A DNA stretch of 64,000 nucleotides. Origin: Lysobacter sp. MMG2 (GTDB taxonomy: Bacteria; Pseudomonadota; Gammaproteobacteria; Xanthomonadales; Xanthomonadaceae). Positions 1 to 64,000 of the stretch are shown piece after piece; the first letter of the stretch is position 1; every line of letters starts with the position of its first letter. Position numbers and translations under genes: made by a program. The notes under the pieces are model-generated. The model was not told the DNA's origin, did no database searches, and was given only the letters and a program-made list of their open reading frames with translations. The stretch spans positions 496,001 through 560,000 of the forward strand of contig NZ_JAERQY020000001.1 of assembly GCF_016735495.2 (NCBI RefSeq), given 5' to 3'.

Positions 1-836
1 AGGCTCGCGCCCTGGCGCGCACCGAGGCGACGCACGGCGGCGACGAGTTCGTTGTCGAGGATGTGGTCTTCGCGGATCGACGCAAACGTGCGGCGCGTCG
101 GCCGCGTGCGGTCGGTCGGAAGATCCAGCACCGGGCCGCCGTCGGCAAAACGCTTGAGCCAGTACGCCTCGTCGGAACGGTACGTCGCACCGTGCGGATG
201 TTCGGCCTCGGCCAGCGCGTAGTCGGCGAAGGATTCGGCGGGCGGCAGCGGCTGCGCGCTCTGGCCCACCGCCTGCGTATACAGCGTGCCCAGTTCGCGC
301 ACGATCACCCACCACGACCAGCCGTCGCAGACCAGGTGATGCGCGGTGAGCACGAGGTGGTGATGGTCGTGCGACAGACGCAGCAGTTCGGCGCGCAGCA
401 GTGCGCCGTGGTCGAGATCGAACGGCGTCTCCACGACCTCGCGCGCGTGCGCGGCGATGCGTGCGGCGCGCTCGGCGTCGTCCAGTGCGGACAGGTCGAT
501 CAGCGGCAAGTCGATGGCGCGCTCGTCGCCGACGCACAGCGTCTTGCCGTCGGGGCCGAAGTTGGCGCGCAGGATGTCGTGCCGCACCACCAGCCCGGCC
601 AGCGCGGCCTGCAGCGCATCCACGGACAGCGGACCGCGGAAGTCCAGCGAGATCGACTCGTTGTACGCCAGCGAGGCGTCGTTGCCGAGGCTATCGGCCA
701 GCCAGACTTCGCGCTGCGGTTCGGTGGTGGGCGCTACGCGGGAGAGCGGGCCGTCGGCGAACGGATCGTAGTCGACGGCCGTGTCGGTTCCATTCGACTT
801 GTCCAACCTGCCCTTATCGAACACGGCTGCATTCAT
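1..836 (-). CDS. NRPS, N-terminal condensation domain (partial, runs off the window)
   Basis: This is the first 278 residues of a nonribosomal peptide synthetase; the rest lies beyond base 1. After about 35 unstructured residues it enters a condensation domain: QREVWLADSLG near residue 41, AYNES near 57, LVVRHDILRANF near 82 and the catalytic HHxxxDG motif (HHLVCDG, residues 166-172). The motif is intact, so the domain should form an amide bond. The ATG at 836 overlaps the stop codon of the upstream synthetase as ATGA, which indicates translational coupling. By position its donor substrate is the acyl group left on the preceding KS-AT-ACP-aminotransferase protein. What amino acid it joins, and how many modules follow, cannot be seen. 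Confidence 0.9.
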   Translation of the reverse strand, partial: MNAAVFDKGRLDKSNGTDTAVDYDPFADGPLSRVAPTTEPQREVWLADSLGNDASLAYNESISLDFRGPLSVDALQAALAGLVVRHDILRANFGPDGKTLCVGDERAIDLPLIDLSALDDAERAARIAAHAREVVETPFDLDHGALLRAELLRLSHDHHHLVLTAHHLVCDGWSWWVIVRELGTLYTQAVGQSAQPLPPAESFADYALAEAEHPHGATYRSDEAYWLKRFADGGPVLDLPTDRTRPTRRTFASIREDHILDNELVAAVRRLGARQGAS

Positions 837-3800
837 GCGCTCACCTTCATGTACTTGCCCGGCTCCGCCGGGTTCGGCACGAACCAGGCCGGCGTGCCGT
901 CGGGCTCGCGGCCCAGGCGCGCGCCGGGCACGACGGGCTTGCTCGCGTCCATCACCGTCTTCGGCGTGGCCGCGCGGCGCGGCAGCAGTTCCATGTCCTG
1001 CAACTCGCTCACCGATTCCTTGAACGCGGTGGCGATCCGCGCGATGTCCTCGTCGCTGTGCGCCGTGGTGATGAAGCACGGGAAGTTGTCGAGGATGTGG
1101 ATGCCGCGCAGGCGCATCGCCGCGAACAGCAGGTCCTGCAGCGGGTGGTTCTCGGGCCAGTGGGTCTTCCACACCGACGCGTACTGCTTCACCGACACCG
1201 GCGCACCGACATCGGCGCAGTAGGCGTTGATGTCCGCCGCCAGCGCTTCGGCCTTGGCGTTGAGGCGCTTCTGCAACTCGCCGCCGTCGGCCTTGAAGTG
1301 TTCGAGCACGGCCTTGGCCGCGACCAGCGCCAGCGGATGGCGCACGAAGGTGCCGGCGAAGTACGTCACGCCCACCGTCGGCACAGAATCGTCGCCGTAC
1401 TGCCAGTGGCCGCCGTCGAGCGCGTCCATGTATTCGCGCTTGCCGGCAATCACGCCGATCGGGAAACCGCCGCCGACGACCTTGCCGTAGGTCGCGATGT
1501 CGGCCTTGATGCCGAAGATCGCCTGCACGCCGCCCGGGTTGGAGCGGAAGCCGGTGACCACTTCGTCGAAGATCAGCAGCGCGCCGTTGTCCTGGGTGAG
1601 CTGGCGCAGTTCCTTCAGGAACTCGACCGGACGGAAGTCCAGGCGGCGGCTCTGCACCGGCTCGATCAGCACCGCGGCGATCTCGCCGATGCGCGAGCGG
1701 ATGATCTCCATCGACTCCGGCGTGCCGTAGTCGAGCACCAGCACGTTTTCGGCCGTGTTGCGCAGAATGCCTGGCGCCGCCGGCACCGCGCGCAGCGACT
1801 TGGTGCCGCGCACGATCACTTCGTCGACGATGCCGTGATAGGAGCCGGTGAACAGCACCACCGTGCTGCGCGCCGTCACCGTGCGGGCGATGCGCAGCGC
1901 ACCGAGCACCGCTTCGGAACCGGTGTTGCACAGCGCGGCGCGGTCGTGGCCGGTGAGCTCGCACACCAGCTGCGCGACTTCGCCGGCGACGGGGTGCTGC
2001 GGGCCGATCTCGTAGCCCTTGTCGAGCTGCTCGCGCACTGCGTCGAGCACGAAGTCCGGCTGCCAGCCGAACAGGCTCATGCCGAAACCGTTGAGCGCGT
2101 CGATGTACTCGTTGCCGTCGATGTCGAACACGCGTGAACCCTTGGAGCGCTCCACCACGATCTGGTAGACGATCTCCTTGGTCAGCGGACGGAAGCCGTT
2201 GACCACGCGCGGATCGGCGAGCTGGGCGCGGTTGGCCTGCGTGTACTCCTTCGACTTGCGCGTGCGCGCGATGTAGCGGTCGAAGAACGTGTCGAGCTTG
2301 GCCTTCTGCTGCGGCGAGAGGTCCAGCTCGGCGTTGTTGTCGATGCGTGCGATCGCGCCAAAGGCCTTCTTGACGTCGTACTTCTGCTGCACGGCACCGG
2401 TGTCCTCCTCGCCTTCTGCGGGCTTGGGCGCGGCGGCCGGTGCGGATGCGACCGGAACCGGCGCCGCGGCGACGGGCTGCGGTGCGGGCACGGCGACGGG
2501 AGCCGTCGCGACCGGCGCGGCGACGCCGCCGGACAACAGCGCCAGCTGCTGCGCCATCAACTGCATCTGCTGGGCGATGACCTGGCGGGTGAAGTCGTTG
2601 CCGCCATCGAGCGCAGGCAATGCGACCGGCGCCATCGCGACCGGCGCGTACGCGGCAGGTGCGGCGACGGCCACCGGCGCGGCGGCCACGGGCGCGGGTG
2701 CGGCTTCGGCCGGCAGTTCCGCATCGAGCATTCCGGCCAGGCGATCCAGGCTGGCGCAGTCGCCCATCAGCTGGCGGAAGTTCACCGGCACGCCGAATTC
2801 CTTCTGCAACTGCACCGCGACCTGGGTCAGCATCAGGCTGTCCAGGCCCAGCTCGATGAAGTTGGTGTCCGCGTCCGCGTCGGTCATGTCGAAGCCGGCG
2901 ACGTTCTCGAACAGGCCGCGCAGTTGCCCGACCAGGCGCTCGCGACGGCCGGTGGCGGCCGCGGGGGCGACGGGGACGGCGGCGGGCGTGGACTGCGGCA
3001 TGACGGTCTCCAGTACGGTCGGGGTTCGTGCGGCGGCCGCGACGGCCGGATGGGGAATGACGTTGCTCGGGTTCGCGGGTACTGCCTCCACCCAATAACG
3101 TTGTCTCTCGAATGGATAGGTCGGCAGGCGCAGGCGATGGCGAATCGCACGCGTGTCGAAGGCCGCCGGATCCACCGCGGCGCCCTGGCTCCACAGCTTT
3201 CCGGCGGCGGCGAGGACATCGCGGCACTCGCTGGCGGGGTTGTCGGTGAGCGTGGCGACGGCGGCGATGCGCTGCTTCTGCACCAGCGGCTGCTGGCGCG
3301 CCAGCGCGTTCAGCGTGCCGCGCGGGCCGACTTCGAGCAGCACGCGCCCGGCGTCGGTCTCGCCTTCCAGCAACGCCTGCAGCGCGCTGGAGAAGCGCAC
3401 GGGCTCGCGGAGGTGACGGGCCCAGTAGTCGGGCGAGGTGGCCTCGTCTGCGTCCAGCGCCGCGCCGGTGACGGTGGAGACGATGGGCCGCGTGGGCGGA
3501 TTCAGGCGCACGGCGGCCACGGCTTCGCGGAACGGCGCGACCACCGGTTCCATCATCACCGAGTGGAACGCGTGCGAGGTGCGCAGCGCACGGCAGGCGA
3601 TGCCCTCGCCTTCCAGCTGCGCCTGGAATGCCGCGATGGCATCCGACGGCCCGGCCACCACGCACGCCAGCGGCGAGTTCTCCGCGGCCAGCGACAGCGT
3701 TTCGGGCAGGCGCGACTGCACGGCGTCCGCCGGCAGCCGGATCGACAGCATGGAACCGGCCGGCTGCGCCTGCATCAGCGCGCCGCGACGGGCGATGAGA

Positions 3801-6800
3801 TGCAGCGCGTCGCGCAATTCGAACACGCCCGCCAGCGTCGCGGCGACGAACTCGCCGATGCTGTGGCCGATCATCGCCGCCGGCTCGATGCCGCGGCTGA
3901 TCCACAGCTTCGCCAGTGCGTACTCGATGGCGAACGTCGCCGGCTGCATCACCGAGGTCGGCAGCAGCGCTTCGGGTTCGTCGCCGAACATGCGTTCGCG
4001 AAGGTCGAAGCCCAGATCCGTGTGCAGCAGCTGCGCGCATTCATCGAGGGCGGCGCGGAAGACCGGCTCGCTCTCGTACAGGCTGCGGCCCATGCCGGGG
4101 TATGTCGCGCCCTGCCCCGGGAACATGAAGACGATGCCGCCCGCGCGCGCCGGTCGGCTGCGTGCGGCTTCGGCCTGCGTGTCGGGCGCGCGCAGCGCGT
4201 CGATCGCGCCGGACACGTCGTCGGCCGCGATGGCGATGCGGTGCGCGAATGCCTTGCGGCCCACGGCCAGCGTCCAGGCCACGTCGGCAAGGTTGAGGTC
4301 GCGATGCGCGTGGAGATGATCGGCCAGCCGGTTCACCGCCGCGCCCAGCGCCGCCGGCGTGCGTGCGGAGAGCACCAGCAGCTGCGCGCCGACGGCGTCG
4401 CCGGATTCGGGCAGTAGCGGCGCTTCCTCCAGCACCGCGTGCGCGTTGGTGCCGCCCAGGCCGAAGGAACTCACGCCTGCGCGGCGCGGCGCGTCGCCCT
4501 CGTTGTCCCATGCGCTCATGCGCGCATTGACGACAAAGGGCGTGCTGGCGAAGTCGATGGTCGGGTTGGGTGCTTCGAAATGGATCGTCGCGGGAATGCG
4601 CTTCTCGTGCAGCGCCAGCGCAGTCTTGATCACGCCCGCCGCGCCGGCGGCCGTCACCATGTGGCCGACGTTGCTCTTGAGCGAGCCGATGCGGCAGAAG
4701 CCGGTGTCGTGCGTGCCGCGACGGAACGCGCGCGTGAGGCCCTCGACTTCGATCGGGTCGCCCAGCGGCGTCGCCGTGCCGTGCGCTTCCACGTAGGAAA
4801 TGCTGCGCGCGTCGATGCCGGCGCGGTCGTGCGCCAGCGCGATCACCGCCGCCTGCCCTTCACTGCTGGGCGCGGTGAAGCTGGCGCGGTTGGCGCCGTC
4901 GTTGTTGAGCGCGGCGCCGCGGATCACGGCGTACACGGGGTTGCCGTCGGCAATCGCATCCGACAGGCGCTTGAGCAGCACCACCGCCGCGCCGTCGCCG
5001 AACACCGTGCCCTTCGCGTTCGCATCGAACGTGCGCGTGTGGCCGTCCGGCGACAGCATCGATCCTTCCTGGTACAGATAGCCGCTGCGCGGCGGGCACG
5101 TGACCGCGACACCGCCGGCCAGCGCCATGTCGCACTGCCCGGACTGCAGGCTCTCCACCGCCTGCGCGATGGCCACCAGCGAGGTCGAGCACGCCGTGTG
5201 CACGCTCACGGCCGGGCCGGTGAGGTTGAGCTTGTGCGCCACGCGCGTGGCGATGTAGTCCTTCTCGTTGCCCAGCATCACCTGCAACGCACCGACGCGG
5301 TTCACCAGCTCCGGATGCGCGGAGGCGTGACGCTGGAAATAGGTGGCGTTGTTCATGCCGCCGAAGATCCCGGTGACGGTGGCGCCGGTGGAATCCGGTG
5401 CATGGCCGCCGCGCTCCAGGACTTCCCAGCACAGCTCCAGGAAGATGCGCTGCTGCGGATCCATCAACTCCGCCTCGCGCGGGCCGATGCCGAAGAACGC
5501 CGCGTCGAACAGCTCCACGTTGTCGATCACGCCGCGTGCGGCGATGTAGGACGGGTCGCTGCGGTCGCTGGCGCTGACTGCCGGATCGAGTTCGTCGATG
5601 CGGAACTTCGTGATCGAGTCGCGGCCTTCGCAGAGGTTGTTCCAGAATCCTTCGACATCGTCCGCGCCGGGGAAGCGCCCGGCCATGGCGATGATCGCAA
5701 TGGGTTCGCGTGCATCGACCGCGCTGCGGCGCGCAGGCGCCTGCGCGGCCTGCACGCCTTCGAGCACGGCCGCGAGCCGCGCGGGCGTCGGGTTCTGGAA
5801 GATCGTCGGCGCCGCCACACGCGGGCCGGCGTCGTCGGTCTGCCAGCCTTCGTTGCGGATCTGCTCGGCCAGGCGCACCGCCAGCAGCGAGCTGCCGCCG
5901 AGTTCGAAGAAGTTGTCGTCGCGACCGACGCCCTCGATGTCGAGCAACGCGCCGAAGGCTGCGCACAGCTTCGTTTCCAGCGGCGTGACGGGCGGCGCGT
6001 GATCGACGGTGAGCTCCGGGCGGCGGCGATCGGGCGCCGGCAAGGCGCGACGGTCGACCTTGGCGTTCGCGGTCAGCGGCAATTCGTCCAGGCGCACGTA
6101 GCGCGTGGGCACCATGTACGGCGGCAGGGACGCGGCCAGGTGCGCGCGCAGCTGCGGTGTGTGCGCCTCCACGCCCGTGGGGACGTAGTACGCGACCAGG
6201 CGCTTCTCGCCGGGGAAATCCGCGCGCGCCACGACCGCGCACTGCGCGATCGCCGGGTGGCGCGAAAGCACGGTCTCGATCTCGGTCAGTTCGATGCGGT
6301 AGCCGCGGATCTTCACCTGCGCATCGGTGCGGCCGACGAACTCGATCAGGCCGTCGTCGCGGTAACGCACCTGGTCGCCGGTGCGGTACAGCACGTCCGC
6401 ATCGTCGCGATAGGGATTGGCCACGAAGCGGTCGGCATTGAGTTCGGGGCGTTTGAGATAACCGCGCGCCACGCCGACGCCGCCCACGCACAGCTCGCCG
6501 ATCACGCCGGCCGGCAACGGCTGCAGGCGGCGGTTGAGCACGTAGGCGCTGGCATCCTGCAACGGCCGACCGATCGGGATCGACGCCGTGCCTTCGGGCA
6601 GATCGCGCGGGATCTCGTAGGAGGTGCACATGATCGTGCACTCGGTCGGGCCGTAGCCGTTGTGCAGGCGCAACGTCGGCGAGATCGCGTGCATGCGGCG
6701 CACGTGGTCGACGGAGAGCGCCTCGCCGCCGATGATCAGGTCGCGCAGGCCGGCAAAGATCGTGGCGTCTTCGTCCACCACGGCATTGAACAGCGCAGCG

Positions 6801-8134
6801 GCCATGATGCCGGCGTTGACATCGTGGCGCTCGATGGTCTCGCGCAGGCGCGTGGCGGTCGGCGCCACTTCGTCGTGCACCACGATCGTGCCGCCGTTGA
6901 ACAGCGTGCCCCACAGCTCCAGTCCGGAGATGTCGAAGCCCAGCGGCGCCTGGTGCAGCATGCGCGTTTGCGTGTCGAGGGTGACGTAGTCGATGCCGTG
7001 CAGGCGGCGCACCAGTGAGCGGTGGCGGATCTCCACGCCCTTGGGCACGCCCGTGGAGCCGGAGGTAAACAGCACGTAGGCCAGCGAGTCGCCGTCCGTG
7101 CCGGGATCGAACGCGGCCGGGGCGTCATCGCCGTGGACGTTCACGCGCGCCGGTTCGCGCGGCAACGCGGAGGCGTCGATGGCGGGGTCTGCCACGAGCG
7201 TGCGGACACGCGCGTTGTCGATCATGAAGGCCAGGCGATCGGCGGGCAGCGCAAGATCCAGCGGCAGATACGCGCCGCCGGCCTTGATCACGCCGAGCAG
7301 CGCGACGACGGCATCGAGCGAGCGCGGCAGCGCCACGCCGACGATGTCGCCCTTGACGACGCCCGCCGCGCGCAGGCGCGTGGCCAGCGCGGCGGCACGA
7401 CGATCGAGTTCGGAATACGTGATGTGCGCATCGCGATGCTCCACCGCGACCTTGTCCGGCCATGCCGCCAGTGCCTGTGCGAAGCAGGCGTGCACGGTGT
7501 CGTGCAGCGTGCGCGCGGGCGGCGCCACGCCCCACTCCTGCAATTGGCGGGCGCGGTCGACGGGATCGAGTGCGTCGATACGCGAAAGCGGCTGCGCGGG
7601 AGCGGATGCGATCGCACGAAGGACACGCGTGGCCGCATCGCCGATCAGCAGCGCGGCCTCGTGCGTGAGCGGTGCGCGGAAGGTGACGTGCAGGCCGCCG
7701 TCGTCCAGGTGCCACTGCGATGCGGCGAACGCCGGAAGCGATGCTTCCGGTGCTTCATTCACCGCCCACACGCACGGCTGTGTCGATTCGGCGGCGGCGT
7801 TCAATGTCGCACCGACATGCGCGGCGGCGAGCGATGCCGGCGCGATGCGCGCCTGCCGCCATGCATCGCCGCACGACAGCGTCACCAGTACTTCTTCGCT
7901 GCCTGAGAGCCAGGATTCCACGGCCGCGAGCGCGGCGGCGAGTGCATGGGCGCGGGTCAGGCCGTGGCCGGCGAGCGCGGACGCGAGGCCGTCATCCACA
8001 TCCAGCGTCAGCGCACGCGATGCGTCGCCGGCGGCATCGGCGTGCTGCGGCAGCACGTCCAGCAATGCGGAATCGATGGCCGGCGTCGCGCCGGGAATGG
8101 CCTGTGCCCGAACCGCTTCAGCCCGCGTACTCAT
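833..8134 (-). CDS. Hybrid NRPS-PKS synthetase with fused beta-aminotransferase (C remnant-A-PCP-KS-AT-ACP-AMT)
   Basis: This 2,433-residue protein starts or extends a lipopeptide- or polyketide-peptide-like product. Residues 1-200 resemble only the end of a condensation domain and show no HHxxxDG. The A domain (about 215-700) has all core motifs: FTSGSTGVPKG, GFDISGLELWG, NGYGPTE, YRTGDQ, and NAKVDR. The PCP has LGGSS (Ser749). The KS has Cys982, His1118 and His1158. The AT has GHSIG (Ser1425) and HAFH (1521-1524), the malonyl-CoA signature. The ACP has GLDSL (Ser1766). An Ala/Pro-rich linker (1808-1910) precedes a class-III PLP aminotransferase with FDEV (Asp2190) and the PLP lysine at about 2218. 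No KR, DH or ER is present. Family knowledge from mycosubtilin and microcystin synthetases says such an AMT aminates the beta-keto thioester. By my alignment the A-domain code reads roughly D-I-L-I-I-G-G-I-M, partly glycine-like; I do not trust it as a prediction. AAGGAG lies 8 bases before the ATG. Confidence 0.95.
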   Translation of the reverse strand: MSTRAEAVRAQAIPGATPAIDSALLDVLPQHADAAGDASRALTLDVDDGLASALAGHGLTRAHALAAALAAVESWLSGSEEVLVTLSCGDAWRQARIAPASLAAAHVGATLNAAAESTQPCVWAVNEAPEASLPAFAASQWHLDDGGLHVTFRAPLTHEAALLIGDAATRVLRAIASAPAQPLSRIDALDPVDRARQLQEWGVAPPARTLHDTVHACFAQALAAWPDKVAVEHRDAHITYSELDRRAAALATRLRAAGVVKGDIVGVALPRSLDAVVALLGVIKAGGAYLPLDLALPADRLAFMIDNARVRTLVADPAIDASALPREPARVNVHGDDAPAAFDPGTDGDSLAYVLFTSGSTGVPKGVEIRHRSLVRRLHGIDYVTLDTQTRMLHQAPLGFDISGLELWGTLFNGGTIVVHDEVAPTATRLRETIERHDVNAGIMAAALFNAVVDEDATIFAGLRDLIIGGEALSVDHVRRMHAISPTLRLHNGYGPTECTIMCTSYEIPRDLPEGTASIPIGRPLQDASAYVLNRRLQPLPAGVIGELCVGGVGVARGYLKRPELNADRFVANPYRDDADVLYRTGDQVRYRDDGLIEFVGRTDAQVKIRGYRIELTEIETVLSRHPAIAQCAVVARADFPGEKRLVAYYVPTGVEAHTPQLRAHLAASLPPYMVPTRYVRLDELPLTANAKVDRRALPAPDRRRPELTVDHAPPVTPLETKLCAAFGALLDIEGVGRDDNFFELGGSSLLAVRLAEQIRNEGWQTDDAGPRVAAPTIFQNPTPARLAAVLEGVQAAQAPARRSAVDAREPIAIIAMAGRFPGADDVEGFWNNLCEGRDSITKFRIDELDPAVSASDRSDPSYIAARGVIDNVELFDAAFFGIGPREAELMDPQQRIFLELCWEVLERGGHAPDSTGATVTGIFGGMNNATYFQRHASAHPELVNRVGALQVMLGNEKDYIATRVAHKLNLTGPAVSVHTACSTSLVAIAQAVESLQSGQCDMALAGGVAVTCPPRSGYLYQEGSMLSPDGHTRTFDANAKGTVFGDGAAVVLLKRLSDAIADGNPVYAVIRGAALNNDGANRASFTAPSSEGQAAVIALAHDRAGIDARSISYVEAHGTATPLGDPIEVEGLTRAFRRGTHDTGFCRIGSLKSNVGHMVTAAGAAGVIKTALALHEKRIPATIHFEAPNPTIDFASTPFVVNARMSAWDNEGDAPRRAGVSSFGLGGTNAHAVLEEAPLLPESGDAVGAQLLVLSARTPAALGAAVNRLADHLHAHRDLNLADVAWTLAVGRKAFAHRIAIAADDVSGAIDALRAPDTQAEAARSRPARAGGIVFMFPGQGATYPGMGRSLYESEPVFRAALDECAQLLHTDLGFDLRERMFGDEPEALLPTSVMQPATFAIEYALAKLWISRGIEPAAMIGHSIGEFVAATLAGVFELRDALHLIARRGALMQAQPAGSMLSIRLPADAVQSRLPETLSLAAENSPLACVVAGPSDAIAAFQAQLEGEGIACRALRTSHAFHSVMMEPVVAPFREAVAAVRLNPPTRPIVSTVTGAALDADEATSPDYWARHLREPVRFSSALQALLEGETDAGRVLLEVGPRGTLNALARQQPLVQKQRIAAVATLTDNPASECRDVLAAAGKLWSQGAAVDPAAFDTRAIRHRLRLPTYPFERQRYWVEAVPANPSNVIPHPAVAAAARTPTVLETVMPQSTPAAVPVAPAAATGRRERLVGQLRGLFENVAGFDMTDADADTNFIELGLDSLMLTQVAVQLQKEFGVPVNFRQLMGDCASLDRLAGMLDAELPAEAAPAPVAAAPVAVAAPAAYAPVAMAPVALPALDGGNDFTRQVIAQQMQLMAQQLALLSGGVAAPVATAPVAVPAPQPVAAAPVPVASAPAAAPKPAEGEEDTGAVQQKYDVKKAFGAIARIDNNAELDLSPQQKAKLDTFFDRYIARTRKSKEYTQANRAQLADPRVVNGFRPLTKEIVYQIVVERSKGSRVFDIDGNEYIDALNGFGMSLFGWQPDFVLDAVREQLDKGYEIGPQHPVAGEVAQLVCELTGHDRAALCNTGSEAVLGALRIARTVTARSTVVLFTGSYHGIVDEVIVRGTKSLRAVPAAPGILRNTAENVLVLDYGTPESMEIIRSRIGEIAAVLIEPVQSRRLDFRPVEFLKELRQLTQDNGALLIFDEVVTGFRSNPGGVQAIFGIKADIATYGKVVGGGFPIGVIAGKREYMDALDGGHWQYGDDSVPTVGVTYFAGTFVRHPLALVAAKAVLEHFKADGGELQKRLNAKAEALAADINAYCADVGAPVSVKQYASVWKTHWPENHPLQDLLFAAMRLRGIHILDNFPCFITTAHSDEDIARIATAFKESVSELQDMELLPRRAATPKTVMDASKPVVPGARLGREPDGTPAWFVPNPAEPGKYMKVSA

Positions 8135-8541
8135 TCCACCTGCTCCTTCTGCAACTGCCGGACGGCGCAGGCGCCGTCGGCAACGATCACGTCCAAACCG
8201 GCGACGATCGGCCGCCGGTCATGCGTTGAAAGCCGGTTGTCGGGCCGGCTCGGCGACGTCATTGCGCGCCGATGCGTTGCCCGGCCGATGGCGGGCGTGT
8301 CGTTGCGCACAACGTGTCCGGCACCTCGACGCGGGACGCCAGGCCCCTGCGCGAACGGAAATTGCCGGAACTCCACGACATCGCTCACCCCACATGCGGC
8401 ACGACCGATGCCACCCGGCATCTGTCTCTTCCCTGCCCCTCTCATCAGTCCAAACGGTTCTCGCCGGATCAAACGGCCATTCGCCGGCGACAGTGCGTGA
8501 CGACGGCCACCGCGCTAGGATGGCGCCGACAAGGGGGGCCC
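8135..8541. other. Divergent intergenic region between the synthetase and the J-domain gene
   Basis: These 407 bases separate two divergent genes and must hold promoters for both, but I see no convincing sigma-70 pair. On the minus strand a 43-codon reading frame (ATG at 8262, stop at 8131-8133) overlaps the synthetase start as ATGA. Its product has no motif that I recognise, so I do not call it a gene. It could act as a leader that couples translation into the synthetase. Confidence 0.5.
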
Positions 8542-9237
8542 ATGAGCCAGGACTTCGCGCTTCTGTACATGCAGCTTGGCCTGCATCCGGACTGCAGCCT
8601 CGAAGACCTCAAGCGCGCGTACCGTATCCGCGTGGCCGAACTGCACCCGGATCGCCACCTCGACCGGCCTTCCTCGAACGACGCAAGCGCCCTCACCGAA
8701 CTCACTGCGCTGTATTCCGGCGCGATCCGCTTCCATCGCATTCACGGGCGTCTTCCGGGATCGACGTTGCGCAGCCCGGTCACGGTGCAGCGAGCGGTTC
8801 CCGATGCAGCCACGCCCGCGCAGGCGCAGGCACAGCAGACGCATTCCCGGACGATGTCCGCCACGTCGCACGAAACCCCCACCAGCGCTACGCCGCGCAT
8901 CGCGGTGCTGAGCGTGCTCGTGCTGGTGGTCGTGATGGTGGTGCTGCACTGGTCCGAGACCGCACAGGTGACGCCGCAGGCCGACGCCAATGGCGCGGTG
9001 GCCGAAACCGCCGATCCGGATGCGCCCCGCCTGGAACTGGGCATGGAGGAAGCGGCGGTCGTCGCGATCCAGGGCCCGCCGGAACGCGTGCAGGACGATG
9101 TGTGGAACTACGGTTCCTCGTGGGTGCGCTTCGAGGAAGGCCACCTCGTCGACTGGGCAAGCGTGCCGCCGAACCGGCTGATGACGCCCACGCCCAGGCC
9201 GCCGACGCCGGAAGAGGACGAGGCGCAGGAGCCCTGA
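8542..9237 (+). CDS. J-domain membrane protein with a BamE/SmpA-like C-terminal segment
   Basis: The 231-residue product begins with a short J domain (residues 5-65) carrying the HPD tripeptide at 35-37, the motif that stimulates DnaK ATPase. A Thr/Ala/Gln-rich linker follows, then a single strongly hydrophobic helix at about 120-135. The remaining segment (about 160-205) runs GMEEAAVVAIQGPPERV, then WNYGSSWVRFEEGHLVDW. This spacing recalls the small lipoprotein fold of the SmpA/OmlA/BamE family. The topology suggests a J domain in the cytoplasm and the C-terminal segment in the periplasm, which is inference. A strong AAGGGGGG ribosome site precedes the ATG. Substrate and partner are unknown. 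Confidence 0.75.
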   Translation: MSQDFALLYMQLGLHPDCSLEDLKRAYRIRVAELHPDRHLDRPSSNDASALTELTALYSGAIRFHRIHGRLPGSTLRSPVTVQRAVPDAATPAQAQAQQTHSRTMSATSHETPTSATPRIAVLSVLVLVVVMVVLHWSETAQVTPQADANGAVAETADPDAPRLELGMEEAAVVAIQGPPERVQDDVWNYGSSWVRFEEGHLVDWASVPPNRLMTPTPRPPTPEEDEAQEP

Positions 9238-9478
9238 GGGCCGTCCGCGGTGTGTGACGCGCGGCCTTCGAACGAGCATGCGAGTGGGTTCGGACGAGGT
9301 CGCCGCTGGGTCGAGCGGGCAACGGAAAGACCTAACGTACCGGGATCAGGCAGCAGGCCGGGCTGTCATTTGAGAATCGTCGCATGTTCACCGCTTCGCA
9401 GAGCGTCCATGCTCGCTGGGACAGTAACCGTCCATCTGCTGCTCGTGGCGAGCATCCATCAGGCGTCTTGGAGAGGAA

Positions 9479-9775
9479 ATGCCCTCCGCCCGGTCAATCC
9501 CGACTTTGAACAAATGGTTCGGACGCACTGACGCAGTTGCCTGCGCTGTGTTCGTGCTGCTGTTCGGCTGGACGTTCATAACGTCCAGGTCACCTGACGA
9601 AGAAGCGTGGATCGTCATCGGTTGGTCAGCGATCATGGCGCTCTGCCTTGGCATTGCCTCCATCCTTAATCTTCGGGGACGAAGAGGAGGCTTTGCGGTG
9701 CACTGGATAGCTTGGTCGCTTGTCTCGATTCCGATCGCGATGGCTATCGTCATGTCCAGCTATGAGGCGCGTTGA
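9479..9775 (+). CDS. Small hypothetical membrane protein
   Basis: I do not recognise this 98-residue product. It has three likely membrane segments, at about residues 18-36 (ACAVFVLLFGWTFI), 44-62 (WIVIGWSAIMALCLGIASIL) and 74-93 (WIAWSLVSIPIAMAIVM). A GGAGAGG ribosome site lies directly before the ATG, slightly close to it. Base composition is visibly less GC-rich than in the neighbours, and the third-position bias is weaker. That fits recent transfer or a fast-evolving orphan. The gene stands alone between the J-domain gene and the convergent sugar transferase gene. Confidence 0.5.
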   Translation: MPSARSIPTLNKWFGRTDAVACAVFVLLFGWTFITSRSPDEEAWIVIGWSAIMALCLGIASILNLRGRRGGFAVHWIAWSLVSIPIAMAIVMSSYEAR

Positions 9776-9882
9776 TGTGTCGCAATTGACTCCGCCGACC
9801 AGCAACAGTCTTTATGGTGATGCGATCCTCGTTCGAACCCGCTCCTCTCCTCAATAAGGACCGGCGCGGCGGTGCGCGTTGT

Positions 9883-11277
9883 TTACCGGGACCCGCGCTG
9901 GAACAGCACCACCTCGACCGTCTGCAACAGGATGATCAGGTCGAACACCAGGCCGTGATTCTTCACGTAGAACAGGTCGAACTTGAGCTTCTCTTCGGCA
10001 TCGCGCACCGAAGCGCCGTACGGGTAGCGCAGTTGCGCCCAGCCGGTCAGGCCCGGCTTCACGCAGTGGCGCACGGCGTAGTAGCGGATCTCGCGACTGA
10101 GCATGTCCACGAACTGCGGACGTTCCGGACGCGGGCCGACGATGCTCATCTCGCCGCGCAGGATGTTGAACAGCTGCGGCAGTTCGTCCAGCCGCGTGAG
10201 GCGGATGAACTTGCCCACGCGCGTGGTGCGATCGTCGCCGCGTTGCGCCCAGCGCGCCACGCCGTCGCCTTCGGCGTCCACGCGCATGCTGCGGAACTTG
10301 ATCAGCTCGAACGGGCGCCCGCCTTCGCCGATGCGCGTCTGCTGGTAAAGGATGGGACCGCGCGATTCGAGCCGGACCAGCAGCGCGACCACCACCATGA
10401 ACGGCCAGGCCACCAGCAGCAGCGCGGACGCGGCCAGAACGTCGAACAGCCGCTTGTTCATGCAGCGCGAGGTGGAGTGGTCGAAACCGCCTGAAAACAC
10501 CAGCCAGGACGGATCGCACAGGTTGGTGGTGACGATGCCCGCCTCGCGCTCGAAGAACGTGGACAGGTCGGTCATCGCCACGCCGCGCTGCACGCAGGTC
10601 AGCATTTCTTCCATCGGCAGGCCGCCGCGGCGCTCGTCCGGCGCGACCACCACTTCGCTGATCTGCAAGCGGTGCGCAACTTCCGACAGCCCGTCGGGCG
10701 CGACCACCTGCATCGACGTCGGCACGCACGATTCCTGCCCGTTGATCGGCACGAAACCGACCAGCGTGAAGGCGCGTCGGTCGCTGCCGCGGCGCATGCG
10801 CGTGTTGATCAGGTCCGCGTTGTGGCCGGCGCCCAGCACCAGCACGCGCCGTCTGAACAGGTCACCGCTGAACACGTGCATCACGCAGAAGCGCAGCAAT
10901 GCCATCCCGAGCAGGCCCAGTACCATCGCGATCACGATGACGCCGCGGCCGATGTACGCGGTAGGGATCAGGTAGTAAAGCACCATCAGCCCGATGCCGC
11001 CGATCGCGAACGACACCAGCAGACGCAGCGCGAATTCGAACCGGTTCAGGCGCACGTGCACCTGGTACAGCCCCAGCGCCGACATCGCGGTGGTGACGAA
11101 CATCGCCACCAGCGCCGCGCGCAGGGTGAGGTTCTCGGAAAAGATTTCGTGCCCCTCGGGGTCGTTCATGAAGCGCAGCCACGCGGCACCAATGACCGCC
11201 GCCATCAGCAGCAGCACTTCGAGCAGCCACAACAGCAGCAGCGCCCGGTTCTTCAGACTCGCCTTGCCGAACGTCAT
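9883..11277 (-). CDS. Polyprenyl-phosphate glycosyl-1-phosphate transferase (exopolysaccharide priming, GumD/WcaJ/EpsB-like)
   Basis: This 464-residue integral membrane enzyme should start a polysaccharide repeat by moving a sugar-1-phosphate from a nucleotide sugar to undecaprenyl phosphate at the inner membrane. The N-terminal half has four or five hydrophobic helices (to about residue 135), then a CoA-binding-like Rossmann segment with VLVLGAGHNADLI. The C-terminal catalytic domain begins at KRLFDVLAASALLLVAWPF and holds LIKFRSMRVD, the DELPQLFNILRGEMSIVGPRPERP core and KPGLTGWAQL. The family includes the PEP-CTERM-associated EpsB group. The start MTFGKASLKN at 11277 was preferred over an upstream in-frame start because the hydrophobic region begins soon after it. 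The likely partners are the nucleotide-sugar genes at 12.4-14.8 kb. Confidence 0.9.
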   Translation of the reverse strand: MTFGKASLKNRALLLLWLLEVLLLMAAVIGAAWLRFMNDPEGHEIFSENLTLRAALVAMFVTTAMSALGLYQVHVRLNRFEFALRLLVSFAIGGIGLMVLYYLIPTAYIGRGVIVIAMVLGLLGMALLRFCVMHVFSGDLFRRRVLVLGAGHNADLINTRMRRGSDRRAFTLVGFVPINGQESCVPTSMQVVAPDGLSEVAHRLQISEVVVAPDERRGGLPMEEMLTCVQRGVAMTDLSTFFEREAGIVTTNLCDPSWLVFSGGFDHSTSRCMNKRLFDVLAASALLLVAWPFMVVVALLVRLESRGPILYQQTRIGEGGRPFELIKFRSMRVDAEGDGVARWAQRGDDRTTRVGKFIRLTRLDELPQLFNILRGEMSIVGPRPERPQFVDMLSREIRYYAVRHCVKPGLTGWAQLRYPYGASVRDAEEKLKFDLFYVKNHGLVFDLIILLQTVEVVLFQRGSR

Positions 11278-11413
11278 GGACCGCACTCCCACGACGTGCG
11301 CACGCGGGCGCACGCACGTCTGTCAAACAACTGGTCGAAGGTTCGGAGGATCCCCGGCCCGGTGGGCCGTGCGTCGCGCGTCATGGACATGACGTTCCCC
11401 CTCTGCGACGCCA

Positions 11414-12244
11414 TCACGACAGGTACAACGCCCTCTCGCCGGCCGTCCGGCCAGCGGAGTTCCCAAGCGGGTGCGCAAGCAAACATTCGACCGCGGCCTC
11501 ACGCGGCGCCGCTACGGCCGCGGTCCATCGCTCGCCTACATCGAGCATGGCCAGGCGCACGCTGCACGCCGCAGGTTCCCGCGCGTGCCCGGCCAGTAAA
11601 AACTCCGCGCCGGCAGCGGCGTGGAAACTGCTCATCTCGCGCGCCAGGCCGATGCCTTCGGCCTTGAGCAGGGCTTCCTTGCGCACCCACAGCGCCAGCA
11701 GCGCGCGGCTGCAGGCCGGTTCGGGAAAGCCCGCCAGTGACTGCCATTCGTCCGGATGACAGACGCTGGCCGCGATGCCGGGCAATTCGGCCGCGCGGAA
11801 CGCGGCTTCGATATCCACGCCCACCGGCCCCGCCGCGCACAGCGCGAAGGCCGCCACGCCGTCGGCATGGCTGAGGCTGGTGCGCACGGGCCGGCCGCGC
11901 AGGTGCACGCCGGGCAACCACGGGGCGCCTTCGGCATCGCGCGCGATGACGACCGACGCCTCGTCCAGATCCAGCGCCCGCGCCACGAAAAGCCGGTGCA
12001 GCGCATACGTCAGCGCCAGCGCTTCACGGTCGGCCGCGAAACGGCGCTGACTCACGCGCTGGCGGTGTGGCGCGTCGAGCATCGCCCAGGCTTGGTCCAG
12101 CCAGGGGTGCCAGTCGCGCAGGTCGACGACGGCGGTCGCACAGGCGCCGGGCGCCATCGGCCCGCACGCGAACGCCTCGCGCAGCGAACACGCCGATGCT
12201 TCCTGTCGCCATGCGACCGCCACCCTCGCCCCCTGTCCGGTCAT
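11414..12244 (-). CDS. Sfp-type 4'-phosphopantetheinyl transferase
   Basis: The 276-residue product carries both signature blocks of the Sfp/Gsp class: SLSHADGVAAFAL followed by GPVGVDIE at about residues 124-148, and WVRKEALLKAEGIGL at about 187-201. The aspartate and glutamate of VDIE and the glutamate of RKEA bind magnesium in this family. Such enzymes move phosphopantetheine from CoA to the carrier-protein serines of NRPS and PKS lines. The gene lies about 3.3 kb from the start of the hybrid synthetase, which needs exactly this activity at Ser749 and Ser1766. The link is by proximity; the enzyme could also serve other carrier proteins. It is transcribed toward the sugar transferase, with 136 bases between them. 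Confidence 0.92.
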   Translation of the reverse strand: MTGQGARVAVAWRQEASACSLREAFACGPMAPGACATAVVDLRDWHPWLDQAWAMLDAPHRQRVSQRRFAADREALALTYALHRLFVARALDLDEASVVIARDAEGAPWLPGVHLRGRPVRTSLSHADGVAAFALCAAGPVGVDIEAAFRAAELPGIAASVCHPDEWQSLAGFPEPACSRALLALWVRKEALLKAEGIGLAREMSSFHAAAGAEFLLAGHAREPAACSVRLAMLDVGERWTAAVAAPREAAVECLLAHPLGNSAGRTAGERALYLS

Positions 12245-12391
12245 GCCGGTTCCGATTCGGATTCAACTGAAGACGAACGCAGCGGTGGCCTGGACGCGGA
12301 CACGGCCTGTTCCGGGCCCGCGCTGCGTTTGCTGCATCAAGGCGACCGTGGCCGCATGCGGCCGGTCGCCAGCCAACGAACGAGCGAGTGA

Positions 12392-13774
12392 ATGGACACG
12401 ACCGATTTCGGGGAAAGGCTGGTCCACCGGCCCACACGCGACACCCACCGGCGCGATGCCGACGCGGCAGCGCAAGGCGGAGGCGTCGCCGCATCGCCAC
12501 CCTCGTTGCAGACGGTGCGCGTGGGCGTGGTCGGCCTGGGGTATGTCGGATTGCCGTTGGCGGTGGCCTTCGGCCGCCAGTACGACACCGTGGGCTTCGA
12601 CATCAACGCCCAGCGCGTGGCGGAACTGCGCGACGGGCGCGACAGCACGCTGGAAGTGGAACCGGCCGACCTGGCCGAAGCCCGCCGCCTGCGATGCAGC
12701 AACGACCTGGACATGTTGCAGCGATGCAACGTCTACATCGTCACCGTGCCCACGCCCATCGACGCGGCCAAGCGCCCGGACCTGGGCCCGCTGGCGCGCG
12801 CGAGCGAGGCGCTGGGCAAGGTGCTCAAGCGCGGCGACGTCGTCGTCTACGAATCCACCGTGTACCCCGGCTGCACCGAGGAAGTCTGCGTGCCGATCCT
12901 GGAGCGCGCCTCCGGGCTGGTGTTCAACCGCGACTTCTTTGCCGGCTACAGCCCGGAGCGCATCAACCCGGGCGACCGGGAACACCGCCTCACCAGCATC
13001 CTGAAGATCACCTCCGGCTCGACACCGCAGGTGGCGGATTTCGTCGATGCGCTGTACGGCTCGATCATCGAGGCCGGGACGCACAAGGCCAGTTCGATCA
13101 AGGTCGCCGAAGCGGCGAAGGTGATCGAGAACACGCAGCGTGATCTCAACATCGCGCTGGTCAACGATCTGGCGATCCTGTTCAACAAGCTCGGCATCGA
13201 CACGCTGGAAGTGCTGCAGGCAGCGGGAACGAAGTGGAACTTCCTGCCGTTCCGGCCGGGGCTGGTCGGTGGTCATTGCATCGGCGTGGACCCCTACTAC
13301 CTCACCCACAAGGCGCAGGAAATCGGCCACCATCCGGACGTGATCCTCGCCGGCCGCCGCACCAACGACGGCATGGGCGCGTACATCGCCAGCGAGGTCG
13401 TGCGACTGATGGTGCGCAAGGGCATCAACCCGGTGCAGGCGCGCATCCTGATCCTCGGACTGGCATTCAAGGAAAACTGCCCCGACCTGCGCAACACGCG
13501 CGTGGTCGACATCGTGCATGCACTGCACGGGTACAACGCGCAGGTGGACGTGCACGATCCTTGGGTGAATGGCGGCGATGCCGCGCACGAATACGGCATC
13601 ACACCGGTTCCCACGCCCGCACAGGGCGGCTACGACGCCGTGATCGTCGCGGTCGCGCACCGCGAATTCGCCGAACTGGGCGGGAACGGCGTGCGCGCAT
13701 TCGGCAAGCCCGTGTCGGTGGTCTACGACGTCAAGTACGTGCTTCCGCGCGATGCGGTGGACGGCCGGCTGTGA
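12392..13774 (+). CDS. UDP-sugar (UDP-GalNAc/GlcNAc-type) 6-dehydrogenase, TviB/WbpO-like
   Basis: This enzyme oxidises C6 of a UDP-hexose or UDP-HexNAc to the uronic acid with two NAD, supplying an acidic sugar for surface polysaccharide. A Rossmann NAD motif ([14 protein letters not shown]) begins at about residue 46, and [10 protein letters not shown] lies at about 115. The central helix region has [15 protein letters not shown], and the active site has [15 protein letters not shown] with the catalytic cysteine. The C-terminal domain starts at [19 protein letters not shown]. At 460 residues the length is normal. About 40 disordered N-terminal residues precede the fold, so the true start could lie downstream. 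The next gene starts at or just after the stop codon, so the two form an operon. Exact substrate is not settled by sequence. Confidence 0.9.
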
Positions 13775-13776
13775 GC

Positions 13777-14838
13777 ATGAAGGTCCTGGTCACGGGTACG
13801 GCAGGGTTCATCGGATCGCATGTCGCGCAGGCGCTACTCGCCCGCGGCGACGAGGTGATCGGCTTCGACAACCTCAACGACTATTACGACGTGCGACTCA
13901 AGCGCGCACGGCTGGCCCGCTTCGCCGATCATCCCGGCTACACGCACGTGCACGGTGATCTCGCCGATCGTGACGCGGTGGAAGCGCTGTTCCGCGACCA
14001 TCGCCCCGCGCGCGTCGTGCACCTGGCGGCGCAGGCGGGCGTGCGTTATGCCGCCGAGAATCCGCACGTATACGTGGCGAGCAACGTCACCGGGTTCCTG
14101 CATGTCATCGAAGGATGCCGGCATCACGGCGTGGAGCACCTGGTTTATGCATCGACCAGTTCGGTATACGGCGCGAACACCGCGATGCCGTTCTCCGAAC
14201 ACCAGCACACCGAACATCCGCTCACGCTCTATGCCGCGACCAAGAAAGCCAACGAGGCGATGGCGCACAGCTACGCGCATCTGTACGGATTGCCATGCAC
14301 CGGGCTGCGCTTCTTCACCGTGTATGGTCCGTGGGGCCGGCCGGACATGGCGTTGTTCCTGTTCACGCGCGCGATCCTGGCGAGCGAGCCGATTGCGGTG
14401 TTCAACCACGGTCGCCACAAGCGCAGCTTCACCTATGTCGACGACATCGTCGCCGGCGTGGTGCGCGCGCTCGATCGCGTGCCCGGTGTGGATACGCGGT
14501 GGGACGGGCATTCGCCCGATCCCGCGAGCAGTGGCGTTGCGCCCTATCGGCTGTACAACATCGGCAGCGGTGAAAGCGTCGAACTGTTGCGCTACATCGA
14601 AGTGCTCGAACAATGCCTCGGGCGCAAGGCGACGATGCGCATGCTGCCGTTGCAGGCCGGCGACGTGCCCGCGACCGAAGCCGATTGCACGGATCTCGCA
14701 CGCGACATGGGCTATGCACCCAGCGTGACGGTGGAAGAAGGCATTGCGCGATTCGTGGCGTGGTATCGCGAGTATTACGGCGATGCGCCGGAGCATGGAC
14801 GCGAGTCGAACGCCGCAGCGGAAGTGACCGCGGGTTGA
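13777..14838 (+). CDS. NAD-dependent epimerase, UDP-glucuronate 4-epimerase-like
   Basis: The 353-residue short-chain dehydrogenase/reductase has the nucleotide motif TGTAGFIGSHVA at its N-terminus, the family marker GFDNLNDYYDVRLKRARL, the catalytic Tyr-x-x-x-Lys as YAATK, and FFTVYGPWGRPDMALFLFTRAIL followed by FNHGRHKRSFTYVDDIV. The last block is typical of CapI/LspL-type UDP-glucuronate 4-epimerases. With the dehydrogenase just upstream it would make and then epimerise a uronic acid for the polysaccharide started by the sugar transferase. A GTG at 13771 overlaps the previous stop codon (GTGA). I chose the ATG at 13777 because it leads directly into the conserved MKVLVTG; the GTG would add two residues. 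Confidence 0.9.
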   Translation: MKVLVTGTAGFIGSHVAQALLARGDEVIGFDNLNDYYDVRLKRARLARFADHPGYTHVHGDLADRDAVEALFRDHRPARVVHLAAQAGVRYAAENPHVYVASNVTGFLHVIEGCRHHGVEHLVYASTSSVYGANTAMPFSEHQHTEHPLTLYAATKKANEAMAHSYAHLYGLPCTGLRFFTVYGPWGRPDMALFLFTRAILASEPIAVFNHGRHKRSFTYVDDIVAGVVRALDRVPGVDTRWDGHSPDPASSGVAPYRLYNIGSGESVELLRYIEVLEQCLGRKATMRMLPLQAGDVPATEADCTDLARDMGYAPSVTVEEGIARFVAWYREYYGDAPEHGRESNAAAEVTAG

Positions 14839-14890
14839 GCGTTGTCGGCGATATCGGCCTTCGCGTCGGTCAGGCTTGCGCTTGTCGTGC

Positions 14891-14991
14891 CGTCATTCCC
14901 GCGAAGGCGGGAATCCAACTTTCCAGACTCACGCTTTCCGGACGACACAGCGGCGTTTGCGAGTTGGATTCCCGCCGTCGCGGGAATGACG
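14891..14991. repeat. Long inverted repeat, CGTCATTCCCGC-type dispersed element, copy 1
   Basis: Two 30-base arms (14891-14920 and 14962-14991) are complementary at 29 of 30 positions, around a 41-base loop. The ends are CGTCATTCCC and its complement. A diverged copy lies at 41876-41957. The element sits after the epimerase gene and has no coding capacity. It looks like a small non-autonomous mobile repeat. Confidence 0.85.
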
Positions 14992-15017
14992 ACTCGAGAG
15001 AAAATCCCGAATCGCAG

Positions 15018-15054
15018 ACAAAACAAAAGGGCCGATGCTTTCGCATCGGCCCTT
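15018..15054 (-). terminator. Rho-independent terminator downstream of tRNA-Arg
   Basis: A perfect 12-bp stem (15027-15038 with 15043-15054) closes a TTTC loop. On the minus strand it is followed by a T-rich tract interrupted by G. It lies 11 bases beyond the tRNA 3' end. Confidence 0.85.
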
Positions 15055-15064
15055 CTGCCTTGTA

Positions 15065-15141
15065 TGGCGCGCCCGGAGAGATTCGAACTCCCGACCACCA
15101 AGTTCGTAGCCTGGTGCTCTATCCAGCTGAGCTACGGGCGC
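15065..15141 (-). tRNA. tRNA-Arg (anticodon ACG)
   Basis: On the minus strand the cloverleaf is complete: a 7-bp acceptor stem (GCGCCCG with CGGGCGC), D arm with AGCTCAGCTGGATAGAGC, anticodon loop CTACGAA giving ACG, T arm with GTTCGAATC, discriminator G and an encoded CCA. A34 is expected to become inosine and read CGU, CGC and CGA. Confidence 0.97.
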
Positions 15142-15152
15142 TGAGTTGAAAA

Positions 15153-15181
15153 ATTATGAAGGACCGTTTCCGATTCGTCAA
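15153..15181 (-). promoter_or_regulatory. Sigma-70-type promoter of tRNA-Arg
   Basis: On the minus strand TTGACG (15176-15181) and CATAAT (15153-15158) are separated by exactly 17 bases. The predicted start is a few bases upstream of the tRNA, in a locally AT-rich stretch. Confidence 0.8.
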
Positions 15182-15346
15182 ACATTTTTCGAACATTTCT
15201 GTCGATGCCGTTGAAGGCGATTCGACAGTGCACGGACCGCGCGGATCTCGTGCGACCGCTTCGGATTGCCTGCGCGACGCGGCGTACCGCTTCGTGCAGC
15301 GCCAGCATGCCGAAGCATCCTGGCCAATCCGGCCGGTCGATGGAAC

Positions 15347-15439
15347 TGGCGGAGACTGAGGGATTCGAACCCTCGATGGAGCTTTTGACCCCATACTCCC
15401 TTAGCAGGGGAGCCCCTTCGGCCTCTCGGGCAAGTCTCC
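15347..15439 (-). tRNA. tRNA-Ser (anticodon GCT)
   Basis: A class-II tRNA of 93 bases including CCA. The acceptor stem GGAGACT pairs with AGTCTCC, the anticodon loop CTGCTAA gives GCT, and the long variable arm typical of serine tRNAs is present. The T arm holds GGTTCGAATCC. It reads AGC and AGU. Confidence 0.97.
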
Positions 15440-15467
15440 GCGGAACATCAAAACGGTGCGGGCGCAA

Positions 15468-15496
15468 AGGATAACGGCTCGCCCCGCATACGGCAA
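15468..15496 (-). promoter_or_regulatory. Putative promoter of tRNA-Ser
   Basis: On the minus strand TTGCCG (15491-15496) and TATCCT (15468-15473) lie 17 bases apart. The predicted start is about 20 bases upstream of the tRNA. Confidence 0.65.
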
Positions 15497-15505
15497 ACGA
15501 TTTTC

Positions 15506-15712
15506 TCAGGCCGCGCCGTGCTTGCCCGAATCGTTGTCCGCAGGCTCCTCGCCGCGCTGGATGCGCTGATAAATTTCTTCACGGTGAACCGCAACATCTT
15601 TCGGTGCGGTAATTCCAATGCGCACCTGGTTTCCCTTGACGCCGAGCACGGTGACAGTCACCGAGTCGCCGATCATCAAGGTCTCACCGACGCGACGCGT
15701 CAGGATCAGCAT
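15506..15712 (-). CDS. csrA: Carbon storage / RNA-binding translational regulator CsrA (RsmA)
   Basis: The 68-residue protein begins [16 protein letters not shown], the conserved first strands of CsrA, and continues with [16 protein letters not shown] and HREEIYQRI. CsrA binds GGA motifs in mRNA leaders and controls translation and stability; in xanthomonads it affects virulence, motility and biofilm. The Arg in the VHREEIY segment that contacts RNA in the family is present. The C-terminal tail is slightly extended and acidic to neutral. It follows alaS on the same strand after 138 bases, an order common in this family. An AGGAG ribosome site lies 10 bases upstream and is itself a GGA site, compatible with autoregulation. 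Confidence 0.97.
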
Positions 15713-15752
15713 CTAAACGTCTCCTATAAGCCGGCTTACGGGTCCGGCATAT

Positions 15753-15772
15753 GGCACTCCCCGGGGAGTGCC
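15753..15772. repeat. Perfect 20-base palindrome in the csrA leader
   Basis: GGCACTCCCC is followed directly by its complement, giving a 10-bp perfect dyad between alaS and csrA. It lies 41 bases upstream of the csrA start. It may be an operator or an RNA hairpin; there is no T tract directly after it on the minus strand. Confidence 0.7.
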
Positions 15773-15850
15773 GCAGATCACATAAAAACGTAGGCCATCT
15801 TAGCGGTGGGCCAAACAGGCCCGCAACCGCAGGTGGCTTGCGTTCACCAT

Positions 15851-18484
<2,634 letters not shown>

Positions 18485-18693
18485 GCCTGTCGCGCGAAGT
18501 CGGTGACGGGGCCGGAGTGACTCGGACCGGCCCATGCCCTCTTGATTGGGGGCGTCGACTGGAGCAGGCAACCCAGGCCGGAAAGCCCGCTAGCGTAGCA
18601 GGCCCCGCGGCGATGCGCTTGGCAAAGTGGCATCGCCGGGTTGGCGGCGCCTTGGCAGTATCCGGCCGCCCTGCGGGGGGCGGCGGGGTCATC

Positions 18694-19197
18694 TCACTCG
18701 TCGTCCGGGTCCCACCGGGTCGCGGCCCGTACGCTGGAGTGGTCGAAACCACGGCGGATCAGGAAGTCCGCCGCCTTGCGACGCTGGGCGATATCGTCCA
18801 CCGCGGCCCCGAAACGGCGGCGGACCAGATCGCGGGCGTTCTCGGTCCAGTCGCCTTCGAAGGTGTCCATGGCGCGGGCGACGGCCTCGCGATCGAGCCC
18901 GTGCGTGGACAACTCGGCACGGATACGCAGCGGCCCGTAGCCACTGGCGGCGCGGTTCCGGACGACTCCCTGGGCGAAACGCTCGTCGTCCTGCCAGCCC
19001 TCGCCCGCCAGCCGATCCACCGCGGCCTTGACCTCGCCGGCATCCAGGCCACGCGAGGTCAGCTTCCGGTTCAGCTCCTTGCGGGAGTGCTCGCGCCGGG
19101 TCAGCAGGCCCAGGGCACGTTGCACGGGGGTCTGCTCCCGTCCCTTGCGACGGGGCCGGCTCTCGCCGGGCCCGCTGTCGCTCGGATCGTCATGCAT
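18694..19197 (-). CDS. recX: Recombination regulatory protein RecX
   Basis: RecX binds the RecA filament and limits its extension and ATPase. The 167-residue product has the repeated three-helix units of the family: [21 protein letters not shown] near the N-terminus, [42 protein letters not shown] in the middle, and [24 protein letters not shown] at the end. Length is typical. It follows recA after 40 bases on the same strand, so it is probably co-transcribed and induced with recA. The N-terminal 25 residues are polar and not conserved in the family. Confidence 0.95.
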
Positions 19198-19237
19198 GGC
19201 GTGATGTCGCCTTCATTGGATCCAGCCCCGTACCGGT

Positions 19238-20275
<1,038 letters not shown>

Positions 20276-20490
20276 CGTGGTGGTTCCTTCAGTGTCAGTG
20301 GCGGAAGTCGTTGCTTGGGTCGCAATCTAGCGGGCGCGTATCGCACGGGTTGAGACGCGAACGCGGTCGTCGTCAGATTGCATGGGCGATGGCTCGCCGG
20401 GCATGAGGGGTGTCCGGGACAGGGGGTGGGAAAACCCCGCACCCTGCCCCGGAACGCCACTGACGCCGGTCCGGCCATTCGCCGGGAAGT

Positions 20491-21147
20491 TCATCGGTTC
20501 GGCCTCACCAGGCCGCAGTACAGGCCTTCGATGGCGAAGTCCTGGCCCGGCTCGACCTCGATCGGTGCGTAGTCGGGATTACGGGGAAGCAGGCGAATGC
20601 GGTCCTTGCCGATCTTGAGGAGCTTGACGGTGATCTCCTCGTCGATGCGCGCGACCACGATCTGGCCCGAGCGCGCGTCGTTCGTGCGGTGCACGCCGAT
20701 GAGATCGCCGTTGAAGATGCCTTCGTCGCGCATGGAGTCGCCCTTCACCTTGAGCAGGTAATCGGGGATGGGCGAGAAGAAGACGCGGTCGAGGAGGACG
20801 AAGTTGTCCGAGCCGATGTCGGCGCCAATCGGACGACCGGCGGCGACCTGACCCAGCACCGGCAGGCGCAGCGCATCGTTGGCGGCCTCTTCGGCTTCGA
20901 CGTGCTTCACCGGGAGTTCGCGGGCGGACAGGTCCGGCACGGCGCACAGACGGATCGCGCGCGCCCGGCCCGGCATGCGCTGGATGGCGCCGGCCTGCTC
21001 CAGTGCTTCCAGGTGGTACTGCGCGGCGCGGACGCTGCTGAACCCCATCGCGCGGGCGATCTCCGTCTGCGACGGGGGAACGCCCTCGACCTCGATGCGC
21101 TCGGCGATGAGGGCGAGGATGGCGCGCTGGGTGTCGGTGATGTCCAT
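20491..21147 (-). CDS. lexA: SOS transcriptional repressor LexA
   Basis: The 218-residue repressor has an N-terminal winged helix (PPSQTEIARAMGFSSVRAAQYHLEALEQAGAI) and a C-terminal S24 self-cleaving domain. The scissile Ala-Gly lies at about residues 103-104 in GQVAAGRPI, the catalytic Ser at about 138 in GDSM, and the Lys at about 175 in ITVKLL. RecA filaments stimulate the cleavage. I chose the ATG at 21147; a TTG three codons upstream is also in frame. A LexA box begins at the start codon itself, so the gene must repress itself. It is first in the lexA-recA-recX-alaS-csrA line. Confidence 0.97.
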   Translation of the reverse strand: MDITDTQRAILALIAERIEVEGVPPSQTEIARAMGFSSVRAAQYHLEALEQAGAIQRMPGRARAIRLCAVPDLSARELPVKHVEAEEAANDALRLPVLGQVAAGRPIGADIGSDNFVLLDRVFFSPIPDYLLKVKGDSMRDEGIFNGDLIGVHRTNDARSGQIVVARIDEEITVKLLKIGKDRIRLLPRNPDYAPIEVEPGQDFAIEGLYCGLVRPNR

Positions 21148-21165
21148 TAGTAGCAATACTACTAA
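21147..21165 (-). promoter_or_regulatory. LexA operator (SOS box) at the lexA start
   Basis: TTAGTAGCAATACTACTAA is a nearly perfect palindrome and fits the TTAG-N6-TACTA motif known for xanthomonad LexA. It overlaps the first base of the lexA start codon and extends upstream, so bound LexA would block early transcription or initiation. Confidence 0.9.
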
Positions 21166-21222
21166 CAGACTTTCCGGGGCGTCAACGCCGCTCGTCGGCC
21201 CCGGGTGGACTCGGCCGGTGGA

Positions 21223-21723
21223 TCAGGCCATCAGCTCGGCCAGCCCGTGCAGCGCGGCGGCCACGGTCTGGCGGCGCACGGCGTCGCGGTCGCCGTCGAA
21301 ATGGAACGTGACAGCAGTGGGATAGCCGCCGCGACGCTTCCACGCGATCCACACCGTGCCCACCGGCTTGTCCTCGGTGCCGCCGCCGGGGCCGGCGATG
21401 CCGGTCACCGCTACTGCGAGCGTGGCGCCCGAATGCACGAGTGCGCCGGAGACCATTTCGATCACCGTCTCGCGGCTCACCGCTCCATGGGTTTCCAGCG
21501 TCTGCGGACGCACGCCCAGCAACGCCTGCTTGGCCTCGTAGCTGTAAGCCGCCATGCCGCACTCGAACCAGCCCGAGGAACCGGGGATGTCGGTGAGCAT
21601 CTTGGCGATCCAGCCGCCGGTGCAGCTCTCGGCGGTGACCAGGGTCTGGCGATGGGCGCGGGCGGATTCGCCGACCTGTTCGGCCAGGCGCAGCAATGCG
21701 GTGTCGGTGACGTCGTTCTTCAT
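21223..21723 (-). CDS. pncC: CinA-family nicotinamide-nucleotide amidohydrolase
   Basis: This 166-residue protein is the stand-alone C-terminal CinA domain that deamidates nicotinamide mononucleotide to nicotinate mononucleotide, recycling the pyridine ring released by DNA ligase. The family motif TAESCTGGWIAKMLTDIPGSS holds the catalytic Ser, Cys and Thr region; VAVTGIAGPGGGTEDKPVGTVWIAW is the second signature. Length fits PncC-type proteins, which lack the N-terminal MoeA-like domain of full CinA. It lies 75 bases before lexA on the same strand, so it could read through into lexA, although the LexA box probably drives a separate promoter. Confidence 0.92.
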   Translation of the reverse strand: MKNDVTDTALLRLAEQVGESARAHRQTLVTAESCTGGWIAKMLTDIPGSSGWFECGMAAYSYEAKQALLGVRPQTLETHGAVSRETVIEMVSGALVHSGATLAVAVTGIAGPGGGTEDKPVGTVWIAWKRRGGYPTAVTFHFDGDRDAVRRQTVAAALHGLAELMA

Positions 21724-21762
21724 GGGCCGAATGATAACGGGTCGGCCCAGCCCTCAACCCAA

Positions 21763-21788
21763 CCCCTCTCCCGCGTGCGGGAGAGGGG
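21763..21788. repeat. CCCCTCTCCC-type hairpin between the TonB receptor and pncC
   Basis: A perfect 12-bp stem (CCCCTCTCCCGC with its complement) closes a 2-base gap. It lies 13 bases beyond the receptor stop codon. A similar CCTCTCTCC hairpin is at 30637-30662. It may act as a weak terminator or RNA stabiliser; no T tract follows. Confidence 0.65.
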
Positions 21789-21801
21789 CTTCGAGCTCGA
21801 A

Positions 21802-24408
21802 TCAGTACAGCACCCGCAACGTCATGCCGTAGGTGCGCGGTGCGCCGAGGAACGCGTTCCACGAACCGGTCTGCAGCGGCGCGTCGAAGCCGACCTGCAT
21901 GTAGTCCTCGTCGGTGAGGTTGAGCGCCCACGCCTCCACGCTCCAGCGGCGGTTGCTCGCGCCGATGCCCACGCGTGCGTTCACCACGGTGTAGGCGTCC
22001 TGCAGCTTCTCGGGGTCCAGGTCGGAACCGGTGTTGTAGTCCGACATGTACTTGCCGCCGATGTTGAAACGACCCATCAACGTATTGGTGAAGTCCCACT
22101 CGTACGTCACCGACGCCGTCGCCGACCAGTACGGCGCGAAGCTGGCACGGCTTCCGGGCAGGCGCGCGAGGTCGGCGTCGGGCAGCGGGTCATCGCCGTA
22201 GCGCGTGTCCGCGTACACGACGCCACCCTGCAGGCTCAGGCCTTCCAGGCGCGTCTGGTACAGCACCTCGGTGTCGATGCCCTTGGAGATCACCTCGGGA
22301 ATCGAGCGCACCACGAAGCTGGTCCCGAGGAAGCTGTTGAGCTGGAAGTCGCTGTACTCCTGGTGGAACAGCGTCGCGTTGAGCAGCAAGTTGCCGTCGG
22401 CCCACGTCGTCTTGGTGCCCAACTCGTAGCTGTCGACGAACTCCGCAGGGAACGAGGTGTCGTTCACCGGCACGATGCCCGCCGTGCCGCTCGACAGACC
22501 GTCGGACGATTGCACGCGATCGAGGTTGAAGCCGCCGGCCTTGTAGCCGCGCGCGCCGGAGGCGTAGACCATCACCTGCTCGTTGAAGCGGTACGCGGCC
22601 TTGAGCGTGCCGGACCACTCCTTTTCCTCGCGCTCCTGGTGCGTGTCGCGACCGTTGTGGCGCACGTTGGCCCAGGGCAGGCAGCCGAAGGCGACCACCT
22701 GCGGCACCATCGCCGGAATCGCCGCCGCCGGCACGCCGCGCGCGGCCAGCGCCTGCGCGGCGCGGGTCGGGTTGGTCAGCAATGCGCTGCAACCCGGGCT
22801 GCCGTTGGGATTGGAGTAGACCGAATCCAGCGTCTTCTCCTCACGCGTGTAACGCAGGCCCAGCGTGAGGTCGAGCGCGTCGGTGGCGTGCCAGGTGTTG
22901 TTGGTGAAGATCGCGGTGCTTTTGGCGTTCTGCTCGTAGTCGTCGTCCGCGCCCAGGCCCGCGAACACGGTGCCGAACGGACGTCCCGTCGCCTGCGAAT
23001 AGAACGCCGCCGCATTCGCCATGTTCACCACGCCGGGCGGCAGGCGCGCGGCCAACTGGCCCAGCACCGCCGTCGACAGGTACGGCTCGTAGCCCGCGCC
23101 GATGCGATAGGAATCGTGGCGCGTGAGGTCTTCGTCGGAATAGAACAGGCCCACCATCCAGTCCACCTTGTCGGTGGAACCGGTGAAGCGGAACTCCTGA
23201 CTCAGCGTTTCGAAGGCCGTCAGCGATTCGTCCGGGTTGGCCTCGCGGTACAGCAGGTCGGCGCTGGAGAAGTCGAAGTCCAGCCCGTTGATCGCCTCCC
23301 AGTCGCGCCAGCCGGTGATGGACGTCAACTCCGCCCCGCCGAACCACGGCGTGATCCAGTCGACCTGCATCGCCACGCCCTTGTCCTTGATGTCCTGCTC
23401 CGTGCTGCGATTGCTCCAGGCCTCGCGTGCGAACGGGTCGGCCACCGGGGCCACGCCGCTGTCGGTCGCCAGCGCGTCGATGATCGCCGCCGTCGGTCCG
23501 CGCACGGTGGTGACGCCGGCGCAGCAGTTCTCCTCGCGGCTGGTGAAATCGCCGATGAAGGTGATGTCGAGGTTGTCGGTGGGCTCCAGCAGGAACTGGC
23601 CGCGCAGCGAATGGAAGTTCTGATCGGTGTCCTCGTGCTCGGTGCGCGGGCCGGCGCCGGTGTGCACATCGAGGTAGCCGTCGCGCTTGCGCTTGGCGGC
23701 ATATACGCGGAAGGCGGCCATGTCGCTCACCGGCATGTTCAACGAACCCGACACGCCCAGCGCGTTGTAGTTGCCCGCGGTGATCTCGCCCTCGACCTGG
23801 GTGATGTAATGCGGTCGCTTGGTGATGACGTTGATGACGCCGGCGGAGGTGTTCTTGCCGAACACGGTGCCCTGCGGGCCCTTGAGCACTTCGATGCGCT
23901 CGATCTCGCCCAGGTCGCCGAAGCCCACGCCGTTGCGCGGACGGTAGATGCCGTCGATGACCACGCCCACGGAGGATTCCAGGCCCGCGTTGTCGCCCAC
24001 CGTGCCGATGCCGCGGATGCGCGCGACCGTCTGCACTTCGCTCTGGGTGCTGCTCACGGTGAGGCCGGGCACGAGGACCTGCACGTCCTTGACGTCACGT
24101 ACGCCGGTGTCGCGGATGATCTGGTCGCTCAGCGCGGTGACCATGATCGGCACGTCCTGCAGCGCCTCTTCACGCTTCTGCGCGGTCACCACGAGGCCGG
24201 CGAGCGTCTTGGCCTCCTTGTCCTCAACCTCCTGCTCGGCGCTGAGGCCACTGCGCGGCACTTCCTGCTGCTCCTGCGCGCGCACTTCGATCGCCGGCGA
24301 CGATGCGAGCGCCACGGCGATCGCATACGGCATCAGCTTGCGACTCAACTCTCCCGAACCCTTTCCCGAACTGAAGCCCCCGGACATCCACGGATTGCAC
24401 GAACCCAT
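21802..24408 (-). CDS. TonB-dependent outer-membrane receptor
   Basis: This 868-residue protein is a TonB-gated outer-membrane barrel for an unknown ligand. A signal peptide (SRKLMPYAIAVALASSPAIEVRAQ) is followed by the plug: LAGLVVTAQKREEALQDVPIMVTALS, VQVLVPGL, ARIRGIGTVGDNAGLESSVGVVIDGIYRPR and IEVLKGPQGTVFGKNTSAGVINVITKRP. The 22-strand barrel fills the rest and ends RVLY with a C-terminal aromatic residue. The plug style resembles receptors of sphingomonads and xanthomonads used for glycans or aromatic compounds. I placed the start at 24408 because GAGGGGAGGGG precedes it and the signal peptide follows; earlier in-frame codons give an Arg-rich stretch. No transporter or regulator gene adjoins it. 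Confidence 0.93.
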   Translation of the reverse strand: MGSCNPWMSGGFSSGKGSGELSRKLMPYAIAVALASSPAIEVRAQEQQEVPRSGLSAEQEVEDKEAKTLAGLVVTAQKREEALQDVPIMVTALSDQIIRDTGVRDVKDVQVLVPGLTVSSTQSEVQTVARIRGIGTVGDNAGLESSVGVVIDGIYRPRNGVGFGDLGEIERIEVLKGPQGTVFGKNTSAGVINVITKRPHYITQVEGEITAGNYNALGVSGSLNMPVSDMAAFRVYAAKRKRDGYLDVHTGAGPRTEHEDTDQNFHSLRGQFLLEPTDNLDITFIGDFTSREENCCAGVTTVRGPTAAIIDALATDSGVAPVADPFAREAWSNRSTEQDIKDKGVAMQVDWITPWFGGAELTSITGWRDWEAINGLDFDFSSADLLYREANPDESLTAFETLSQEFRFTGSTDKVDWMVGLFYSDEDLTRHDSYRIGAGYEPYLSTAVLGQLAARLPPGVVNMANAAAFYSQATGRPFGTVFAGLGADDDYEQNAKSTAIFTNNTWHATDALDLTLGLRYTREEKTLDSVYSNPNGSPGCSALLTNPTRAAQALAARGVPAAAIPAMVPQVVAFGCLPWANVRHNGRDTHQEREEKEWSGTLKAAYRFNEQVMVYASGARGYKAGGFNLDRVQSSDGLSSGTAGIVPVNDTSFPAEFVDSYELGTKTTWADGNLLLNATLFHQEYSDFQLNSFLGTSFVVRSIPEVISKGIDTEVLYQTRLEGLSLQGGVVYADTRYGDDPLPDADLARLPGSRASFAPYWSATASVTYEWDFTNTLMGRFNIGGKYMSDYNTGSDLDPEKLQDAYTVVNARVGIGASNRRWSVEAWALNLTDEDYMQVGFDAPLQTGSWNAFLGAPRTYGMTLRVLY

Positions 24409-24774
24409 CGCGATCCCCTCCCCTCGTCGGAATGACTGGCGTGTGTCGTTATTGGAATGGCTTGCTTGCGAACTCCTGGCAACGTGCCCGGACGGGCACA
24501 TGCCGGTGGCGCGACCGGCGGGTCTGGAAGTTATGGCTACGACGCGGTCCAGTTCCCCAACAGACGTGCGCGTACGGCGAGCCGACCGTAGCACGCCGCA
24601 GGCCCGGGTCACGCCGCAGCGCACAAGCCGCGGGCCGGGGCGTCCCGCTGCGGGTGCAACACGGTTCGGCGCCGCATGCAACGGCGCCGGAAAGGCCGTC
24701 GGCTGCTAGCCTAGTGGCCCGCTTCGCCGGCCCTTCCGCCGGCGCCACCGCCCCCCGCAGCAGATCCACGATCC
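24409..24774. other. Divergent gap between the TonB receptor gene and mutS
   Basis: These 366 bases separate two divergent genes. I see no gene, no repeat and no clear sigma-70 promoter in it. Both 5' regions must lie here. Confidence 0.6.
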
Positions 24775-27351
24775 ATGAGCCAAGCCGAACGGCCGCAAGA
24801 ACACACGCCCCTGATGAAGCAGTACTTCGCCGCCAAGGCGGACCATCCGGACGTGCTCATGTTCTTCCGGATGGGGGACTTCTACGAGCTGTTCTACGAC
24901 GACGCCCGCAAGGCGGCGCGGCTGCTGGACATCACGCTGACCCAGCGCGGGCAGTCCGGCGGGCAGCCGATCCCGATGGCCGGCGTCCCGCAACACTCCG
25001 CCGAGGGCTACCTGGCCCGCCTGGTCGCGCTGGGCGAATCGGTGGCGATCTGCGAGCAGATCGGCGATCCCGCGCTGGCCAAGGGCATCGTCGAACGCAA
25101 GGTGGTGCGCATCGTCACCCCGGGCACGGTGACCGACGAGGCGCTGCTCAACGAGCGCCGCGACACGCTGCTGCTGGCCGTCGCGCGCGGCAAGACCGGC
25201 TACGGGCTGGCCTGGGCCGACCTCGCCGGCGGCCGCTTCCTGGTCAACGAAGTGGCCAACGAGGACGCGCTGGAGGCCGAGCTCGCCCGCCTGGAACCGG
25301 CCGAAACACTGATGGCCGACGAGGACGGCTGGCCGTCGTGGCTGGCCGAGCGCACCGGCCTGCGCCGTCGCGCGCCGTGGCTGTTCGACGCCGACAGCGG
25401 CCGCCGCCAGCTGCTGCGCTTCTTCAACCTGCACGACTTGTCCGGCTTCGGTCTGGAAGACAAGCCGCTGTCGATCGCCGCGGCCGCCGCGCTGCTGGGC
25501 TACGTCGAGGAAACGCAGAAGCAGCGCCTGCCGCACCTGACCTCGATCGCCGTGGAATCCGGCGACGGCGCCATCGCGATGAACGCCGCCACGCGCCGTC
25601 ACCTGGAACTGGACACGCGCGTGGACGGCGATACGCGCCACACGCTGCTGGGCGTGCTGGATTCGACGATCACGCCGATGGGCGGCCGCCTGCTGCGCCG
25701 CTGGCTGAATCGTCCGCTGCGCGATCGCGGCGTGCTGCGCCATCGCCAGCAGGCCGTGGCGACGCTGCTGGAATCGCGTGCGGGCGATGATCTTCGCGAA
25801 CGCTTCCGTGCGCTCGGCGACCTGGAACGCATCCTCTCGCGCATCGCCCTGCGCAGCGCGCGCCCACGCGACCTGTCCACGCTGCGCGATGGCCTGGGCA
25901 TGCTGCCGGACGTGCGCGCCACGCTCGCGCCGCTGGATTCGCCCTGCCTGGCCGATCTGGCCGCGGAACTGGGCGAACACGACGAACACGCGCACCTGCT
26001 CAAGTCGGCGATCGTGCCGCAGCCGCCGGTGCTGGCGCGCGACGGCGGCATCTTCAACGAAGGCTACGACGCCGAACTCGACGAACTGCGCACGCTGTCG
26101 ACCAACGCCGACCAGTTCCTGATCGACCTGGAAGCGCGCGAGAAGGCCGCCACCGGCATCGCGACGCTCAAGGTCGGCTACAACCGCGTGCACGGCTACT
26201 ACATCGAAATCAGCAAGGGCCAGGCCGACAAGGCGCCGACGCACTACACGCGTCGGCAGACGCTGACGGGCGCCGAGCGTTACATCACCGAGGAGCTCAA
26301 GCAGTTCGAGGACAAGGTGCTGTCGGCGCGCGAACGTTCGCTGGCACGCGAGCGCCTGCTGTACGAACAACTGCTGGATGCGTTGAACGAACGCCTGGAA
26401 CCGCTCAAGCGCTGCGCCACCGCGATGGCGGAACTCGACGTGCTGACCTGCTTCGCCGAACGCGCGCAGGCACTGGACTGGGCGCAGCCGCAGCTTGTCG
26501 ACGAACCGGGCCTGCGCATCGAGCGCGGACGTCATCCGGTGGTCGAAGCGGTTCGCAGCGATCCGTTCGAGCCCAACGACCTCATCCTCGGCGAGGATCG
26601 CCGCATGCTCGTCATCACCGGCCCGAACATGGGCGGTAAGTCGACCTACATGCGGCAGAACGCGTTGATCGTGCTGCTGGCGCATATCGGCAGTTTCGTG
26701 CCGGCTTCGCGCGCCGTGCTCGGGCCGGTGGATCGCATCCTCACCCGCATCGGCGCGGGCGACGACCTCGCGCGCGGGCAGTCGACCTTCATGGTCGAGA
26801 TGAGCGAGACGAGTTACATCCTGCATCACGCCACGTCGCAGTCGCTGGTGCTGATGGACGAGATCGGCCGCGGCACGTCGACCTACGACGGCCTCGCGCT
26901 GGCCGAAGCGTGCGCGCGCCATCTGGCGCATCACAACCGCGCGTACACGCTGTTCGCCACGCACTATTTCGAACTGACGACGCTGGCCGAGCCCGGCAGC
27001 GGCATCGCCAATGTGCATCTGGATGCGGTGGAACACGGTGACCAGCTCGTCTTCATGCACGCGGTGAAGGACGGCCCGGCCGATCGCAGCTTCGGTCTGC
27101 AAGTCGCGGCGCTCGCCGGTCTGCCCAAGGCGGTGGTGCAGCAGGCGCGCGGCCGCCTGGCCGAGCTGGAGCAGCAAAGTCGCGGCGCGCCCACGCCGTC
27201 GCTGGCCCCGGTCGCGCTGGATGCACCGCAGCAATTCGGCCTGTTCGCGCCCTCCTCCGCCGCACTCGACGCGCTGGCGTCGATCGACCCGGACGAGCTG
27301 ACGCCCAAGCAAGCGCTGGAAGCGCTGTACCGGCTCAAGGCGCTGAGCTGA
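24775..27351 (+). CDS. mutS: DNA mismatch repair protein MutS
   Basis: MutS recognises mismatches and short loops and recruits MutL. The 858-residue protein has the mismatch-reading Phe-x-Glu at residues 36-38 (MGDFYELF), the same numbering as E. coli. The ATPase domain has Walker [10 protein letters not shown], the STFMVEMSE loop, Walker [17 protein letters not shown] and the ATHYFELT switch. The C-terminal tail ends in [22 protein letters not shown], the tetramer-forming segment. Length is normal and all domains are present. The ATG at 24775 gives the standard start. A repeat element follows the gene. Confidence 0.98.
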
Positions 27352-29868
<2,517 letters not shown>

Positions 29869-29894
29869 CGCAAGTCGGCAAAGCAGAGAAAGAG

Positions 29895-29922
29895 GCCCGG
29901 CGAATTTTCGCCGGGCTTTTTT
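29895..29922 (+). terminator. Rho-independent terminator of katG
   Basis: A 9-bp stem (GCCCGGCGA with TCGCCGGGC) closes an ATTT loop and is followed by six T residues. Confidence 0.93.
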
Positions 29923-30005
29923 CTTGCGCGAGAATCTTCACGCCATCACGACGTTTGAACGTCGCGGCGCTAGCATCAACGCCCCCACCTCTCCACGGCC
30001 GCGCC

Positions 30006-30623
30006 ATGAACAGCTCACTCACCAACGACCTGCTCAACCAGTTGCAGGGACAGCCGCTGGCCGACATCGGCAATCAGCTCGGCCTCTCGCAGTCGCAGAC
30101 GGAAGGCGCCGTGTCCGCCGCATTGCCGCTGCTGCTGGGCGCACTGGGCCGCAACGCCAGCCAGCCGCAGGGCGCCGAGGCGCTGTTCGGCGCGTTGCAG
30201 CGCGACCACACGGGCCTGGACATCGGCAGCGTGCTGGGCGCGGTGATGGGCGGCGGCGGTCAAGGCGGTTCGATCCTTGGCCACGTGCTCGGCAACCGCC
30301 AGCAGAACGCGGCACAGGGACTGGGCGCGGCGACGGGCCTCGGTCAGGGCCAGGCCGGCACGCTGCTGCAGATGCTCGCGCCGCTGGTGATGGCCTACCT
30401 CGCCAAGCGCATGTTCGCGGGCAACGGCGCGGGCAACGCACTGGCGGCTTCACCGCAGCAACTGGGCGACGTGCTGGGCCAGGAGCGCCAGTCGATCGCG
30501 CAGCAGGGTGGCATCGGCGGCGGCCTGATGGGCGCAGTGCTCGATCGCGACGGCGACGGCGATACCGACTTCTCCGACCTGATCGGCCTGGCAAGCACCT
30601 TCCTCGGCGGCGGGCGACGCTGA
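30006..30623 (+). CDS. DUF937 / YidB-like protein
   Basis: The 205-residue product belongs to the DUF937 family, whose role is unknown. It opens NDLLNQLQGQPLADIGNQLGLSQSQTEGAVSAALPLLLGAL, a helical segment shared by the family, and contains many Gly- and Gln-rich stretches. There is a DRDGDGDTDFSDL segment at about residues 180-192 that resembles a calcium-binding loop. There is no signal peptide, and one mildly hydrophobic helix (MLAPLVMAYLAKRMF). It stands alone between the katG terminator and a convergent S4-domain gene. The DUF937 call is firm; the calcium idea is inference. Confidence 0.85.
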   Translation: MNSSLTNDLLNQLQGQPLADIGNQLGLSQSQTEGAVSAALPLLLGALGRNASQPQGAEALFGALQRDHTGLDIGSVLGAVMGGGGQGGSILGHVLGNRQQNAAQGLGAATGLGQGQAGTLLQMLAPLVMAYLAKRMFAGNGAGNALAASPQQLGDVLGQERQSIAQQGGIGGGLMGAVLDRDGDGDTDFSDLIGLASTFLGGGRR

Positions 30624-30636
30624 GACGCCATGCTTC

Positions 30637-30662
30637 GCCCTCTCTCCGTGAGGAGAGGGGGC
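30637..30662. repeat. CCTCTCTCC hairpin between convergent genes
   Basis: An 11-bp stem with one G-T pair closes a GTGA loop. It lies between the ends of the DUF937 and S4-domain genes and resembles the hairpin at 21763-21788. It may end transcription from both sides. Confidence 0.55.
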
Positions 30663-30669
30663 ATCGCGG

Positions 30670-31113
30670 TTACAACGCGTCGATGTCGCCCAGCGCGCGG
30701 ATGAGCCGCCGCGCGCGTTTGTCGGGTTTGGTTTCCGGCGCGCGGTAGCCGGTGCGCTCGGCCACGCGCAGCGCGCGCGCCTGTTCACGCGCGAGGCGTG
30801 AGGGCTCGCTTTCGGCATACAGACCCTGTGCGACGCTGGCCGGGCCGCGCGTGTCGCCAAGCCCGCGCACTTCGACTTCGAAGGTTTCCTCGCCTCGCAC
30901 GATACGCAGCGAATCTCCCACGCGCACCGCGCGTGACGGCTTTGCGCGCTGACCGCCGACGTCGATCTTGCCGGTCTCGATCGCATGCTTGGCCAGCGAG
31001 CGCGTCTTGAAGAAGCGCGCCGCCCACAGCCACAGGTCCAGGCGCACGGTCTGCGCGGAAGAATCGATTGCGTCGCTCACTGCAGGTCCGAAGGATCGCC
31101 GGTCGTTCGTCAT
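30670..31113 (-). CDS. hslR: S4-domain RNA-binding heat-shock protein (Hsp15/HslR-like)
   Basis: Hsp15 binds stalled 50S subunits that carry peptidyl-tRNA after heat stress and helps recycle them. The 147-residue product has the S4 motif RLDLWLWAARFFKTRSLAKHAIETGKIDVGGQRAKPSRAVRVGDSLRI at about residues 24-71, then a short strand EETFEVEVRGLG and a basic helical tail (KPDKRARRLIRAL). Length and layout match HslR. A GTG at 31080 could be an alternative start that removes 11 polar residues. It is divergent from the MATE gene. Confidence 0.88.
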   Translation of the reverse strand: MTNDRRSFGPAVSDAIDSSAQTVRLDLWLWAARFFKTRSLAKHAIETGKIDVGGQRAKPSRAVRVGDSLRIVRGEETFEVEVRGLGDTRGPASVAQGLYAESEPSRLAREQARALRVAERTGYRAPETKPDKRARRLIRALGDIDAL

Positions 31114-31237
31114 CCAGGTTGGACATCATTATCGCAGCACCGGCGTCGCGGGCGCGCGTGCGATCGGACATGGCGCGCAGTTCGCGGCCTCGGTGCTACC
31201 GTGCGGGCCTCTTCACGTCGCCGGATCCGCATCCCGC

Positions 31238-32713
31238 ATGGCGCCCACCACGCACAACCTCACCGAAGGCCCCATCGGCCGCAACCTGCTCGCTTTCGCG
31301 CTGCCCATCCTCGCCGGCAACATCGCCCAGTCGCTCAACGGCTCGGTGAACGCGGTCTGGGTCGGCCGCTTCCTCGGCGAGGAAGCCCTCACCGCGACGG
31401 CGAACGCCAACAACATCATGTTTTTCCTGATCGGTTCGGTGTTCGGCATCGGCATGGCCGCGACCATCCTGATCGCCCAGGCGATGGGCGCGCGTGACCT
31501 CGTGCAGGCGCGGCGCGTGATGGGAACCAGCGCGACTTTCTTCGTCGGGCTTTCGCTGGCCATCGCGGCGATGGGCTGGTGGTTGTCGCGCCATCTGCTG
31601 GCGGCGATGGGAACGCCCGAAGCCTCGCTGCATCTGGCCGAGGATTACCTGCAGGTGATCTTCCTGGCGATGCCCGCGTTGTACATGTTCGCCTTCCTTT
31701 CGGCGGCGTTGCGGGGCGTGGGCGATTCGCGCACGCCGTTCCGCTTCCTGCTGGTGGCGGTGCTGCTGGACATCGTGCTGAACCCGGTGCTGATCTTCGG
31801 CCTGGGACCGTTCCCCAAGCTCGGCATCGCAGGTTCGGCATGGTCGACGCTGCTGTCACAGACGACGACACTGGCCGCGCTGCTGCTGCACCTGCGGCGC
31901 AAACGCCATGCGCTGTGGCTGGGGCGGAAGGACGCAGGCATGTTCCGCATCGACGCGACGATCCTTCGCGCGCTCATCGTGAAAGGCGTGCCGATGGGCC
32001 TGCAGATGGTGCTCATCTCGCTGGCGATGATCGCGATGATGGCGATGGTCAACCACCACGGCACCGACACCACCGCCGCCTACGGCGCTGCGCTGCAGCT
32101 GTGGACCTATGTGCAGATGCCGGCGATGGCGGTGGGCGCGGCATGCTCGTCGATGGCGGCGCAGAACGTCGGCGCGCACCGATGGGATCGCGTGTCGGCG
32201 ACGGCTCGCGCGGGCGTGCTCATGAACTTCCTGATGACCGGCGCGCTGATCGTCCCGCTGATCGTGCTCGATCGCTGGACGCTGTCGCTCTTCCTTCCGC
32301 CGGGCAGCGATGCGCTGGAGATCGCCCGCCACCTCAACCACATTTCGATCTGGTCGTTCCTGTTCTTCGGCGTGACCTTCGTGGTGTCCGGCGTGGTGCG
32401 CTCCACCGGCGCTGTCATCCCGCCGCTGCTGATTCTCGCGCTGGCGCTGTGGGGCATCCGCGTGCCCTTCGCGAACCTGATGCAGCCGCACATCGGCGTA
32501 GACGCGATCTGGTGGAGCTTCCCCATCAGCGCGGTGTGTTCGATGGTGATGGCGCTGGCGTACTACCGCTACGGCCACTGGCGGCGTGCGCGCATGCTCG
32601 TGCCGGACCGTCATGAAGTCGCTGCACCGGCGGAAGTGCCGGCGCAGCCGCCTTCGCCGGTGGCCGATCCCAGTGCGGAACCGGAAGACAAAGCAGTGGA
32701 ACCGGCCCGCTGA
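31238..32713 (+). CDS. MATE-family multidrug/sodium antiporter
   Basis: The 491-residue inner-membrane protein has 12 hydrophobic segments arranged as two six-helix halves. Typical MATE sequence is seen at LTEGPIGRNLLAFALPILAGNIAQSLNGSVNAVWVGRFLG near the N-terminus, GIGMAATILIAQAMGARDLVQARR, and AVGAACSSMAAQNVGAHRWDRVSATAR. These exporters expel cationic drugs or metabolites against a sodium or proton gradient. The last 45 residues are a Pro/Ala/Glu-rich cytoplasmic tail not usual for the family. The nearest genes give no clue to its substrate. Confidence 0.92.
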   Translation: MAPTTHNLTEGPIGRNLLAFALPILAGNIAQSLNGSVNAVWVGRFLGEEALTATANANNIMFFLIGSVFGIGMAATILIAQAMGARDLVQARRVMGTSATFFVGLSLAIAAMGWWLSRHLLAAMGTPEASLHLAEDYLQVIFLAMPALYMFAFLSAALRGVGDSRTPFRFLLVAVLLDIVLNPVLIFGLGPFPKLGIAGSAWSTLLSQTTTLAALLLHLRRKRHALWLGRKDAGMFRIDATILRALIVKGVPMGLQMVLISLAMIAMMAMVNHHGTDTTAAYGAALQLWTYVQMPAMAVGAACSSMAAQNVGAHRWDRVSATARAGVLMNFLMTGALIVPLIVLDRWTLSLFLPPGSDALEIARHLNHISIWSFLFFGVTFVVSGVVRSTGAVIPPLLILALALWGIRVPFANLMQPHIGVDAIWWSFPISAVCSMVMALAYYRYGHWRRARMLVPDRHEVAAPAEVPAQPPSPVADPSAEPEDKAVEPAR

Positions 32714-32722
32714 CGCGCAGGC

Positions 32723-33739
32723 TCAGATCGCCACGCCGACTTCGGCGAGGCGTTGCCGCAATCGCGAGAGGTGACTGCCGGGCCAGTAGATCTGGCCGCA
32801 TGCGCGGCATCGGCTCAGCGAGCCCGCAAGTTCGCCCGGCATGCGTAGCGGCGGTATCGCGCGGCCCCGCTTGTCCGGGCCCGGAGGCGTCGGGTTGCGC
32901 ACTTCCGGCGGCGTTTCCGGGTCGCGCTCCGGCGGCGCGCGACCGGGATCGCGACGCTGCGGCGCGTTCCCGGGATCACGGCGCTCGCGCTCGCCCGAAT
33001 CGGGATCGCGCTGCCGTGGCGACGGACGATCGGGGTCGTGTTCGTCCGGTGCGACGCCAAGACGCTCGACTTCGCCGTTGCAGCGCGCGCAACGCGTGAA
33101 CGGATCGATGCGCGCGTCGAGTTGGAAGCGGTCGCAGACCTCGCGCAGCTGCCGGCGTGGGTCGGTGGCATGCAGGAAGGCGCCGTGCGTGAGTGCGGAG
33201 CGCTTGAGCAATCCCGTATCGCGGCTGAGCAGGATGCGGTGCTGGGTGCACGAGATCATCAGGAGCTCATCGTCGTCGTAGTCGTTGCGATAGAGCGTGT
33301 CGAAGCCGAGCAGGCGCAGGTACGACGCCAGCCGCCCCAGGTGCACGTCGAGCACGAAACGCGGTTCGCGCAGCGGTCGCGGACGCAGGCGGTTGCCCTC
33401 CCCCAGTTCGAAACGCTCGAACATCGGATAGACCGCCACGCGTTCGCCGCCTGTGAGCCGGTGCGTGAAGGGAACGGGTTCATCGTCGACCAGGATCAGA
33501 TCGACTTCGGTGTGCGGCACGCCCAGCGATTCGATGCGGTCCTTCACCGAAGGCGTGCCGTCGAACGCATGCGTGAAGCTGCGCTTGCGGCGTTCGGGGG
33601 CAAGGAAATCGCCGAGTTCCTCGTAGAAGCGGAATTCGCACGATGACTGCGGGCACGGGCGCAACAGGCTGGCCACGACGGCATCCGACGCGCGATCACG
33701 CGATCGCAGTGGGCAGGCTACGACGCGCAGTGTCGGCAC
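32723..33739 (-). CDS. Mut7-C RNase-fold protein with N-terminal ubiquitin-like domain and an RDP-repeat insertion
   Basis: This protein pairs a beta-grasp ubiquitin-like domain (about residues 36-115, CEFRFYEELGDFLAPERRKRSF onward) with the Mut7-C PIN-like nuclease domain that begins RFVLDVHLGRLASYLRLLGFDTLY. Conserved acidic positions include VLDVHLG, YDDDELL and SRDTGLL. The domain normally closes with a zinc ribbon of two Cys pairs. Here CARC and CRAC are separated by about 75 residues, much of which is tandem RDP-containing units of 9-10 residues. Substrate is unknown. The listed start is a GTG; a second GTG at 33676 gives 21 fewer residues and is also credible. It converges with the MATE gene. 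Confidence 0.82.
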   Translation of the reverse strand: MPTLRVVACPLRSRDRASDAVVASLLRPCPQSSCEFRFYEELGDFLAPERRKRSFTHAFDGTPSVKDRIESLGVPHTEVDLILVDDEPVPFTHRLTGGERVAVYPMFERFELGEGNRLRPRPLREPRFVLDVHLGRLASYLRLLGFDTLYRNDYDDDELLMISCTQHRILLSRDTGLLKRSALTHGAFLHATDPRRQLREVCDRFQLDARIDPFTRCARCNGEVERLGVAPDEHDPDRPSPRQRDPDSGERERRDPGNAPQRRDPGRAPPERDPETPPEVRNPTPPGPDKRGRAIPPLRMPGELAGSLSRCRACGQIYWPGSHLSRLRQRLAEVGVAI

Positions 33740-33773
33740 CGCGGCAAGACGCGCGTTCCGACGCCGGAAACGA

Positions 33774-33799
33774 CGACGGCCGCCCTGAGGCGGCCGTCG
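33774..33799 (-). terminator. Hairpin terminator of the rpsP-rimM-trmD-rplS operon
   Basis: A perfect 11-bp GC-rich stem (CGACGGCCGCC with its complement) closes a 4-base loop 33 bases beyond the rplS stop codon. Only a short interrupted T run follows on the minus strand. Confidence 0.6.
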
Positions 33800-33831
33800 G
33801 AGCGCGCGGGCGCAAGGCCCGGCAGCGCGGA

Positions 33832-34212
33832 TTACTCGGACTTGGCGTAGGCGGACAGGTCTTCCTTGATGCGCGCCTTCTTGCCCTGCAGACCACGCAG
33901 GTAGTACAGCTTGCCCGCGCGCACCTTGCCGCGACGCTTGACGTCGACCGAGGCGATGGTGGCGCTGTGGGTCTGGAACACGCGCTCGACGCCGTAGCCG
34001 TGCGAAATCTTGCGCACGGTGAACGAGGAGTTCAGACCGGCGTTCTTGATGCCGATGACCACGCCTTCATAGGCCTGGACGCGCTCGCGGTTGCCTTCCT
34101 TGACCTTCACGTTGACGACGATGGTGTCGCCCTGGCTGAAGGACGGAAGCTGGCGCTGGATCTGCTCGGCTTCGAAGTTCTGGACGAGCGTGTGGATGGA
34201 GGGCTTGTTCAT
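33832..34212 (-). CDS. rplS: 50S ribosomal protein L19
   Basis: L19 sits at the interface of the two ribosomal subunits. The 126-residue protein begins [40 protein letters not shown] and holds the family block [38 protein letters not shown] 12-residue C-terminal tail ([13 protein letters not shown]) slightly extends the core. I chose the ATG at 34212 because the sequence upstream of it in frame is not L19. It is the last gene of rpsP-rimM-trmD-rplS. Confidence 0.98.
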
Positions 34213-34324
34213 GGCTTTGGCCTGTTGGAGTCGTTGTAGCGCGAGTGCACGTGGACCCGCGTCTGGCATGGGTGGAGCAAATGGAAGCCGCGGATTATAA
34301 CGGCATTTTTCCCGACGTGGCTAG

Positions 34325-35119
34325 TTACGCCGGCCCGGAAAGGCCCTTGGCCGGCCCCGGGACCGGCCCGGCGTCCTCGTCCGCCTCCAGGGCCGCCCGA
34401 TAGGCCGCCAGGAGCTTGCGGTCGGCCTTGGACAGCGCGGCCTCGTCGATCAGGTCCGGGCGCCGCTGCCAGGTCCGGCCCAGCGACTGCATGCGGCGCC
34501 ACTTGGCGATCTCGGCGTGGTTTCCCGACATCAGGACCTCGGGCACGCTTCCCAGCTCATGCTCGACCGGCCGGGTGTAGTGCGGGCAGTCCAGCAGGCC
34601 GTCCTCGAAGCTGTCCTGCACGGCCGACTCGGCGTCGCCCAGGACGCCCTCGCGCAGCCTGGCCACGGCGTCCACGACCACCGCCGCGGCCAGCTCGCCG
34701 CCGGACAGGACGTAGTCGCCGATGGAGATTTCCTCGTCGACCTCGGCGCGGATCAGGCGCTCGTCGATGCCTTCGTAGCGACCACACAGCAGGATCAGGC
34801 GCTCGTGCCCGGCCAGCTCGCGCACCTTCGCCTGCGTCAGCGGCGATCCCTGCGGGCTCATGTAGACGACCTTCGCGGGCGCCGGATCGGCCGCGCGGGC
34901 CGCGCGCAGGCTGGTACGCAGCGGGTCGATCAGCATCACCATGCCAGGCCCACCGCCGAAGGGACGGTCGTCGACGCGGCGGTAGTTGCCTTCGGCGTAG
35001 TCGCGCGGGTTCCAGCCGTGCACCGACAGCAGGCCGCGCTCCACCGCCCGACCCACCACGCCGAACGCCGCGCATTGCGCGACGAAGTCGGGGAATAGGC
35101 TGACGATGTCGATGCGCAT
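34325..35119 (-). CDS. trmD: tRNA (guanine-N1)-methyltransferase TrmD
   Basis: TrmD methylates G37 next to the anticodon and prevents frameshifts. The 264-residue SPOUT enzyme has the N-terminal [13 protein letters not shown], the substrate region [13 protein letters not shown], and the knotted SAM site with [14 protein letters not shown] and [16 protein letters not shown]. The C-terminal domain includes LDCPHYTRP and a conserved [18 protein letters not shown]. The length is normal. Between it and rimM lies a GGGATTCGGGATT-type inverted repeat of about 100 bases, inside the operon. Confidence 0.98.
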
Positions 35120-35124
35120 GGGCC

Positions 35125-35220
35125 GGGATTCGGGGTTGGAGATTCGGGATTCGATGGCGGAACTGAGGCTACGGCGACGCTTCTGCTTTTGCGAATCCCA
35201 AATCCCGAGTTCCCAATCCC
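35125..35220. repeat. GGGATTCGGGATT-type inverted repeat, copy 1 (inside rimM-trmD gap)
   Basis: A left arm (35125-35153) made of GGGATTCG and GGATT variants pairs imperfectly with a right arm (35192-35220) of CGAATCCC and AATCCC variants. The arms are 38 bases apart. The second copy is at 57198-57308. Confidence 0.8.
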
Positions 35221-35225
35221 GGCTC

Positions 35226-35765
35226 TCAGAAATCCGGATCCCAATCCACCGTCACCATGCCGGCGCTGAAATCCACCGACACGACGTACTGCGGCTGGAC
35301 GAAGGGAATCATGCGTTCGCGCTCATCATCGCGCGCGACGAGCACGTCGTTGGCGCCCGTGGCGAACAGGTGCGAGACCGTGCCCAACGGCACGCCGTCC
35401 ACCGTCACCACGCGCAGGCCTTCCAGATCGACCCAGTAGTACTCGCCTTCGCTCGGCGGCGGCAGCGCGGAACGCGGAACATAGATCTCGGTGCCGCGCA
35501 TGGCCTCGATGGCGTCGCGGTCGGTGATGTCCGGGAAGGTGGCAACGGTGTACTTGCCGCTTTCCTTGCCGCGCACGCCGCGCACTTCGCGCTCGTTGCC
35601 CTGCGTGTCGCGCAGGATCCAGGGCTGGTAGCGGAAGATCGCGCTGCGCGGTTCCGTCCAGGATTCGAGTTTGGCTTCGCCCTTGATGCCAAAAGCGCCG
35701 GAAATCCTGCCCAGCAGGATCCGGCGCTCTTGAGATCCGGTGCGCTCCGTGGAGTCGCCCGTCAT
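35226..35765 (-). CDS. rimM: Ribosome maturation factor RimM
   Basis: RimM helps assemble the head of the 30S subunit and binds S19. The 179-residue protein has an N-terminal beta-barrel ([23 protein letters not shown]) and a C-terminal PRC-barrel ([19 protein letters not shown], then [19 protein letters not shown] and [14 protein letters not shown]). The last residues VDWDPDF are typical. It lies between rpsP and trmD. About 14 polar residues precede the conserved LLGRI segment, so a downstream start cannot be excluded. Confidence 0.96.
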
Positions 35766-35800
35766 GGGATCGTGGCCGCGCTTGAAGCGCGGCCCGCGGA

Positions 35801-36058
35801 TCAGGCGGCGGTCGCGGCCTTCGCCGCTTCCTTGTAGATCACGGCGACCTTGTCGGTCAGCTGTGCGCCGTTCTTGATCCAGTGCTGCACGCGCTCGATG
35901 TCGAGCTCGACGCGCTTCTCGGCGCCCTGGGCGACCGGGTTGTAGTAGCCCACGCGCTCGATGTTGCGGCCGTCACGGGCGTTGCGGCTGTCGGTGACGA
36001 TGACGTGATAGAACGGACGCTTCTTGGCGCCGCCGCGGGCGAGACGAATCTTGACCAT
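35801..36058 (-). CDS. rpsP: 30S ribosomal protein S16
   Basis: The 85-residue protein begins [41 protein letters not shown], the unmistakable S16 sequence, and ends with an Ala-rich helix. S16 binds 16S rRNA early in 30S assembly. The ATG at 36058 was chosen since S16 always starts MVxIRL. It is first in rpsP-rimM-trmD-rplS and has a promoter-like site at 36112-36140. Confidence 0.98.
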
Positions 36059-36111
36059 GGTTCGGTGTTTCCTGTGTTGCCCAGCTGCCGGGATGGCAGG
36101 GTAAGCCGGCA

Positions 36112-36140
36112 AGTATAAGCCATTGATCGGGGTGGGGAAA
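36112..36140 (-). promoter_or_regulatory. Putative promoter of the rpsP operon
   Basis: On the minus strand a good -10 TATACT (36112-36117) lies 17 bases from a weak -35 TTTCCC (36135-36140). The leader would be roughly 47 bases. Confidence 0.55.
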
Positions 36141-36291
36141 CCCCGGTCCGGGCGCGACGCCACGGTCCACGCCCCTTAGCCAAGAGGCGGTTCGCCCCGC
36201 AGGCGCGAATGGGCGGGGCATGGAGGCGCACTGGTTGGGGTCCAGGGTCTGCTCAGCAAACCCCGGGGGGAGTTCCGGCCAAGCCGGAAAC

Positions 36292-37659
36292 TCAGCGGAA
36301 CGGCATCCCGCCGCGGGCGCCCATCATGCCCTTCATGCCGCGCATCAGGCCCTTCATGCCGCCGCCGGACAGCTTGGACATCATCTTTTCCATCTGCTGG
36401 AACTGCTTCATCAGCTTGTTGACGTCCGCAGGCGTCATGCCGGCGCCCTTGGCGATGCGGGCGCGGCGCGAGCCGTTCAGCAAACCCGGATTGCGGCGCT
36501 CCTTCTTGGTCATCGAATTGATGATGGCCACCATGCGCGGCACTTCCTTGCCCGTGACCTGGCTCTTCACCGAGTCCGGGATCTGCCCCATGCCCGGCAG
36601 CTTGTCCATGAGGCCGTGAAGGCCGCCCATGTTCTGCATCTGCTCGAGCTGGTCGCGCATGTCGTTGAGGTCGAACTTCTTGCCCTTGGCGACCTTCTCG
36701 GCGAGCTTCTGCGCCTTGTCCTTGTCGACCTGCTGCTCGACCTGCTCGACCAGCGACAGCACGTCACCCATGTCGAGGATGCGGCTGGCGATGCGGTCCG
36801 GGTGGAAGACGTCCAAGCCGTCGGGCTTCTCGCCCACGCCGATGAACTTGATCGGGCGCTGGGTGATGTAGCGCACGCTCAATGCGGCACCACCGCGCGC
36901 GTCGCCGTCGGTCTTGGTGAGCACCACGCCCGTCAGCGGCAGCGCTTCGCCGAAATGCTTGGCGGTGACGGCGGCGTCCTGGCCGGTCATGGAATCCACG
37001 ACGAACAGCGTTTCCACCGGATTGACCGCGGCGTGCAGCGCCTTGATCTCGGCCATCATCGCGTCGTCGATGCTGGTGCGGCCGGCGGTGTCGACCAGCA
37101 GCACGTCGACGTAGGACTTGCGGGCGTCGTCGATGGCCGCCTTGACGATGGCTTCGGGCTTCTGATCGGCGCTGGACGGGAAGAACAGCACGTCGACCTG
37201 CTGGGCGAGCGTCTTGAGCTGCTCGATCGCGGCCGGACGGTAGACGTCGGCCGACACCACCATCACCTTCTTCTTGCGCTTTTCCTTCAGGTGCTTGGCG
37301 AGCTTGCCGACGGTGGTCGTCTTGCCCGCGCCCTGCAGGCCGGCCATCAGGATGACCGCCGGAGCCGGCACGTTGAGGTTGAGGTCGGCGGCCTGGGAGC
37401 CCATCACCGCCGTCATCTCGTCGCGCACGACCTTGATCAGCGCCTGGCCCGGGGTCAGCGACTTGAGCACCTCCTGGCCGACCGCGCGCACCTTGATGCG
37501 CTCGATCAGCGCCTGCACGACCGGCAGGGCGACGTCGGCCTCCAGCAGCGCGATGCGCACCTCGCGCAGCGACTCGCGGATGTTCTCCTCGGTCAGGCGG
37601 CCGCGGCCGCGCAGGCGCTCGATGGTGCCGGACAGGCGCTGGGTAAGGGATTCGAACAT
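36292..37659 (-). CDS. ffh: Signal recognition particle protein Ffh
   Basis: Ffh with 4.5S RNA carries membrane-protein nascent chains to FtsY. The 455-residue protein begins MFESLTQRLSGTIERLRGRGRLTEENIRESLREVR (N domain). The GTPase domain has GLQGAGKTTTVGKLA (G1), DVYRPAA, LVDTAGRTSID and LTKTDGDARGGAALS. The C-terminal M domain is Met- and Gly-rich (LMKQFQQMEKMMSKLSGGGMKGLMRGMKGMMG), forming the signal-sequence groove and RNA-binding site. I used the ATG at 37659; earlier in-frame sequence is not Ffh. A short hairpin (36270-36293) covers the stop codon and may aid termination. Confidence 0.98.
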   Translation of the reverse strand: MFESLTQRLSGTIERLRGRGRLTEENIRESLREVRIALLEADVALPVVQALIERIKVRAVGQEVLKSLTPGQALIKVVRDEMTAVMGSQAADLNLNVPAPAVILMAGLQGAGKTTTVGKLAKHLKEKRKKKVMVVSADVYRPAAIEQLKTLAQQVDVLFFPSSADQKPEAIVKAAIDDARKSYVDVLLVDTAGRTSIDDAMMAEIKALHAAVNPVETLFVVDSMTGQDAAVTAKHFGEALPLTGVVLTKTDGDARGGAALSVRYITQRPIKFIGVGEKPDGLDVFHPDRIASRILDMGDVLSLVEQVEQQVDKDKAQKLAEKVAKGKKFDLNDMRDQLEQMQNMGGLHGLMDKLPGMGQIPDSVKSQVTGKEVPRMVAIINSMTKKERRNPGLLNGSRRARIAKGAGMTPADVNKLMKQFQQMEKMMSKLSGGGMKGLMRGMKGMMGARGGMPFR

Positions 37660-37778
37660 GCGGGCGCCACCTGGGTGGAAGCAGAAAACGGGGCGCGAAG
37701 TATAGCCCTTCGCCAACTGCGACCGACTGCGCAACCGGCCCGCTGCGGTTCGTCTCGCCGCTGTGCGACACTGCGGCG

Positions 37779-38570
37779 ATGACAATCGTTCTCATCGCCA
37801 TCGTTCTGTATCTGATCGCGACCGCCCTTCTCGTCGGCGGCGTGCGCCAGGACCGGCCCCACCCGTCGCGCCTGTGGCTGTTCCCCGCCGTAGGCGGCGT
37901 GGTGCTGCACGCGCTCGCGCACCTGATCGCCTGGCGCACCAGCGGCGGGGCGGACATGCATTTCTACGCGGCGCTGTCCCTGGTGGGGCTGGGCATGGCG
38001 GCCCTGACGACGCTGGTCGGCGGCGGCGGACGGATGGCCGCGCTGGGAGTGGTCGTCTTCCCGATCGCGGCCCTGGCGCTGTTCGGCTACCACCATCACG
38101 GCCACCTGCTGGGCGAGCAGCTCGACTGGCGCCTGCAACTGCACGCCTGGCTGGCGCTGCTGGCCTACGCAACCCTGGCGATCGCCGCGTTGCTGGCAGT
38201 GATGTCGTGGGCCCAGGAGCGCGCCCTGCGCCGGCGCGAGTTCCACCGGTGGCTGCGCGCCCTGCCCCCGCTGGTCGAGCTCGAAACCCTGCTGTTCCGC
38301 ACCATCGCGGTCGGCTTCGCCCTGCTCACGGCGACGCTGCTGACCGGCCTGCTGTTCGTGGAAAACCTGTTCGCCCAGCACCTGGTGCACAAAACGGTGC
38401 TGAGCGTGCTGTCGTGGCTGTTGTTCGGCGGGCTGCTGCTGGGCCGCTGGCGCTACGGCTGGCGCGGCGCCACGGCGGTGCGCTGGACCCTGGCCGCGAT
38501 GGCGCTCCTGATCCTGGCCTTCTTCGGCAGCAAGTTCGTCCTCGAACTGGTCCTCCGCCGCCCCACCTGA
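37779..38570 (+). CDS. YpjD/CcsA-like cytochrome c assembly-family inner-membrane protein
   Basis: This 263-residue protein has eight predicted membrane helices and the CcsA/HemX-like fold. It shows HxxxHKTVLSVLSWLLFGGLLLGRWRYGWRG near the end, with histidines in the region that binds haem in relatives. Upstream helices carry LHAWLALLAYATLAIAALLAVMSWAQERALRR, which is the family signature. The tryptophan-rich WWD motif of true CcsA is not evident, so I call it the YpjD subgroup whose role is unsettled. It is divergent from ffh, an arrangement that is common in Gammaproteobacteria. Confidence 0.85.
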   Translation: MTIVLIAIVLYLIATALLVGGVRQDRPHPSRLWLFPAVGGVVLHALAHLIAWRTSGGADMHFYAALSLVGLGMAALTTLVGGGGRMAALGVVVFPIAALALFGYHHHGHLLGEQLDWRLQLHAWLALLAYATLAIAALLAVMSWAQERALRRREFHRWLRALPPLVELETLLFRTIAVGFALLTATLLTGLLFVENLFAQHLVHKTVLSVLSWLLFGGLLLGRWRYGWRGATAVRWTLAAMALLILAFFGSKFVLELVLRRPT

Positions 38571-38623
38571 CCCCCGTTCAGCTTTAGGCCCATCGCTGCA
38601 ACACGGCATATCCATTGCTGAAA

Positions 38624-38647
38624 CAATATTTGCATTGACAAATATTG
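38624..38647. promoter_or_regulatory. Putative MarR operator with embedded -35 element
   Basis: A perfect inverted repeat CAATATTTG / CAAATATTG with a 6-base spacer lies 25 bases before the marR start. TTGACA (38635-38640) lies inside it. A GAATAT (38658-38663) 17 bases on could be the -10. A repressor bound here would cover the promoter. Confidence 0.75.
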
Positions 38648-38671
38648 CGCGGGCGAAGAATATGCCCGCCC

Positions 38672-39130
38672 ATGTCCAAGTCCCTACCCCCGTCCGCCTG
38701 CAGCGGCTCGACGCTGGGCCTGCTGTTCCGGCAGGTCCGCGATGCCATGTGGGCGCGCATGGAGCACGAACTGGCCGCCGCCGGCCATGAGCTCACCTTC
38801 AGCCAGTACATCGCGTTGAAGAAGCTGTCCGACGGTCCGCATGGCGTCACCGACCTCGCCCGCGCCGCCGAGCTCAACCCCGGCGCAATGACGCGCCTGC
38901 TCGACAAGCTGGAAGCGCGTGGGCTGGTGGCCCGCGTGGCCGACCCGGCCGACCGGCGCGCGCTGAACATCAACCTGACGCCAGCCGGTCAGGCGATGTG
39001 GCAGGACGTGAACCAGTGCGGCCAGCGCGTGCGCGAGCGGGCGATGCAAGGCATGGACGACGCCGAACGCGCGCAGCTCACCCGCATGCTCGAGCAGGTG
39101 CGCGACAACCTTTCCCTTTCCGACTCCTGA
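38672..39130 (+). CDS. MarR-family transcriptional regulator of the efflux operon
   Basis: The 152-residue protein has the winged-helix layout of MarR: a dimer helix (GLLFRQVRDAMWARMEHELAAAGHELTFSQYIALKKL), the recognition helix VTDLARAAELNPGAMTRLLDKLEARGLVAR and the wing VADPADRRALNINLTPAGQAM. It is the first gene of an operon with three efflux genes and ends 2 bases before the next start. It is most likely an EmrR/MprA-type repressor released by a phenolic or cationic ligand. An in-frame TTG upstream at 38645 was rejected in favour of the ATG. The operator-like palindrome directly upstream supports self-control. Confidence 0.9.
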   Translation: MSKSLPPSACSGSTLGLLFRQVRDAMWARMEHELAAAGHELTFSQYIALKKLSDGPHGVTDLARAAELNPGAMTRLLDKLEARGLVARVADPADRRALNINLTPAGQAMWQDVNQCGQRVRERAMQGMDDAERAQLTRMLEQVRDNLSLSDS

Positions 39131-39132
39131 CC

Positions 39133-40641
39133 ATGGCCCATTCCTTCCCCCGCCCGCCTCGCGGGCTGAAGCCCGTGCCGTTGAAGCACGCGTTGTCTGC
39201 GATGGCCATCGCGCTGATCGTCGCGGGTTGCGCCAGTTCGCGCGGCCTGGTCCCCGAAGGCCGCCCGCTCGAAGCGGACAGCCTCCAGGCACAGCGTTCC
39301 TTCGCAGATGCGAACGTTTCCGCCGCGGCATTCCCGACGCAGGACTGGTGGACTTCGCTGGGCGACGCGCAACTTGATGCGCTCATCAACGAAGCCCTGC
39401 AAGGCACGCCGGGCCTCGATGCCGCCGATGCACGCGTGCGCCAAGCCGTCGCGCAGGCCGGTCTTGCCGACGCGGAACGCAAGCCGACGCTGGGCGCGAG
39501 CGCGCAGTACTCCGGCGTGCAGATTCCCGAAACCGTCGCGCCCGAACCGTTCGGCGGTTCCTACCAGGGCGTCGGTCTGCTGAGCCTGAACTTCAAATAC
39601 ACCTTCGACCTGTGGGGCGGTGAAAAGGCCAAGTGGCAGGCCGCCCTCGGACAGGCGCGCGCGGCGGAAGTCGATGCGCAGGCTGCGCGCTTGACGCTCT
39701 CGTCGAACATCGCCCGCGCCTATGTCGCATTGGCCCAGGCGTTCGACGCGAACGACGTGGCCAAGGCCGATCACGATCGCGCTTCGCGCCTGCTTGAACT
39801 GGGCCGCCAGCGCGTCGCCGCCGGCCTGGATAATCAGTTGCAGATCCGCCAGGCCGAAAGCGCCGTCGCCAGCGCGCAGCAGCAGATCCAGGCCAGCGAG
39901 CACGAGATCGAAACCACGCGCAACGCGATCGCCGCGCTGCTGGGCAAGGGCCCGGATCGCGGCCGCGACATCGCGCGTCCGACCGTCCTCAGCACGTCCA
40001 CGCCGACGCTTCCGTCGGTGCTGCCGAGCGAACTTCTCGGCCATCGCCCCGACGTCGTCGCCGCGCGCTGGCGCGTGGAAGCCGCGCAGCACGGCATCAA
40101 GGCGAGCAAGGCCGCGTTCTATCCGACCATCAACCTGAGCGCGCTGGCAGGCCTCGCCGCCGGAAACCTCGGCGATCTGTTCAGCAGCGACGCGCTTCTG
40201 TTGCAGGGCGGCCCGGCGATCAGCCTGCCGATCTTCGACGGCGGCCGGCTGCGTAACAACCTCGCCAACAGCGATGCGACGTACGACCTCGCGGTGGCGA
40301 ACTACAACCAGTCGCTGGTCGGCGCGCTGCGTGAAGTCGCCGACGCCGTGCATTCGGCGCGCTCGCTCGACGCGCAGATCGTCTCTGCCACGCAGGCGCG
40401 CGATGCCGCGCAGAGCGCATGGGATATCGCGACCTCGCGCTACAAGGCCGGCCTGGGCACGCAGCTCGACGTCCTCGCCGCGCAACGCCCGTTGCTCGAA
40501 AGCGACCGCCAGCTCACCGTGCTGCGCGCGCAGCGCCTGGCCGCTTCCGTCGACCTCGACCGCGCGCTCGGCGGCGGTCTGGTCCTGACTTCTCCTTCTC
40601 CGAATTCCGACTCCGACATCGCCAAGGCCGCAACGCCATGA
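39133..40641 (+). CDS. Outer-membrane efflux lipoprotein (NodT/TolC-like)
   Basis: This 502-residue protein is the outer-membrane channel of a tripartite pump. The signal sequence (LSAMAIALIVAGCASS) has a lipobox with Cys acylated after cleavage. Two repeated efflux-protein domains follow: DWWTSLGDAQLDALINEALQGTPGLDAADARVRQA onwards, and LLGHRPDVVAARWRVEAAQHGIKASKAAFYPTINLSALAG, then SLPIFDGGRLRNNLANSDATYDLAVANYNQSL. These are the NodT-type marks. It is 2 bases after marR and overlaps emrA as ATGA. Length is normal. Confidence 0.94.
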   Translation: MAHSFPRPPRGLKPVPLKHALSAMAIALIVAGCASSRGLVPEGRPLEADSLQAQRSFADANVSAAAFPTQDWWTSLGDAQLDALINEALQGTPGLDAADARVRQAVAQAGLADAERKPTLGASAQYSGVQIPETVAPEPFGGSYQGVGLLSLNFKYTFDLWGGEKAKWQAALGQARAAEVDAQAARLTLSSNIARAYVALAQAFDANDVAKADHDRASRLLELGRQRVAAGLDNQLQIRQAESAVASAQQQIQASEHEIETTRNAIAALLGKGPDRGRDIARPTVLSTSTPTLPSVLPSELLGHRPDVVAARWRVEAAQHGIKASKAAFYPTINLSALAGLAAGNLGDLFSSDALLLQGGPAISLPIFDGGRLRNNLANSDATYDLAVANYNQSLVGALREVADAVHSARSLDAQIVSATQARDAAQSAWDIATSRYKAGLGTQLDVLAAQRPLLESDRQLTVLRAQRLAASVDLDRALGGGLVLTSPSPNSDSDIAKAATP

Positions 40642-41837
40642 CCACCGAACCCAATCCCAACGCGCCGACCGCGAAGGCGCCCGCGCCGCAATCCAACGGC
40701 AAGCGCAAGAAGGCGCTGACGATCCTCGCCGCCGTCGTGGCCCTGGCGGGCATCGGCTGGTCGGCGTGGTACGTGCTTGTCGCACGCTTCCACGAAGACA
40801 CCGACGACGCCTACGTGCAGGGCAACGTCGTCAGCATCGTCCCGCAGACGCAGGGCACGGTGGTGAGCATCGACGCCGACGACGGCATGAAGGTCGAAGC
40901 CGGCCAGCCGCTCGTGCATCTGGATCCGAACGATGCGCGCGTCGCCTACGACCAGGCTGTCGCCAACCTCGCCAACACCGTGCGCCAGGTGCGCGGCCTG
41001 TACAGCACCGTCGAAGCAGGCGCCGCCGATCTGGCCGCACGCGAAGCGCAGGTCGCGCGCGCGCGCGCCGACCTCCAGCGTCGCGAAGGCCTCGTCAGCA
41101 ACGGCGCCGTGTCGGCCGAAGAACTTGCGCATGCGCGCAACGAACTGGCCGTGCTCGAAGCCGGGCTGCGCGCCTCCAGCGGCAATCTGTCGCGCAATCG
41201 CGCGCTCGTCGACGCCACCACCGTCGGCAGCCAGCCGCAGGTCGAAGCCGCCGCGTCGCAACTGCGCCAGGCGTATCTCAACCTCCAGCGCACCGCGATC
41301 GTCGCGCCGGTCTCCGGCTACGTCGCCAAGCGCCAGGTGCAACTCGGCCAGCGCGTGCAGCCGGGCGTCAACCTGATGACGATCGTCCCGCTGGAACAGC
41401 TGTGGGTGGAGGCGAACTTCAAGGAAACGCAGCTGGCGAAGATGCGCATCGGCCAGCCGGTGAAGGTGCATGCCGACCTGTACGGCGGCGACGTCGAGTT
41501 CGACGGCAAGGTCGCCGCGCTGGGCATGGGCACGGGCAGCGCGTTCTCGCTGCTGCCGGCGCAGAACGCCAGCGGCAACTGGATCAAGATCGTGCAGCGC
41601 GTGCCGGTGCGCATCGAGATCGAGCCCAAGCAGTTGGCCGACCACCCGCTGCGCCTGGGCCTGAGCATGCACACCGACGTCACCGTGCGCGACCAGACCG
41701 GCCCCGTGCTGGCCGCCGCGCGCAAGGACGACAAGCCGCTGTTCACCACCGCCGCGTACGAGAAGCAGCTCAATGATGCGAACGCGCTGATCGACAAGGT
41801 GATCCGCGAGAACCTGCCGGCCACGCGCCAGGGCTGA
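40638..41837 (+). CDS. emrA: EmrA-type periplasmic adaptor (membrane-fusion protein)
   Basis: The 399-residue adaptor links the inner-membrane EmrB to the outer-membrane factor. After an N-terminal Pro/Lys-rich cytoplasmic stretch comes one membrane helix (ALTILAAVVALAGIGWSAWYVLV), then DTDDAYVQGNVVSIVPQTQGTVVSIDADDGMKVEAGQPLVHLD, the lipoyl-like segment. A coiled-coil hairpin follows, then RTAIVAPVSGYVAKRQVQLGQRVQPG and LWVEANFKETQLAKMRIGQPV, classical EmrA sequence. The start overlaps the preceding stop codon as ATGA. A mobile repeat separates it from emrB. Confidence 0.94.
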   Translation: MTTEPNPNAPTAKAPAPQSNGKRKKALTILAAVVALAGIGWSAWYVLVARFHEDTDDAYVQGNVVSIVPQTQGTVVSIDADDGMKVEAGQPLVHLDPNDARVAYDQAVANLANTVRQVRGLYSTVEAGAADLAAREAQVARARADLQRREGLVSNGAVSAEELAHARNELAVLEAGLRASSGNLSRNRALVDATTVGSQPQVEAAASQLRQAYLNLQRTAIVAPVSGYVAKRQVQLGQRVQPGVNLMTIVPLEQLWVEANFKETQLAKMRIGQPVKVHADLYGGDVEFDGKVAALGMGTGSAFSLLPAQNASGNWIKIVQRVPVRIEIEPKQLADHPLRLGLSMHTDVTVRDQTGPVLAAARKDDKPLFTTAAYEKQLNDANALIDKVIRENLPATRQG

Positions 41838-41875
41838 TCGCCCGATCGCACCCTCACTCGTTCCACTGGTTTTGC

Positions 41876-41957
41876 CGTCATGCCCGCGAATGCGGGCATC
41901 CAGAGACTCCTCCCTCCCCCGAACAGTCACTGGATTCCCGCGTTGGCGGGAATGACG
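41876..41957. repeat. CGTCATTCCCGC-type dispersed element, copy 2 (between emrA and emrB)
   Basis: The left arm (41876-41903) and right arm (41930-41957) are inverted, imperfect copies ending CGTCATGCCC and GGGAATGACG. The arms match those at 14891-14991, but the loop is shorter (26 bases). It lies inside an operon. Confidence 0.85.
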
Positions 41958-42011
41958 GCCCTTCCTTCCCGCCGTGCCTAGCCGCGCGTCGAACACGCCA
42001 AGACCCACGCC

Positions 42012-43604
42012 ATGTCCACCATCGCGCAACAGGAAGAGGAGATGGGCTTGCCGGTCACGCCGGAGCCCAAGCAAGCCTTCCGCCCACCCAACATCGCGTT
42101 GACGACCGTCGGCCTTGCGCTGGCGTCGTTCATGCAGGTGCTCGACACCACCATCGCCAACGTCTCGCTACCGACCATCTCCGGCAATCTCGGCGCAAGC
42201 GCCAACCAGGCGACGTGGGTCATCACGTCCTTCGCGGTGAGCAACGCCATCGCGCTGCCGCTCACCGGCTTCCTCACACGCCGCTACGGCGAGCGCAAGC
42301 TGTTCACCTGGGCCACGCTCGCCTTCGTGATCGCGTCGCTGCTGTGCGGCCTGGCCAATTCGATGGGCCTGCTGGTCGCCGCGCGTGCGCTGCAGGGTTT
42401 CGTCGCCGGCCCGATGTACCCGGTCACGCAGGCGCTGCTGATCTCGATCTATCCACCGCACAAACGCGGACAGGCGATCGCACTGCTGGCGATGGTGACC
42501 GTCGTGGCGCCGATCGCGGGCCCGATCCTCGGCGGCTGGATCACCGACAACTACAGCTGGGAGTGGATCTTCTTCATCAACGTGCCCATCGGCATCTTCT
42601 CCAGCATTGTGGTCGGACGGCAGCTCAAGGGCCGCCCCGAGCGGCTGGAGAAGCCGAAGATGGACTACATCGGCCTGGCGACGCTGGTGCTGGGCGTGGG
42701 CGCGCTGCAGATCATGCTCGACCTGGGCAACGACGAGGACTGGTTCAACTCGACCAAGATCGTGTGGCTGACCGTGATCGCGGTGATCGCGCTGGCGGTG
42801 TTCGTGATCTGGGAACTCACCGAGAAGGACCCCATCGTCAACCTGCGCCTGTTCCGCCATCGAAACTTCGCCAGCGGCACGGCAGCGATGGTGATGGCGT
42901 ACTCGGCGTTCTTCAGCGTGGGCCTGCTGGTGCCGTTGTGGCTGCAACGCAACCTGGGCTACACGCCGATCTGGGCCGGTTACGCGAGCGCGCCGATCGG
43001 CATCCTGCCAGTGCTGTTGACGCCACTGGTGGGCAAGTACGCGCCCAAGACCGACCTGCGCGTGTTGGCGACATTCGCCTTCATCGTGATGGCGGCCACC
43101 AGCTTCTACCGATCCGGCTTCAACCTCGACGTGGACTTCCAGCGCGTGGCCGAAGTGCAGCTATGGCAGGGCCTGGGCGTGGCGCTGTTCTTCATGCCGG
43201 TGCTCACGATATTGCTGTCGGACCTGGAACCGCACGAGATCGCCGCGGGCTCGGGCCTTGCGACATTCGTGCGCACGCTCGGCGGCAGCTTCGCGGCGTC
43301 CCTCACGACGTGGGCGTGGAACCAGCGCAGCACGATCCACCATGCGCGCCTGACCGAGAACATCAGCGCCTACGACCCGGCGATGCAGCAGACGGTCGCC
43401 GCACTGGGCCAGGGCGACACGCAGCGCGGCGCATTGGCGCTGAACCAGATGATCTCGCAGCAGGCGGTGCAGATCGGCTTCAACGAGATCTTCCACCTGC
43501 TGGGCATCCTGTTCCTGGTGGTGATCGTGTTCGTGTGGTTCGCCAAGCCGCCGTTCGCGGCGAAGATGGGCGGCGGCGGCGCGGCCGCCGCGGGCGGACA
43601 CTGA
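42012..43604 (+). CDS. emrB: EmrB-type DHA2 major-facilitator drug exporter
   Basis: The 530-residue inner-membrane pump has 14 predicted helices. The family block ALASFMQVLDTTIANVSLPTISGNLGASANQATWVITSFAVSNAIALPLTGFLTRRYG includes the DHA2 motif around LDTTIANV, and ARALQGFVAGPMYPVTQALLISIYPPHKRGQAIAL and GGWITDNYSWEWIFFINVPIG follow. It exports hydrophobic toxic compounds with the EmrA adaptor and NodT-like channel encoded just upstream. The last residues are a Gly/Ala-rich tail. A terminator at 43622 closes the operon. Confidence 0.95.
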   Translation: MSTIAQQEEEMGLPVTPEPKQAFRPPNIALTTVGLALASFMQVLDTTIANVSLPTISGNLGASANQATWVITSFAVSNAIALPLTGFLTRRYGERKLFTWATLAFVIASLLCGLANSMGLLVAARALQGFVAGPMYPVTQALLISIYPPHKRGQAIALLAMVTVVAPIAGPILGGWITDNYSWEWIFFINVPIGIFSSIVVGRQLKGRPERLEKPKMDYIGLATLVLGVGALQIMLDLGNDEDWFNSTKIVWLTVIAVIALAVFVIWELTEKDPIVNLRLFRHRNFASGTAAMVMAYSAFFSVGLLVPLWLQRNLGYTPIWAGYASAPIGILPVLLTPLVGKYAPKTDLRVLATFAFIVMAATSFYRSGFNLDVDFQRVAEVQLWQGLGVALFFMPVLTILLSDLEPHEIAAGSGLATFVRTLGGSFAASLTTWAWNQRSTIHHARLTENISAYDPAMQQTVAALGQGDTQRGALALNQMISQQAVQIGFNEIFHLLGILFLVVIVFVWFAKPPFAAKMGGGGAAAAGGH

Positions 43605-43621
43605 GTCGCGGGATCGAAGGA

Positions 43622-43645
43622 AAGGGCCGGGAAACCGGCCCTTTT
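43622..43645 (+). terminator. Rho-independent terminator after emrB
   Basis: A 9-bp stem (AAGGGCCGG with CCGGCCCTT) closes a GAAA loop and runs into four T residues. Confidence 0.85.
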
Positions 43646-43711
43646 CGTTTCGCGGGCCGGGCCGGCTCGCGCATTGCGTTGTAACGAGCATCCGATCGCG
43701 TCAGCGCCTCG

Positions 43712-44563
43712 ATGCCTCACTACGTCCTCACCCTCTCCTGCCCCGACCGTCCCGGCATCGTCAACGCCGTGACCGGGCACCTGCTTCGGTACGAGGGCAA
43801 CATCCTCGAAGCGCAGCAATACAACGACCGGGAAACCGACCGCTTCTTCATGCGCACGGTGTTCGCGCTGGCGGCCGGATCCATCGCCGAAGTGCGCGAT
43901 GGCTTCGACTCGCTAGCCCGGGCCTTCCGCATGGAATGGTCGCTGCGCGATCGCGACGTGCCGCGCCGCGTGATGCTGCTGGCGTCGAAGTTCGACCATT
44001 GTCTGGCAGACGTGCTCTATCGCTGGCGCATCGGCGAACTGCCGATGGAGATCACCGCCGTCGTCGCCAACCATCCGCGCGAGACGTATCGGCACCTGGA
44101 CTTCGACGGCATTCCCTTTCATCACCTTGCGGTCGAAAAGGGACGCAAGCACGAGCAGGAAGCGGCTCTGTCCGCGCTCATTGACCAGACCGGCACGGAA
44201 CTGGTCGTGCTCGCGCGCTACATGCAGGTGCTCTCCTGCGATCTGGCGAAGAAGCTCACCGGGCGCTGCATCAACATCCACCACTCCTTCCTGCCGGGCT
44301 TCAAGGGCGCGCGTCCGTACCACCAGGCGCACGCGCGCGGAGTGAAGCTGATCGGGGCGACCGCGCATTTCGTCACCGCCGACCTGGACGAGGGCCCGAT
44401 CATCGAGCAGGACACGCAGCGCGTCAGTCATCACGACACACCCGACGACCTGGTCCGGATCGGACGCGACATCGAGCGGCGTGTACTGGCGCAGGCGCTG
44501 CGTTATTGGCTGGACGACCGCATCCTGCTCAACGGCCATCGCACGGTTGTGTTCGCGGTGTGA
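43712..44563 (+). CDS. purU: Formyltetrahydrofolate deformylase
   Basis: PurU hydrolyses 10-formyl-tetrahydrofolate to formate and THF, which balances one-carbon pools and feeds PurT. The 283-residue protein has an N-terminal ACT domain ([34 protein letters not shown]) and a formyltransferase-fold domain with [60 protein letters not shown]. The His and Asp of the catalytic site are present. Length is normal. It stands as a single gene after the emrB terminator. Confidence 0.97.
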
Positions 44564-44613
44564 AGGCCTGGGCGTTCAAATTTCGGACACGCCCGCGCGA
44601 GTAAGTTCGGGGC

Positions 44614-45057
44614 ATGGCTGCCGTCCGCTGGATCCTGCTGATTTGGCTGGGCACCGTCGTTCTCTCGACGTTCCTGGTCAGCTGGGTGGTGCTGTGGCAC
44701 CGCCTGGCCTTGCAGCGCGAGGCCTGGCGATTGCAGTCGGCGTTCGACGCCCTGAGTTTCGATACGCCCCAAGGTCCGGTGTGCGGCGATGCGCTCACCG
44801 TGGTGAAGATCGCCTACCAACTGGACAATCACGCCGCTTCACCGCGCGCGCCGGTGGGATACGAGGAGCCGTGGGATTCGCTGTGGTATGCCGCGGGTCC
44901 GGGGCCGAGTTACTTCGTCGCCATCTGCAGCACCGACGTGCGCGATCACGCACCGCACTGGTGCGTGCGTGCCTTGGACGAGCCGCGCATGCGCGCGGCT
45001 ATCAGCGGCGACCGGCAGGCGGAAATGCTGGCCTTCGGCGAGGCGATCGAAGCCTGA
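44614..45057 (+). CDS. Hypothetical membrane-anchored protein
   Basis: I do not recognise this 147-residue product. It starts with one strong hydrophobic helix (WILLIWLGTVVLSTFLVSWVVLWH, residues 6-29), which probably anchors it with the rest in the periplasm or cytoplasm. Cys residues occur near 58 (GPVCGDAL), 105 (VAICSTD) and 117 (HWCVRAL). The C-terminus is acidic. No clear ribosome site precedes the ATG, so the start is uncertain. It follows purU by 50 bases and may be co-transcribed. Confidence 0.6.
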   Translation: MAAVRWILLIWLGTVVLSTFLVSWVVLWHRLALQREAWRLQSAFDALSFDTPQGPVCGDALTVVKIAYQLDNHAASPRAPVGYEEPWDSLWYAAGPGPSYFVAICSTDVRDHAPHWCVRALDEPRMRAAISGDRQAEMLAFGEAIEA

Positions 45058-45127
45058 GAGGATCGACCACTCCGGCGCGCGTGACTAGAATCGCCCGCTA
45101 CGCCGCAGGACGCGGCTGGGGGACGTC

Positions 45128-45589
45128 ATGGGGTACCGGCTTTCGGGGAAGGTGGTGTTCGTCCTGCATCTGATGGCGCTGGCGCTGATCAGCGCGGCGT
45201 TCGCCAACATCGGCGGCAGCGGCTGGCTTCCGCCGGTGCTGTGGTTGATCGCCGCCTGGTTGCAATGGATGCTGACCACGCCCGGTGCGATGCGCGACAT
45301 CGTGGGCGGACGCAGAATGCGCCTGCACAGGAACGTGGAGCAGAACGGCTGGGAGCATTGGGGCCATGCGCGCCGCCGCGACTGGGACCGCAAGGGCCGA
45401 CAGTCTCGGATCTTCCTGCACATCGGATGTTTCGCGATCGCGCTGTTCTTCTTCGCCCAAGACCACGGGACGCGCTGGGGCGCGGCGCTGCTTGCGACTG
45501 CGTTTTCGCTGGGCGTGGAAATCGGATTCCGCGCGTTCATGACCGGCGACGCGTCGCAGTGGCGGCGCTACACGCGACGCTCGTCCTGA
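45128..45589 (+). CDS. Hypothetical membrane protein
   Basis: I do not recognise this 153-residue product. It has four hydrophobic stretches: about residues 9-27 (VVFVLHLMALALISAAFAN), 33-48 (LPPVLWLIAAWLQWML), 96-108 (IFLHIGCFAIALFFF) and 117-135 (WGAALLATAFSLGVEIGFR). A strongly basic loop (MRLHRNVEQNGWEHWGHARRRDWDRKGRQSR) joins the two pairs. It ends 9 bases from the convergent radA gene. Confidence 0.6.
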   Translation: MGYRLSGKVVFVLHLMALALISAAFANIGGSGWLPPVLWLIAAWLQWMLTTPGAMRDIVGGRRMRLHRNVEQNGWEHWGHARRRDWDRKGRQSRIFLHIGCFAIALFFFAQDHGTRWGAALLATAFSLGVEIGFRAFMTGDASQWRRYTRRSS

Positions 45590-45598
45590 CGCGAGGGC

Positions 45599-47005
45599 TC
45601 AGGCGCGTTCCAGCGCGTCCGCCAGTCGCTCCACACCGATCACTTCCATCTCGCCCACGCGACCGCTCCTGGGCGCGTTCGACTTGGGCACGATGGCGCG
45701 CTTGAAGCCGTGCGTGGCGGCTTCCTTCAGGCGTTCCTCCCCGTTGGGAACAGGCCGGATCTCTCCCGACAGACCGACTTCGCCGAACGCCACCGTCTGT
45801 TCGGCCAACGGCCGATCGCGCAACGAAGACAGCACCGCCAACAGCACGGGAAGATCCGCCGCCGTTTCCTGCACGCGGATGCCGCCGACCACATTCACGA
45901 ACACGTCCTGGTCGCCCACGCCGATGCCGCCGTGGCGATGCAGCACCGCCAGCAGCATCGCCAGGCGGTTGCCCTCCATGCCGACCGCGACGCGGCGCGG
46001 GTTCGACAGCGGCGAGGCATCGACCAGCGCCTGCACTTCCACCAGCAACGGGCGCGTGCCTTCGCGCGTGACCATCACGCAGCTGCCCGGCTGCGGGCGT
46101 TCGCTGCCGGAGAGGAAGATCGCCGACGGGTTGGGCACTTCGCGCAGGCCCTTCTCGCCCATCGCGAACACGCCCAGTTCGTTGACCGCGCCGAAGCGGT
46201 TCTTGAACGCACGCAGCACGCGGAAGCGACTGCCGCTTTCGCCTTCGAAATACAGCACGGCGTCGACCATGTGCTCGAGCACGCGCGGGCCGGCGATCCC
46301 GCCCTCCTTGGTAACGTGACCGACCAGGAACACGGCGGTGCCGGTTTCCTTGGCATAGCGCACCAGGCGCGCGGCGCTTTCGCGCACCTGGCTCACCGAG
46401 CCGGGCGCGGCGCTGAGTTCCTCCGTCCACAGCGTCTGCACGGAGTCGGCGACGATCAGGCCCGGCTTCATCTTCGCGGCGTGTTCGAGCACGCGTTCCA
46501 CGCCGGTTTCCGCCAGTGCGTGCACGCCGTCCACCGGCACGCCCAGGCGCGAGGCGCGACCGGCCACCTGCGCCAGCGATTCCTCGCCAGTGACGTACAG
46601 GCCCGGCAGCGTTCCGGCCATCTTGCTGATCGCCTGCAACAGCAGCGTCGATTTGCCGATGCCCGGGTCGCCACCCACCAGCACCACCGAACCGTGCACC
46701 AGGCCACCGCCGAGCACGCGGTCGAACTCGCCGATGCCGGTGCTGACACGGTCTTCTTCGCTGTGGCGAACGTCCTTGAGCGCAGTGACGGCCGGCGCGT
46801 CGGCCTTGCCGGCCCAGCTGCCACGCCGGCTCGCGGCGACGCTCGCGCCCGCCTTGGCGGCGGGCTCCACGACGAACTCGCTCAGCGTGTTCCAGGCGCC
46901 GCACTCACCGCACTGGCCCTGCCACTTGTTGTGGTCGGCGCCGCACTCCGAGCAGACGTACGCGGTGCGGGATTTGCTGCTGAGGGACTTCGCGGGTTTG
47001 GACAT
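45599..47005 (-). CDS. radA: DNA repair protein RadA
   Basis: RadA is a RecA-like ATPase that helps branch migration and processing of recombination intermediates. The 468-residue protein has an N-terminal C4 zinc site (CSECGADHNKWQGQCGECGAW), Walker A GGDPGIGKSTLL, the RadA-specific KNRFG motif (FKNRFGAVNELGVF) and a C-terminal Lon-protease-like domain without catalytic function (AFGEVGLSGEIRPVPNGEERLKEA). All diagnostic motifs are present and length is typical. It is transcribed convergently with a small membrane-protein gene. Confidence 0.97.
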   Translation of the reverse strand: MSKPAKSLSSKSRTAYVCSECGADHNKWQGQCGECGAWNTLSEFVVEPAAKAGASVAASRRGSWAGKADAPAVTALKDVRHSEEDRVSTGIGEFDRVLGGGLVHGSVVLVGGDPGIGKSTLLLQAISKMAGTLPGLYVTGEESLAQVAGRASRLGVPVDGVHALAETGVERVLEHAAKMKPGLIVADSVQTLWTEELSAAPGSVSQVRESAARLVRYAKETGTAVFLVGHVTKEGGIAGPRVLEHMVDAVLYFEGESGSRFRVLRAFKNRFGAVNELGVFAMGEKGLREVPNPSAIFLSGSERPQPGSCVMVTREGTRPLLVEVQALVDASPLSNPRRVAVGMEGNRLAMLLAVLHRHGGIGVGDQDVFVNVVGGIRVQETAADLPVLLAVLSSLRDRPLAEQTVAFGEVGLSGEIRPVPNGEERLKEAATHGFKRAIVPKSNAPRSGRVGEMEVIGVERLADALERA

Positions 47006-47083
47006 GAACGGCGGCGTGGCGAACGGATTGCCCGCACTCTACCCGGCCCGCGTCGCGGAAAGCGAGACGCGGGCGATGCGCGC

Positions 47084-47371
47084 TCAGGCGGCGTGGCGCA
47101 GGTGGAACTCGGGATAGAACGCGCTCAGTTCGCCTTCCGGCAGACCCAGCAGGCCGCCCACGTCGCCCTGCGGGACGATGCTGTAACCGCGCGCATCGAT
47201 GTCCTTGGCGATGCCCTGCCAATCCAGACGCGGGGCGGCGCTTTCGCTGTCGACGGTCCAGCCGAAGCGGACCTCGCCCAGCACCGCCATTTCCTCATCG
47301 GGAAGCGGCGCGCCGCACGGCGCCACCACGAAACCTTCTTCCTGCCCCACCACGAAGACGTCCATTCGCAT
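47084..47371 (-). CDS. Hypothetical small acidic protein
   Basis: I do not recognise this 95-residue protein. It starts MRMDVFVVGQEEGFVVAPCGAPLPDEEMAVLGEVRFGWTVD, has no signal peptide or membrane helix, and is acidic with mixed secondary structure. An in-frame start 14 codons upstream is possible. It lies just before radA on the same strand (78 bases), so it may share its transcript. Function is unknown. Confidence 0.6.
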   Translation of the reverse strand: MRMDVFVVGQEEGFVVAPCGAPLPDEEMAVLGEVRFGWTVDSESAAPRLDWQGIAKDIDARGYSIVPQGDVGGLLGLPEGELSAFYPEFHLRHAA

Positions 47372-47550
47372 GCTCAACACCCTGTCATGCCCCTTCCGAA
47401 AAACTGGCGGCATGGTGGCGATCGCCGCGCTAAAAATCGGTGAACGCGAGATTGCGATGAGATGAAACGTTCAGGCGCGCGGGGTCGTGATAGAAGATTC
47501 ATGCACGATGTGCTTGAGCACGAGGCGCGTGCGAGTCATTGCACGGCCAG

Positions 47551-48228
47551 TCAGCCGGAGGCGCTGCGCGTTCGCTTCGGTGCCGCCTTGCGTGCGGGCT
47601 TTGCCGTCTTCTTCGCGGCGCGCGTGGCGGAGGACTTGCGCGCGGCCTTCTTCGGCGCCTTCGCCGCGGCGCTGCGCGCGCCGCGCGGGGCGTCGGCGTG
47701 CGAGGGTGGCAAACGCTTGCGCGGGCGCTTGGCGGTGAGGTCGACGATGCGGTTCTCGCCCATCACCTCTTCCTTCTTCGTCACCCGCGCGATGAGGAAG
47801 CTGACCGCCTTGCCGATCCAGGTGCCCGGGCCGTCCCAGTATTCGACCGAATGAACGTCCACCTCCAGCAGCGTGAGGTTGGGATCGTTCCGGCCCTTGG
47901 GGAAGAACGCCTTCATCGCATCGTTCCACAGGGCATCGATGACGGTCTGCTCGCGGTTCACGCTCGCGGTACCGGTCATGGAGATGTAGACGTTCTTGCT
48001 CTTGGACGCGTAGGCGAGGTTCACCTTGGGATGGCGGCGGATCTCGGCGACCTTCGGGCTGTCGGCCTGGGTGAAGAACCACACGCGCCGTCCGTCGAAC
48101 TGCGCATGCTGCGTGGACAACGGCCGACTCATGAGGAAGCCGCCCTTGCCCGTCGTCGTCAGCATGGCGATGTCGATCTTCTTCAGCAGCGCGCCGATGC
48201 GCTTCACGTTCTCGTCGATACCGGCCAT
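47551..48228 (-). CDS. Pyridoxamine 5'-phosphate oxidase-fold stress protein with Lys/Ala-rich tail
   Basis: The first about 165 residues form a split-barrel flavin-binding domain like general stress protein 26: KIDIAMLTTTGKGGFLMSRPLSTQHAQFDGRRVWFFTQADSPKVAEIRRHPKVNLAYASKSKNVYISMTGTASV, then KAFFPKGRNDPNLTLLEVDVHSVEYWDGPG. The last 60 residues are a Lys/Ala/Pro-rich tail (KAPKKAARKSS, KKTAKPARKAAPKR) that resembles histone H1 or bacterial AlgP-type tails and probably binds nucleic acid. The start at 48228 begins MAGIDENVKRIGALL; an earlier in-frame Met would add 12 unconserved residues. The flavin ligand (FMN or F420-like) cannot be told from sequence. Confidence 0.85.
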   Translation of the reverse strand: MAGIDENVKRIGALLKKIDIAMLTTTGKGGFLMSRPLSTQHAQFDGRRVWFFTQADSPKVAEIRRHPKVNLAYASKSKNVYISMTGTASVNREQTVIDALWNDAMKAFFPKGRNDPNLTLLEVDVHSVEYWDGPGTWIGKAVSFLIARVTKKEEVMGENRIVDLTAKRPRKRLPPSHADAPRGARSAAAKAPKKAARKSSATRAAKKTAKPARKAAPKRTRSASG

Positions 48229-48318
48229 CGCTCCACTCCTCGGGGAAAGCCGTGACTGTTTCACCGAAGGTGCCGCGCACGCGTGAAGGGCGCATTCTTT
48301 ACGCGCTCACGACGGGCC

Positions 48319-48346
48319 AAAAAAGAAGCCCCGCCGAAGCGGGGCT
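48319..48346 (-). terminator. Terminator downstream of tRNA-Thr
   Basis: An 8-bp stem (AGCCCCGC with GCGGGGCT) closes a 4-base loop. On the minus strand it is followed after CTTC by a T run. It lies 16 bases past the tRNA 3' end. Confidence 0.8.
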
Positions 48347-48361
48347 CAAAATAACGAAAAC

Positions 48362-48437
48362 TGGTGCCGGAAATAGGAATCGAACCTACGACCTACGCAT
48401 TACGAATGCGCCGCTCTACCAACTGAGCTATTCCGGC
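48362..48437 (-). tRNA. tRNA-Thr (anticodon CGT)
   Basis: The minus strand folds into a full cloverleaf: acceptor GCCGGAA with TTCCGGC, anticodon loop TTCGTAA giving CGT, T arm GGTTCGATTCC, discriminator A and encoded CCA. It reads the ACG codon, frequent in this high-GC genome. Confidence 0.96.
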
Positions 48438-48503
48438 GGGTGTCTTTGCGGGATTCCGGCCTGGCCGCTCGGGCCGGGCGGCGGAGATTTCCGCGAGCCC
48501 GGA

Positions 48504-48532
48504 ATTCTAGGCGCCCGCCCGTTCCCGGTCAA
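48504..48532 (-). promoter_or_regulatory. Sigma-70-type promoter of tRNA-Thr
   Basis: On the minus strand TTGACC (48527-48532) and TAGAAT (48504-48509) are 17 bases apart. The GC-rich leader to the tRNA is about 60 bases. Confidence 0.75.
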
Positions 48533-48550
48533 TCGGCGCCACCGCCCCGG

Positions 48551-49501
48551 TCAATCGACCAGTTGCAGACGCAGCTCCTTGGGCAGCGCGAAGACCATGT
48601 CCTCCGGCTCGCCGTCGAGTTCGGACACATGCGCCGCGCCCAGTTCGCGCAGGCGGTCGATCACGCCGCGCACCAGCACCTCCGGCGCGGACGCGCCGGC
48701 GGTGACGCCGATGCGCTGGCGGCCGGTGACCCAGGACGGGTTGATCTCGATCGCGCCGTCGATCAGGTAGGCCTCCACGCCTTCGCGCTCGGCCAGCTCG
48801 CGCAGGCGGTTGGAGTTGGAGCTGTTGACCGAACCGACCACCAGCACCAGGTCGCAGCGCGCGGCCAGTTCGCGCACGGCGTCCTGGCGGTTCTGCGTGG
48901 CGTAGCAGATGTCGTCGTTCTTCGGGCCTTGCAGGGCCGGGAACTTGGCGCGCAGCGCCTCGATCACGCCACGGGTGTCGTCGACCGAGAGCGTGGTCTG
49001 GGTCGTATAGGCGACATTCTCGGGCTGGTCGATCTCCAGCGCGGCGACGTCGTCGTTGTCCTCGACCAGGTAAATGCGGCCGGAACCCGCCTCGCGACGC
49101 CACTGGCCCATCGTGCCCTCGACTTCGGGGTGGCCCTCGTGGCCGATCAGGACGACATCGCGACCGGCGCGGCAGTGACGCGCCACTTCCAGATGCACCT
49201 TCGTCACCAGCGGACAGGTCGCGTCGAACACCTTCAGGCCGCGACGCTCGGCTTCTTCGCGCACGGCCTTGGCCACGCCGTGGGCGCTGAAGATCACCGT
49301 GGCGTTGTCCGGCACCTCGTCGAGCTCCTCGACGAAGATCGCGCCACGGTGCTTGAGGTCGTCCACGACGAAGCGGTTGTGCACCACTTCGTGGCGCACG
49401 TAGATGGGCGCGCCGAGCGTCTCGATGGCGCGCTTGACGATCTCGATGGCGCGGTCGACGCCGGCGCAGAAACCGCGGGGATTGGCGAGCAGGACGTCCA
49501 T
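48551..49501 (-). CDS. ispH: 4-Hydroxy-3-methylbut-2-enyl diphosphate reductase
   Basis: IspH makes IPP and DMAPP in the last step of the MEP isoprenoid pathway with an iron-sulfur cluster. The 316-residue protein has the three cluster Cys in [35 protein letters not shown] and [16 protein letters not shown], plus [14 protein letters not shown] and [17 protein letters not shown]. Length is standard. It is the last gene of the ribF-ileS-lspA-ispH line, 9 bases after lspA. Supply of lipid carrier and quinones depends on it, so it is expected to be essential. Confidence 0.98.
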
Positions 49502-49510
49502 GGCGGCAGT

Positions 49511-50016
49511 TTACCGGGCCGGGCCGGCGGCCGGCGCCGGTTTCGTGAACAGGCCGAACAGCGCGATGCCGATGGCGCCGGCCACGATCGCCGCGTCGGC
49601 CAGGTTGAACGAAGGCCAGTAGTAATCGCGCCAGTGCCACTGGATGAAGTCCACGACGTGGCCGTGCATCAGCCGGTCGATCACGTTACCCAGGGCGCCG
49701 CCGATCACCAGCGCATACGGCAGCGCGCTCTTCCAGTCGCGCCGCGGCGTGCGGCTCAGCCACCAGCCCAGCAGGCCGCTGATGGCCACGGCCAGCACGA
49801 CGAAGAAGTACTTCTGCCAGCCGCCGGCATCGCTGAGGAAGCTGAATGCCGCACCGGTGTTGTAGGTGCGGTACCAGTTCCAGACGCCCTCGATCACCGG
49901 GACCGCGGTGTATTCCGGCAACGAGTTCAGCACCCACAGCTTGGTCAGCTGGTCGAGCACAATCACCAGGACGGAGACCGCCAGCCAGGGCAACGCATTG
50001 GGACGCACCGGAGCCA

Positions 50017-50017
<1 letters not shown>
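49511..50017 (-). CDS. lspA: Lipoprotein signal peptidase
   Basis: LspA cleaves prolipoproteins before the acylated cysteine in the inner membrane. The 168-residue protein has four membrane helices and the two catalytic Asp motifs: [20 protein letters not shown] and [14 protein letters not shown]. The N-terminal helix includes [13 protein letters not shown]. The ATG at 50017 overlaps the ileS stop codon as ATGA. The substrates in this window include the NodT-like channel and the OmpA-like lipoprotein. Confidence 0.96.
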
Positions 50018-52890
<2,873 letters not shown>

Positions 52891-52896
52891 GGGAAC

Positions 52897-53913
52897 CTAT
52901 CGCTGTGCTGCTGTCTGGGGGGACTCCGCACTCGTTCGTGCGGGCTCGTGTGCGGCGGCGGAACTGGCGGGAACGCCGAGGATCGCGCGCGCCTGCACGG
53001 CGTCACGGTGCATCTGCGCGGTCAATGACGGCAGATCGGAGAACTTCAGTTCGTCGCGCAATTTGGCGACGAACTCGACCTCGATGCGGCGGCCGTAGAG
53101 GTCGCCGTCGAAATCGAACAGATGGGCTTCCAGCAGCGGCTCTACGCCGTCCACCGTCGGCCGCGTGCCCAGGCTGGACACCGATGCATGAGGATGTTCG
53201 CCCACGCCGTGCACCCAGGTCGCGTAGATGCCCGACAAAGCAGGCGTGCGACCGCCGAAGCGCAGGTTGGCCGTGGGAAAGCCGAGCGTACGGCCGAGCT
53301 GCTTGCCCGGCACGACGTGGCCGCCGATCGCGTACGGCCGGCCGAGGAAGCGCGCGGCCGTGGCGAAATCGCCCGCGCGCAGCGCCTCGCGGATACGCGT
53401 GGCGGAGACGCGTTCGCCATCGAGCAGAACGGGTTCGATCTCGCCCGCGGCGAAGCCGTGCTCCTGCCCCATCGCGCGCAGCAGCGCGATGTCGCCTGCG
53501 CGCGCCTTGCCGAAGCGGAACTCCGGGCCGACCCACACTTCACGCGCGGACAGACGATGCACGAGCACCGCGCGCACGAACTCCTCGGCAGTGAGGCTGC
53601 TCAGGCGCCGATCGAAACGCAGCAGGCCGAGCTGGTCCACGCCCATGGCACCGGCGCTCGTCGAAAGCAGACGCTCGGCCTTGGCACGCGGCAGCATCAG
53701 GCGCGGCGGTGGGTCGTTGGGTGCGAAGAACTCACGCGGCAGTGGTTCGAAACTCAGCACCACGCACGGCACGCCGAGCGCGCGCGCACGATCCCGCGCG
53801 TGGCGCACCAGCGCCTGGTGGCCCAGGTGCAGGCCGTCGAATGCGCCGATGCAGACCACACTGCCGTGCGGGCACCGGGGCCCGCCCTCGACGTCTCGAA
53901 ACAGCCTGCTCAT
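52897..53913 (-). CDS. ribF: Bifunctional riboflavin kinase / FAD synthetase
   Basis: RibF phosphorylates riboflavin to FMN and adenylates FMN to FAD. The 338-residue protein has an N-terminal nucleotidyltransferase (VVCIGAFDGLHLGHQALVRHA, with the GxxDGxHxGH motif) and a C-terminal kinase (GRPYAIGGHVVPGKQLGRTLGFPTANLRF, then SLGTRPTVDG, EAHLFDFDGDLYGRRIEVEFV). I chose the ATG at 53913, since the in-frame stretch before it is not conserved. It is upstream of ileS and 69 bases after murJ. Confidence 0.96.
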   Translation of the reverse strand: MSRLFRDVEGGPRCPHGSVVCIGAFDGLHLGHQALVRHARDRARALGVPCVVLSFEPLPREFFAPNDPPPRLMLPRAKAERLLSTSAGAMGVDQLGLLRFDRRLSSLTAEEFVRAVLVHRLSAREVWVGPEFRFGKARAGDIALLRAMGQEHGFAAGEIEPVLLDGERVSATRIREALRAGDFATAARFLGRPYAIGGHVVPGKQLGRTLGFPTANLRFGGRTPALSGIYATWVHGVGEHPHASVSSLGTRPTVDGVEPLLEAHLFDFDGDLYGRRIEVEFVAKLRDELKFSDLPSLTAQMHRDAVQARAILGVPASSAAAHEPARTSAESPQTAAQR

Positions 53914-53982
53914 TGCCCTGAAGTATAGCCGCGAAGGCCCGTCTCCAAGGCTCGCCGTATGGTTCCTGCCCGACATGGTCCG

Positions 53983-55587
53983 TCAGTGCTCGCGAAGATC
54001 GCGCGGGCGGAACCCGAGCGCCAGCAGCGCCAGCACATAGACCAGGCCACCGCCGCAGACCAACACCGCCAGGTACCCCACCCGCGCCAGCTTGCCGATG
54101 ACGGTGAAATCCGGCGCCCAGATCAGGCCAGCCCACAACGCCGCCGCCATCGCCGCGCATGCGACGAGCAACCGCATCGTGTAGCGCATCCAGCCGGGCT
54201 GACGCTGGTACACACCGGCCTTGCGCAGCCAGTGCCACAGCAGCGCGAGGTTGAGGTAGCTCGCCGCGGCGCTGGCGAAGCCCAGCGCGAGGTGCAAGCC
54301 GGGCGTCTGCTCCAGCGCGACCATCACGCCGCGCGCGCGCACTTCCGGCGTCGTCCACAGCAGGTACAGCACCCACAGGAAGACGACATTGAGCACCATG
54401 TTGGCGATCAGCGACGCCACGCCCGCACGCACCGGCGTGCGCGTGTCCTGGCGCGAATAGAACGCCGGCAGCACGATCTTCACCAGCGCGAAGGCCGGCA
54501 GACCGAAGCTCAGGCCGAACACCGACATCGCCGCCATGCGCGTGTCGAACGCGGTGAACTTGCCGCCCTGGAACAGCGTCGCCACCAGCGGCTCGGCCAA
54601 GAACATCAGGCCCAGCATCGCCGGCATCGAGATCAGCAGCGTAGTGCGCAGGCCCCAGTCGAGCGCCTTCGAAAAACCCTCTGCGTCGGTCTTGACGTGG
54701 TGCCGCGACAACGCCGGCAGGATCACCGTGCCCAGCGCCACGCCGAAGACGCCCAGCGGCAGCTCGAGGAAGCGATCGGCCTGCGACAGCCAGGTCTGCG
54801 AACCGACGAACAGCAGCGACGCGATGACGGTGTCGAGCAACAGGTTGATCTGCGCCACCGAGGAACCGAACAGCGTCGGCACCATCAGGCGCATCACCTT
54901 GCGCACGTCCGGGTGGCTCCAGCCCCACTTCGGCAGCGTCAACAGATTGAGCTTGCGCAGCGCCGGCAACTGGAACACCAGCTGCGCGATGCCGCCCGCC
55001 AGCACCGCCCAGCCCAGCGCCAGGATCGGCACCTCCAGGTGGGGGGCCAGCCACAACGCGCCGGCGATCATGAACAGATTGAGGATCACCGGCGTAAAGG
55101 CCGGCAGCCCGAACCGGTGGAAGCTGTTGAGCGCGCCGCCGGACAGCGCCGTCAGCGACACGAACAGGATGAAGGGGAACGTCAGCCGCAGCAGGTCGAC
55201 CGTGAGGCCGAACTTGGCCGGATCGTCGAGCGCACCCGGGCTGAAGATCGCCGCGATCTGCGGGGTGAAGATCAGGCCCAGCGCGGTCAGGACCAGCAAC
55301 ATGCCGCCCAGCGTGCCGGACACCCGCGCCACCAGTTCGCGCAGGTCCTGCGGGCGGGTTTCCTTGATCTCCGTGAAAACGGGCACGAACGCCGTCGAAA
55401 ACGAGCCCTCCGCGAACAGGCGCCGCATGAAGTTCGGAATACGGAACGCCACCCAGAACGCGTCCGTGCCGGCATTGGCACCGAAGGCGTGGTTGATGGC
55501 GATGTCGCGGACCAGGCCCAGGACCCGTGACACCATGGTCATGCTGCTGAAGGAGAGCAGCCCCCTGATCATTCTCGGCGCGGTCAC
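53983..55587 (-). CDS. murJ: Lipid II flippase MurJ
   Basis: MurJ moves lipid II across the inner membrane for peptidoglycan synthesis. The product has about 14 hydrophobic helices and the family N-terminus LLSFSSMTMVSRVLGLVRDIAINHAFGANAGTDAFWVAFRIPNFMRRLFAEGSFSTAFVPVF. Charged residues conserved in the central cavity include those in GLVRD and RIPN. The start is uncertain: GTG 55587 follows AGGGAG by 7 bases and gives MTAPRMIRG; ATG 55593 and ATG 55572 are the alternatives. It precedes ribF, as in many proteobacteria. It is divergent from rpsT. Confidence 0.94.
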   Translation of the reverse strand: MTAPRMIRGLLSFSSMTMVSRVLGLVRDIAINHAFGANAGTDAFWVAFRIPNFMRRLFAEGSFSTAFVPVFTEIKETRPQDLRELVARVSGTLGGMLLVLTALGLIFTPQIAAIFSPGALDDPAKFGLTVDLLRLTFPFILFVSLTALSGGALNSFHRFGLPAFTPVILNLFMIAGALWLAPHLEVPILALGWAVLAGGIAQLVFQLPALRKLNLLTLPKWGWSHPDVRKVMRLMVPTLFGSSVAQINLLLDTVIASLLFVGSQTWLSQADRFLELPLGVFGVALGTVILPALSRHHVKTDAEGFSKALDWGLRTTLLISMPAMLGLMFLAEPLVATLFQGGKFTAFDTRMAAMSVFGLSFGLPAFALVKIVLPAFYSRQDTRTPVRAGVASLIANMVLNVVFLWVLYLLWTTPEVRARGVMVALEQTPGLHLALGFASAAASYLNLALLWHWLRKAGVYQRQPGWMRYTMRLLVACAAMAAALWAGLIWAPDFTVIGKLARVGYLAVLVCGGGLVYVLALLALGFRPRDLREH

Positions 55588-55623
55588 GCGCATTCTCCCT
55601 GTACGTTGTCCCACGCCTTATGG

Positions 55624-55652
55624 TTGACGCAACCCACTGAATCCTCCATACT
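55624..55652 (+). promoter_or_regulatory. Promoter of rpsT
   Basis: TTGACG (55624-55629) and CATACT (55647-55652) lie 17 bases apart. The leader to the GTG start is about 50 bases. Confidence 0.75.
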
Positions 55653-55708
55653 TTCTGGTCTGATTGTCCCCAGACCCACTTTCACTTACCAGTTTCCAGG
55701 AATTCGCC

Positions 55709-55978
55709 GTGGCTAACATCAAGTCCGCCAAGAAGCGCGCCAAGCAGACCGTGGTCCGCAATGCCCGCAACGCCAGCCAGCGTTCGATGCTGCGTACCGC
55801 CGTCAAGAAGGTGCTCAAGGCCCTGGGCGAGAACGACGCCGCCGGCGCCGAAGCCGCCTTCGTCGTCGCGCAGCCGATCCTCGATCGCTTCAGCTCGCGT
55901 GGCCTGATCCACAAGAACAAGGCTGCCCGCCACAAGGCTCGCCTGAACGCCCGCATCAAGGCCCTCAAGGCCGCCTGA
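55709..55978 (+). CDS. rpsT: 30S ribosomal protein S20 (GTG start)
   Basis: S20 is a helical primary binder of the 16S rRNA. The 89-residue protein reads (M)[38 protein letters not shown] and ends with [23 protein letters not shown]. The conserved sequence begins at a GTG codon, with no suitable ATG nearby. A CCAGGAA ribosome site precedes it. E. coli rpsT also uses a non-ATG start (UUG), linked to its autogenous translational control, so the weak start may be regulatory here too. A strong terminator follows. Confidence 0.97.
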
Positions 55979-56075
55979 TACGGCGTCACGGGGACGGGAG
56001 CCCACGGCAAGGCGCCTCGCGGCGCCCTCGCCTGCCGACAGGCTCCGGGCGGCAACGCTCCAGGCAGCAAACAAA

Positions 56076-56099
56076 AACCCGGCCGATGCCGGGTTTTTT
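56076..56099. terminator. Bidirectional terminator between rpsT and obgE
   Basis: An 8-bp stem (AACCCGGC with GCCGGGTT) closes a CGAT loop, with A residues before it and six T residues at its end. It can stop both convergent genes. Confidence 0.9.
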
Positions 56100-56117
56100 G
56101 TTGCCTGCGCGACGGCC

Positions 56118-57308
<1,191 letters not shown>

Positions 57309-57320
57309 ATCGCTTGAAAC

Positions 57321-57343
57321 GAAAAGCCCCGCCGAAGCGGGGC
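57321..57343 (-). terminator. Terminator after rplU-rpmA
   Basis: A 7-bp stem (GCCCCGC with GCGGGGC) closes a 4-base loop. On the minus strand it is followed by TTTTCGTTTC. It lies 24 bases past the rpmA stop codon. Confidence 0.75.
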
Positions 57344-57367
57344 CCCTCGCGCACTGCGTGTCGACGA

Positions 57368-57625
57368 TTACTCGGCGACGACGCTGACGGTGCGGCGCTT
57401 CTTCGGGCCCTTGGTCGAGAACTCGACCTTGCCGTCGACCAGCGCGAACAGGGTGTGGTCGCGGCCGAGACCGACGCCGGAACCCGCGTGGAACTGGGTG
57501 CCGCGCTGGCGGACGATGATGTTGCCGGCCTCGATGGCCTGGCCGCCGTACATCTTCACGCCGAGGTACTTCGGGTTGGAGTCGCGGCCGTTACGGGTGG
57601 AACCTACGCCCTTTTTGTGTGCCAT
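57368..57625 (-). CDS. rpmA: 50S ribosomal protein L27
   Basis: The 85-residue protein begins [65 protein letters not shown], the canonical L27. Its flexible N-terminus reaches toward the peptidyl-transfer centre. It follows rplU by 14 bases on the same strand and shares its promoter. Confidence 0.98.
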
Positions 57626-57639
57626 GGCTGCTTCTCCTC

Positions 57640-57948
57640 TTAGCCGGCGATGCCGGTGATTTCGATTTCGGTGTAATGCTGACGGTGGCCCATCTGCTTG
57701 CGATGGTGCTTGCGGCGACGGAACTTCACGATGCGCACCTTGTCGGCGCGGCCGTGGCCGATGACCTTGGCGGAGACGGTGGCGCCCTTGAGCGCGTCGC
57801 CGACCTTCACGCCATCGCTGCCGCCCAGCATCAGGACGTTGTCCAGCTTGATCTCGCTGCCGACTTCGACATCGAGCAGCTCGACGCGCAGGGTTTCGCC
57901 CTGCATCACGCGGTATTGCTTACCGCCGGTGACTACAACTGCGTACAT
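57640..57948 (-). CDS. rplU: 50S ribosomal protein L21
   Basis: The 102-residue protein begins [41 protein letters not shown] and ends [26 protein letters not shown], diagnostic of L21. It binds 23S rRNA and depends on L20. It is first in rplU-rpmA with the promoter at 58013-58041. Confidence 0.98.
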
Positions 57949-58607
57949 GACCAGATTCCTCTGTAGTTATTTTGGTCGCTGTCGCACCCAGAACCGGGCG
58001 GACAGAAGCGGAATTCTAGGGCTTTCAGCGGGTTGGAGCAAGTCTGCCCGGGTCCGATCGGATCGGGCCGGGCGCTTTGGACCGACTCCCGGGGAGACGC
58101 CCCTCGCCGTCTTCCGGCTCGGAACCGCGACCCTCGGCACACTTTGCCCCGCATTCAGCAATGTATTGATTCTAAAGGATTAACCGCTCCTCTTGCGCGG
58201 CTCCGATGGTTCCACTACGGTCGGCCGACGTGGACGGCTACAGGGCGTCGTCCACGTCCCAGCCAACTGGATTGGCCTGCGCCCGCGCGCGGGTCGGGGA
58301 GCGGTCGCTGTGTTCGAGTCAGCCCTGATGTCGCAGGAAGCGCGTCTTCCCGTCCGCTCGGACGAGACTTTTTCCCGGGCCACACCGTGCCCCACCACCC
58401 TCGTCCTGAGCCGGCGCGTCACGCACGCGGCCGTCGCCTCATTTCGCCTTTTCGATCCACGTGCTCGCGCACGGCGTCCGGATGACGCCGCACGTGCGCA
58501 CGCCCCCAGTCGCGCGATGGCACCTGCCCGTCGCGGACGCGCACCCGGCGCCGCTCAGGGGGAGGCACCGGGCGTTCCTGCAGCAGCCAACAACAAAGGA
58601 CGTTGTC
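57949..58607. other. Long gap between rplU and the secreted protease gene
   Basis: These 659 bases separate divergent genes. The rplU promoter is at 58013-58041. The rest (58042-58607) has no gene I can support; short frames in it look like GC-rich chance frames. It presumably holds the protease promoter and leader, but no clear site was found. Confidence 0.6.
58013..58041 (-). promoter_or_regulatory. Promoter of rplU-rpmA
   Basis: On the minus strand TTGCTC (58036-58041) and TAGAAT (58013-58018) lie 17 bases apart. The predicted leader is about 60 bases. Confidence 0.7.
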
Positions 58608-60686
58608 ATGACTCGCAAAGCACGCACCCTGAAGTGGACCGCTCTCGCCGTCGCCACCGCAATCCTCGTCGCGCCCGCGGCCTACTCGGGCGGAAAGCTC
58701 CCCGTCGCCAACAAGGTCAAGGTTTCCACCCTCTCCCCGCAGGCCGCCAAGGCCGCCAAGAAACAGCCGCAGCAGTTCGATCGCTTCATCATCACCTACC
58801 GCTCCGACGCCAAGCGGCTTAGCGCCGCTGCGTCGAACCAGCAGCTCGCCAGCGCCGCGCAGAACCTCGGCCTGGGCATCGCGCCGCTGCGCACGCTGGC
58901 GACGGGCAGCTCGCTGATCCGCACCGACCGCAAGCTCGACAGCGCCGCGACCAAGGCGCTGATGATCGAACTGATGAAGGACCCGGCCGTGCTCGCGGTC
59001 GAACCCGATCGCCTGCGCAAGCCGCTGATGGTGCCCAACGATCCGCTGTACGCGCAGCAGTGGCACTACAAGAACGGCCCGGGCGGCATCAACGCCGAAC
59101 CGGCGTGGGACATCGCGACGGGCGATGGCGTCGTGGTCGCCGTGCTCGACACCGGCAGCACGCCGCATTCGGAGTTGAACGGCCAGTACGTGGCCGGCTA
59201 CGACTTCATCATCGACACCGAAGTCAGCGTGGACGGCGACGGCCGCGACGCGGACCCGAACGATCCGGGCGACTGGCACGACGGCGAGTGCAACATCTTC
59301 GGCATCCCCGAGGACAGCAGCTGGCACGGCACGCACGTGGCAGGCACCGTCGCTGCGGCGACCAACAACAACGCGGGCGTGGCCGGCGTGGCGTTCGGCG
59401 CGAAGGTGCAGCCCGTGCGCGTGCTGGGCAAGTGCGGCGGTTACGAGTCCGACATCATCGACGCGGTGACGTGGGCGTCCGGCGGCACCGTGGCGGGCGT
59501 GCCGGCGAACGCGACGCCGGCGGAAGTCATCAACCTCAGCCTCGGCGGCAGCGGCGCGTGCAGCGTGGCCGAACAGGCGGCGTATACCGCGGCGAAGGGC
59601 CGTGGCACGACGGTCGTCGTCTCCGCGGGCAACTCTTCCGCCGACGCAGCGGGCTTCTCGCCCGCAAGCTGCAACGACGTCATCACCGTGTCTTCGGTCG
59701 GTCCGACCGGCGCACTGTCGGGCTTCTCCAACTACGGCAACGTGGTCGACGTCGCGGCGCCCGGCGGTTCGGGCGTCGCACCGGCGGCGGACAACATCCT
59801 GTCGACGCTGAACTTGGGCCTGCAGGGCCAGGAAGGTGAAGGCTACGCCTGGTACGCGGGCACCTCGATGTCGGCACCGCACGTCTCGGGCACGATCGCG
59901 TTGATGCAGTCCGCGGCCGCCACGCCGAAGACGCCGGACCAGATCAAGAAGATCCTGGAGAACACCGCCTACGCATCCGGCGGCTTCCCCAGCGGCTGCA
60001 GCTACAACAAGTACTGCGGCGCCGGCATCATCGACGCGCGCTACGCCGTGGCCGTGGCCAAGGGCACCGAGCCGCTGCCGCCGGACGTCCCGCCGCCGCC
60101 GGCGCCGCCGCCGGCCATTCCGCTCAGCAACGGCGTCACCGTCACCGGCATCACCGTGCTGGCCGGCGACACCATCCGCTATGAGCTGCTGGTGCCCAAC
60201 GGCGCATCCAACCTGCTGTTCGCCATGTACGGCGGCACGGGCGATGCGGACCTGTACGTGCGTCGCGGCGCCGAGCCGACGACCACCGCGTACGACTGCC
60301 GTCCGTTCAGCGCCGGCAACGCCGAGAACTGCTTCTTCCCGGCCCCGCAGGGCGGCAAGTGGTACGTGTGGGTTCGCGGTTTCAGCAACGCCTCGGGCGT
60401 GTCGCTGTATCCGAGCTTCGTCGATGCCAACTGGCCGCGTTCGGTGGAAGCCGAAGCCATCCAGCTGGCCAACCACCGCACCCAGGTCACGCTGGACTGG
60501 ACGCACGGCAAGAAGAACATCGACATTTACCGCAACGGCGCCATCCTCAAGACCGTGAAGAACAAGGGCACCGCCACCGATACGTTCCGCATCATCGGCA
60601 GCGGCACCATGAGCTACAAGCTCTGCAACAACGGTACGCAGGAATGCGCGGATCCGGTGGAGATCGAGTACGCCTCGCACAAGTGA
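58608..60686 (+). CDS. Secreted subtilisin-family (S8) serine protease with PPC domain
   Basis: This 692-residue extracellular protease has a signal peptide (WTALAVATAILVAPAAYSGG), an I9-type propeptide (about 55-140; FDRFIITYRSDAK ... VLAVEPDR) and the catalytic S8 domain with Asp181 (VAVLDTGS), His240 (SSWHGTHVAGT) and Ser420 (AGTSMSAPHVSG). Cys pairs suggest disulphides. A Pro-rich hinge (PPDVPPPPAPPP) leads to a pre-peptidase C-terminal domain (about 505-610; LLVPNGASNLLFAMYGGTGDADLYVRRG). A final domain (about 615-692; TQVTLDWTHGKKNIDIYRNG) resembles a fibronectin-III fold. Lysobacter secretes many such enzymes to lyse prey. It stands alone with no export genes next to it, so type II secretion is the likely route. 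Confidence 0.95.
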   Translation: MTRKARTLKWTALAVATAILVAPAAYSGGKLPVANKVKVSTLSPQAAKAAKKQPQQFDRFIITYRSDAKRLSAAASNQQLASAAQNLGLGIAPLRTLATGSSLIRTDRKLDSAATKALMIELMKDPAVLAVEPDRLRKPLMVPNDPLYAQQWHYKNGPGGINAEPAWDIATGDGVVVAVLDTGSTPHSELNGQYVAGYDFIIDTEVSVDGDGRDADPNDPGDWHDGECNIFGIPEDSSWHGTHVAGTVAAATNNNAGVAGVAFGAKVQPVRVLGKCGGYESDIIDAVTWASGGTVAGVPANATPAEVINLSLGGSGACSVAEQAAYTAAKGRGTTVVVSAGNSSADAAGFSPASCNDVITVSSVGPTGALSGFSNYGNVVDVAAPGGSGVAPAADNILSTLNLGLQGQEGEGYAWYAGTSMSAPHVSGTIALMQSAAATPKTPDQIKKILENTAYASGGFPSGCSYNKYCGAGIIDARYAVAVAKGTEPLPPDVPPPPAPPPAIPLSNGVTVTGITVLAGDTIRYELLVPNGASNLLFAMYGGTGDADLYVRRGAEPTTTAYDCRPFSAGNAENCFFPAPQGGKWYVWVRGFSNASGVSLYPSFVDANWPRSVEAEAIQLANHRTQVTLDWTHGKKNIDIYRNGAILKTVKNKGTATDTFRIIGSGTMSYKLCNNGTQECADPVEIEYASHK

Positions 60687-60726
60687 TCCGGCCGTCAGCG
60701 GATTGAAGGTGCAGCAAACGGGAGGA

Positions 60727-60742
60727 GCCCGGTACGCCGGGC
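60727..60742 (+). terminator. Possible terminator after the protease gene
   Basis: A 6-bp GC stem (GCCCGG with CCGGGC) closes a TACG loop about 40 bases past the stop codon. The T content after it is low, so the call is weak. Confidence 0.4.
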
Positions 60743-60815
60743 CCTTCCTCCCCACGATTCCGGCCCGGCGTCCGGGCCGTTCCCCCAATCGCCGGCAATC
60801 GCCGATGGAGCGCCC

Positions 60816-61658
60816 ATGAATCCAGTCCGTTCGATTTGGTCCGTCGCACTCGTCGCCGTCATCGCGACGACCGCGGCCTGCAACCGCGACACCCCGACTT
60901 CGCAGACGGCACCGCAGGCGGCCACCCCCGCGCCTGTCGCCCAGTTCGACGCGACCCTCAACCTGGTGAACAACAACGGCACGGTGCGCTATGACGGCAC
61001 CGTCGACACCGACGCCACCCGGCAGGCCATCGAGGCCGCGCTGAAGCTCGCCTACGGCGGCAGCGTGTCGGGCGAATTGAAGGTTGACCCCGGCGCCCGG
61101 CGCGCCCCCTGGCAGGAGGCCTTGCCGAAATTCCTCGACGCCTTCACCCAGCCCGGCGCGGCGGTGTCGTTCGAAGGCCGGCGCATCGAACTCCACGGCC
61201 ACGCCAGCGAGGCCGACCGCAAGGCCCTGCTCGCCCGCGCCGAACTGCTCTACCCCGGCTACGCCTACACCGGGCTCTTCCAGGGCGTGGGCGAAGGCGC
61301 GCCCGTGGACGGCGCGAGCGCCGTGCTCGCTCAGGTGAAGCCGGGCACGTCCGGCGGCGCGCTGGTGAAGGCGCTGAACGAAGCGGTCACGCAGACGCCT
61401 ATCCGCTTCGAGCCCGGCAGCGCGCGCGTGGCGCCCGACAGCCTGGCCCTGCTGAGCAAGGCCGCACAGGTGATCCAGGCCTCCGGCGACGGCACGCGCC
61501 TGCAGATCACCGGCCCGTCAGGCGACGATCCCTCGCTTGCGCAGCAGCGGGCGGAGGCCATCAAGGTCCAGCTGATCGTCAACGGCGTGAGCCCGGCGGC
61601 GCTGGAAACGACCACACAGGCCGGCACCGGCGACGCGACGTCGTTCCGCCTGCTCTGA
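60816..61658 (+). CDS. OmpA/BON-like lipoprotein
   Basis: The 280-residue product has a lipoprotein signal (ALVAVIATTAACN) with the acylated Cys at about residue 22. The middle (FDATLNLVNNNGTVRYDGTVDTDATRQAIEAALKLAYGG) resembles the BON fold seen in OmpA-type proteins. The C-terminal third (TPIRFEPGSARVAPDSLALLSKAAQVIQ ... QQRAEAIKVQLIVNGV) matches the OmpA peptidoglycan-binding layout. The GHTDxxG segment is replaced by ITGPSGDD, so the conserved Asp that binds diaminopimelate is not clear. It may be anchored in the outer membrane with weak or no wall binding. It precedes uvrA. Confidence 0.75.
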   Translation: MNPVRSIWSVALVAVIATTAACNRDTPTSQTAPQAATPAPVAQFDATLNLVNNNGTVRYDGTVDTDATRQAIEAALKLAYGGSVSGELKVDPGARRAPWQEALPKFLDAFTQPGAAVSFEGRRIELHGHASEADRKALLARAELLYPGYAYTGLFQGVGEGAPVDGASAVLAQVKPGTSGGALVKALNEAVTQTPIRFEPGSARVAPDSLALLSKAAQVIQASGDGTRLQITGPSGDDPSLAQQRAEAIKVQLIVNGVSPAALETTTQAGTGDATSFRLL

Positions 61659-61845
61659 CGCCTCGCGGTTTCGTTCATGAAGGTCGGGGACGCGCAATGC
61701 GTCCCCGAAGTCGCCGTGGAACATCCCGGCGACGGCTCCACGCCGGGCTTTGGTTCCAGCCATTTGCCCCCATCTTCGCCTGTCGATACGCTCCTCTGTT
61801 CGCCCTCGCGCTCCGCGGTGGCGACCCTCCCCATACAGGCAACCG

Positions 61846-64000
<2,155 letters not shown>

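Follow-up and report, generated by a model that had tools for sequence, protein, structure and literature searches.

The stretch of 64,000 nucleotides analysed here (the window) carries a two-gene NRPS-PKS assembly line inside an exopolysaccharide (EPS) locus, and we put at about even the chances that the line is dedicated to this locus and makes a diamino peptide for the polysaccharide. Our inference of a link to the polysaccharide, and of an attachment step, draws on gene neighbourhood only. This setting, missed by the first-pass annotation, changes the likely role of the product: the position of the line inside the EPS locus suggests that the peptide may be part of the polymer and not a free antibiotic-like molecule.

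The line begins with gene 1 and continues past base 833 into gene 2. The features are as follows:

833..8134, (-): gene 1, hybrid NRPS-PKS A-PCP-KS-AT-ACP-AMT, 2433 aa (open reading frame and Pfam)
7505..8134, (-): N-terminal ~210 aa without Pfam match, the fastest-evolving part of the protein
6059..7480, (-): adenylation domain A1, code DILIIGGIMK (Pfam and code extraction)
5765..6022, (-): PCP, GGSSL motif, limits approximate
4430..5707, (-): ketosynthase, Cys982/His1118/His1158
3263..4132, (-): acyltransferase, GHSIGEF and HAFH motifs, malonyl-type
2726..2926, (-): ACP, GLDSL motif
980..2257, (-): class-III aminotransferase, MycA-type AMT; PLP lysine codon at 1481-1483
1..836, (-): 5' end of gene 2, a second NRPS gene, C-A-T-C-T-TE-T, with an ATGA overlap with gene 1

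The gene 1 frame has no internal stop and encodes a single product, in which Pfam places AMP-binding (residues 219-560) with AMP-binding_C, ketoacyl-synt (810-1060) with its C-terminal part, Acyl_transf_1 (1335-1624), PP-binding in two stretches and Aminotran_3 (1991-2304). This order bears out the A-PCP-KS-AT-ACP-aminotransferase layout given by the first-pass annotation, as well as the absence of ketoreductase, since no KR, DH or ER family is among the 11 Pfam families matched in the protein. The amino-acid loading and single malonyl extension proposed there agree with the A domain and with the HAFH motif of the AT (residues 1521-1524), and the PLP lysine of the fused aminotransferase is residue 2218. 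The A1 domain scores 432 bits against TIGR01733 (cut-off 317), which identifies it as an amino-acid adenylation domain; it occupies the place of the fatty acyl-AMP ligase loading domain of iturin and mycosubtilin lines, which is absent from gene 1. Judged by eye, the N-terminal ~210 aa may be a remnant of a condensation-domain C-lobe. In 48 of 50 relatives, AT and AMT are separated by 285-382 aa, leaving space for a linker and an ACP only and not for a KR; the spacing is longer in the other two (433 aa in L069 and 492 aa in L043).

Gene 2 starts at window position 836 and extends past the window to contig position 490708. It holds the only two condensation domains of the genome, and the GGSMGG motif of its thioesterase is intact. 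The code of its A domain, DILQLGVVWK, is Gly-type. Glycine had been suggested, as a weak reading, for the starter loaded by A1 instead. In a comparison with a set of 15 reference codes, the A1 code agrees best with Gly (6/10) and then Val (5/10), and it lacks both the Gln and the Trp of the Gly code. Among 41 A-first relatives, 21 have a Val-type domain at the equivalent position, and in others it is Pro-type, Thr-type or without assignment. The A1 code, which fits none of the reference codes and is left unassigned, does not support glycine as the starter; the Gly-type code is that of gene 2.

The EPS locus itself covers about 472-511 kb of the contig. The genes on the other side of gene 1 are:

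8539..9237, (+): small DnaJ-domain-like protein (ORF 8272-9237; start picked by eye), placed between the NRPS-PKS line and the next EPS gene
9883..11313, (-): EPS priming glycosyltransferase TIGR03013 (EpsB_2), above cut-off
11414..12244, (-): 4'-phosphopantetheinyl transferase (PPTase), ACPS superfamily
12392..13774, (+): UDP-sugar dehydrogenase
13774..14838, (+): NAD-dependent nucleotide-sugar epimerase (ORF 13234-14838; start by eye)

Besides EpsB_2, the PPTase and the UDP-sugar enzymes, the locus encodes a Wzc-like kinase, a TIGR03016-like outer-membrane protein, TIGR03088-like glycosyltransferases, a TIGR03097-like ligase, a GT2, a deacetylase-like protein, a Wzx-type flippase and two hydr1/hydr2-like hydrolases. 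A Wzx/Wzy-type set (priming transferase, flippase, chain-length kinase, ligase/polymerase and glycosyltransferases) is thus present together, with the chain-length kinase and ligase/polymerase resting on matches below the family cut-off. TIGR03013 exceeds its NCBIfam cut-off, and TIGR03016, 03018, 03087, 03088, 03097, 03100 and 03101 fall below theirs. The genome has no match to the exosortase PF09721, which rules out an exosortase/PEP-CTERM system proper. None of the neighbours scanned is an obvious candidate for an enzyme that would join the peptide to a sugar.

An orthologue of gene 1 is present in all 12 genomes of the genus examined, a count that takes in the genome of the window itself and another from its species. 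Across 45 related genomes (45 of 52 AMT loci; L019, L025, L026, L040, L046, L055 and L067 were left out), 31 have a priming sugar-phosphate transferase no more than 20 kb from the line, compared with 1.18 expected at random, although near relatives in these genome counts are not independent. It is absent from this interval in the remaining 14, some of which are contig ends; Hydrogenophaga, Aquabacterium and Ktedonosporobacter appear to be genuine exceptions. The priming transferase is in the available flanking sequence of 19 of 52 AMT loci and of none of 24 loci without an AMT, a weak control in that most of the 24 are cyanobacterial and some are contig ends. The AMT domain occurs in only 18 of 99 genomes of the wider family, so it is no general part of EPS synthesis.

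The line repeatedly has EPS neighbours, with differing gene sets, in Lysobacteraceae, Rhodanobacteraceae, Burkholderiales, Rhizobiales, Rhodobacterales and Cytophagales. Just upstream of the line, Thiomonas delicata encodes four XrtA-type EPS proteins above cut-off (TIGR03007, 03015, 03016 and 03018), and in Larkinella rosea the upstream genes include those for a Wzc-like kinase, a WcaJ-like transferase and four glycosyltransferases of the GT1 group. Near the line in Rhizobium are a flippase, a DegT sugar aminotransferase, a pyruvyl transferase and a WbaP-like transferase. PF09721 was found in 9 of the 45 relatives, on the same contig as the line in two (45 and 339 kb away) and on different contigs in the others. 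One single-linkage gene cluster among the neighbours (cluster 6) is contaminated with antisense frames. A cupin/2OG-type gene adjoins the line in some loci; its representative has no tblastn match in the window, and it was left out of the explanation. A phage origin was rejected, as none of the phage records reaches 80% coverage of the query at a single location.

Based on these domains and neighbours, we propose the following route. A1 would load an amino acid (roughly half of the A-first relatives have a Val-type domain here), and KS-AT would extend it by one malonyl unit, leaving, without a ketoreductase, a gamma-amino-beta-keto thioester on the ACP. The MycA-type AMT would turn the ketone into an amine to give a beta,gamma-diamino acyl chain, to which gene 2 would append glycine through its Gly-type A domain before a terminal A-less C-T-TE-T module. 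The PPTase encoded in the locus would activate the carriers. The doubly cationic short peptide would most likely become attached to the repeat unit of the polysaccharide, perhaps through the amine of an amino sugar; this step would fall to the A-less condensation module, to the TE or to the pair of adjacent alpha/beta hydrolases. Peptide and polysaccharide would then be exported together. We hold more tentatively, at somewhat below even chances, that a widespread NRPS-PKS class in Pseudomonadota and Bacteroidota decorates EPS in this way, its A-less condensation-thioesterase module moving short beta,gamma-diamino peptides, assembled on carrier proteins, to the sugar repeat unit to form a cationic 'peptidyl-EPS'.

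The line could instead make a small diffusible peptide (a signal, antibiotic or enzyme inhibitor), its genes merely sharing a super-locus with EPS genes and perhaps being co-regulated with them in biofilm. The domain types are typical of natural-product lines, the intact TE of gene 2 would be able to release a free acid, family members without EPS neighbours exist, and bacillomycin BamA and a siderophore-like cluster are among the more distant AMT matches (~45% identity). Set against this are the recurrence of differing EPS gene sets beside the line across several orders and its presence in every genome of the genus examined, and we regard a diffusible product as unlikely, if still a serious competitor.

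Plasmid-borne loci bear on a further alternative, in which the product is a copper chelator, free or held by EPS. An AMT match occurs in 45 plasmid records, of which we examined 12. In seven of these (V. paradoxus, Aliiroseovarius, Loktanella, Rhodobacter, Jannaschia and two Rhizobium), the line lies within or adjoins EPS genes. In three others, two Variovorax plasmids and Spirosoma pSLIN02, an EPS locus is lacking within 18-20 kb of the line, and genes for a copper oxidase, a cupredoxin or a copper ATPase lie near it instead. These three represent two phyla, vicinal diamines are chelators in general, and a vicinal diamine followed by amides would be a good Cu(II) ligand. However, two of the three plasmids are near relatives with a common gene order, copper genes are often plasmid-borne, and no copper family is among the scanned proteins of the window locus; we consider this explanation improbable.

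The kinship of the AMT domain is relevant to the predicted chemistry. It has a class-III aminotransferase fold and sits after the ACP of an extension module lacking a KR. It scores 384 bits against the solved mycosubtilin MycA AMT and 181 against the best GSA aminomutase. Amino-acid loading, one malonyl extension, the lack of ketoreduction and a strongly constrained MycA-type AMT make a beta,gamma-diamino acyl unit the product one would naturally predict and, by analogy, a fair inference. Of the proposal of the first-pass annotation, the architecture and the AMT type are supported, and the glycine starter is not. Given its Aminotran_3/GSA-like fold, the AMT might act as an aminomutase, shifting the gamma-amine next to the beta-ketone; or the diamino thioester, whose gamma-amine is free in A-first lines, might close to 4-aminopyrrolidin-2-one before gene 2 acts, five-membered lactam closure being chemically easy. 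The much closer similarity to MycA argues against this, as do L041 and L025, where a condensation domain precedes A, so that the gamma-amine would be acylated, yet the AMT is conserved; we rate it a shade below the copper reading. An AMT that has lost activity or that works on a different intermediate, which the first-pass annotation had named as a refutation, is very improbable: nothing was found in its favour, the PLP Lys, Asp, His and Thr are kept in 52 of 52 relatives, and the AMT dN/dS of 0.07-0.08, the strongest purifying selection, is the lowest among the large domains of gene 1. The AT motifs are likewise kept in 51 of 51 relatives; in the KS, His is kept in 50 of 50 relatives and Cys in 49 of 50, with a gap in the remaining one.

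Several known systems resemble parts of this line. The MycA starter is a fatty acid, unlike the amino acid of gene 1, and the MycA product is a secreted lipopeptide, whereas the gene 1 line lies inside an EPS locus; both lines place the AMT between PKS and NRPS parts. Microcystin McyE and nodularin NdaF also have an AMT fused on a hybrid line, and differ in their starter and methylated chain. XrtA-type systems have a ligase/decarboxylase pair. Compared with XrtA-type EPS loci (TIGR03013, 03015, 03016, 03018, 03097, 03100 and 03101), our locus holds TIGR03013 above cut-off and weaker relatives of other members; it differs in the lack of an exosortase in the genome, in members below cut-off and in the presence of the NRPS-PKS line. 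The closest solved structure to the gene 1 AMT is that of MycA (PDB 6kfm, 6kfr, 6kfu), described as acting on a beta-ketothioester with Gln as the amine donor (PMC3870968); from such characterised relatives, the gene 1 AMT is predicted to aminate a beta-keto acyl thioester. The layout of gene 1 is already known: section 7 and Table 2 of Milano et al. 2013 (PMC3870968) list A-CP-KS-AT-CP-PLP1 proteins in Pedobacter heparinus (e.g. C6XWU5), with the same domain order, and longer forms in Salinisphaera and Thiorhodococcus, and gene 1 probably belongs to one family with them. The products given there are antiSMASH predictions only, and the abstract, passages and section 7 of that paper do not mention an EPS setting. 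The terms 'ribosomal peptide' and 'polyketide' are absent from the main text of Haft et al. 2006 (PMC1569441). No literature on NRPS-PKS as part of an EPS locus was found by title or start of abstract, and no known product was found for a line of the gene 1 type.

NRPS-PKS lines are usually viewed as makers of free natural products. The line described here is present in every genome of its genus examined, contains the only condensation domains of its genome and lies inside a polysaccharide locus. Such a pairing recurs, with other sets of EPS genes, across two phyla and several orders. If the peptide is indeed part of the polymer, this would be a new way to place unusual amines on slime and biofilm; it would also supply diamino acid building blocks and give reason to relabel many 'orphan' clusters.

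The minus-strand reading frame at window positions 833-8134 encodes a product of 2433 amino acids. Pfam matches 11 families on it, none of them a KR, DH or ER; AMP-binding, two carrier stretches, a whole ketosynthase, an acyltransferase and Aminotran_3 are all present. This bears out the KR/DH/ER-free A-PCP-KS-AT-ACP-aminotransferase layout described in the first-pass annotation. A look beyond base 1 for the rest of the cluster, which it had proposed, found a second NRPS gene, cut by the window start (the window spans C1:496001-560000 in a genome of 4.17 Mb) and overlapping the end of the first.

833-8134, minus strand: gene 1, hybrid NRPS-PKS
7505-8134, minus strand: N-terminal 210 residues of gene 1, without a Pfam match
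6059-7480, minus strand: loading A domain of gene 1
836-833: ATGA, overlap of the gene 1 stop and gene 2 start
836 to contig position 490708: gene 2, NRPS
8539-9237, opposite strand: small DnaJ-domain-like protein, between the NRPS-PKS and the EpsB_2 gene

By Pfam, gene 2 contains two condensation domains, one adenylation domain, three carriers and one thioesterase. Motif positions give the order C-A-T-C-T-TE-T, which puts the thioesterase between the two final carriers and leaves the second condensation domain without its own adenylation domain. HHxxxDG is kept in both condensation domains and GGSMGG in the thioesterase, as read from motifs.

Compared with all PDB sequences, the fused aminotransferase (AMT) domain is nearest to that of mycosubtilin MycA (384 bits; best GSA aminomutase, 181 bits). 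All 52 loci with an AMT domain keep the PLP lysine, aspartate, histidine and threonine; the phosphate-site Asn is replaced by Ser in seven of them, all Bacteroidota. Comparing the window gene with three close relatives gives a dN/dS of 0.07-0.08 for the AMT, 0.09-0.13 for the KS, 0.13-0.22 for the A domain and 0.39-0.56 for the N-terminal 210 residues. Based on its lowest value, the AMT is the most conserved large domain; the value for the N-terminal stretch is five to eight times that of the AMT. Thus the aminotransferase claimed in the first-pass annotation is a real, MycA-like domain with invariant catalytic residues, and by analogy with MycA it would aminate a beta-keto thioester. Judged from sequence, the line (gene 1 plus gene 2) is real, conserved, predicted to be beta-aminating and probably active.

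Adenylation codes were read by alignment, and the amino-acid types given here are presumed from reference codes. The loading domain in the window has DILIIGGIMK, common to loci L012, L013, L014 and L022 and seen by eye in L114, L115 and L116, with DILVLGGILK in L112 and L113. Among 41 A-first relatives, 21 have DA(L/F)W.GGTFK (Val-type), seven DVQ..A..(V/I)K (Pro-type), six, from Larkinella, DPEH.AKISK (unassigned), four the window code and one, Ideonella, DFWNIGMVFK (Thr-like); L016 and L037 make up the other two. Rhizobium carries the A domain on a separate gene, with an Ile-type code; in Azorhizobium the code is Val-type. The gene 2 A domain reads DILQLGVVWK (Gly-type). Of 25 A domains lying between two condensation domains outside the AMT protein, 16 are DILQ (Gly-type), six DVWH (Ser-type) and three variants. 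The weakly read glycine starter was not established, as starter codes vary among relatives and the Gly-type code is that of gene 2. From the codes at both positions, the line would in most cases join a variable amino acid, malonyl-(beta-NH2) and Gly or Ser. Across the sister loci the loading code has changed repeatedly (Val-, Pro- and Thr-type, Ile-type in Rhizobium, unassigned ones), with the next mostly Gly- or Ser-type.

Exopolysaccharide (EPS) genes surround gene 2 and also lie upstream of gene 1.

Own genome (L010-L011): Wzc-like kinase; TIGR03016-like outer-membrane protein; TIGR03088-like glycosyltransferases, TIGR03087-like glycosyltransferase and GT2; TIGR03097-like ligase; deacetylase-like protein; beta-helix protein; flippase
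L010-L011, immediately past gene 2: two hydr1/hydr2-like hydrolases
In the window: EpsB_2 (536 bits, cut-off 393); PPTase; UDP-sugar dehydrogenase; epimerase

All XrtA-type matches of this locus are under curated cut-offs except EpsB_2, and the whole genome has no exosortase. Short repeats lie amid the EPS genes at L011 ~3500-4019 and 6600-7200, their translations containing, by eye, strings like 'VIPAKAG' and 'SFRWNDGD'. The only condensation domains in the genome are the two of gene 2. One match to the line was found in each of 12 genus genomes examined (the window's own and one conspecific included), and the AMT domain in 18 of 99 genomes of the family.

These patterns are best explained if the line makes part of the EPS, because it occurs in every genus genome examined, carries all the condensation domains of the genome and is found among EPS genes across unrelated orders. 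The main alternative is a diffusible peptide, its genes being in the EPS locus for other reasons. We took 76 loci from genome contigs, 52 with the AMT, and searched the whole genome for 45 of these. In 31 of the 45 genomes a priming transferase (PF02397) is no more than 20 kb from the line (19 within 10 kb, 12 within 5 kb), against 1.18 expected from random placement, in a set that is not independent (five from the window's genus, six Larkinella). The 31 include Lysobacteraceae, Rhodanobacteraceae, Thiomonas, Ideonella, two Rhizobium, Azorhizobium, Larkinella and Spirosoma. On the PKS tree the EPS label changes 8 times versus 15.1 under shuffling, and none of 500 shuffles gave so low a number; L024 was scored EPS via a chain-length protein, and loci that were truncated or unsearched were scored not EPS. 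In a simpler control, the fetched flanks contain a priming transferase at 19 of 52 AMT loci versus 0 of 24 AMT-less loci, a largely cyanobacterial set. In Thiomonas delicata, TIGR03016, 03015, 03007 and 03018 all exceed cut-off immediately upstream of the line; in T. bhubaneswarensis TIGR03016 and 03007 do so upstream, and the priming transferase is 97 kb off. In 25 of the 45 genomes a hydr2-like hydrolase is encoded within 30 kb, always scoring under the family cut-off. Two Larkinella genomes have a second near-full-length line copy on another contig (G017:C12, G029:C7).

AMT matches were found on 45 plasmids, of which 12 were examined. On seven (V. paradoxus VAI-C, Aliiroseovarius M344, Loktanella salsilacus, Rhodobacter CZR27, Rhizobium CCGE532, Rhizobium SL42 and Jannaschia M317) the line is within or adjoins an EPS locus. 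All seven have glycosyltransferases, a PPTase and a Wzz/Wzc-type protein, and in the stretches seen an annotated sugar transferase, a flippase and a TIGR04325 methyltransferase are each present in five. This methyltransferase family (TIGR04325 where annotated) repeatedly adjoins the line (L057, L066, L072 and the plasmid loci L102, L104, L105, L107, L109-L111); tblastn with two representatives gave no match in the window. The Burkholderia arboris record is without annotation. Agrobacterium vitis has a stand-alone AMT (45% identity) in a siderophore-like cluster; judged from this one distant annotated record, the EPS setting seems specific to the nearer family rather than a trait of all AMT domains. 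On the remaining three, Variovorax WDL1 and RA8 (L102, L104) and Spirosoma linguale pSLIN02 (L103), there is no EPS locus within 18-20 kb of the line, and WDL1 has a single family-1 glycosyltransferase nearby. Near these three copies, on plasmids of two phyla, are genes for a copper oxidase, a cupredoxin or a copper ATPase, which suggests a smaller rival, a copper-chelating diamine.

If the line makes part of the EPS, we speculate that either the A-less C-T-TE-T terminus or one of the hydrolases could transfer the peptide to a sugar amine, which might come from sugar aminotransferases (Rhizobium, Aliiroseovarius) or from the deacetylase-like protein (own locus). The literature searched, with most subscription journals outside its reach, gave no description of an NRPS-PKS line as a component of EPS. 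The domain order is known, having already been listed by Milano et al. 2013 (PMC3870968); what seems new is the EPS setting.
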